Source of the DNA: Pseudomonadota bacterium
GTDB lineage: Bacteria; Myxococcota_A; UBA9042
DNA length: 34,529 nt
NCBI GenBank assembly: GCA_005792545.1
Contig: SXRM01000345.1
Span: 1-34,529 of the forward strand
Reading direction: 5' to 3'
The position numbers and the translations under genes were made by a program. Numbering within the stretch: the stretch's first letter is position 1; each line of letters opens with the position of its first letter. Below, piece after piece: positions 1-34,529 of this stretch. Under the pieces are notes generated by a model. That model had not been told where the DNA came from. It searched no databases and saw nothing but the letters and a program-made list of their open reading frames with translations.

Positions 1-203
1 CTTCAAAGTGTCTGTAAATCAGCGGCCTTACATGACGACCACACATAACCGAACAGGCATGTCGCCAACCAGTTGATTCTGCTAGCTATGCCTTCGTGGT
101 CAAGCGCACTCTCTGCGATCTGCGCCCGGCCAGAGCGCCGCGTTGACCGGCCTGTGCGCCCATGGTATCGCTGCGCTGGCCCCAGCGGGCCCGCGGTCTC
201 CCT

Positions 204-911
204 ATGAACAAGGTCTTTGCCAACGCCGAAGCGGCCCTTTTCGACTTCCGCGACGGCAGTAGCGTCCTGTGTGCTGGCTTTGGCCTGTGCGGCAACCCAG
301 AAAACCTGATCACCGCGGTCAATCGCCTTGGTTTTCGCGACTTGACCATCGTCTCCAACAACTGCGGCACCACCGACAAGGGCCTCGGCGTGCTGTTGCA
401 GGCGCGGCAAGTTCGCAAAATGATCTCAAGCTACGTCGGTGAAAACAAAGAGTTCGAGCGGCAATTTCTGGCCGGCGAGCTGGAGGTCGAACTTTGCCCC
501 CAAGGCACGCTCGTTGAGCGCATCCGCGCCGCGGGCGCTGGCATTGCCGCGTTCTACACCGCCACCGGCTACGGCACCCGAGTCGCTGACGGCAAAGAGA
601 CGCGGGTGTTTGGCGGCAAGCACTACGTCATGGAGCAGGCGCTACCTGGCGACTACGCCTTCGTCAAAGCCTGGAAGGGCGATCGTTGGGGCAATTTGAT
701 GTTTCGCAAGACGGCGCGCAACTTCGGTCCGGCGATGGCAACGGCCGGCCGTATCACGATCGCCGAAGTCGAAGAGCTCGTCGAAGTCGGCCAGCTCGAC
801 CCGGACCAGATCCACACGCCGTCGATTTACGTGCAGCGGATTTTTCAGGGTAGCGACTACCGCAAGCCAATCGAACAGCGCACGGTGCGGCCGCGATCCG
901 CCGCAGTCTAA
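204..911 (+). CDS. scoA: 3-oxoacid (succinyl-/acetoacetyl-) CoA-transferase, alpha subunit
   Basis: Alpha subunit of a family I CoA-transferase, which moves CoA between a donor such as succinyl-CoA and a 3-oxo acid, normally as an alpha-beta complex in the cytoplasm. The 235-residue protein matches the ScoA/AtoD family end to end: a glycine-rich GFGLCGNPENLI segment near the N-terminus, SNNCG, the SSYVGENKEFERQ and GELEVELCPQGTL blocks, GAGIAAFYTATG, KTARNFGP and a closing LDPDQIHTPSIYVQRI. An upstream ATG at 162 would add 14 residues not seen in the family, so I chose 204, where the protein begins MNKVF as relatives do. The catalytic glutamate of these enzymes lies in the beta subunit, and no beta-subunit gene follows. 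The next gene, seven bases on, is unrelated. Family assignment is firm; the physiological substrate is not known from sequence. Confidence 0.93.
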   Translation: MNKVFANAEAALFDFRDGSSVLCAGFGLCGNPENLITAVNRLGFRDLTIVSNNCGTTDKGLGVLLQARQVRKMISSYVGENKEFERQFLAGELEVELCPQGTLVERIRAAGAGIAAFYTATGYGTRVADGKETRVFGGKHYVMEQALPGDYAFVKAWKGDRWGNLMFRKTARNFGPAMATAGRITIAEVEELVEVGQLDPDQIHTPSIYVQRIFQGSDYRKPIEQRTVRPRSAAV

Positions 912-917
912 GCGACG

Positions 918-2225
918 ATGTCCCGCCCGCTCTCACTCGGCGCAGCGCTGGCGGCGCTTGTCATCGCGATTGGCTGCGGCAAATCCGGCGCACCGTCGAC
1001 GCCAGCTCCAGCAGCACCCGATGTTGCCCCGGTCGCGGGCAAACGACCACCGATCACCGACTTCCACGCACACCTGTCACTGGACGGCGCCGAGCGCGTG
1101 CGCCAGATCATGGCCGACAATGGCGTCGAGCGCTTCATCAACCTGTCTGGCGGCTCCGGTCGGCACAATGGTCAGGCTTGGCTGATGGCCAAGATGCTCG
1201 CCGATCAGTTTCCCGGCCGCATCATCAACTTCGCGTCGCCCAACTGGCGCGGCTTTGGTCACCCGGAGTGGATCGCCCGCGAGGCTGCGGCGCTGCAGGC
1301 CGCGGTCACGCAATTTGGCTTCGCCGGCGTCAAGATCGCCAAGGGCTTGGGCCTCGGCCACACCGACGACCGCGACCAACTGGTTGCCGTCGACGATCCG
1401 CGCTTGGATCCCTTGTGGGCCAAGGCCGCCGAACTCGGGATCCCCGTGTGCATCCATGTCGCGGATCCACGGGCGTTCTGGTGGCCGTTGACGCCGCAGA
1501 ACGAGCGCTGGGACGAACTCGGCGTCCACCCCTATTGGGCGTACGGGCCCATTCCAGACTCGGTGATGGCCGGTTTCGAGCCACAAGCGCAGGAATTGGT
1601 CCGGCAGCGCATCCCGGTACCCAGTTGGCCCGCGATGCTGCAAGCGGCCGAGCGCATGTATCGCCGCAATCCCAAGACCACGTTTGTTGCGGTGCACTTT
1701 GGCAACGCCGCCGAAGACCTCGACTACGTCGACGGCCTGCTGCAGCGGAACGCCAACTTGTGGATCGACACCGCGGCGCGGGTCGGCGAATTCGGCCGCC
1801 ATCCCGCCGAGCGCGTGCGGGCGTTTTTCGACAAATGGCAGGATCGCATCGTGTTCGGCACCGACATCGGCATCGGCAGTGACTACTTGATGCTGGGTTC
1901 CAACGGTCAGACCGAGCCGCAGTTGCCCGACGTCAAGCCTTTCTACGACGCCCACTGGGCCTATTTCGAGACACAGGCGCGCCAGATCGCGCACCCAAGC
2001 CCCATTCAAGGCCGCTGGGCTGTCGACGCGATCGGGTTAGCCCCAGCGGTGCTCAACAAAATCTATCGGGAAAACGCCGCCAAGCTGCTCGATCGCAGCT
2101 TTTTGCTGGCTCGCGCTGCCGCTGCGCCCCCGACTGTGGCCAACGCCGCAGTTCCGCCGCCCGCCGACCCGACGCCGGCGTGGGCTGCCGCCCTCGTCGC
2201 TCCCCCCACCGCTACCGCCAAGTAG
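918..2225 (+). CDS. Amidohydrolase-2-type metal-dependent hydrolase, lipoprotein
   Basis: A predicted lipoprotein of 435 residues. A hydrophobic signal peptide ends at a lipobox with Cys20 (AIGC), followed by a Pro/Ala-rich linker and then a TIM-barrel hydrolase of the amidohydrolase-2 class. Visible family landmarks are the metal-binding DFHAH (His50, His52), GVKIAKGLGLGH, the histidine strand CIHVADP, AVHFGNAAED and the late FGTDIG aspartate. This class hydrolyses or decarboxylates small cyclic or aromatic acids, but no substrate can be read here. The lipoprotein form places the enzyme in the periplasm, attached to a membrane, which is less common for the family. A Pro/Ala tail closes the protein. 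It starts seven bases after scoA and probably shares its transcript. It ends one base from the stop of the convergent TPR gene. Confidence 0.85.
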   Translation: MSRPLSLGAALAALVIAIGCGKSGAPSTPAPAAPDVAPVAGKRPPITDFHAHLSLDGAERVRQIMADNGVERFINLSGGSGRHNGQAWLMAKMLADQFPGRIINFASPNWRGFGHPEWIAREAAALQAAVTQFGFAGVKIAKGLGLGHTDDRDQLVAVDDPRLDPLWAKAAELGIPVCIHVADPRAFWWPLTPQNERWDELGVHPYWAYGPIPDSVMAGFEPQAQELVRQRIPVPSWPAMLQAAERMYRRNPKTTFVAVHFGNAAEDLDYVDGLLQRNANLWIDTAARVGEFGRHPAERVRAFFDKWQDRIVFGTDIGIGSDYLMLGSNGQTEPQLPDVKPFYDAHWAYFETQARQIAHPSPIQGRWAVDAIGLAPAVLNKIYRENAAKLLDRSFLLARAAAAPPTVANAAVPPPADPTPAWAAALVAPPTATAK

Positions 2226-2226
2226 C

Positions 2227-2916
2227 TCAGTTGGCGTCGACAAGTTCGGCCAGGCGGTCCTCGAAAAGTTCGGCCAGATCCTCGATCTCGGCATCGCCGG
2301 TCAGTTCGCGCTCCAGGTTGCGAAGGTAGACCACGAGCGTCTTTTCGTCTTGCAGTTCCAATTGCCTGCTCAACAGCTTCTTGGCCGTCCCCTTCTTGGG
2401 CACCTCTTCGACTACGGCTGTCAGCTTCAACCCCGACTTGGCAACTTGGCGCAGTACACCTTGGATCGCCTGGCGGGCCTTACTGCGATCGAAACGCGTA
2501 GGCGCCTCTTCGGCCGGATCCAGCGTCTCCGCCTTGTCGTACAGGGCATCCGCTTCTTGTAGCTTGCCCTGCAATTCCAGGCATAACGCCTCTGCGCGCA
2601 CCAACCGCGGGCTCTCGCTGTCCAGCGCTCGACCGACTTCCAGCTCGATGGCCGCGGCGTCAAAGCGGCCGAGCTCCGCCATCAAGCCAGCGCGCTGCGC
2701 GTAAGCCTCGATCCAGTCCGGGTCGCGGCGCACATACTCCGCCAGGGCCGCCAGCGCTTCGTCGAACTGGCCACTGGCAATGTGGGCGTCGGCAAGCCAC
2801 CCCCAGGCGTCGGCGTCGCTTGGGATTTCGCCGCAGATGCGTCGCGCGAGCACCACCGCCTCGGCAGGGTCCTCGTCCATCAATAGTTCCAATTCGTCCA
2901 TGTCGCTGCGCCGCAT
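2227..2916 (-). CDS. TPR-repeat protein, function unknown
   Basis: A 229-residue, acidic, apparently cytoplasmic protein with no signal peptide or membrane segment. The first half carries at least three tetratricopeptide-like helical pairs (for example DADAWGWLADAHIASGQFDEALAAL and PDWIEAYAQRAGLMAELGRFDAAAIEL), the usual scaffold for protein binding. The C-terminal third, from about residue 150, is charged and helical without repeats and is not recognised. The start is uncertain between ATG 2916 (MRRSD) and ATG 2901 (MDELE); neither has a clear ribosome-binding site. I used 2916 because the reading frame farther upstream has non-coding composition. A possible promoter lies at 2953-2982. The gene is convergent with the amidohydrolase gene and divergent from the TolQ-like gene. 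Confidence 0.8.
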   Translation of the reverse strand: MRRSDMDELELLMDEDPAEAVVLARRICGEIPSDADAWGWLADAHIASGQFDEALAALAEYVRRDPDWIEAYAQRAGLMAELGRFDAAAIELEVGRALDSESPRLVRAEALCLELQGKLQEADALYDKAETLDPAEEAPTRFDRSKARQAIQGVLRQVAKSGLKLTAVVEEVPKKGTAKKLLSRQLELQDEKTLVVYLRNLERELTGDAEIEDLAELFEDRLAELVDAN

Positions 2917-2952
2917 GCTTACACCGATCTGCCGCTCCGATCGCGGGTGGCG

Positions 2953-2982
2953 AATTTGCGCATGGCCGCCGGGAGCCGTCAA
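2953..2982 (-). promoter_or_regulatory. Candidate promoter of the TPR gene
   Basis: On the minus strand a TTGACG -35 element (2977-2982) is followed after 18 bases by CAAATT (2953-2958). The -35 matches the housekeeping consensus at five of six positions; the -10 is only partial. The distance to the 2916 start would give a leader of about 30 bases. Confidence 0.4.
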
Positions 2983-3068
2983 TCGCAGTGATGGCACACG
3001 GCGCCGCGGCCACACCTGCGCGGTCGCCCCAACAGGGGCGCCCTCACAATTGGTGCACGGCTGCGTGC

Positions 3069-3098
3069 TTGACCCCGCCTGCGAGCCGGTGCTACAAA
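3069..3098 (+). promoter_or_regulatory. Candidate promoter for the TolQ-like gene
   Basis: TTGACC (3069-3074), an 18-base spacer and TACAAA (3093-3098) resemble a housekeeping-sigma promoter of the same type seen before other genes in this window. It lies about 460 bases before the TolQ-like ATG, implying a long untranslated leader. I found no better promoter closer to the gene, but a divergent or alternative-sigma promoter cannot be excluded. Confidence 0.4.
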
Positions 3099-3376
3099 CG
3101 CCGCCGTTCGGCCTCGCTGCCGGGCGGTCGTGGCGCGCCTGCCCTTCCAAACTGGGTCCCCAGTTCGGACGCAAGGGCAAGCGAACGGCGTCAAAGGTTT
3201 GGCGGCCACGCGGTCGGCAAGCCGGCCAAGCGAATCCGGTTTCGGCCATTTGCCAGCATCCGCCGGCTGTGGGGCCTCCGACGCTGGACTTCGCTTCGCA
3301 GTTGGTGCACATTCGCGACCCGCGCGGTCGCGCCGCGGTTGGACTTGTGCGGTCCAGCCTGGCAACCACAGGGCGC

Positions 3377-3407
3377 ACGTCGCGCAGCGCCACAGGGCCC
3401 GCGACGT
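3377..3407 (+). other. Perfect 8-base inverted repeat in the TolQ-gene leader
   Basis: ACGTCGCG at 3377-3384 is matched by its exact reverse complement CGCGACGT at 3400-3407, with a 15-base loop. It could be a leader RNA hairpin or a two-fold protein-binding site. It lies immediately upstream of the 31-base repeats. Confidence 0.55.
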
Positions 3408-3423
3408 AGGGTGCCAGCCGAAA

Positions 3424-3547
3424 GGCGATTCAACGGGCACAACAATCGCCGTGAGGCGAGTCAACAGGTACAGGGCTCGCCACAGGGCGATTCAACGGGC
3501 ACAGTGCCCGCCGCAAGGCGATTCAACGCGGCACAGGCCGCAAGCAG
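3424..3547 (+). repeat. Four tandem 31-base units in the leader of the TolQ-like gene
   Basis: Units begin at 3424, 3455, 3486 and 3517, exactly 31 bases apart, each opening with GGCGATTCAAC or the one-base variant GGCGAGTCAAC. The first half of each unit is conserved and the second half varies. In unit 1 the opening GGCGAT is complementary to a later ATCGCC. In unit 2 the opening has changed to GGCGAG and the partner has changed to CTCGCC. Unit 3 contains CGGGCAC-A-GTGCCCG, and unit 4 pairs GCGGC with GCCGC. Pairing thus seems to be kept while sequence changes, which argues for structured RNA. The array ends 14 bases before the ATG at 3562, so it could affect translation. Confidence 0.85.
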
Positions 3548-3561
3548 GGAGCAGGCAAGCG

Positions 3562-4227
3562 ATGTTTCAATCGATTTCCACCGCCTTCGAGGAAGGCGGC
3601 ATCGGCATGTACTTCATTCTCGTGCACCTCATCTTCATTCTCGCGATCGCGTTTGAGCGCATCTTCGTGCTCTACATCCGGTCGAGCGTGAAGAAAGAGG
3701 AGTTCATCAAGCTGTTGCAGGTGCCGATCCTCAAGGGCGACCTGAACCGCGTCCTCAAGGTGTGCTCCACCTACCAGTACCCGCTGGCGCGCATCGTGCA
3801 CGCGGGCGTGCTCAAGGTGAAGCGCTCGGACGAAGAGGTTCAGGCGGCGATGGACGAGGCCTACCTGCGCGAGATCCCGCAGATCGAGAAGCGCGTGGAC
3901 TACCTGAACTTGCTCGGCAACACCGCCACGCTGGCCGGTCTGCTCGGCACCGTGTTCGGTCTCATCCACACCTTCGGCGCCATCGGCAAGCCGGACGTCG
4001 ACGCCTCGCAGCGCTCGACCCTGCTCTCGAAGGGTATCTCGGAAGCCATGAACTGCACGGCGTTCGGTCTGGGCACCGGCATCGTCGGTGTGCTTTTCTA
4101 CGCCGTCCTCGCCTCCAAGGGCAAGGAAATCAAGGCCGACATCGACGAGGGCACGGTTCGCGTGCTCAACCTCATCGTGGCCAACCGCAACAAGATGGGC
4201 GACATCAAGGAAGAGGCCGCGGCCTAG
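3562..4227 (+). CDS. TolQ/ExbB/MotA-family proton-channel protein
   Basis: A 221-residue inner-membrane subunit of a proton-driven force-generating complex. Three transmembrane segments are visible at about residues 15-37, 117-139 and 161-184, with the usual large cytoplasmic loop between the first two. The third helix begins GISEAMNCTAFGLGTG and aligns with the ExbB GIAEALLATAIGL segment, keeping the glutamate (Glu161) and threonine (Thr166) that line the channel in ExbB. The family normally works as a pentamer around a TolR/ExbD dimer, and two such partners follow downstream. Myxococcus AglR is the TolQ-type member of a one-TolQ/two-TolR motor (AglRQS), so a motility or envelope-transport role is possible. 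The start has a weak GGGAG nearby and follows the tandem repeat directly. Family is firm; subfamily is inferred. Confidence 0.93.
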   Translation: MFQSISTAFEEGGIGMYFILVHLIFILAIAFERIFVLYIRSSVKKEEFIKLLQVPILKGDLNRVLKVCSTYQYPLARIVHAGVLKVKRSDEEVQAAMDEAYLREIPQIEKRVDYLNLLGNTATLAGLLGTVFGLIHTFGAIGKPDVDASQRSTLLSKGISEAMNCTAFGLGTGIVGVLFYAVLASKGKEIKADIDEGTVRVLNLIVANRNKMGDIKEEAAA

Positions 4228-4769
4228 TTCCTTCGAAGGTCCCCAGCCGTTCGCGTTACGGTGCCGGTTTGCCCGGCTGGCCTGCGCGCCCGGTCGCAGA
4301 TACTCGCTTGCTGCTTTCGCTTTGCTGCGCTCCCGAGCGCACGGCGGTGGTGTGTGGCCCCAGGCCCGCTCCGCCGACCGTGCGCTCCGGAAGTGGCGCA
4401 GCGGTTGCAGCAGATGTGCGCCGCCAATGGACCAGGCCGGCAACGGCCACCGTTGGCAAACAGCGGCCCCTGCGGGCTGATGTCGCGCAGCGATAACGGC
4501 AGGCATGCCTGTCCGTTCCACACGCAGCGGTTCGCGCGGGCAGTTGCTCCGCTTACACGCTTGCACAGATTTTGCGCACGCCTGCAGCGCCGTCGGCACG
4601 TCTGACAGCCCAGGAGGTCCGCGCGTTCAGGGCTGCGCTGGCAGCCCGCCGCCGCGCGGCGGTTGACGACTAACCGCGCGCGCCGCCCGTTTGGCCAGCT
4701 GGCCAGTCGCGGGAGGCACACGAAACGAAGGTCGGGGCCAGCAGGCTGACCGATCGCAAGGAGTACCCG
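4228..4769 (+). other. 542-base structured spacer between TolQ-like and first TolR-like genes
   Basis: No credible gene in any frame and no clear promoter. It is rich in short perfect symmetries: CCTTCGAAGG at 4230-4239, CAACGG-cca-CCGTTG at 4441-4455, the palindrome CAGGCATGCCTG at 4500-4511, GGGCTGC-gctg-GCAGCCC at 4630-4647 and the 14-base palindrome CCGCCGCGCGGCGG at 4649-4662. A strong ribosome-binding site, AAGGAG at 4758-4763, lies before the next gene. Such a long gap between two genes whose products should assemble together is unusual. It could hold an RNA gene, a processing or attenuation region, or the remains of a lost gene. Confidence 0.6.
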
Positions 4770-5411
4770 ATGGGTGGTGGTTCATCAGGCAAGGGCGGCG
4801 TAGCGGACGCTAATCTGAACGTCGTGCCGTTCATCGATCTGCTCGCGTGCATCATCTGCTTCTTGCTGATCTCAGCGGCGTGGACGCAGATGGCCCGCAT
4901 CGACGTCGATCAGGCGCTGCCCAAGGCTTCGCCGAAACCGCCACCGACGCCGCCGGCGCCGGAAGGCAAGATCAACGTGGTCATCACGCCAAACGGCCAC
5001 CTGGTCAACCTGTGGAACGCCGACAAAATCGCCAGCCCGCACCCAGAGCACGTCACGGTGACCAAGATCATGGCCAACGGTGATTTCAAGTTGTGCCGCG
5101 GTCGCGCTGGCGGCGATTGCTCAGGCGCCTCCGCGGAGTCGTTCAAGAAGTACGACTACGCCAAGCTGCGCGAGAAGCTTGAGTCCTACCTGCGCGATTG
5201 CGCGCTGCCCACGGACAACAAAGTCGGCGGCAAGAACACCAAGGTCATGGTCGCCGCTGTCGACTCCGTCCAATACCTGCACTTGATCCGCACGCTCGAC
5301 CAGATCCTGCTGGCCTGCAAGGACAAGGACAAGAAAGAGACGTGCCTGAACAACCCAAGCGTCGGCGACGTCAACCTGCTGCGCGCGGAAGGCTTCACTT
5401 CGTTCGACTAG
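4770..5411 (+). CDS. TolR/ExbD-family protein with Cys-rich periplasmic domain
   Basis: A 213-residue bitopic inner-membrane protein. A short Gly-rich cytoplasmic start leads into NLNVVPFIDLLACIICFLL, the single TolR/ExbD transmembrane helix with its essential proton-carrying aspartate (Asp23). A Pro-rich linker (residues 51-65) and a periplasmic domain follow. The family domain is usually short and free of cysteine; here it is enlarged and has cysteines at 109, 117, 144, 183 and 192, with an inserted Gly/Cys loop (residues 109-119). The start has the clearest ribosome-binding site in this part of the window (AAGGAG, six bases spacing). It should pair with the TolQ-like protein. With the second TolR-like gene it gives the one-to-two gene arrangement known from AglR/AglQ/AglS. 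Confidence 0.9.
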   Translation: MGGGSSGKGGVADANLNVVPFIDLLACIICFLLISAAWTQMARIDVDQALPKASPKPPPTPPAPEGKINVVITPNGHLVNLWNADKIASPHPEHVTVTKIMANGDFKLCRGRAGGDCSGASAESFKKYDYAKLREKLESYLRDCALPTDNKVGGKNTKVMVAAVDSVQYLHLIRTLDQILLACKDKDKKETCLNNPSVGDVNLLRAEGFTSFD

Positions 5412-5435
5412 GCCGCCGCGTTCTCGGTTGGCGCC

Positions 5436-5480
5436 TCACTGGATCACTCGTACTGAGCTCACTGCATCACCCGTACTGAG
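5436..5480 (+). repeat. Two tandem 23-base units between the TolR-like genes
   Basis: TCACTGGATCACTCGTACTGAG (5436-5457) is repeated as TCACTGCATCACCCGTACTGAG (5459-5480) with two changes, at a period of 23 bases. Together they fill most of the 74-base gap between the two TolR-like genes and end five bases before the next ATG. They look like a recent local duplication, or paired sites for a regulator or RNA-binding protein. Confidence 0.85.
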
Positions 5481-5485
5481 GTAGC

Positions 5486-6088
5486 ATGTCCGTCCATCAC
5501 CCTGGTTCACGCGCTGGCTCTGGTGTCGCGCTCAAGACCATCCGCAACTCGGTCGCACACGGCGGCGGCAAGAGCCTGTTCGCCACGTTGAACGTGGTGC
5601 CGATGATCGACCTGTTCACGATGCTCGTGATCTTTCTGATCATGCAGTTCAGCGCATCGGGCGAATTGATGATGGTCAACCCCAACGTGGCCATGCCTAA
5701 GGCCGGCGCCAAGAAGGAACTCGATCGCGCACCGATTGTGGCGCTGACCCGCTGGGAAGGCAAAGACGCGCCTGGCGATCTGCTGTTTGAAAACAACAAG
5801 GTGCTGAGCCAGAAGGACATCAACGAGGTCAAGTTCCCGACCTGGGACATCAAGCCGCTGGCCGAAGTGCTCAAGAAGAACTGGGCCAACCAGCAGAAGT
5901 TCAACGGGCCGACCCCTGAGAAGACCAAGGCTTTGCGGACCAACCGCAAGATCATCATCCAAGCGGACCGCACGGTGCCATTTAGCGTCATCAAGATGGT
6001 GATGGCGACCTGCGGCCGCAACGAGTACCGCGAGCCCAACTTCGCCATTATGGTCTCCCCCGGCGGCGACGAAGCCGCCGCAAAGTAA
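5486..6088 (+). CDS. Second TolR/ExbD-family protein
   Basis: A 200-residue bitopic membrane protein. After a 30-residue basic cytoplasmic segment comes TLNVVPMIDLFTMLVIFLIM, the family transmembrane helix with the conserved aspartate (Asp42). The periplasmic part is of near-typical size and ends in a domain with IIIQADRTVPFSVIKMVMATC, the strand-helix pattern of ExbD (compare its typical QADkxvpyexV segment). It differs clearly from the first TolR-like protein, so the two are probably distinct subunits rather than recent copies. In known one-TolQ/two-TolR motors both TolR-type proteins are needed. The next gene starts 29 bases on, so transcription probably continues through the nuclease-fold and repeat-protein genes. 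Confidence 0.92.
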   Translation: MSVHHPGSRAGSGVALKTIRNSVAHGGGKSLFATLNVVPMIDLFTMLVIFLIMQFSASGELMMVNPNVAMPKAGAKKELDRAPIVALTRWEGKDAPGDLLFENNKVLSQKDINEVKFPTWDIKPLAEVLKKNWANQQKFNGPTPEKTKALRTNRKIIIQADRTVPFSVIKMVMATCGRNEYREPNFAIMVSPGGDEAAAK

Positions 6089-6117
6089 GCGAGCGCTCGG
6101 GCGACCCAGCCGCAACT

Positions 6118-6876
6118 ATGCTCAGCCGACCCGCATTCGCCGCTCGACGCCCAGTTGGGGTCACCGCGGTGGGTGCGGGTCTGGCGTTTTTGGCGAGCTT
6201 GGCTGCGGTGCTCTCAGCCAGTGGGGCAGAGGCCCGCCCCATGTCGCGGGTGTTTCTCAACGGCGTGCCCGCGCCAGTCTATTTCAACGACGGTGACAGC
6301 TTTACGGTGCTCGGCGGGCCGCTCGAGGGTAGCAAGGCGCGCCTGGCCGGCTTCAACACCCTGGAAAGCTTCGGACCAGTGCATCGTTGGGGCACCTGGA
6401 CTGCGCAAGAACTGTACGTTGCATCCAAGAAGGCGACGCTAAACGCCCGCCGCGGCGTCTGGCACTGCCACTCAGAGCTGAACCGCGACGGCTACGGCCG
6501 CATTTTGTGGACCTGCCCGGACCTCATCATCGATCAGATCCGCAAGGGCCTGGCGCATGCGATGACGGTGACCGAGGAACCAGCGCCCCAGCCCCAACTT
6601 GATGCGATGTATGCAGCGCAGGCTGAGCGCCGCGGCATTTGGGCGCACGGCATCCCGGAATTTATCCTGACGAGTACCCACAGCAATGACGAAGGCTACC
6701 CTGGCGCCACCTACAACCGCCTGGTGTCGACTAGGACTGGCGCTTCCCGCAAGTGGCTGCACAAGGACAACTACAAGGACTGCCAGGAAATCTGCCACGA
6801 GACGGGGTCGTGCATGGTGCACGTGCACTTCAGCAAGCGCTACGGCCAGCAACGCGCCGCCTGCCTGGACCACTAA
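6118..6876 (+). CDS. Secreted staphylococcal-nuclease-fold protein with Cys-rich tail
   Basis: A 252-residue exported protein with a signal peptide (residues 1 to about 39, ending SGAEA). The middle matches the staphylococcal (thermo)nuclease fold: DGDSF (Asp58, Asp60), RLAGFNTLE (Arg75, Thr81, Glu83) and RDGYGR (Arg128). By alignment these are the nuclease calcium-site aspartates 19/21, the catalytic Arg35, Glu43 and Arg87, and Thr41. The residue equal to calcium ligand Asp40 is Asn80. Cysteines 117 and 133 fall in the core, and residues from about 185 onward form an extra tail with Cys222, 226, 232 and 249 that is not part of the nuclease fold. It may be a true extracellular or periplasmic nuclease or a modified binding domain. 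It ends two bases before the repeat-lipoprotein start, strongly suggesting co-expression. Confidence 0.75.
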   Translation: MLSRPAFAARRPVGVTAVGAGLAFLASLAAVLSASGAEARPMSRVFLNGVPAPVYFNDGDSFTVLGGPLEGSKARLAGFNTLESFGPVHRWGTWTAQELYVASKKATLNARRGVWHCHSELNRDGYGRILWTCPDLIIDQIRKGLAHAMTVTEEPAPQPQLDAMYAAQAERRGIWAHGIPEFILTSTHSNDEGYPGATYNRLVSTRTGASRKWLHKDNYKDCQEICHETGSCMVHVHFSKRYGQQRAACLDH

Positions 6877-6878
6877 CC

Positions 6879-8132
6879 ATGCCAACGCCTGCTCGCACGC
6901 TGCGCACCACTGTCAGCACGGCCTTGGGCGTTATTGCCGCGACCGGCTGCTATCAGAAGCCCGATTTTCCGGTCCTCGGCTACGAGACGGGTCACCAGTA
7001 CTGCAAAGACGGCATCGACAACGATCAAGACGGCCTGCTGGATTGCGAGGACAAGGACTGCCTGTGGACCTCGACACTGTGCGGGCAGTGGATTCCGCTG
7101 GTCGAACAGTTCTCGCCCGAGAACACTCCGGCGTTGTGCCATGATTTTATTGACAACGACGACGACGGTCAGTTCGACTGCAACGACCGCAACTGCCAGA
7201 ACTTGATGGAGGCGTGCTGCGGCCGCGAGTTCAGCAACGCTTTGTGCACCGACGGCAAGGACAACGACGGCAATGGCTACGCCGACTGCCAGGACTTTGG
7301 CTGCCGCGGCGGCATCTATGTCACGGTCTGCGTTGAGCAGGACGACAAGGCCTGCACGGATGGCAAGGACAACGACGGCGACAAGATCATCGACTGCCTG
7401 GACGACGACTGCAAGGCGCTCGCCGCCTGCAAGGCCAAGGGAAGCGGCGAGAAAGAGACGACGCTTGCATTGTGCAGCAACGGTATCGACGACGACGGCA
7501 ACAAGTACACGGACTGTAACGATTTCTCCTGCACCAAGTCCGGCGATCAGGCTGTGCTCGACTACTGCAAGAGCAAGGTCGAGAACACACTGGCCACATG
7601 CAAGAACGGCATCGACGATGACGGCGATGGGTACCTGGACTGCGCTGACCGCTCGTGCAGCGACGTCTTGAATGGCGCTCCCGACGAAGCGGCGCAGTGG
7701 TGCGCGTCGATCGCCGAAGACACCTTTGAAAAGTGCACCAACAAAGCGGACGACGACGGCGACACCTACGCCGACTGCGGCGACCGCTCATGCGCCGAGT
7801 CGGGCAAGCCCTGGACGGGCCAGACGGATAAGACGGTCGCCGAGTATTGCGGCACCATCCTGGAAGTCACGTTCGACCGCTGCAAAGACGGCATCGATAA
7901 CGACAACAACGGCTACGCCGACTGCGCCGACTACTCGTGCCGCCTGGCCAAGGACGCCAAGGTGCGCCAGGCCTGTCAGGAGAGCTGGCCGAGCGGCGAC
8001 ACGGCCAACGCCCGCTGTAAAGACGGTCTGGACAACGACCAAGACGGGTCGGTGGACTGCAACGACTGGGACTGCGCCTGGAATCCGGACGTGACGGTTT
8101 GCACTGGGCCCAAGGTGTGCGCGCCCAAGTAG
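6879..8132 (+). CDS. Lipoprotein with nine Cys/Asp-rich DNDxDG repeats
   Basis: A 417-residue predicted lipoprotein (lipobox Cys24, AATGC). I chose ATG 6879, which yields the signal sequence; a longer frame lacks one. The mature protein is essentially nine copies of a motif close to C-x-D/N-G-x-D-N/D-D-x-D/N-G-x-x-D-C-x-D-x-x-C, starting at Cys42, 87, 123, 159, 199, 241, 286, 335 and 380, separated by 15-30-residue spacers that often hold one or two more cysteines. The aspartate-rich loop resembles calcium-binding EF-like or thrombospondin-3-like loops, and the flanking cysteines could form a disulfide in each unit. Such repeats recur in surface lipoproteins of Myxococcota; no enzyme activity is implied. 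It lies two bases after the nuclease-fold gene and 18 before the repeat-barrel gene. Calcium-stabilised surface adhesion or structure is inferred. Confidence 0.88.
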   Translation: MPTPARTLRTTVSTALGVIAATGCYQKPDFPVLGYETGHQYCKDGIDNDQDGLLDCEDKDCLWTSTLCGQWIPLVEQFSPENTPALCHDFIDNDDDGQFDCNDRNCQNLMEACCGREFSNALCTDGKDNDGNGYADCQDFGCRGGIYVTVCVEQDDKACTDGKDNDGDKIIDCLDDDCKALAACKAKGSGEKETTLALCSNGIDDDGNKYTDCNDFSCTKSGDQAVLDYCKSKVENTLATCKNGIDDDGDGYLDCADRSCSDVLNGAPDEAAQWCASIAEDTFEKCTNKADDDGDTYADCGDRSCAESGKPWTGQTDKTVAEYCGTILEVTFDRCKDGIDNDNNGYADCADYSCRLAKDAKVRQACQESWPSGDTANARCKDGLDNDQDGSVDCNDWDCAWNPDVTVCTGPKVCAPK

Positions 8133-8150
8133 CGCCAAAGGAACGAGGCG

Positions 8151-9761
8151 ATGAAGCAACTGCTGGTCGTAGCTTGGGGTTTGCTGTGCGCGGGCGCAGC
8201 CTGGGCCGATGAGACGCCCCCGGCCGGGGACCCGCCTGCCGCGGCTGCCCCTGCTGCTGCGCCTGCCAGTGGTCCTGCCGGCAAGGAAGCCAACTGCGCC
8301 GATCGCAAAGACGACGACGGCGACGGCATGGTCGACTGCGCCGACGCGGACTGCGCCAAGGACGAGGCCTGCAAGGTCGGCAGCGGCCCCGAGAACACCA
8401 ACGCCAGGTGCAGCGACTGGTTCGACAACGACGGCGACGGCCTGATTGACTGCGACGACCCGGACTGCGAGACCGGCGGTGTCACGGTGTGTAAGGGTTC
8501 GTGGAAGGGCCCCGAGCCGACCGGACCTGCAGCAATGGCCAGCGAGGATGTGCCCGAACTCGGACCCGGCCAGTCCGTCGAGGACCTGATCGGCAAGGGC
8601 AGCGACAAGGATGGCGAGCGATCGGACGAGGTGTGCTCCGACGGCGTGGATAACGACAACGACGGCCGGGTGGACTGCGCCGACTTTGGCTGCCGCTTCG
8701 ACCCCGAGGTCACAGTCTGTCGCGGCAATCCTGGCATGCGCTTCTCGGTCGTCGCTGGCATTGAGACCAACATGCTCGACAAGGGCGCCAAGAAGGAGTT
8801 CGACCAGGGCTCGGTCAAGACGCAGTACGGCACCCAGTTCACGCGCTTGCAACTGCGAACGTTCGGTCCGATGCCGCTCATCCAGAACTCGTTCTATCTC
8901 ATCAGCATCCGCACCGAGCGCGACACCCGCGCGACGTTCGCCATGTTCCAGGTTCCGCTCGGTCGCCATGGCCACTTCATCAACATCAACTCAGGCGGCG
9001 GCGGTCTGTCGGCGGCGCTCATCACCTCGACGTCCAAGCTGCTGCTGCTCGACCCGGCGTACTACATGACGGCAAGCTTCGAGCAACCCAACGGCGCTGC
9101 GGCCGAAGTGCTGGGACCGATCACCTCCGACTACAAGCTGCACTACCGTGCTTTTGTGGCGGGCGGTTCCGGTCGCTCGACCGGCGTCATCGGCGGGACG
9201 TACTACGTCGACGATCAACGCAACTACACCTACACCGTCGGCGGGCAACTTGGGATCAACGCGATCGGCGTGCTCAACCGCTTTGACTCGCCCTTCTTGT
9301 ACACCCCGGTGGCGACGACGCTCGGCGGCACCATTGGCGCCAAGTTCGACCAGCGCGCGCAGGAGCGCTATCCGGCGTTCAACGCCAACATGGTGCTGCG
9401 GACGGGTCGCATCTACGGTCAGGCAGAGGTCTATGGCAAGAAGTCGCTGGATTTTGACGCGCTCACCTACGCCTGGAATGTGCAGCTAGGTTTTCTGGCG
9501 CTGCCCAAAAAGCTGATGCTGGCGATGGACTACGGCAACCTGGTCGCGGGCAAGATGAACAACCTGCCGGCCAACGTGGACCCGATGCTGACCAAGCAGG
9601 TGGACCAGTGGCAGTTTCGGGCCGCGGCGCACTGGTACGTGTACCGCAACATCGGTCTGGTGTCGGCGTTGGTGCGGATGACCGAGACCGCGAACCCCAA
9701 AGACCCGAGCAGCCCCATCCAAGAGCGCGAAGCGTTGCTTTCGGCCCAGTACCGCTTCTAG
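8151..9761 (+). CDS. Outer-membrane beta-barrel protein with three N-terminal Cys/Asp repeats
   Basis: A 536-residue exported protein: signal peptide (about residues 1-19, AAWA cut), an Ala/Pro linker, three repeats of the same Cys-DGxDNDxDGxxDC type as in the upstream lipoprotein (from Cys49, Cys87 and Cys162), then a domain of about 340 residues from residue 197. That domain has alternating hydrophobic/polar strands, many aromatics and a C-terminal phenylalanine (SAQYRF), the usual signature of an outer-membrane beta-barrel inserted by the Bam machinery. It resembles phosphate-selective-porin-like barrels in general pattern only; I cannot name a family. The repeats would sit on the periplasmic or outer face and could join with those of the lipoprotein. 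AAAGGA at 8137-8142 serves as ribosome-binding site. Confidence 0.82.
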   Translation: MKQLLVVAWGLLCAGAAWADETPPAGDPPAAAAPAAAPASGPAGKEANCADRKDDDGDGMVDCADADCAKDEACKVGSGPENTNARCSDWFDNDGDGLIDCDDPDCETGGVTVCKGSWKGPEPTGPAAMASEDVPELGPGQSVEDLIGKGSDKDGERSDEVCSDGVDNDNDGRVDCADFGCRFDPEVTVCRGNPGMRFSVVAGIETNMLDKGAKKEFDQGSVKTQYGTQFTRLQLRTFGPMPLIQNSFYLISIRTERDTRATFAMFQVPLGRHGHFININSGGGGLSAALITSTSKLLLLDPAYYMTASFEQPNGAAAEVLGPITSDYKLHYRAFVAGGSGRSTGVIGGTYYVDDQRNYTYTVGGQLGINAIGVLNRFDSPFLYTPVATTLGGTIGAKFDQRAQERYPAFNANMVLRTGRIYGQAEVYGKKSLDFDALTYAWNVQLGFLALPKKLMLAMDYGNLVAGKMNNLPANVDPMLTKQVDQWQFRAAAHWYVYRNIGLVSALVRMTETANPKDPSSPIQEREALLSAQYRF

Positions 9762-9849
9762 AACTATTTTCGACCAGCGCCGCGGTTTTTGGCCGCGCCA
9801 ACCGATCACCTGTGCAGACCCACAAAGGGTCAGCCGGTGAACTCGGGCG

Positions 9850-12324
9850 ATGGCGCAAGCACACTCTCAAAGGTTCCATATTGTTACAGCGCTTGCGCGC
9901 CGGCTTCGCGGTGCGTGGTGGGGGCCGGCAGCGCTGCTGCTCGGTGGCGGCGTTTGGATCGGCCTGCGCGTGCCGATCTCCGCACCAGCATTAACAATTG
10001 CCGCCCTAGCTAGCCTGTACGTTGTGGCCCAGGGCCGACGCTGCGGCCGCGACATCCTTGCTCGCTTGGGCAGCTTTTTGATCGTGGCCTGCGCAGGCCT
10101 GGCGCTGGGGGCCCACGCCCTTGCCGAGCCGCCGCCCCTCGATCTGCCCACGCCGCTGCGCCTGCCGCCGATTCAGCACGGCGTGATCACAGACGACCCG
10201 GCGCTGACGGAGCACGGCCACCGCTTTACGCTGGAGTGGCGGCACCGGTGTCCGCCGCCGCCAACGCGTGCCGGCTGCATGCCTACGTGGGGCCAGTTGC
10301 GCGTGCAGGTGCGCGGGCAGGGCGTGCAAGTGCGGCGCGGTGACGTGGTGCGCATTGCGGCGTTCGTCACGCCGCCACCCGGCTTCGGCAACGTCGGCGC
10401 GTTGGACTTGCGGCAAGACTGGGCGCGGCAGCAGCGCTGGGGCAGCCTGCACGTCGCCCACGCGGGCAAGATCGCGATCGTTGCGCGCAGTGCCTCGCCG
10501 CTCCACGCAACCCTGGACTTGATCGCGCGTGGGCGCCGCCTTTTGGCGCTGCGGATAGCCAGGGCGCTGCCGCCTGAGCACGCCGCGATCGTCAACGCCA
10601 TGGCGCTCGGCGATCAAAGCGTGCGCTGGCCCGAACTAGACCAGTGGCTGCGCGACACCGGCACGGCGCACGTCCTGGCGGTCTCCGGTAGTCACCTGGC
10701 GCTCGTCGTCGGCGCGCTGCGGTGGCTTTTGCGCGCGCTTGTGCGGCGGTGCGCGGCCGGGCTGTTGCGCCAACAGCCACTGCCGGTGTGGACTGCGGTG
10801 CCGTTGTTGGTTGCGGCTTGGGCGTACACCGCACTGACCGGCTTCGCGCCGGCGACGATCCGAGCTGCGTGGATGCTGTCCGCTGCTGTACTGGCCGAGA
10901 CTGTCGCGCGGCGGGTCAGTGTCTGGGAATTGCTGGGTTTTGCCGGCGTCCTTGTGGTCGCATTCGATCCCGCCGCCGCAGATGACCTGGGCGTGCAGCT
11001 GTCGATCGCTGGGGTCGCCGGCCTGGTGTGGGCGGCGCCAGCGGCCCAGCCCGAACCTGCCACTGGCCTGAGCGCCGTGCGCGCGGCCTGGCGCTGCGCC
11101 GTGGGCGCTTGGGCGGCCACGACACCCATTTGCGCCCTGCGCCTGGGCCAGATCGCGTGGTGGAGCGCACCAGTCAACTTTGCGCTCGCCCCCTACGCCG
11201 TGCTGCTGTTGCCTGCGTGCCTTGCTGTGGCGGTGGGCCTCGCCCTGCCGTGGTCACCGGCCCACGCCGCCACGGTGCAAGCTTGCGCATGGATGCTGTG
11301 GCCGTGGACCGCCCTTGTGCGCGGTACAGCGGACGGGTTCGCCGTCGCGACGACCCATGGTGCAGAGGCGCTGGCGTTGGCCGCCTGGGCGCTTGCAGTG
11401 GGCGGCGCAGTGTTGCATGGAGGCCGATGGTTGGGCCGCGCCCTGCTGGCAGCTGTGTTGGTTGCCGTGGTCTCCGTTGGTCAGCGCTGGTCGGCAGCCG
11501 CTCCGCGCGACGGTGCGCGCGTGACGTTCTTCGACGTTGGCCATGGCGACGCGATTGCCATTCAAACCGGCGACGGTCGCGCCTGGCTCATCGACGGCGG
11601 CGGTCAGGTCGGCGACGATGGGCGGCTCGGGCAACTGGCGGTGGTTCCCGCCTTGCGCGCGTTGGGGATCGACCGCATCGACCGCGTAGTATTGACCCAC
11701 GCCCACCCGGATCACGAGAACGGCTTGCTTGCGGTGGCCCGCTCCATGCCTGTCGAGCAGTTCTGGTTCAACGGCCAGGACGCTGCCGGCGCGGAACACC
11801 AACAACTGCTGCGCCACTGGGCTGGCCGTCGCGTTGCCGTACCGATGGCTCCGACCGCGGTGGTCGAGGGGCCGTTGAAGGTGCGCGTGCTATGGCCGGC
11901 CGGAATCGCTTGGCCGTGGGTCACCGATCGCGGCCACAACGACAATTCGCTGGTGTTGGAGCTCGCAGTGGGCCAGGCAAGAATGCTTTTGAGTGGCGAC
12001 ATCGAAGCCGTCGCCGAAGCGGACCTGGTGCGGACCGGGGCCTTGCGCAGCGTCGACGTGCTGAAAGTTCCCCACCACGGCAGTCGCACATCGAGCACGG
12101 CCGCCTTGCTAGCTGAGCTGCGGCCCGCAATCGGCGTAGCCGGGGCACGGCCTTGGGGCCAGTTGGCCTTTCCGCATGGCGACGTGCGCGCGCGTTATCG
12201 ACAGTCGAACATTGGCCTGTGGTCGACGGCCGCCGGTGCCGTAACAGTTACCTTGCGCCCCGACCGGGTCGAGGTCCGTCAGGGTGCGCGGTACGCTGCC
12301 TGGACACCTTCAGACCAGCGGTAG
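9850..12324 (+). CDS. comEC: ComEC/Rec2 family DNA-uptake channel
   Basis: An 824-residue polytopic inner-membrane protein of the ComEC/Rec2 family, the channel that carries single-stranded DNA into the cytoplasm during natural transformation. An N-terminal hydrophobic stretch and soluble segment lead to the competence domain with GTAHVLAVSGSHLALVVG near residue 278, the most conserved block of the family, and many membrane helices. From about residue 558 comes a metallo-beta-lactamase-like domain: FFDVGHGDAI, LIDGGG, THAHPDHENG, LLSGDIE and VPHHGSRTSS, all the expected metal-site motifs. The domain order is the usual one and length is normal. The start at 9850 is the first ATG giving a sensible N-terminus; its ribosome-binding site is weak. 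It follows the barrel gene by 88 bases but is probably functionally separate. Confidence 0.96.
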   Translation: MAQAHSQRFHIVTALARRLRGAWWGPAALLLGGGVWIGLRVPISAPALTIAALASLYVVAQGRRCGRDILARLGSFLIVACAGLALGAHALAEPPPLDLPTPLRLPPIQHGVITDDPALTEHGHRFTLEWRHRCPPPPTRAGCMPTWGQLRVQVRGQGVQVRRGDVVRIAAFVTPPPGFGNVGALDLRQDWARQQRWGSLHVAHAGKIAIVARSASPLHATLDLIARGRRLLALRIARALPPEHAAIVNAMALGDQSVRWPELDQWLRDTGTAHVLAVSGSHLALVVGALRWLLRALVRRCAAGLLRQQPLPVWTAVPLLVAAWAYTALTGFAPATIRAAWMLSAAVLAETVARRVSVWELLGFAGVLVVAFDPAAADDLGVQLSIAGVAGLVWAAPAAQPEPATGLSAVRAAWRCAVGAWAATTPICALRLGQIAWWSAPVNFALAPYAVLLLPACLAVAVGLALPWSPAHAATVQACAWMLWPWTALVRGTADGFAVATTHGAEALALAAWALAVGGAVLHGGRWLGRALLAAVLVAVVSVGQRWSAAAPRDGARVTFFDVGHGDAIAIQTGDGRAWLIDGGGQVGDDGRLGQLAVVPALRALGIDRIDRVVLTHAHPDHENGLLAVARSMPVEQFWFNGQDAAGAEHQQLLRHWAGRRVAVPMAPTAVVEGPLKVRVLWPAGIAWPWVTDRGHNDNSLVLELAVGQARMLLSGDIEAVAEADLVRTGALRSVDVLKVPHHGSRTSSTAALLAELRPAIGVAGARPWGQLAFPHGDVRARYRQSNIGLWSTAAGAVTVTLRPDRVEVRQGARYAAWTPSDQR

Positions 12325-12492
12325 CTGTGGGCGCAGCCAACGCTGAAACACGGGGCACCGGCGGCGGTGCGGGCAGCGGCCCTTGCACACCTCGACGGCG
12401 ATGTCGGCGTGGTCCTTGCGCTTGGGGCAGGGCAGAAAGCGCGGGCCCTTGGCCTCGATGTCGTGCAGGGTCTTGTCGCTGGTCCGCCGCAT
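12310..12492 (-). CDS. Small Cys-rich, probably metal-binding protein
   Basis: A 60-residue basic protein. Cys22, His28, Cys36, Cys40 and Cys46 (in PCPKRKDH, EVCKGRCPHRRRCPVF) look like zinc or iron-sulfur ligands. The protein closes with a Trp-Leu-x-Pro-x-Leu tail. A stop codon 33 bases upstream in frame and the single ATG fix the start, though no ribosome-binding site is visible. It lies 66 bases after the YfhO-type gene on the same strand, and its end overlaps the convergent comEC end by 15 bases. I do not know a named family. The spacing of cysteines and the lack of low-complexity runs make it more than a chance frame, but it remains tentative. Confidence 0.55.
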   Translation of the reverse strand: MRRTSDKTLHDIEAKGPRFLPCPKRKDHADIAVEVCKGRCPHRRRCPVFQRWLRPQLPLV

Positions 12493-12558
12493 CGCGGGGT
12501 GATAGCACGTTGGCGATCGCGGTCAAGTGCTGGTCGGCCGCGCACGCGGGGGGCGCGG

Positions 12559-14718
12559 TCAAGCCGCCGAGCGTCGCCGCTGGTGCCACACGGATGCGAT
12601 GACCAACAGCCAGCCCGCAAGCGCCACCCACAACGCCCACGGCCAGCCGCGCGGCTGATACCGCCATGTCACCTGGTGCTCGCCTTGCGGCACTGCGACT
12701 GCCCTGAACATGCCGTCTGCAATGGCGTGAGCTGCGGGCGTGCCATCGATGTCCGGCGACCATCCCGGCGCCCAGGCATCGCGCAGAACCGCCACGACTG
12801 GCCCTGTGGCGCGTACCTGCACGGTGACCTCGTCGGCAACATCGGTGATCACCTTGACTTGTGCTGTCGCCCCCGCCGCCTGTGGTAGCGGTCGGTCCAG
12901 CAGTACCGTGCCGGCTGGCACCTCCGCGAGCCGCCGCACTGCTGCCGTCGGATCGGGCTCCACGGCGACTGCCTGGGCGACTTCAAACCGCGAACGCGGC
13001 GCCGGATGGGCGCGCAACTGCAAGCCGCTTGGCAGGGTGGCGGTCACCGGCCACGCCGAGAATAGCCTGGAGCTCGTGACATCGCCTGCCGACAGCAACA
13101 GGTGCGAAGTGGCCATGCGGTCCAGCCACGGACCCGGCTTCTTAGTCTGGAAAAGCACCGCATAGCCGTCGATTGACCGGCCTGCAAGGGCGTTGCCAAA
13201 GCGATTGGCGCCGGCCGTGATCGCCGGTTCATAGCCGCCGGCCACACGTACCCCGGCCGTGCCACCCCAGTCGGCCATCCGCAACGCAGGCGCAGCAGCC
13301 AGTCGGTGCGTTGCCGCTACTGTCTCGCGCAGCACCTTGCGGTCCGCTGCGGACCACTGCACGCGATCCGGGGCAAGCCGCGACCGCGCACTCAGGTGGG
13401 GCAGGGCGAAGGCGAAGCCGTGCGCCACGGCAAGCGCCGCCAGCGCCGGGCTCGCCCAGCGCAGCCACGACCAGCGATTGGCCGCGCCAGGAGCCATCGC
13501 GTCAGCGCCCAGCAGCAGCAACAATGCGGTCGGGATCAGCAGCCAGCGCGCCGGCACGCGGAACGCCCCAAACCCAGGCACCACATCGGCCAGCGCCGGC
13601 AACAGCCGTGCGTGTGAGCCCAAGGACAACACAACGCAAGCCGCACCTACCGCGAGCAGCAAAGCCGAGCGAGCGCGCACTCGCAGCCCTGCGATGGCCG
13701 CGAGCACGAGCATTGCGGGGCCGACAAAGGCCACCGTCTCGTGATAGCCGACGTCGCCGGGTGCGCTGGCCGCGCCGCCGATGGGGCCCGGTTGCAGCGC
13801 AGTCCACAATGTCGCCGCTGGCGCCGAGTACGCTGTGGCGATCTCGGTGGGCGTCGACAGCGTCCGGTTCAGCGCCGGCGCCAACTCCCACGTTGCCAGC
13901 CACTGGGGCAAAGTCAGCACGGCCGCGACGGCTGCGGCGATCGTGCACCCAACGGCCAGCGCCGTAACCTGCAGCTGGCGGTCCAGCCAGGATTGCGCGT
14001 CCTTGTCGGGCGCGATAGGGGTTGTCGCGGCCCGCAGGGCCAGGGTGGCAACCAGACCCGAAAAACACAGGAACGACACTTGCGGATGGCCGGCCAGCAG
14101 TTGCAGCGCCAGTGCAGCCCCCCAGGCTGCACCCGTGACCCAGCGCCGGTCGTCCATGAACCGCACACCGGCCGCCCACACCCACGGCCACCACGCCCAG
14201 GCCGCGACAAAGCTGGCGTGGCCGGCCCACACGTGGCCCCAGGTCTGGCCCGTCAGCGCCAGCCACGCGCCGAGCGCAGCGCACGCCCACACCGAAAGGT
14301 CTTTGCGCCACACGCGCGCCAGCACCGCGCCGCCCGCGGCCAGCCAGCCCAGGTGCAGCCAGAACAGCAGTTCCGTGGCCGCAAAAGGCGGCAACAGCAG
14401 CGCCACCAGATTGGGCGGATACAGCACACCCAACTGCAATCCCGCCAGCGCGGGCGCGCCGCCGAGCAGGTACGGATTCCACAGCGGCACGCCGCTTTGT
14501 GCCCACAGTGCGGCGACGGTCGCGCGCAGTGGCAACTGGTACGAAAACAAGTCGGTGCCATTGCCGACGTACACGCCGCCGCCGGTCATCGCCGCCAGCC
14601 CAGGCAGCGCCACCAGTGCTGCGAGACAGGGCGCCAGCCAAGCGCGGGGGCGACTTTGCCCTTGCGCCGCAGCGGGCGTTAGGGGCGTCGCGGCCGGTCG
14701 TCGCGGTTTGGCGGCCAT
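12559..14718 (-). CDS. YfhO-family polytopic membrane protein
   Basis: A 719-residue integral membrane protein. Many hydrophobic helices fill about residues 28-450, including the early PLWNPYLLGGAP block and GHPQVSFLCFSGL. The C-terminal 250 residues are mostly soluble and end with a segment AWAPGWSPDIDG ... HAIADGMFRAVAVPQGEHQVTWRYQPRG followed by a last helix; this ending is diagnostic for the YfhO family. YfhO proteins are GT-C-like glycosyltransferase relatives implicated in decorating cell-wall or surface polymers with sugars using lipid carriers; the substrate here is unknown. It starts three bases after the ArsA-type ATPase ends, so the two are surely co-transcribed, an unusual pairing. 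Confidence 0.87.
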   Translation of the reverse strand: MAAKPRRPAATPLTPAAAQGQSRPRAWLAPCLAALVALPGLAAMTGGGVYVGNGTDLFSYQLPLRATVAALWAQSGVPLWNPYLLGGAPALAGLQLGVLYPPNLVALLLPPFAATELLFWLHLGWLAAGGAVLARVWRKDLSVWACAALGAWLALTGQTWGHVWAGHASFVAAWAWWPWVWAAGVRFMDDRRWVTGAAWGAALALQLLAGHPQVSFLCFSGLVATLALRAATTPIAPDKDAQSWLDRQLQVTALAVGCTIAAAVAAVLTLPQWLATWELAPALNRTLSTPTEIATAYSAPAATLWTALQPGPIGGAASAPGDVGYHETVAFVGPAMLVLAAIAGLRVRARSALLLAVGAACVVLSLGSHARLLPALADVVPGFGAFRVPARWLLIPTALLLLLGADAMAPGAANRWSWLRWASPALAALAVAHGFAFALPHLSARSRLAPDRVQWSAADRKVLRETVAATHRLAAAPALRMADWGGTAGVRVAGGYEPAITAGANRFGNALAGRSIDGYAVLFQTKKPGPWLDRMATSHLLLSAGDVTSSRLFSAWPVTATLPSGLQLRAHPAPRSRFEVAQAVAVEPDPTAAVRRLAEVPAGTVLLDRPLPQAAGATAQVKVITDVADEVTVQVRATGPVVAVLRDAWAPGWSPDIDGTPAAHAIADGMFRAVAVPQGEHQVTWRYQPRGWPWALWVALAGWLLVIASVWHQRRRSAA

Positions 14719-14721
14719 CGC

Positions 14722-15882
14722 CTACGCCTGCGCGTCCGCGACAAGCGCCTGCGCGATGTGCGATAGGCCCATCAGGTCGTGCGGCTCCTCATCGCGCCGC
14801 ACAACGGGCACCACGGCCATGTTGGCTCCTGCGAGGCCACGCACGCGCTGCACGACGGCTTGATCGGCCTGCGCCAGCCGGCCCAACGCGTTTGCGGTCT
14901 GTGCCACCTGCTCCGCCAGCCGTCGTGTTTGCTCGGCATCGCCGCCCATCGCATCGCCCAGCTGAGACCACTCGCCCGCCAGCGCGGCTGCCAATTCCGC
15001 CGGGTCACCACCAAGCGTGGGATCGAGCGCCAGCACGCGGTTGACCAGCCACGCGGCTGGCGTCATGTGCTGCGCGCGCAGTTGGCGGCTGAGCGACGCC
15101 GCCTGGTCGCTGCTGGTCGGATCGCAGGCCGAGACCAGCACGAACGCGGCGTCTGGCCCGGTGACCAACTGCTGCACCTGTTCCGCGCGCTGCACGAATC
15201 CATCGAAGGTCTCGGAGAGCTCGCCGAAAAACTCCAACAGGTTTGTAAACATCTCGACGCTCGTGAACCGCTGCAGGCCGCGCATGACCATGGACCCGCT
15301 GCGAAATACCCCGGACTTGAGCCGCGTCGTCGGTGCGATCACCTTCCGAAACGCTGGCGATCCGAAAAGGTCGATGAGGCGCCGGGGCGCGTCCAGAAAG
15401 TCCAGGGCGTGCTCCGCAGGCGGCGTGTCCAGCACGACCAGATCCCACTGGCCGCAGGTCGCGCATTCGTACAGCCGCTCGGTGGCCATGTACTCCTGCG
15501 AGCCGGCCAGCGCCGTCGAAGCCTGCACATAGAACGGGTGGCCAAGGATGCGCTGGGCGCTTTGCGGCGTTCGTGCATAGCGCGTTACCACACGATCGAA
15601 GGTGCGCTTGACATCGAGCATCGACGCGTCGAGCGCCGCCGCTTGATCCTGGCCGCCCATGGCCGGCAGCGCAATGCGCTGAACATGCTCGTCAAAGGCG
15701 CGTAGTCCCAGGGCATTGGCGAGACGGCGGGCCGGGTCCACGGTCAGCACCAGCGTTCGGCGCCCCTGACGCGCCGCGGCGATGCCCAGTGCGGCGCTCA
15801 ACGTCGTCTTGCCTACGCCGCCCGTACCGACGCACAGCAACACGCGTTTGGTTGTTAGCAGTTCTGCGACGGAAGGCGGCAT
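14722..15882 (-). CDS. ArsA/GET3-family ATPase
   Basis: A 386-residue cytoplasmic ATPase of the deviant Walker A (SIMIBI) class. The P-loop GTGGVGKTT occupies residues 19-27, followed by LVLTVDPARRLANALG. At about residue 148 lies LDTPPAEHALDFLDAP, the family A-prime/switch block with the DTPP pattern typical of bacterial ArsA-like proteins. Eukaryotic GET3 delivers tail-anchored proteins to membranes and ArsA powers arsenite efflux. There is no arsenic gene nearby, so an arsenite role is not supported; membrane-protein handling or an unknown task is as likely. It is the first gene of a minus-strand operon with the YfhO-type gene and has a candidate promoter at 15916-15944. Confidence 0.88.
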   Translation of the reverse strand: MPPSVAELLTTKRVLLCVGTGGVGKTTLSAALGIAAARQGRRTLVLTVDPARRLANALGLRAFDEHVQRIALPAMGGQDQAAALDASMLDVKRTFDRVVTRYARTPQSAQRILGHPFYVQASTALAGSQEYMATERLYECATCGQWDLVVLDTPPAEHALDFLDAPRRLIDLFGSPAFRKVIAPTTRLKSGVFRSGSMVMRGLQRFTSVEMFTNLLEFFGELSETFDGFVQRAEQVQQLVTGPDAAFVLVSACDPTSSDQAASLSRQLRAQHMTPAAWLVNRVLALDPTLGGDPAELAAALAGEWSQLGDAMGGDAEQTRRLAEQVAQTANALGRLAQADQAVVQRVRGLAGANMAVVPVVRRDEEPHDLMGLSHIAQALVADAQA

Positions 15883-15915
15883 GCGCGGCGCGGCCCGGGT
15901 GCGGGCAGAGTCGCC

Positions 15916-15944
15916 TTGCTACACGCTGGCACGCGGTTCGTCAA
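15916..15944 (-). promoter_or_regulatory. Candidate promoter of the ArsA-YfhO operon
   Basis: On the minus strand TTGACG (15939-15944), a 17-base spacer and TAGCAA (15916-15921) form a good -35/-10 pair, 34 bases before the ArsA start. The -35 is preceded by GT as at the two AgmX-like genes. Confidence 0.55.
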
Positions 15945-16024
15945 ACGGCCCATAGCCTGGCTGCGCCTGCGCTGGCTGCCTGCGCGGCGTGTGGCGGCGT
16001 CGCTGGGCGTCCTGCGCGGTCGGC

Positions 16025-16053
16025 GTGACAGGATTGTCCGGCCCGGCTACCTT
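16025..16053 (+). promoter_or_regulatory. Candidate promoter of pyrE
   Basis: GTGACA (16025-16030), a 17-base spacer and TACCTT (16048-16053), followed about 14 bases later by the ribosome-binding site GGAG (16067-16070) and the pyrE ATG at 16081. The leader would be about 20 bases, leaving no room for an attenuator of the enterobacterial pyrE type. Confidence 0.55.
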
Positions 16054-16080
16054 GGGAACCCATTTTGGAGACCGGCACCC

Positions 16081-16677
16081 ATGGACCTTCGCAAACAACG
16101 CCTGACCGAGTTGCTGCTGACCCAGGCTTTTGCCTATCGCCCCGATCCGCCCTTTGTGCTGTCGAGCGGCGCCACATCGCCGTACTACATCGACTGCAAA
16201 TCGGTCATCCTATCGGCCGAAGGCCAGACGCTGACCGGAGCGCTGGGCTACGAAATCGCACGCGATCTCGGTGTTTCTGCCATCGGCGGCCTGACGCTTG
16301 GCGCCGATCCGATTGCCTGCGCCATTGCGCACCACAGCTTTTCGCGGTCCACGCGACTGTCGGCGTTCGTGGTGCGCAAAGAGGCCAAGGGCCATGGCAC
16401 TGGTCGCTGGATCGAAGGCGCCATTGCCGAGGGCAGCCGCGTCGCCGTGCTTGATGATGTGCTGACTACGGGGCGCTCGACGTTGCAGGCCGTCGACCGC
16501 ATTCGGCAAGCCGGCTTGCAGGTCGCTTGCGCGATTGTTCTGGTTGATCGCGAGGAGGGCGGCGCCGAGGCCCTGCACGCGGCAGGCATTGACGTGCACC
16601 CGATCGTGACTCGCACCCAACTGATGGCGATGCGCACACTTGCTGAACGCCACCGTGCAGAAGCCGGGATCGCTTAG
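16081..16677 (+). CDS. pyrE: Orotate phosphoribosyltransferase
   Basis: PyrE joins orotate to PRPP to make orotidine monophosphate in pyrimidine synthesis (EC 2.4.2.10). The 198-residue protein has the SSGATSPYYIDCK entry motif, the catalytic flexible-loop RKEAKGHGTGRWIEG and the PRPP-binding VAVLDDVLTTGRST at about residue 121. Length and order are normal for bacterial enzymes. A frame extending upstream to 15916 exists, but MDLRKQRL at 16081 is the standard N-terminus and has GGAG at suitable distance. No other pyrimidine gene is in the window. The gene stands alone, divergent from the ArsA-type operon and convergent with the small exported protein downstream. Confidence 0.96.
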   Translation: MDLRKQRLTELLLTQAFAYRPDPPFVLSSGATSPYYIDCKSVILSAEGQTLTGALGYEIARDLGVSAIGGLTLGADPIACAIAHHSFSRSTRLSAFVVRKEAKGHGTGRWIEGAIAEGSRVAVLDDVLTTGRSTLQAVDRIRQAGLQVACAIVLVDREEGGAEALHAAGIDVHPIVTRTQLMAMRTLAERHRAEAGIA

Positions 16678-16815
16678 AGGGTGTTACATTTGACGTCTGA
16701 GCGAGCGGAATCAGGCGCCCTCGGGCTCGCAAGCCGACCGCTGGCTCCGCCGGTTGCGAAGGGTGTTCAACTCTTGGTTTTCCGGTCCCGAAGCAGCGTT
16801 TTCGCCATCGCCGGA

Positions 16816-17424
16816 CTAGTCGAACGCCCAGCCAACACCCGCCGCCAGGGCCGCGCCGACGTGGGCAAAATTGGTCATGGCGCGGACACCGATGTGCAAG
16901 TAGGTGTGCGGCCGCTCGTAGGTTTGCACACGGTAGCGCAGTCCGGCTTCCAGGTGGACTTTGAGCAAGTCGCTGACCCTGGTGCCACCGTAGACCAGCC
17001 CAAGTCCGAATTCGCCATAGCCGCGCAGCCGCTTATAGCTGTCCGCTGCCGTTTCCCAACCCACACCGGCTCCGACGCCAAGGACCGGGAAGGCCGAAAA
17101 CTGGCCGTCCGGCAGTCGAACGCCCACCACGGCTTCGCTGGCGACGTACAAGTTGCCGCGGTGGCGCCGCGCAGCCCCGCGCACGATGGGACCGACACCG
17201 AGCGACTGATTCACGCACTGCACTTTGGACGTACTGCTGCACGGCGCGCTGGGGCGCAGGTCCATGTCGTCGGGCCACGCCGCGAACCCTGCCGACAACT
17301 CGCGACCGCTCAGTTCGTTGCGGTCGAAGTCGCCCGCCATCGCGATGGTGGGCGCGGACAGCGAACAACACACAGTGAGCACGCTGGCTGCCGCGGCTGT
17401 TCGCAGTCTGGGTCGTCGGGGCAT
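16816..17424 (-). CDS. Exported protein of unknown function, possible small beta-barrel
   Basis: A 202-residue protein with a signal peptide (residues 1-30, SAPTIAMA cut). I chose the start at 17424 because it yields this peptide; the frame stays open upstream but with non-coding character. The mature protein has two nearby cysteines (Cys62 and Cys70) and from about residue 78 a run of alternating beta strands rich in Gly, Tyr and Val (for example YGEFGLGLVYGGTRV, EAGLRYRVQTY, AALAAGVGWAFD). This suggests a compact outer-membrane barrel, though the final residue is Asp rather than Phe. No family recognised. A candidate promoter lies at 17473-17500. Confidence 0.7.
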   Translation of the reverse strand: MPRRPRLRTAAAASVLTVCCSLSAPTIAMAGDFDRNELSGRELSAGFAAWPDDMDLRPSAPCSSTSKVQCVNQSLGVGPIVRGAARRHRGNLYVASEAVVGVRLPDGQFSAFPVLGVGAGVGWETAADSYKRLRGYGEFGLGLVYGGTRVSDLLKVHLEAGLRYRVQTYERPHTYLHIGVRAMTNFAHVGAALAAGVGWAFD

Positions 17425-17764
17425 CACCGGTCCGCTGCGGCAACCATTTTGCGGGTCGCGGCAAAGGCGCCCAAGGTAGGCTGGCGCCGGCCGCCCGCAA
17501 CGGCGCGCAGGCGGTTTGTTGCCGCGCGGTTGCCAAAGGTTGCCGGGCTGGCGATGGCGTCTGGGGCCCGACCGCCCGTTTGGGTCGGGGGGAGGCAGGC
17601 GGTCGGGCCGCGCAGACGCACCGGAAGGCCCGGCGGAAGGGAGGGAGGATCCGACCGGGCACGCACCGACAACGCCTTGAGCCCGGAGGTTATTCCCAAG
17701 CTCGCTGGCTGCGGTAGGCTGTACCCCGGGCGATCGCGCGGTGCGGTCGATTCGAGGCCTGCCC
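17425..17764. other. 340-base divergent intergenic region
   Basis: No gene. It contains the candidate minus-strand promoter at 17473-17500 for the small exported protein. For the plus-strand metzincin gene I see only a -10-like TAGGCT (17722-17727) without a convincing -35. A G-rich stretch around 17585-17650 is present, with no terminator or repeat I can support. Confidence 0.5.
17473..17500 (-). promoter_or_regulatory. Candidate promoter of the small exported protein
   Basis: On the minus strand TTGCGG (17495-17500), a 16-base spacer and TACCTT (17473-17478). The -10 box with its following G (TACCTTG) is identical to those proposed for pyrE and the kinase gene. The leader would be about 40 bases. 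Confidence 0.45.
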
Positions 17765-19027
17765 ATGACCGCTGCAACCGCTTGCTGCATGCCAGTCGCG
17801 CGACCACGCCAAAGCTGGCGTCCGGTCGGGGCGCGTTCATGTCTTGTGTTCATGGCACTTGCCGCGTCTTGCCACGGGACGGCTGGTGACGTCAGTACCG
17901 ATGCGCGCGGCGATGCGCCAGAAGCCGCCGGCCTCGACCAAAGCGGCTCAGCCGACACGGATCAGGCGATTCCGCCGCCCGATCGAGTCCTGCATTTCGA
18001 GGTAGGCTCGCTGCAAACGGCAGCCACCACCGGACTATCGCCGCCCGCGACCTTCGCATTGCCGCCTGGTGCTCGTGCTACTTTTGTGACGCTCATGGGG
18101 CCGCCCGGCGTGTACCTGGCGCTGTCGCGCTGGCAGTCCGGAGGCGGACCGCTCCTGATCGTGCCCGGCTGGGTATCGGGCACCCATGCCCCCCTTTTGT
18201 GCACGCAGGGTTGCGCCTTTCGTCAGTCGCCGCGGCCGGAGCAGCAAGTATCGCTCGCGCCCAACGCACCCTTGCCGGTTCAACTGGCTGGCACACACGA
18301 GATTGTCGTCCAAGCGTTCTCGTGGACCGGAAAAGACCCTGCTAAGCCGGTCGCGGCCAAAGTCGCAGTCGCCGTGGACGCCGTGTACGGTGATCCGCTG
18401 CCGTCGGGTCGCTTGGCCGTAAACCTGTGCTTGACCGGCGCCGGAGGCCTGACTGCAGCGCTCGCGCCCAAGCACGAGCGGATCGCCCAGGCCGTGGCGA
18501 CGTTGCGCGAGACCTTTGCCGCAATTGCTGTCGACGTCACCGTGACCTACATGGATGTCCCTGGTGCACATTTCGTCGTCCACGACGCCAGCGACTTGCA
18601 GGTGGCTGAGCTGTTTCGGACGGCCAAGGGTGCGCCGTCGGGCATCAACGTTTTCCTGATTCAAGAACTGTCTTTTGAGGACGGCGCCAAGAGCTTGCCG
18701 ATGATGGGCCTGTCTGGCGGCGTTCCGGGGCCGCTCGGCCCGGCTGGTGGTGCGCAGGCCGGCGTCGTGGTGGCGCTCAAGCTCGAGGTCGGCCAGCCCG
18801 ATCGCCTTGGCGTGGCGATCGCTCATGAAATCGGGCATTTTCTGGGGCTCTACCACGCCAGCGACGCCGCAGCAGCCGATGGCACGCAATTGCACGATCA
18901 ACTGACCGACACCCCCGAAAGCGACGCCGCCAACCTGATGCACTGGTCGCCGCAGCCGCACAGCACCAAGCTCAGCGCGCAACAAGCCGCCGTCATCAAA
19001 CAGAGTCCCTGGGTGGCGCCGCCGTAA
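17765..19027 (+). CDS. Metzincin-like zinc metallopeptidase, lipoprotein
   Basis: A 420-residue predicted lipoprotein: a long basic N-region, a hydrophobic stretch and a lipobox ending at Cys36 (LAASC), then an Asp/Ala-rich linker. Near the C-terminus is HEIGHFLGLYH (His354 to His364), the full HExxHxxGxxH zinc site of metzincins with catalytic Glu355. It is followed at residue 390 by NLMHW, which fits the Met-turn that defines the clan. The region before it (residues 80-330) is beta-rich and not assigned to a family; pappalysin- or reprolysin-like peptidases are the closest general match. It would act outside the inner membrane on unknown proteins. The start is uncertain (17741, 17765 or 17789); 17765 was chosen for a plausible signal peptide. 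It converges with the PEGA gene with no gap. Confidence 0.82.
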   Translation: MTAATACCMPVARPRQSWRPVGARSCLVFMALAASCHGTAGDVSTDARGDAPEAAGLDQSGSADTDQAIPPPDRVLHFEVGSLQTAATTGLSPPATFALPPGARATFVTLMGPPGVYLALSRWQSGGGPLLIVPGWVSGTHAPLLCTQGCAFRQSPRPEQQVSLAPNAPLPVQLAGTHEIVVQAFSWTGKDPAKPVAAKVAVAVDAVYGDPLPSGRLAVNLCLTGAGGLTAALAPKHERIAQAVATLRETFAAIAVDVTVTYMDVPGAHFVVHDASDLQVAELFRTAKGAPSGINVFLIQELSFEDGAKSLPMMGLSGGVPGPLGPAGGAQAGVVVALKLEVGQPDRLGVAIAHEIGHFLGLYHASDAAAADGTQLHDQLTDTPESDAANLMHWSPQPHSTKLSAQQAAVIKQSPWVAPP

Positions 19028-20266
19028 TCAGAAGTCCAGGGCGAAATGCAGGCCCGCGCCGCCTGGCGACCACTGGGGCGCGAGACGCCACGTGGTAGCA
19101 GGCGCGCCGGCCTGCGCCGGGTCGATGACCGGCGCCGCCAGACCCGCGAAGCCAGTCGCGATTCCGAGCATCGCCGTGGCACCGCCCGCCGCCGCCGTGA
19201 CGACCGTCCACGTGCTGACCGTCGATTTGAGACTCTTGCCCTCCGCCAGTGCCGCTTCGCACTCCCACAGCTGGGTTTTGGCTTCCTTGTAGCCAATGCG
19301 GCAGGGGTTTCCTTCTGAGTTTAAATACTTGGCGCGCGTCGACTCGAGTGGTTGGCCAGTCTCCGGGTGGAATCGGTCGGCATACGTTCCGTAGTTCGAC
19401 CACAACATCGCGCCCGCCAGCGCTGTCACACCCACGCCGACCGCCGTCGCCACCCCCAACCGCCAGGTCCACTTGTGATCGCGCGGCAGCGTCGCGGAAT
19501 CGACCGGAGCCACCATCACGACCTCAACCTCCTTGACCTCGCCAGGACCGACCGCCACCGCCGCGCGCTCAAACGGCAGCCGCTTTTCCAAGGTCACTCG
19601 TACGCTGTGCGTACCCGCCGTTACCTTGAGTTCGCCCGCTGCATCAACATCGGCAGGCTTGCCGTCCACCTCCAATCGCGCGCCGCTTGGCAGTCCCTTG
19701 AACTTGAGCACACCCGGCCGCGATTTGAGGATGTCCTTGATCGACGCAATGCGCGCGACCGTTGTCTCACGGTCCTGAACGTAATCCTTGGTCACCGGCG
19801 CAAGCCGCAAAAAGTGTTCGTAATAGATGAGGGCCTTTTCGAGCAGCACCGCGCGGTCGAGCGCCTTGGCCAGCGCAAGCGCGATGAGCGGTTCCTTGTC
19901 GTAGCGCGCCCAGGCCCGCTGAAAGTAGTCGCGCGCAGCATCGTAGTCGCCAGCCTTGAATGCGTTCTTGCCCAACTTGAACAGTTCACGCGATTCTTCG
20001 CGAGCCCGTTCTTCGTCGGCGCTCAAGGGTTCCTCGGCCTGCGCCGTCGTCGACCATGCCGCACCAAGTAGCGACAGGCACAGCAACCCAGGCATCCACC
20101 GCGCCAGCCACCCGCGATCGGCGAGTCGGCCGTGGGCAGATGGGCGTGCACCTGACTTTCTGCGTTCGCTGCTTGCGCCAGCGATCTCGGGACCTGTGGC
20201 GGTCGCCCCGATCGCCGTCTTGCCGCCCGCCGAGGTCTGCGCGTCCCTACCGTTCAATTGTCGCAT
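19028..20266 (-). CDS. TPR-PEGA domain exported protein
   Basis: A 412-residue protein read from ATG 20266. A hydrophobic segment at residues 58-77 (MPGLLCLSLLGAAW ... TTAQA) looks like a signal peptide, so translation may really start at ATG 20095 (Met58). The longer start is kept because it lies five bases after the kinase stop, fitting coupling. Residues 81-157 form TPR-like helices, and residues 185-250 form a PEGA domain (GVLKFKGLPSGARLEVDG ... AGTHSVRVTLEKRLPFE), a small beta fold common in surface and periplasmic proteins. Two further hydrophobic stretches (270-290 and 351-381) suggest membrane insertion. In Myxococcota, TPR-PEGA proteins commonly accompany Ser/Thr kinases, as here; the role is unknown. 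Confidence 0.82.
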   Translation of the reverse strand: MRQLNGRDAQTSAGGKTAIGATATGPEIAGASSERRKSGARPSAHGRLADRGWLARWMPGLLCLSLLGAAWSTTAQAEEPLSADEERAREESRELFKLGKNAFKAGDYDAARDYFQRAWARYDKEPLIALALAKALDRAVLLEKALIYYEHFLRLAPVTKDYVQDRETTVARIASIKDILKSRPGVLKFKGLPSGARLEVDGKPADVDAAGELKVTAGTHSVRVTLEKRLPFERAAVAVGPGEVKEVEVVMVAPVDSATLPRDHKWTWRLGVATAVGVGVTALAGAMLWSNYGTYADRFHPETGQPLESTRAKYLNSEGNPCRIGYKEAKTQLWECEAALAEGKSLKSTVSTWTVVTAAAGGATAMLGIATGFAGLAAPVIDPAQAGAPATTWRLAPQWSPGGAGLHFALDF

Positions 20267-20270
20267 AGCC

Positions 20271-22037
20271 CTACTTCGACTCGTCGTCCAGGCGGAAGTC
20301 GTCTCGGCCCGCCTTGGGTTGGGCCTTGCCGGCCTTTTCTTTTTCCGCTTTGTCCGCGGCGGCCTTATCCGCAGCGGCCTTTTCCGCGGCCGCTTTGTCT
20401 GCCACAGCCTTTTCTGCGGCCGCGTTGTCCGCGGCCGCCCGTTCGGCCGCCGCTTTGTCGGGCTGTGGCGGACCGGGCCCGGCAGGAGCGCCAACCGTTG
20501 CCCCCTTGCTCGGTCGGCCCGTTGCCGCAGCTGCGCGAGTCGGCTTGCCAGCGCCCTTACCGGCCTCATCGTTTGGCGCCGGGCCTGCCTCCGCGGTCGG
20601 TGGCGGCACTGGTTCTGCCGCTTTGGGCGGCAAGTCTGCCGCGACGACGACGGGCGCAGCAGGCGGTGCGACCGGTGCGGCGACCACAGGTGCCGGCGGC
20701 GCTGGCCGGGCGGCAGCTTGGCCGGGTGGCATCGCGACCACTGGCGGTGCAACCATCGCTGCCGGCGCAGGGGCCGAAGGCTCTTTGGGGGGCGATGTTG
20801 GCGTTCCCAGACTTAGAGCGACGCCGACTCCCAGCCCAACCGCCAGCAGCGCTCCGCCCGCGATCCACAGCCCCGTACGATTGGGCGCAGGGGCGACGGC
20901 GACCCTGGGCGCTGCAAGCTCTCCCACCAGTGCCGGTAGTTCCGACCGCGACACCCTGCCTTCACTCAGCGCTGACAGCCCGGCTTCGGCCAGCTGTACC
21001 GTCGCGCCGGGCGGCATCTCGGCCGTTGGGGTAGGCAGGGTGACATCAGCAACCCGGTTGCGGGTGTCCGCCGGCTCGCGCGCCTTGCGCGCCGCCGACA
21101 TCAGGCGATCGACCAGCTGCACAGTCGTCTGCGGCCGGCGGGTCGGGTCCTTCTCCAAGCACTGCATGACCACGCGCTCGACCTCGACGGGCACGTCGTC
21201 GGGGCCGCCGACGCGAAAGAACGCCCGCGGCGGTAAGTTGATATGCGCAACCAGGATCTTCATGGCCGTCTCGTCTTCAAACGGCGGCCGACCGGTCAGC
21301 ATCTCGTAGAGCATGACGCCAATCGCATAGATGTCGCTGCGCGCGTCGATCGCTTCGCCTTTAGCCTGCTCAGGCGACATGTAGGTTGGAGTGCCCATGA
21401 TCATGCCGGATTCGGTCAGGTTCGACTGCCGGGCATCGGTCGGGCTCTTCTGCAGCTTGGCGATGCCGAAATCGAGTACTTTGACGAAATTGGGGTCACC
21501 GGCGACCGGCATCAGCATGAAGTTCTCGGGCTTGAGATCGCGGTGCACAAGGCCGAGCGCGTGGGCTTCGGTCAGCGAGTGACACGCTTGGACCGCGATG
21601 TGCACAGCCGTTTCCCAGTACAGACAGCGGTTCTGATCGATGCGGTCGGCGAGCGTTTCGCCTTCCAGGTACTCCATCGCCAGGTACAGCGCGCCGTCGC
21701 TGTGGGTACCAAAATCGAAAGTGTGGATGGTATTGGGGTGCTTAAGGCGGCTTACTGCCTGGGCCTCGCGGCTGAAGCGCTTGACGTGCTCAATGCTCGA
21801 CAGGTGCTCGATGCGCAGCACCTTGACCGCGACCGTCTGCTCCATAGCCAGGTTGGTGCAGCGGTACACCGCGCCAAAGCCCCCGATGCCGATGACGTCG
21901 TCCACCCGGTAGCGGTTGCCGATGAGCGTGCCCACCGCGTAGGTGCGCTGGTCGGCTTGTACGCCCACGGTCTGGGTGCCGTCGGCAGGGCAGACAGCCT
22001 CGTCGGTTTCGCTGGCGCACCGGGGGCAGACGCGCAT
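20271..22037 (-). CDS. Transmembrane Ser/Thr protein kinase with zinc-ribbon N-terminus
   Basis: A 588-residue PknB/Hanks-type kinase. An N-terminal zinc-ribbon-like CPRC ... CPADG (Cys4, Cys7, Cys16) precedes the kinase domain: Gly-rich loop GIGGFGAVY (50-58), Lys72 in AVKVL, the catalytic HRDLKPEN (165-172), DFG (189-191) and [10 protein letters not shown]. All catalytic residues are present, so it should be active. A single transmembrane helix spans about 388-411. The outer part is Pro/Ala-rich and ends in a helical run of [10 protein letters not shown] pentapeptides (527-569). No PASTA or other sensor domain is seen, so the ligand is unknown. ATG 22037 was chosen since CPRC begins right after it. 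A promoter lies at 22109-22137, and the gene is followed closely by the PEGA gene. Confidence 0.95.
20331..20459 (-). repeat. 15-base coding repeats in the kinase tail
   Basis: About eight imperfect tandem 15-base units encode the [10 protein letters not shown] pentapeptides at residues 527-569 of the kinase. Such tracts can gain or lose units by slippage, changing the length of a rigid periplasmic helix without breaking the frame. Confidence 0.75.
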
Positions 22038-22108
22038 CCGAGCCGTTCTCCGTGGGGCGCAGCGTGTCTGCCCTCGCCATGTGGTGGGCTGCCCGAGCGC
22101 GACCTGAC

Positions 22109-22137
22109 AAGGTAGCATGGCTGCACCACCCGCACAA
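22109..22137 (-). promoter_or_regulatory. Candidate promoter of the kinase-PEGA operon
   Basis: Minus strand TTGTGC (22132-22137), 17-base spacer, TACCTT (22109-22114). It lies about 70 bases before the kinase start. The extended TACCTTG matches the pyrE candidate promoter. Confidence 0.55.
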
Positions 22138-22227
22138 AGATTCGACGGATGGCGCGGCCACTGGGTTCGCCGCAGCTTGCGGATTGCAGCGAGGCGAAGC
22201 AGCCTGGCGCCTTGTGCGGCCATGAGT

Positions 22228-22257
22228 TTGACACCGGACCGCAAGCTGGCATACGTT
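22228..22257 (+). promoter_or_regulatory. Promoter of the first AgmX-like gene
   Basis: A perfect TTGACA (22228-22233), an 18-base spacer and TACGTT (22252-22257). The eleven bases GTTTGACACCG around the -35 are identical to those before the paralogous gene at 24765, with the same spacer length, which strengthens both calls. The leader would be nearly 290 bases. Confidence 0.65.
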
Positions 22258-22341
22258 TTGCGCGATGCGTGTCGGCGTCTGCGCGGGCTTGGGGCTTTGC
22301 GGTTCGTCGATTGGGCAGGCGCGCAGGCGCGGAAGATGAGG

Positions 22342-22372
22342 GTCGCGGGCGGTTTTTGACGCCGTGCGCGAC
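22342..22372 (+). other. Imperfect hairpin in the leader of the first AgmX-like gene
   Basis: GTCGCG (22342-22347) pairs with CGCGAC (22367-22372), and within it GGCG pairs with CGCC around a U-rich loop. There is a three-base bulge. It lies inside the proposed long leader; a regulatory role is only a possibility. Confidence 0.35.
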
Positions 22373-22552
22373 GCCACTGATCAATCCGAGCCGCCGTGCG
22401 TCGCAGCATCACCGGGCTGCCGCTATCGCAACTGCGTGGCGGTTCCGGTCGCGAACGCTTCCGGCTAGCCGGGGTGCCCGCGGTTCGCAATGGCGCAAAC
22501 CCGTTCCCCCGCGCGGCGCCTGGCGCGCGTGTCGCTCTCACTTGAGGTCGCT

Positions 22553-24337
22553 ATGAGCACTGCCAATCGCCATCTCCGCCTCGGCATCGTCTATCGCGGC
22601 AGCATCATTCACGAAGAGTTGATCGACCGCCGCATCGATATCTCGATCGGCCGCCGGGCCGGCTCGACCATCCACGTTGCGCCGAAGTCACACCCCGACT
22701 TTCCCGAGTTTCTCGACTTCCTGGTCATCGAGAACAACCAGTACCACCTGGTGGTACCGGCCGATCCCAACGCCAAGATCAGCCTGCGCGGCGCCGCCAA
22801 CCCCGGCGAGCCCAAGACGGTCAAGGGCCGCCGCGCGATTGCGGTCGAGGGCGTCACCGCCGGCTCGCTTGTCGCTGGCGAGGTCACCGTAATGTTCCAG
22901 TTCGTGCGTGGCGACACCACGCCGATGATCACGCGCGAGCGCACCGTGTTGCGGCTCGGCCTGGTCTACGACGATCGGCTCATCGACGATCGCATCTTTC
23001 CCGACGACAAGATGGTCTCGGTTGGTACGCAGCGCACCAACACGATCGTGCTACCCGACGAGGACTATCAGGGCCCGAGCCTGACCTTCTTGAACCACAA
23101 GGACGGGTCGATCTCGATGCGCGCGCCGGACGGCATGAAGATCCGCCTGGCGGTCGACGGCGCCCCGATGGAAATCAAAGAGCTGGAGGCCAAAGGCAAG
23201 GCTCGCAAAGAGGGCACCGACATGGTGTGCCACTTGAGCCTGGGCACGCGCGGCCGCGCGACTATGGGCCAGCACACGCTGCTGTTTCAGGTGGTCAAGC
23301 AGTCGGTGACGATTCCTGCGATGCCGCAGCGCGGGCTGGCCGAGAAGGTCATCGCGGGCGCGCTCGCCGAGCCGGCGTGGTGGATCTCGTTCGGCGTGTC
23401 GTTCTTGCTGATCCTTGGCGTGATCTTCCAGGCACACTACTTTGAGAAGACGACCAACAAGTTCCTCAAAGCGCGCCAAGAAGAGCAGGCGTCGCGCGGC
23501 ACCTTCGAACAGATCCTCGAGATGAAAGAGGAGATCAAGGTCGAAGAGAAGAAAGCGGAGGAACCCAAGAAAGAAGAAGTTGCGATCGTGCCCAAAGAAG
23601 TCGAGGCGAAGAAAGAGAAGGTCGAGAAGGTCGATCGCAAGCCCGACAAGGTCGAAGCCGCCAAGGCGGAGAAGCCGCAGTCTGTCGGCGAAAAGGTCGA
23701 TCCGACCGAAAAGACCGCTCGCGCGACCAAAGCCGTCGAGGAAAAGACGGTGGCCGGCGCCTTTAAGGGGTTGGGCGGTTCGACCAAGTTCTTTCAAGAA
23801 GCGGGCGACGGTGAGGCCGGCGATGTGGTCGCCAAGACCTTCGGCGGCACCGGCGACGGCGACGGTGGCGACAAAGGCCCGAGCGGCGGCGGCCTCAAGC
23901 TTGCAGCCGGGGCCAAGGTCGGCGGCACGGTCGAAAAGGTCGCAAAGGGCAAGACTGGCGGCTTTGAGAAACGCTCCGGCGACGAGACCAAGACCGTCGT
24001 CGAAAAGAAGGAAGCGGCCGTCCAGATCAAGATGACCGGCGACACCACCGGCAGCGGCGAGGCCAAGGCCGACGTCGCCAAGGTCGTGTCGCGCAAGAAC
24101 TCGGCGGTGCAGCGCTGCTACGAGCAGGCTTTGCGCGACAATCCCGACACAGGCGGCAAGGTCAAGGTCACCTTCACGGTTGGCACCGAAGGCACGATTA
24201 CCGACGTCAGCATCTCTGGCGCTTCGGGCGGTTTTGCGGACTGCATCAAGAGCAAGTTTGAGAGCATTCGCGGTCTGCCGCCGCTCAGCTCGCCGCAGAC
24301 CTTTGGCCAGAGCTACGTGTTCAGCAAGAGCCAGTAG
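22553..24337 (+). CDS. AgmX/GltG-like TonB-type protein, paralog 1
   Basis: A 594-residue bitopic inner-membrane protein. The cytoplasmic part has two related beta-rich modules, about residues 8-118 and 132-250, each starting with an R/LGLVY strand and containing an FHA-like SIGRRAGSTI or SVGTQRTNTI turn. A transmembrane helix (275-296), a Lys/Glu-rich linker (305-395), a Gly-rich segment and an AgmX/PglI-type C-terminal domain (about 508-594) follow; the last holds RKNSAVQRCYEQALRDNP, a beta sheet and a second cysteine (Cys522, Cys564). This C-terminal fold is related to TonB and links inner-membrane motors to outer-envelope partners; Myxococcus AgmX (GltJ) and GltG are the best-known examples. 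ATG 22553 is preferred to 22490, which adds a non-conserved basic extension. It has a close paralog 427 bases downstream. Its partner is not known. Confidence 0.85.
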   Translation: MSTANRHLRLGIVYRGSIIHEELIDRRIDISIGRRAGSTIHVAPKSHPDFPEFLDFLVIENNQYHLVVPADPNAKISLRGAANPGEPKTVKGRRAIAVEGVTAGSLVAGEVTVMFQFVRGDTTPMITRERTVLRLGLVYDDRLIDDRIFPDDKMVSVGTQRTNTIVLPDEDYQGPSLTFLNHKDGSISMRAPDGMKIRLAVDGAPMEIKELEAKGKARKEGTDMVCHLSLGTRGRATMGQHTLLFQVVKQSVTIPAMPQRGLAEKVIAGALAEPAWWISFGVSFLLILGVIFQAHYFEKTTNKFLKARQEEQASRGTFEQILEMKEEIKVEEKKAEEPKKEEVAIVPKEVEAKKEKVEKVDRKPDKVEAAKAEKPQSVGEKVDPTEKTARATKAVEEKTVAGAFKGLGGSTKFFQEAGDGEAGDVVAKTFGGTGDGDGGDKGPSGGGLKLAAGAKVGGTVEKVAKGKTGGFEKRSGDETKTVVEKKEAAVQIKMTGDTTGSGEAKADVAKVVSRKNSAVQRCYEQALRDNPDTGGKVKVTFTVGTEGTITDVSISGASGGFADCIKSKFESIRGLPPLSSPQTFGQSYVFSKSQ

Positions 24338-24360
24338 CTCGTCCGGCCGATCCTAAACGC

Positions 24361-24403
24361 ACGGCGCGCCCGCCTCCCTTTGCCGGCGCGCCGTCGTGTT
24401 TTT
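24361..24403 (+). terminator. Rho-independent terminator after the first AgmX-like gene
   Basis: ACGGCGCGCC (24361-24370) and its perfect complement GGCGCGCCGT (24385-24394) form a 10-base stem with a 14-base loop, followed by CGTGTTTTT. It lies 24 bases after the stop at 24337 and is the clearest terminator in the window, separating the two paralogs into independent transcripts. Confidence 0.85.
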
Positions 24404-24764
24404 CGCGACTTCAAGTGCTTCCGCCACAATGTGATCACGTGCGAGCGCCCGGTGCGCGTTCTCGTTCGTCTGCGATTGTGAGCTACATAGCCCTTCGCAA
24501 ACCCCGCGGCGCCGTCGCGCGTCATAGAGCTGGCGCCGACGCTGCTCGATCGAGCAACGGAGGGGCCGCCGGCACTGCTGCCGACAGGGGCTTGCCGGCG
24601 CTGTTTGCGTTTGACACCGCGCTGCTGGCGCATCTACCATGCGGGGCTGCGGCGTCGGTAGCCGTGTCCGCGATGACATTAAGACCTTGAAGATATAGCG
24701 AAAATCGGCGGCCGTCGCCGTCGATGACGCACCTGCCCGCCGGCACTGCCGGGAGCGAGAGGAC
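24404..24764 (+). other. Intergenic region before the second AgmX-like gene
   Basis: No gene seen. The proximal part, to about 24600, shows nothing I can assign. The promoter at 24611-24640 and a leader of roughly 117 bases ending in GAGAGGAC before the ATG complete it. An AT-richer patch at 24672-24708 stands out from the GC-rich surroundings. Confidence 0.55.
24611..24640 (+). promoter_or_regulatory. Promoter of the second AgmX-like gene
   Basis: TTGACA (24611-24616), 18-base spacer, TACCAT (24635-24640). The -35 and its flanks (GTTTGACACCG) are identical to the promoter of the first paralog. Confidence 0.65.
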
Positions 24765-26549
24765 ATGGGCCTGGACACGAGCCGCGTATTGCGCATTGGT
24801 GTCGTCTACCGCGGTCACGTTGTGGCTGAGCGCGTGCTGGACCGACGGACCGATGTGTCGATCGGCACCCGCGCCGACTGCACCGTACAGGTGCCGGCTG
24901 GCGACTACCCGGACTTTCCGGCTCACCTGCCGGTAGCCGTCATTCACCAAGGCGCCTACCACGTCGTAGTGCCCGCAGATCCTGCCCACAGCATCAACCT
25001 GCGCGGCGGCCCCTCCGGTGCGGCGGAGTCGCTCCGGCAGCAAGCGGTGACGGTCAAGGGCATCAAGGCCGTGCCGTCTGAGCCGTTCAACGGTGGCTCA
25101 CTCACGATGGGCGACGTCATCGTGATGTTCCAGTTCGTGCGCGGCGACTCGGTGCCGACCGTCACCCGCGAGCGCACTGTCCTACGCATTGGCCTTGTTC
25201 ATGACGCGCGGCTGTTGTCGGACCAGATCTTCGAACTTGGCCACCCGGTCACGATCGGCTCGGCGGCCCGCGATACGCTGGTGCTGCCAGACGTGGACTA
25301 CAAGGGGCCATCGGCGCGGTTCTTTGGACCCAAGAACGCCACCAATTTTGACGTCAAGCTTCCCAAGGACTGCCAACTCAAGGTCGCCATTGATGGCGTG
25401 CCGATGGATCTTGCCGAGTTGGTCGCCAAGAAGCACGTCGCCCAGCAGGGCGACATGCTGCACCTCAGACTCCCGCTCAAGTCGCGCGGTCGTGCGTCGC
25501 TCGGGCCGTATACGCTGCTGTTCCAGGTTGTGCGCCAGTCCGTGACTGTACCGGCGATGCCGCGCAAGACCCTGGCTGGACAGCTTTTCGGGTCGCTGTG
25601 GGCGGATTCGGCGTGGACGGTATCGCTGGCGATCTCATTCCTGTTGTTCGGGTCGATCGTGGCGCAAGCCCGCATCTACTACGAGACACACGAGAAGTTC
25701 TTGCAGCGCGCCCAGGCCGAGGAAGAGCGCGAGCAGTCGATCTACGACGTGCAGGTCGAAGAAAAAGAAGAGCCCAAAGAGGAAAAGAAGCCAGAAGTCG
25801 ACATCTTGAGCGACAAGGCCAAGGCCGAACAAGAGAAAGAGAAGCAGGACGACAAGAAGAAGCCCGACAAAACGCCGCCCAAAGAGGAGAAGCCGCAGTC
25901 GCAGGGCAGGCAGCTGAACCCGGACGAGATCAAGGCGCAGGCCCGCGCGCGCGTAGACAAGGAAACGGTCGCCGGCGCCTTCAAGTCCAGCAAGTTCTTC
26001 GCCGAAGCGGGCGAGGGCGAGACCGGCGACGTCGTCGCGCGTACGTTCAGCGGCGCAGGCGAGTCGGACGGTGACAAAGACGGCGGCCCGGGCACCGGCG
26101 TCAAACTCGCGGCGGGCTCCGGTGCCGGCGGCGGCACGGTCGAGAAAGTCCACGGCGGCAAGCCGGGCGGATTCGGCGACCGCGCCACCGATGTGGCCAA
26201 GACCGAGGTCAAGAAAGAAGAGAAAGCTGTCCAGGTCGTGCTCAAGTCGGGCGGCATGGACGGCGACGGCGAAGGCAAGACCGAAATCGCGCGCGTGATT
26301 CAGCGCAAGAACTCGGCCGTGCAGCGTTGCTACGAGCAGGCGCTGCGCGACAACCCCGACGTGGGCGGCAAAGTCAAAGTCACGTTTACGGTCGGCACCG
26401 CCGGCACCATCACCGATGTCAGCGTGTCAGGGGCACAGGGCGCGTTCGAAGAGTGCATCAAGGTCAAATTCACGTCGATCCGTGGTCTGCCGACCCTGCC
26501 AAGCCCGCAGACGTTCAGCCAGAGCTACATCTTCCAAAAGGGCAGCTAG
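24765..26549 (+). CDS. AgmX/GltG-like TonB-type protein, paralog 2
   Basis: A 594-residue paralog of the preceding gene with the same order: two FHA-like modules (each beginning RIGVVYRG or RIGLVHDA), a transmembrane helix (about 284-305), a Lys/Glu linker, the shared VAGAFK ... KFFAEAGEGETGDVVARTFSG block and the AgmX/PglI C-terminal domain with RKNSAVQRCYEQALRDNP and its paired cysteine. The C-terminal domain is almost the same in both copies, whereas the cytoplasmic modules and linker have drifted. This suggests a shared outer partner but different cytoplasmic inputs. The start has a good GAGAGGAC. The gene ends 11 bases before coaE and may be co-transcribed with it. Role inferred from the AgmX family only. 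Confidence 0.85.
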   Translation: MGLDTSRVLRIGVVYRGHVVAERVLDRRTDVSIGTRADCTVQVPAGDYPDFPAHLPVAVIHQGAYHVVVPADPAHSINLRGGPSGAAESLRQQAVTVKGIKAVPSEPFNGGSLTMGDVIVMFQFVRGDSVPTVTRERTVLRIGLVHDARLLSDQIFELGHPVTIGSAARDTLVLPDVDYKGPSARFFGPKNATNFDVKLPKDCQLKVAIDGVPMDLAELVAKKHVAQQGDMLHLRLPLKSRGRASLGPYTLLFQVVRQSVTVPAMPRKTLAGQLFGSLWADSAWTVSLAISFLLFGSIVAQARIYYETHEKFLQRAQAEEEREQSIYDVQVEEKEEPKEEKKPEVDILSDKAKAEQEKEKQDDKKKPDKTPPKEEKPQSQGRQLNPDEIKAQARARVDKETVAGAFKSSKFFAEAGEGETGDVVARTFSGAGESDGDKDGGPGTGVKLAAGSGAGGGTVEKVHGGKPGGFGDRATDVAKTEVKKEEKAVQVVLKSGGMDGDGEGKTEIARVIQRKNSAVQRCYEQALRDNPDVGGKVKVTFTVGTAGTITDVSVSGAQGAFEECIKVKFTSIRGLPTLPSPQTFSQSYIFQKGS

Positions 26550-26560
26550 TCGCTCGCGCG

Positions 26561-27247
26561 ATGGCGACAGGGCACCCACGCGCGGGCGTCGGGCCTTCGC
26601 CGGCAGGTCGCTGTGTCGTCGGACTTTGCGGCGGCATAGGCGCTGGTAAGTCCACCGGCTCCGCATTGCTGCGGGCGTGGGGCGCCGAAGTGTGCGACGT
26701 GGACGCGCTGGGTCATGCGGTTCTGGGTCCCGGCCAGCCGGCATTGCAGCAGGTGGTGCACCGGTTCGGACCCGGCGTCGTGGATGCCAACGGCAGCCTC
26801 GACCGCCGAGCGCTCGGCGCCCTGGTATTCAGCGATCCCGAGCAACTTGCGGCCCTCAATGCCATCGCGCACCCACCAATGGTCGCCGCGCTGGACGTGC
26901 GCCTTGCCACGTGGCGGCAGGCGAAAGCCTCGCCCGCGGTGTTCGTGGTGGATGCCGCCCTGCTGTTCGACATGGGCCTGGACCGACGCTGCGACGAAAC
27001 CCTGGCGGTTACCGCACAACCAGCGGTGCAGGTTGCGCGCCTCGCGGCTAGCCGTGGCCTGGACCTTGCTGAGGCGAAGGTGCGGGTCGCGGCCCAGGCC
27101 GCGGTGGCACTGTGGGACCGCCGCGCGACCACTGTGATTGACAACAACGGCACGCTGGGCGAGTTTGCCGCGACGTTGGCCGGCTGGTGGCGCGAATTAG
27201 CGCGGCGCCATGACCTGGCGCTGACTGACCCTGATCGCCCGACATGA
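26561..27247 (+). CDS. coaE: Dephospho-CoA kinase
   Basis: CoaE catalyses the last step of coenzyme A synthesis, phosphorylating the 3'-hydroxyl of dephospho-CoA (EC 2.7.1.24). The 228-residue protein has the P-loop GGIGAGKST (residues 24-32), DVDALGHAVL, LDRRALGALVFSDPEQLAALNAIAHPPM and VVDAALLFDMGLD, all in family order. A frame open farther upstream overlaps the previous gene in another phase, so the ATG at 26561 is used. The N-terminus is about 15 residues longer than usual before the first strand, so a downstream start is not excluded. The stop overlaps the start of the SDR gene by four bases (ATGA). Confidence 0.94.
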   Translation: MATGHPRAGVGPSPAGRCVVGLCGGIGAGKSTGSALLRAWGAEVCDVDALGHAVLGPGQPALQQVVHRFGPGVVDANGSLDRRALGALVFSDPEQLAALNAIAHPPMVAALDVRLATWRQAKASPAVFVVDAALLFDMGLDRRCDETLAVTAQPAVQVARLAASRGLDLAEAKVRVAAQAAVALWDRRATTVIDNNGTLGEFAATLAGWWRELARRHDLALTDPDRPT

Positions 27248-28293
27248 CCGCAACAGGCCGCACTTGCCTCGTCACTGGTTTCCCGCTCGACGCCGCGCGC
27301 CGCGTGGCGCTTGAGTTGGCGGGCCACGGCGATCGCGTGCTTGTATTGGCCCGCGACAAGTTCGTGCCCGACGCCCGCCAGCTGGCCGAGACTGCAGCCG
27401 CCACCACGCCTGGCAAAATCGAGATCGTCGTCGGCGACATTTTGGCGATCGACCTGGGGCTCGACGGTGCCACCGTGCGGCGCATCCACGCCGAGGTGGG
27501 CGAGGTGCATCACCTCGCTGCTATCCACTACCTGGGCATCGACGCGCCGCGAATGCGGCAGGTCAACGTCGACGGCCTGCGCGAAGTGCTGGAACTCGCG
27601 CTCGGTATGGTCCAGCTCAAGCGCGTGTGCGTGTGGTCCACGGTGTTCGTGGCCGGCAACCGCACCGGTCGAGTTTACGAACACCAGTTGCACAAGGGGC
27701 AGAGCTTTCGCAATCCCTACGAACGGACCAAAGCGCAAGCCGAGGCACTGGCCCGGTCGGCGATGGCCCGCCTGCCGGTCACGGTGGTCCGAGTGCCCAA
27801 TCTGGTTGGCGACAGCCGCACCGGCCAGGCCGCGCGCCTAGACGGCGTCTATTCGGTGGCGTGCTCCATTGTCGAGCAGGCCGAGCCCGTGCGCTTGCCC
27901 GTGCCGGGAGCCCACCCGCTGCACGTGGTGCCTGTCGACTTTGCGGTGCAGGCGGCGGTGGCCCTGACGCGCCACCCGGATGGCATCGGCGGCACGTTTC
28001 ACGTCGTCGACGAGGCACCGCTGACCGCTCGCGCGTTCTTCGATGCAGTGGCCGACGCCGCTGGCCGGCCGCGACCGGTGGTCACGCTGCAGAGCCGGCT
28101 GGGCCATGCGCTGGCCCGGCTGCCGGCCTGGTCGCGGCAGACGCGCCACGAGCACGCGCTACTGGACTGGTTCGAGAGCGACGTGCGGTTTGACAATAGC
28201 CGAGCGCGCCAGCTCCTGGGCGGCACGCGCTGCCCCGCGGTCACGCAGTACGTCGACAAGCTAGTCGCCTGGCTGCGCGACCGCGACGACTGA
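27244..28293 (+). CDS. Extended SDR-family oxidoreductase/epimerase-like protein
   Basis: A 349-residue Rossmann-fold protein of the extended short-chain dehydrogenase class. It has the catalytic Tyr159-x3-Lys163 (NPYERTKAQAE), HLAAIHYLGID, the NVDGLREVLELA helix and a C-terminal substrate domain. The nucleotide-binding turn reads VTGFPLDAARR, so only the first glycine of the usual TGxxGxxG is present. Relatives with TGFPGFLxRRLV suggest this is a variant of that subgroup, and cofactor binding may be altered. Substrate unknown; the subgroup includes fatty-acyl reductase-like and sterol-dehydrogenase-like proteins. It overlaps coaE by four bases and so is translated in step with it. Confidence 0.83.
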   Translation: MTATGRTCLVTGFPLDAARRVALELAGHGDRVLVLARDKFVPDARQLAETAAATTPGKIEIVVGDILAIDLGLDGATVRRIHAEVGEVHHLAAIHYLGIDAPRMRQVNVDGLREVLELALGMVQLKRVCVWSTVFVAGNRTGRVYEHQLHKGQSFRNPYERTKAQAEALARSAMARLPVTVVRVPNLVGDSRTGQAARLDGVYSVACSIVEQAEPVRLPVPGAHPLHVVPVDFAVQAAVALTRHPDGIGGTFHVVDEAPLTARAFFDAVADAAGRPRPVVTLQSRLGHALARLPAWSRQTRHEHALLDWFESDVRFDNSRARQLLGGTRCPAVTQYVDKLVAWLRDRDD

Positions 28294-28353
28294 GCGGCTG
28301 ATTATCTGCGGCTTGTTGAGCCTCGGCGCAGGTCACGGGCGGGCATTGCCCGG

Positions 28354-28382
28354 TTGATCCAGAATGCCAGTGCTGCTATACG
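28354..28382 (+). promoter_or_regulatory. Promoter of the FHA-GGDEF operon
   Basis: TTGATC (28354-28359), exactly 17 bases, TATACG (28377-28382). The leader to the ATG at 28444 would be about 55 bases. Confidence 0.6.
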
Positions 28383-28443
28383 ACTGGGCCGCCGCGCGCC
28401 CGCCCCCCGGCGCGTCCGCCTCCGCCACATCGCTGGTTGCCCG

Positions 28444-29355
28444 ATGACGCAGGATCCCGCCACCCGTGCCACAGGAGTCGACGGCCAGACACGCATCACC
28501 TCGGTGCGCGACCTGGTCGCCGGATTGTCGTCTAAGGACGCGTTCCTGGTCATGGTGCGCGGTCCAGAATTGGGCCGCCGGATCACGCTCAACGACGACG
28601 ACAGCGTGACCATCGGCCGCGATCCCGAGAGCACCATCCCGCTCAAGCACGACAGCATTTCACGCTACCACGCCAAGATCGAGCCCTTTGAGGGCGGTCA
28701 TCGCGTGGTCGATAACATGAGCACCAACGGTACCTACCGCAACCAGCATCAGGTCGACGGTTCGGCCTTGTTGTCGAGCGGTGACTACGTGCAGGTCGGC
28801 GACACCATCTTGAAGTACTTGAGCGGCGACAACATCGAAGCCGCGTTCCACGAAGAAATCTACCGTCTGACCATCGAAGACAGCCTGACCCAGATCGCCA
28901 ACAAGCGCGCGTTGAATGAATTTTTGGACAAGGAGTTCGCCCGCGCCAAGCGATATCAGCGCGACCTGTCTGTCATCATGGTCGACCTTGACCACTACAA
29001 GCGCGTCAACGACAGCTACGGCCACTTGATGGGCGACTTCGTGCTGCGCGAACTGGCCAAGATCATTGGCTCGCGCATCCGCAAAGACGAGATGTTCGCG
29101 CGGTATGGCGGCGAGGAATTCTGCATTGTGCTGCCGGAAATGAACCGCGACAAGGGCGCCCCTTTCGCCGAAACGCTGCGCGGCCTGATTGCGGCGCACA
29201 GCTTTGAGTTTGAGGGCACGGTTCTCAAGCTGACGGCAAGTCTGGGCGTGGCTGAACTCGTCCCGGAAATGGGGCGCTACGATGACCTGGTCGCGCTGGC
29301 CGACGAGAACCTGTACCGCGCCAAACGCGAAGGCCGCAACCGCGTCGCGTCGTAG
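28444..29355 (+). CDS. FHA-domain diguanylate cyclase (GGDEF)
   Basis: A 303-residue cytoplasmic signalling protein. An FHA domain (about residues 35-125) keeps the phosphothreonine-binding landmarks VTIGRD, SRYHAKI and STNGTYRN. A short helix leads into a GGDEF domain (about 145-303) with DSLTQIANKRALNEFL, VDLDHYKRVNDSYGH and the active loop GGEEF (222-226), so it should make cyclic di-GMP from GTP. The usual inhibitory-site RxxD is RxxE (Arg213, Glu216). The pairing suggests control of c-di-GMP synthesis by a Ser/Thr kinase; the kinase at 20271-22037 is a candidate only by proximity. ATG 28444 was preferred to one at 28354 because the latter falls in the promoter. Confidence 0.93.
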   Translation: MTQDPATRATGVDGQTRITSVRDLVAGLSSKDAFLVMVRGPELGRRITLNDDDSVTIGRDPESTIPLKHDSISRYHAKIEPFEGGHRVVDNMSTNGTYRNQHQVDGSALLSSGDYVQVGDTILKYLSGDNIEAAFHEEIYRLTIEDSLTQIANKRALNEFLDKEFARAKRYQRDLSVIMVDLDHYKRVNDSYGHLMGDFVLRELAKIIGSRIRKDEMFARYGGEEFCIVLPEMNRDKGAPFAETLRGLIAAHSFEFEGTVLKLTASLGVAELVPEMGRYDDLVALADENLYRAKREGRNRVAS

Positions 29356-29361
29356 CTTGAC

Positions 29362-31221
29362 ATGACCCGAGGCGCGCGCGGGCGGCGGCAAGCCCTGCAC
29401 CTGCTGCTCGCGACGATGCTGATCGGCTGTGGCGGCCAGTCGTGTAACGGCTGTAGTGCAGCGCCCGCCAAGCCCAAAACGCCGCCCGAGCTAGTGACAC
29501 CCGAAGTCGTACACGCTCGCATTACCCAGCACGGCTTTGACCTCATCGCCGTAAACTTGGTGCAGTTGCTGCAGGCCGTGCTCGGTGGCTCCAACGGTGT
29601 TGCGGTCATCGAAATCGCCAAGCTGCTCGGGCCCCAGCCGCTGCAGTTTTCAGGCGGGTTGGGCCTGTTCAATGGCAAAGCCGGCGCCCGCGACTTGGTG
29701 CTGACGTTTGACCTCAAATCGGCGCAGGTCACGCTGGTGGACGGCAGCAGCCCCGCACGGATCCGCATCGCCTTCGACCACGCGCGGCTTGGCGTGCAAA
29801 AAGGCGTCGTGTTTGGATCGGCGTCGGTCGTTGGCTTCGATTCCGATGCGGCGTGTCACCTCAAGAACGGTCTGGGCGGCGGCACCGCCATGCCGCATCT
29901 GGCCACGTTTTCGGGCACTTTGGATCTGGTGCTGGGCGTCGACGCCGCCGGCAAGCTGCAGGTTGGCGTGCAGGTGAGCAAGCCGGTCCTGCACGACATC
30001 GGCTTTGCGCTTGCCAAAGACTGCGCGCTGGCCGAGTGCACCGACCAGTTCCTGCTCGAGGCGCCGTGCCTGGAGTGCGAGTTGTGCGCCACAGGTCAGC
30101 TGGCGAGCGACGCAGTGGCCGCAGCCAAAGACCTGCTGGGGCCGCTGTTGACCCAGGTGCTTGAGCTGGCCGGCAACCTGCTGATCAAACAGGTGCTTGC
30201 AGGCACGCTCAACGGCAAGCCCCTTGACCTTGAAATCCCCATTGACCTGCAAAGCGTACTGGCAAGTGCGTCACCATTGTTGGCGGGCCTTGTCGGGCAG
30301 CCTCAGGGGCCGCTGCTGGTGCGAACCCGGCCGTCGCCGCAGGCGTTCAGCGTGCAGGACAAGGCGTTGCTGGCCCGGCTCGATGCCGCGGTGTTTGCGG
30401 CGGCCTCGCCGTGCGCAGTTGAGCCTGGACTTGACGCGACTACCGTCTTCGCCAAGCTGCCGCAGGGCGCGCCACCACCACTGCCCGCCGCCGTCGCGGT
30501 GCAAATGCCGGGTGGCATCGGGCCAGTCAAGCCCGTCGATATCGGCGTGCTGCTGGGGCCGCGGGCGCTGCAAGAGGCTGGTTGGTCGGTGCTGCGAGGC
30601 GGCTTGTTGTGCATCGCTGTCGACAGCGCCGTACTCTACGGCGCGTCAGGCGGCAAGCTGCTGGTCACGGCGGGCGCCTTGGATTTGGCACTTCCGGGCC
30701 TTGGCCAACTAGCGCGCGCTGCGGCGCCCATTCGCATCGCGGTCCGGCCCAACGCGCAGCCGGAGGGGGTCCCCTACCTCGAACTGCAGCAAGAAACCAC
30801 GGCAACCGTGGTCACGCTGCACCTGCGGCGACTGGGCATCGGCATTGAAGCGTTCGCCCACGGTCGCTGGCTGACGGTGGTCGAGCTGCAGGCGGATGCA
30901 AATCTGGTCGCCTCAGTCGCCGTGGTCGGGCCGCAAGTGGCGCTGCAAGTGCGCAGCCTCGCCGTGCTCAAGGTCGAGGTCGTGGGCGACCCGATTGCCC
31001 CTGGCGCCAACTGGCAGCAGCTGGCCCCGGCGGTGGCACAGCTCGCTGTGTCGCTGCTCTTTGCGCAACCGCTGGCGTTCGACGTCGATATGCAGGCCAT
31101 GCTTGCCCAGGTGCTCAAGCTCCCGATATCCGCAGAATTGTTGTCGATTCAGGCGATTGGGTCGCAGCCTCAATGGCTGATGCTGGCGATCGGGCTGCAC
31201 CAGGCGGGGGCCAAGCCATGA
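29362..31221 (+). CDS. Large lipoprotein of unknown function
   Basis: A 619-residue lipoprotein (lipobox LIGC, Cys23), starting six bases after the GGDEF gene. The mature part is a long alternation of beta strands and amphipathic helices rich in Leu, Val and Ala, with few charges and a few cysteines near residues 228-243 (CLECELC). Two halves of roughly similar character are joined by a Pro-rich linker around residue 370. This distribution recalls lipid-binding TULIP/BPI-like proteins, but I see no defining motif, so that is a guess. It overlaps the next lipoprotein gene by four bases. Location: periplasm, anchored to a membrane. Confidence 0.72.
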   Translation: MTRGARGRRQALHLLLATMLIGCGGQSCNGCSAAPAKPKTPPELVTPEVVHARITQHGFDLIAVNLVQLLQAVLGGSNGVAVIEIAKLLGPQPLQFSGGLGLFNGKAGARDLVLTFDLKSAQVTLVDGSSPARIRIAFDHARLGVQKGVVFGSASVVGFDSDAACHLKNGLGGGTAMPHLATFSGTLDLVLGVDAAGKLQVGVQVSKPVLHDIGFALAKDCALAECTDQFLLEAPCLECELCATGQLASDAVAAAKDLLGPLLTQVLELAGNLLIKQVLAGTLNGKPLDLEIPIDLQSVLASASPLLAGLVGQPQGPLLVRTRPSPQAFSVQDKALLARLDAAVFAAASPCAVEPGLDATTVFAKLPQGAPPPLPAAVAVQMPGGIGPVKPVDIGVLLGPRALQEAGWSVLRGGLLCIAVDSAVLYGASGGKLLVTAGALDLALPGLGQLARAAAPIRIAVRPNAQPEGVPYLELQQETTATVVTLHLRRLGIGIEAFAHGRWLTVVELQADANLVASVAVVGPQVALQVRSLAVLKVEVVGDPIAPGANWQQLAPAVAQLAVSLLFAQPLAFDVDMQAMLAQVLKLPISAELLSIQAIGSQPQWLMLAIGLHQAGAKP

Positions 31222-33116
31222 CCGCAGCTCGCGTTGTTGTCGCCCTGCTATGCCTGGTATCCGCCGCCGCGTGCGAAGAGCCTGCCCCGGTCACTCAGGT
31301 GCACTGTGCCACGCAGTCTCAGTGTCCGGGCGGCTGGCACTGTGCGCCCGACGGGCTTTGCCGTGCCGACCAGCCGTGCTTGACCGACGACCACTGCTGC
31401 CTGGGCGAGCGCTGTCAGGCCGGCCATTGCCGCCCGCGCCAGGCCTGTTCACCCAGCGTTGGCTGCTTGGACCCCGACGACGTCTGCATCCACGGCATCT
31501 GCGCAGCACGGGCGTGCGAGGGCTCAAGCGACCCGCCGTGCAGCAAGGGGCGGTCGTGTTTGTGGGGTCGCTGCTTTGCCACAACGCCCTGTGGCGGTCA
31601 CTGCCCAGCCGGCCAGGCGTGCGCGGTCTTGCTGAACAAGTGCGTGGCGGCACCGCCTACTGTCTGTGCGACCGGCGAATTGGCCGTCGTTGACAACGAA
31701 ACTGCCCGCATGCCGGAGAGTTGCGCTGCCCATCCGATTCAGATTGCCTGCCGCAAACTGCCGGCCTTGCCCGCTGGCCAGCGCGGTCTTGCTGGCCGCC
31801 TGCTGGCGCTGCCGGGCGAACTGGCGCACATCAGCTACGATCGCACGTACGGCGACGTCGTCATCGCGCGGCATGTCGCGTCGCCGCCCTTCGGGCTCAA
31901 GTCTTTGCGTGCGGTCGCCGGCCTACCCAGCGACGCTAACGTGGTGGGTGACCCGGCCGGTCCGCGCCAGGGTATCGCCGAGCCGGGCCCCGACTTCGGA
32001 CGCCGTCTGGCCGCCGCCGCGCGCAAAGGCGGTGAAATCGACCTCGTTTTTCGCGACGACACCGGCGACGGCGTTCGCTTTGCACGTGTGAGCTCGCCCC
32101 AGGCCGCGGTAGCCAGCCACACCTTGGCCACAGGCAACGGCCTCGGCGAGTCCGTCGCGTTGGCGTATAGCCCGGCGGGAGAGCCGGTGGTGCTCGCGTT
32201 TAGCCCAGAAGCGCCCCAGGCTAATCCGCCCCGCGCCGCCAAGATCTTCGTGTTCGCCGCAAAGACCGCCACCCCAACGGCGGCCGCGGATTGGGTTGCT
32301 AGCGAACTCGACGAGGAGGCTGTGCTAACCCCACCGACACCGTGCGGGGGCAACTGCCCGGCCGGGCAAGTTTGCATGGCTGGCTCCAGCGGAACGGCGG
32401 TCTGCGCAACCGCTGGACAGGGCTGCAAATCCTGCCTCCCAGGGCAAGCTTGCGTGCAGGGCGCGTGTGCGCAAGTGCTGGTGACGGCGGCTCGGCTGGA
32501 CCGAGGGCCGGTGGGTCGCGGTGTCTCACTTGACCTGCGCGCCATGGCGGATGGCAGCCTCTCAGCTGCGGCGTATAGCGCCCATGCTGGTGACCTTGCG
32601 GTGTATCGGCGCGTCGCTGGCAACTGGCAAAAAACCGTAGTGCCGCGCAGCGCTGTGCCAGGAACACCCAAGGACTTCGGGCGGTTTGCGGCCATCGTCC
32701 CTGGCGACAGCCAGGCGGTTTGGGTGGCGTGCGAAGATGGCGACCGTGGGCGCTTGTTGCTGCTGCGCCAAACCGACAAGGGTTGGCTGGGCGACGTGGC
32801 CGACGATGGCGCGCGCTCGGACGGGCTGCATCGTGTCGGCGCCGATATCGCCGCAGTGCGCCACCCGTTTGGCGGCGTGTTGGTTGCGCACCAGGACACG
32901 CGCCGCGCCGACCTGCTGCTGCAACGGCTGCCCAAGCCGGGCGTCACCGGCGGCCGGGCGGTCGCTGAAACCACCGACATGGCCGGCTTTTCCCCGACCA
33001 TTGTGCAGCTTGGCAGCAAGGCCTGGGTGCTGGCCTGGGCGACGCTGCGGCTTGGCACCGACGGCCACCTGCAAACTGCCGTGTTGTTCCGCGATCTTGT
33101 CTGGAATGGCGATTGA
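31218..33116 (+). CDS. Cys-rich lipoprotein of unknown function
   Basis: A 632-residue lipoprotein (signal peptide with lipobox SAAAC, Cys19) starting on the ATGA overlap with the gene before. Residues 19-150 are dense in cysteine (for example CPGGWHCAPDGLC, CLGERCQAGHC), resembling small disulfide-knotted extracellular modules. A related module (TPCGGNCPAGQVC) appears again at about residues 374-420. The parts between and after have regular short strands of the FGRRLAAAARKGGEIDLVFRD kind, suggesting propeller-like blades, unproven. A surface or periplasmic binding role fits. Translational coupling links it to the other lipoprotein and to the FHA-GGDEF gene. Confidence 0.75.
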   Translation: MTAARVVVALLCLVSAAACEEPAPVTQVHCATQSQCPGGWHCAPDGLCRADQPCLTDDHCCLGERCQAGHCRPRQACSPSVGCLDPDDVCIHGICAARACEGSSDPPCSKGRSCLWGRCFATTPCGGHCPAGQACAVLLNKCVAAPPTVCATGELAVVDNETARMPESCAAHPIQIACRKLPALPAGQRGLAGRLLALPGELAHISYDRTYGDVVIARHVASPPFGLKSLRAVAGLPSDANVVGDPAGPRQGIAEPGPDFGRRLAAAARKGGEIDLVFRDDTGDGVRFARVSSPQAAVASHTLATGNGLGESVALAYSPAGEPVVLAFSPEAPQANPPRAAKIFVFAAKTATPTAAADWVASELDEEAVLTPPTPCGGNCPAGQVCMAGSSGTAVCATAGQGCKSCLPGQACVQGACAQVLVTAARLDRGPVGRGVSLDLRAMADGSLSAAAYSAHAGDLAVYRRVAGNWQKTVVPRSAVPGTPKDFGRFAAIVPGDSQAVWVACEDGDRGRLLLLRQTDKGWLGDVADDGARSDGLHRVGADIAAVRHPFGGVLVAHQDTRRADLLLQRLPKPGVTGGRAVAETTDMAGFSPTIVQLGSKAWVLAWATLRLGTDGHLQTAVLFRDLVWNGD

Positions 33117-33125
33117 CGGTATCCT
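33097..33125 (+). promoter_or_regulatory. Promoter of grpE inside the preceding gene's end
   Basis: TTGTCT (33097-33102), 17 bases, TATCCT (33120-33125), overlapping the last codons of the Cys-rich lipoprotein. It gives grpE a transcript of its own with a leader of about 18-30 bases. I see no CIRCE (HrcA) inverted repeat. Confidence 0.55.
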
Positions 33126-33149
33126 GCCGCGCCCTTTTTCCCGCCAGGC

Positions 33150-33953
33150 ATGGAACCGACGATGACGCAAACTGATCCGCAAGCGCCCGCTGGGGCCCAG
33201 GTCGACAGTCCGGGTGCCCAGGTCACCGTGCCCGGAGGATTGCTGGACCTCTCGGCCGCGTTTGAGGATGCGCTGGCGGCGATCGAAAAGCGTGAGCCCA
33301 AGACCGAATTCCGGGGCCCCTCCAGCCCCCAGCTGCTGCCAGCTGCCGCCTCGGCCGCCGTCGACGAAGGCACCGCAGCCGCGCCAGTGGACCGGCCGAT
33401 ACCTGCGGCCCATGCCGCCCAGTTGGCGATCGCCCACAACGATCTTGAGCGCGCCCGCGCCGAAATCGACGAACTGAAGCGCTCCTTGGGCCGCGCCAGC
33501 AGCGAGGCCGCCCATGGCCAGGCCGATTTAGCGAGCCTGCGCCGCATGATCGCGCGCATCGAGCAGGACCTGCCGCAGCAGACGGCGCGCCGGCTATTGG
33601 AGGGGCTGCTGCCGGCCCTAGACCACCTGACCACGGTGTCCGAGTACCTGATGTTGAATGAGCCGCTGACCGACCACGGTCGTCAGGCCGTCGAGATGCT
33701 CAACGCCGAGTGGCGGCGCGCCCAGCAGCGCATTGCTCTGGAGCCTTTTGACGCCGTGGGCATGCCATTTGACCCGCAGCGCCACGAGATCATTGCTCGA
33801 GTGGCCGACCCCATGCACCCCGACGCCATCGTGCTGCGTCAGGCTGCGCGCGGTTATCTGCACGCCGGCCGGTTGTTGCGCTCAGCGCAAGTGGTCGTCA
33901 ACGCAATTGGCGCGGTCGCACGGCCCCAACGCAGCCAAAACGACGACCTGTGA
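33150..33953 (+). CDS. grpE: GrpE-family nucleotide exchange factor
   Basis: GrpE releases ADP from DnaK (Hsp70) so that folded client proteins are freed. In this 267-residue protein the N-terminal 90 residues are Pro/Ala-rich and not family-like. A long coiled-coil helix (about 95-140) and the core follow: LEGLLPALDHLTTVSEYL, then the C-terminal beta domain with AVGMPFDPQRHEIIARV and AARGYLHAGRLLRSAQVVV, corresponding to the GrpE signature. It is longer and more divergent than standard GrpE (about 200 residues), and no dnaK or dnaJ is next to it, so it may be a second, specialised copy. Start is at 33150 or 33162, neither with a strong ribosome-binding site. It converges with the last gene, 13 bases away. 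Confidence 0.82.
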   Translation: MEPTMTQTDPQAPAGAQVDSPGAQVTVPGGLLDLSAAFEDALAAIEKREPKTEFRGPSSPQLLPAAASAAVDEGTAAAPVDRPIPAAHAAQLAIAHNDLERARAEIDELKRSLGRASSEAAHGQADLASLRRMIARIEQDLPQQTARRLLEGLLPALDHLTTVSEYLMLNEPLTDHGRQAVEMLNAEWRRAQQRIALEPFDAVGMPFDPQRHEIIARVADPMHPDAIVLRQAARGYLHAGRLLRSAQVVVNAIGAVARPQRSQNDDL

Positions 33954-33966
33954 TGACGCCGTTGGG

Positions 33967-34529
33967 CTACTGCAGGCGTTCATTGGCGCGGTTCGCCAGT
34001 TCGATGATCTGATCGGCGTTGCAGACCTTGGTTGAGCACGACAGCGCGGCGACCAGCGGCCGGCGCACATTGGCAAACACCAACGTCACAACCCCATTGA
34101 AATACGCGCGAAAGCCCTGCTCGGCCACCTTGTTGGTCGGCGCCACGTTGCTGTACGTGTTGCGCATGGTGTTGAAGCGGGTGCGGCTCTCGGCCAGGTT
34201 GGCGTCGCGCCATACCTGCAGGGCGATGCCAAAGCCGTCGCCCTTGTCGGGCGCAAAGTAAATCGCGTTGTAGCCAGCCGACGGTGCCGTGCCCGCCAGA
34301 TCGCTGCGCCGTAGCTTGGTTTTGGCGCCCAGCACGCGCTCGAGGTCGGCTGCGCTCAGGTATCCGGTGATGTCCAGCGCGGGTTCGCCGGGTTCGCGCG
34401 GCGCTTGTGGCAGTGCGGGCGCGGCCACCGGCTCGGGCATGCGCGGCGGGGGCTCCGGTACCGGCTGCGGCCGGTCCGGCGTTTCTGGGGCTGCGGCGCC
34501 CGGGTCGGCGCCGCCCAGCGGATTGGGGC
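33967..34529 (-). CDS. Unrecognised protein, C-terminal part (cut by window edge)
   Basis: The frame is open from the stop at 33967 to the right edge, so only the last 187 residues are seen; an internal ATG at 34440 is not taken as the start. The first part is Pro-rich (PQPVPEPPPR), as in linkers of envelope proteins. Then comes a compact domain of about 130 residues beginning DITGYLSAADLERVLG and ending in a helix, with two cysteines in SCSTKVCN and several aromatic strands (GYNAIYFAPDKGDGFGIALQVW). No family recognised. Likely an exported or lipoprotein domain, inferred from the linker and cysteines. Confidence 0.7.
   Translation of the reverse strand, partial: PNPLGGADPGAAAPETPDRPQPVPEPPPRMPEPVAAPALPQAPREPGEPALDITGYLSAADLERVLGAKTKLRRSDLAGTAPSAGYNAIYFAPDKGDGFGIALQVWRDANLAESRTRFNTMRNTYSNVAPTNKVAEQGFRAYFNGVVTLVFANVRRPLVAALSCSTKVCNADQIIELANRANERLQ

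Follow-up and report, generated by a model that had tools for sequence, protein, structure and literature searches.

Three neighbouring genes, coding for a secreted nuclease-like protein, a repeat lipoprotein and an outer-membrane barrel protein, are conserved together in many myxobacteria and uncultured relatives of these. Their presence side by side in many genomes suggests a so far unstudied cell-envelope assembly, and this co-conserved set is the new part of the finding. It is described here from a window of 34,529 nucleotides (the whole stretch of DNA that was analysed), in which all three genes lie on the + strand. The 20-residue Cys/Asp unit shared by the lipoprotein and the barrel is already known, as NCBIfam NF033662 (acidic double-disulfide repeat). 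That family covers the unit alone; nothing in its name refers to a porin, to a partner lipoprotein or to a set of genes. In open PubMed Central, the only literature searched, no paper was found naming the "acidic double-disulfide repeat" or describing the set, which is weak evidence of its being unreported.

If our interpretation is correct, it would provide a context for a repeat which is frequent among the proteins of this phylum but has so far only been named. It would also relate a bacterial envelope module to the calcium domain found in animal teneurins and present a porin held to a lipoprotein through matching calcium modules. Since the gene set is all-or-none, the idea is testable in one organism.

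Conservation of the gene set

The porin part of the barrel protein was searched against 22 genomes of the window's family and 52 of its class, and a porin-part profile was run against 377 genomes sampled from the phylum. Including the window's own genome in both cases, the porin part was present in 21/22 family genomes and 29/52 class genomes. The profile detected a barrel in 60 of the 377 phylum genomes, at one copy each, and in none of the remaining 317; among good-quality genomes, 47/235 carry it. A barrel search of plasmids gave no match.

The surroundings of all 60 barrels were read (28 class loci, 31 outside the class, and the window). The repeat lipoprotein gene was directly upstream of the barrel gene and on the same strand in every case, that is 59/59 besides the window. 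The sequence-only reading had called for a search for other repeat proteins paired with barrels, and among the 377 genomes searched such homologs are side by side wherever a barrel occurs. Its scope was limited to two genes. This pair is conserved, but the set also includes the nuclease-like gene that immediately precedes it (6118-6876): in the 42 loci compared, the nuclease-like, lipoprotein and barrel genes were the sole general neighbours.

The repeat unit

The lipoprotein gene (6879-8132, +) codes for 417 residues with a lipobox-like IAATGC sequence. It starts 2 bases after the nuclease-like gene and is followed, after 18 bases, by the barrel gene (8151-9761, +), which codes for a protein of 536 residues comprising a signal peptide, three units and a predicted 16-strand porin domain. 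The sequence-only reading had ended the feature at 9290, a position inside the barrel gene. Among the 57 untruncated lipoproteins of the different loci, 42 passed the lipobox pattern, and the remaining 15 have a cysteine in the corresponding position within a less strict box.

A strict pattern search detected nine copies of the unit in the lipoprotein (7002-7061, 7137-7196, 7245-7304, 7353-7412, 7473-7532, 7599-7658, 7734-7793, 7881-7940 and 8016-8075) and three in the barrel protein (8295-8354, 8409-8468 and 8634-8693), all on the + strand. With NF033662, all twelve units matched well over the cut-off of 41 bits, the lipoprotein scoring 229.6 bits in nine stretches and the barrel protein 102.5 bits in three. 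The count of twelve copies in two neighbouring genes, proposed from the sequence at first sight, is thus confirmed by both methods. No unit match appeared in 20,000 shuffles of the lipoprotein or in 20,000 of the barrel protein. Pfam offered no family for either protein, the single lipoprotein match being far under the cut-off. The motif initially described, C-x-DG-x-DND-x-DG-xx-DC-x-D-xx-C, holds as a consensus, but several copies differ from it by one or two residues. Moreover, it is incomplete for the barrel, where each unit has an additional fourth cysteine 6 to 9 residues past the third.

The unit core measured exactly 20 residues in 742/742 units, although the pattern permits other lengths. 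Across the 60 genomes, units were counted by pattern. The count was three for 59 barrels and two for the remaining one (L182), in which a degenerate first unit is visible; with this unit included, all 60 barrels have three. Twelve cysteines, four per unit, are invariant in the 29/29 barrels aligned. Lipoproteins mostly contain 8 to 12 units, with one reaching 18; the lowest counts partly result from contig ends (L045, L062 and L179 are incomplete). The lipoprotein alignment covered 27 of the 29 class proteins, the window's included. In one lipoprotein (L061:9139-10734), an EGF-like Cys-rich stretch was noticed by eye after the last unit. In teneurins, the C-rich domain likewise adjoins EGF repeats (PMC9058538).

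The unit is also common in other proteins of genomes of the phylum. The window's own genome codes for a second lipoprotein-like protein of 1469 residues (G000:C34, locus L066:5972-10381, - strand), in which the pattern finds 19 units and whose C-terminal part is different. Such proteins indicate that the unit can work without a barrel or lipoprotein partner.

Porin domain and probable location of the barrel units

The structure model of the barrel protein (mean pLDDT 75) displays 16 strands from residue 154 on, and most of the porin part (8736-9758, +) lies between 70 and 95. The best solved folds for this model were OprO and OprP (Z 25, 294-319 residues aligned), followed at a small Z gap by PorB, OprB, Omp32 and others (Z 22-23); Foldseek ranked other porins ahead of OprP. 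The barrel protein is therefore best described as a modelled 16-strand porin, apparently closest to OprO/OprP. Pfam found no porin family in it. The 16-strand barrel is common to the model and OprO/OprP, at 12% identity and with the unit region outside the aligned part. The barrel could share the anion selectivity and trimeric state of these porins; strand residues include 16.9 R/K vs 11.3 D/E per sequence, in an uncontrolled comparison. The porin domain is without cysteine in 57/60 barrels. A C-terminal Phe was found in 55/60, one of the 60 ending at a contig break.

In porins, an even strand number should place both termini on the periplasmic side. The 16 strands and the mostly conserved C-terminal Phe therefore point to a periplasmic position for the three barrel units, and we hold this location to be probable. 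With periplasmic barrel units, a tether between the two proteins would run on the inner side of the outer membrane, except in the case of an exported lipoprotein.

OmpM1 was among the structural matches of the barrel model. OmpM of diderm Firmicutes is a porin with a periplasmic N-terminal extension which combines the functions of tether and uptake channel (PMC10628300). With its porin, periplasmic stalk and double role, it may be regarded as the closest working analogue of the present barrel. It might be argued from this likeness that the porin and the lipoprotein chain connect the outer membrane with the cell wall; the long, presumably periplasmic N-terminal region of the barrel protein resembles that of OmpM1. 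However, the OmpM extension consists of an SLH domain and a stalk, whereas that of the barrel is made of calcium-type units and has a separate lipoprotein as a partner. Pfam detected neither SLH nor any other cell-wall-binding domain in the two proteins, and lack of an SLH match places the barrel protein outside the OmpM family. Moreover, absence of the set from 317/377 phylum genomes would be odd for a main tether, and the nuclease-like gene is left unexplained. Thus, we consider a role in cell-wall attachment to be improbable.

Likeness to the teneurin C-rich domain

Among solved structures, the unit is best matched by the human teneurin-4 C-rich domain (7plp), at E 1.4e-5 with the barrel profile and 1e-5 with the lipoprotein profile. 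The lipoprotein model superimposed on this domain to 1.1 Å over 27 residues, at 56% identity; the Foldseek match was weak by E-value (0.17), with a probability of 0.91. In its crystal structure, the teneurin-4 domain binds three calcium ions through eight acidic residues, one Asn, water molecules and backbone carbonyls; its six cysteines are paired 1-3, 2-5 and 4-6 (PMC9058538). In the alignment, equivalents of the acidic ligands occupy 8/8 positions in barrel unit 1 and 7/8 in each of units 2 and 3, and both these positions and the cysteines of the N-terminal disulfide keep the register of the teneurin-4 domain.

By analogy with the solved domain, calcium is the likely metal of the units, which supports the earlier suggestion that the repeats are of a calcium type, and disulfides may be expected in the units for the same reason. 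The 20-residue Cys/Asp core is common to both. Teneurin-4 has a single unit with six cysteines (PMC9058538), whereas the bacterial envelope proteins carry many copies with four cysteines each.

Descent of the units and proposed assembly of the two proteins

Units were compared between families by best match, one of the 742 being left out because it lay too near an end. The best match of a barrel unit was the unit at the same barrel position in 58/59 cases for unit 1, 57/59 for unit 2 and 55/59 for unit 3; among the exceptions, two and three match the two-unit barrel L182. In the lipoprotein, same-position best matches were obtained for unit 1 (54/57), unit 2 (57/58), unit 3 (48/58) and the last unit (55/58), while middle units mixed positions. 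A tree was also built from 318 units of 26/60 pairs over 32 columns. It required 6 changes of gene label, vs a mean of 70 and a minimum of 64 after shuffling. On this tree, barrel unit 3 (26/26) and the last lipoprotein unit (25/26), which in the window is unit 9 at 8016-8075, formed sister clades with supports of 0.89 each. Barrel unit 1 and lipoprotein unit 3 were less clean.

Judged from these comparisons, the units of both genes belong to old, position-specific lineages, for which a common origin is visible only at the last unit of each gene. Recent exchange of units between the two genes was rejected on the basis of the same-position best matches and of the 6 vs 70 label changes. The sequence-only reading had raised the possibility that units of one gene came from the other. 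As a recent event this does not hold, but the sister relationship of the last units retains part of the idea. That reading would have been abandoned if the repeats belonged to separate lineages and the homologs were not found side by side; separate lineages were indeed observed, but the genes are adjacent in 60/60 genomes.

Inheritance of the set as a whole, the fixed number of barrel units and the calcium-type modules together lead us to read the pair as a porin-lipoprotein assembly. The barrel would be a 16-strand porin whose periplasmic N-terminus bears three calcium-binding double-disulfide modules, and the lipoprotein a chain anchored in the outer membrane, mostly of eight to twelve modules of the same type. 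These modules would join the lipoprotein to the porin, forming a calcium-stiffened scaffold on the periplasmic face of the outer membrane. We lean slightly towards such a direct assembly. Barrel and lipoprotein units at corresponding positions do not group together, the last units apart; this speaks against it, as does the occurrence of the unit in other proteins.

The same two observations favour another explanation, in which the units are stabilising modules only and do not bind across proteins. Gene order would then be conserved because the porin and the lipoprotein act in one pathway. In this respect, the C-rich domain of teneurin-4 packs on its own chain (PMC9058538). Purely stabilising modules are harder to reconcile with a barrel that has exactly three units in 60/60 genomes, none being without them, and with the sister relationship between the last barrel unit and the last lipoprotein unit. 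This explanation is possible, but we judge it rather unlikely.

The nuclease-like protein

The first gene of the set (6118-6876, +) codes for a secreted staphylococcal-nuclease-like protein of 252 residues. It was found upstream of the lipoprotein gene on the same contig in 56/60 loci. In the other four genomes (G008, G014, G041 and G277) the ortholog lies at or near a contig end, and two of these then carry lipoprotein units. A profile of the protein detected orthologs at E<1e-100 in 61/377 genomes; reading both lists, these are the 60 barrel genomes plus one (G234), in which the nuclease-like gene is interrupted by a contig end.

Pfam SNase matched 30/41 aligned orthologs (best E 9.2e-9); the window's own copy scored 13.4 bits, under the cut-off of 21. 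A PDB search with this protein alone returned nothing relevant, and a search with the profile returned thermonucleases at E 0.003 to 0.013. The catalytic residues of staphylococcal nuclease we take to be Asp21, Arg35, Asp40, Glu43 and Arg87, with Asp40 as a calcium ligand. Equivalents of four of the five (Asp21, Arg35, Glu43 and Arg87) are invariant in the alignment, and the place of Asp40 is taken by an invariant Asn. Nuclease activity is uncertain because of this replacement of a calcium ligand.

Altogether, a co-inherited outer-membrane module in which calcium modules join a porin to a lipoprotein, with a nuclease-type companion, has, in our estimate, a little less than an even chance of being correct. 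In this module, the third gene would provide a secreted staphylococcal-nuclease-type protein, whose anionic products (nucleotides, phosphate) would enter via the pore. Scavenging of nucleic acid or phosphate as the function is doubtful.

Paralogs of the nuclease-like protein are present in several families of the phylum (L206-L225 and L231-L234, E 1e-51 to 1e-74). They were rejected as a duplicate of the set, with 0/24 paralog loci having an adjoining repeat gene. In one family (f17; L176, L184, L226 and L227), the nuclease-like gene is immediately preceded by an additional repeat gene in the opposite orientation.

Genes surrounding the set

In the window, the set is preceded by a TolQ/ExbB-type gene (3535-4227, +) and two ExbD/TolR-type genes (4770-5411 and 5486-6088, both +), and is followed by a gene for a ComEC-type DNA uptake channel (9850-12324, +). 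These are neighbours in the window's own family. There, 19/21 genomes have the TolQ-type and both ExbD-type genes ahead of the set on one contig, and in the other two they are on split contigs; ComEC follows in 19/21, the other two being contig ends. In the 39 loci outside the family, a TolQ-type gene was near in only one, at 30% identity, and no ComEC match was found in the flanks read. With linkage limited in this way, the TolQ-ExbD-ExbD motor is a feature of the family and not part of the set, and it was rejected as a general partner.

It could be supposed that the set is the output part of a proton-driven envelope machine of the AglRQS/Glt type, powered by this motor. AglR-AglQ-AglS consists of one TolQ and two ExbD (PMC3169522), and in Myxococcus xanthus these genes stand beside envelope genes, as in the one family here. 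Two GltG-like proteins are also coded within the window. However, in addition to the restricted linkage, TolQ relatives occur in 291/377 genomes with or without a barrel, and far from the barrel in one of them (G195), so that the motor is not co-inherited with the barrel; the two GltG-like genes are close to the set in the nearest relatives only. We regard this machine as very improbable.

A broader version of the scavenging idea is somewhat less improbable, but still unlikely. It would combine the nuclease-type protein with an anion-type porin clamped by calcium modules to a long lipoprotein rod, as a myxobacterial envelope machine for nucleic-acid scavenging to which the window's family adds the motor and ComEC. 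In that family, the set together with TolQ-ExbD-ExbD and ComEC would then amount to a single operon-like pathway bringing DNA from outside into the cytoplasm.

The two GltG-like proteins (22490-24337 and 24765-26549) are neighbours, with an AgmX/PglI C-terminal domain and 52% identity to each other, and lie side by side in many family genomes. Their distance to the barrel is about 15 kb in G000 and G015 and 35-40 kb in G011 and G016; elsewhere they are on another contig. As members of the set they were rejected, being near it only in the closest relatives. Finally, the TolQ-type protein (3535-4227) is 82-100% identical across the 22 family genomes, and the porin part goes down to 43%.
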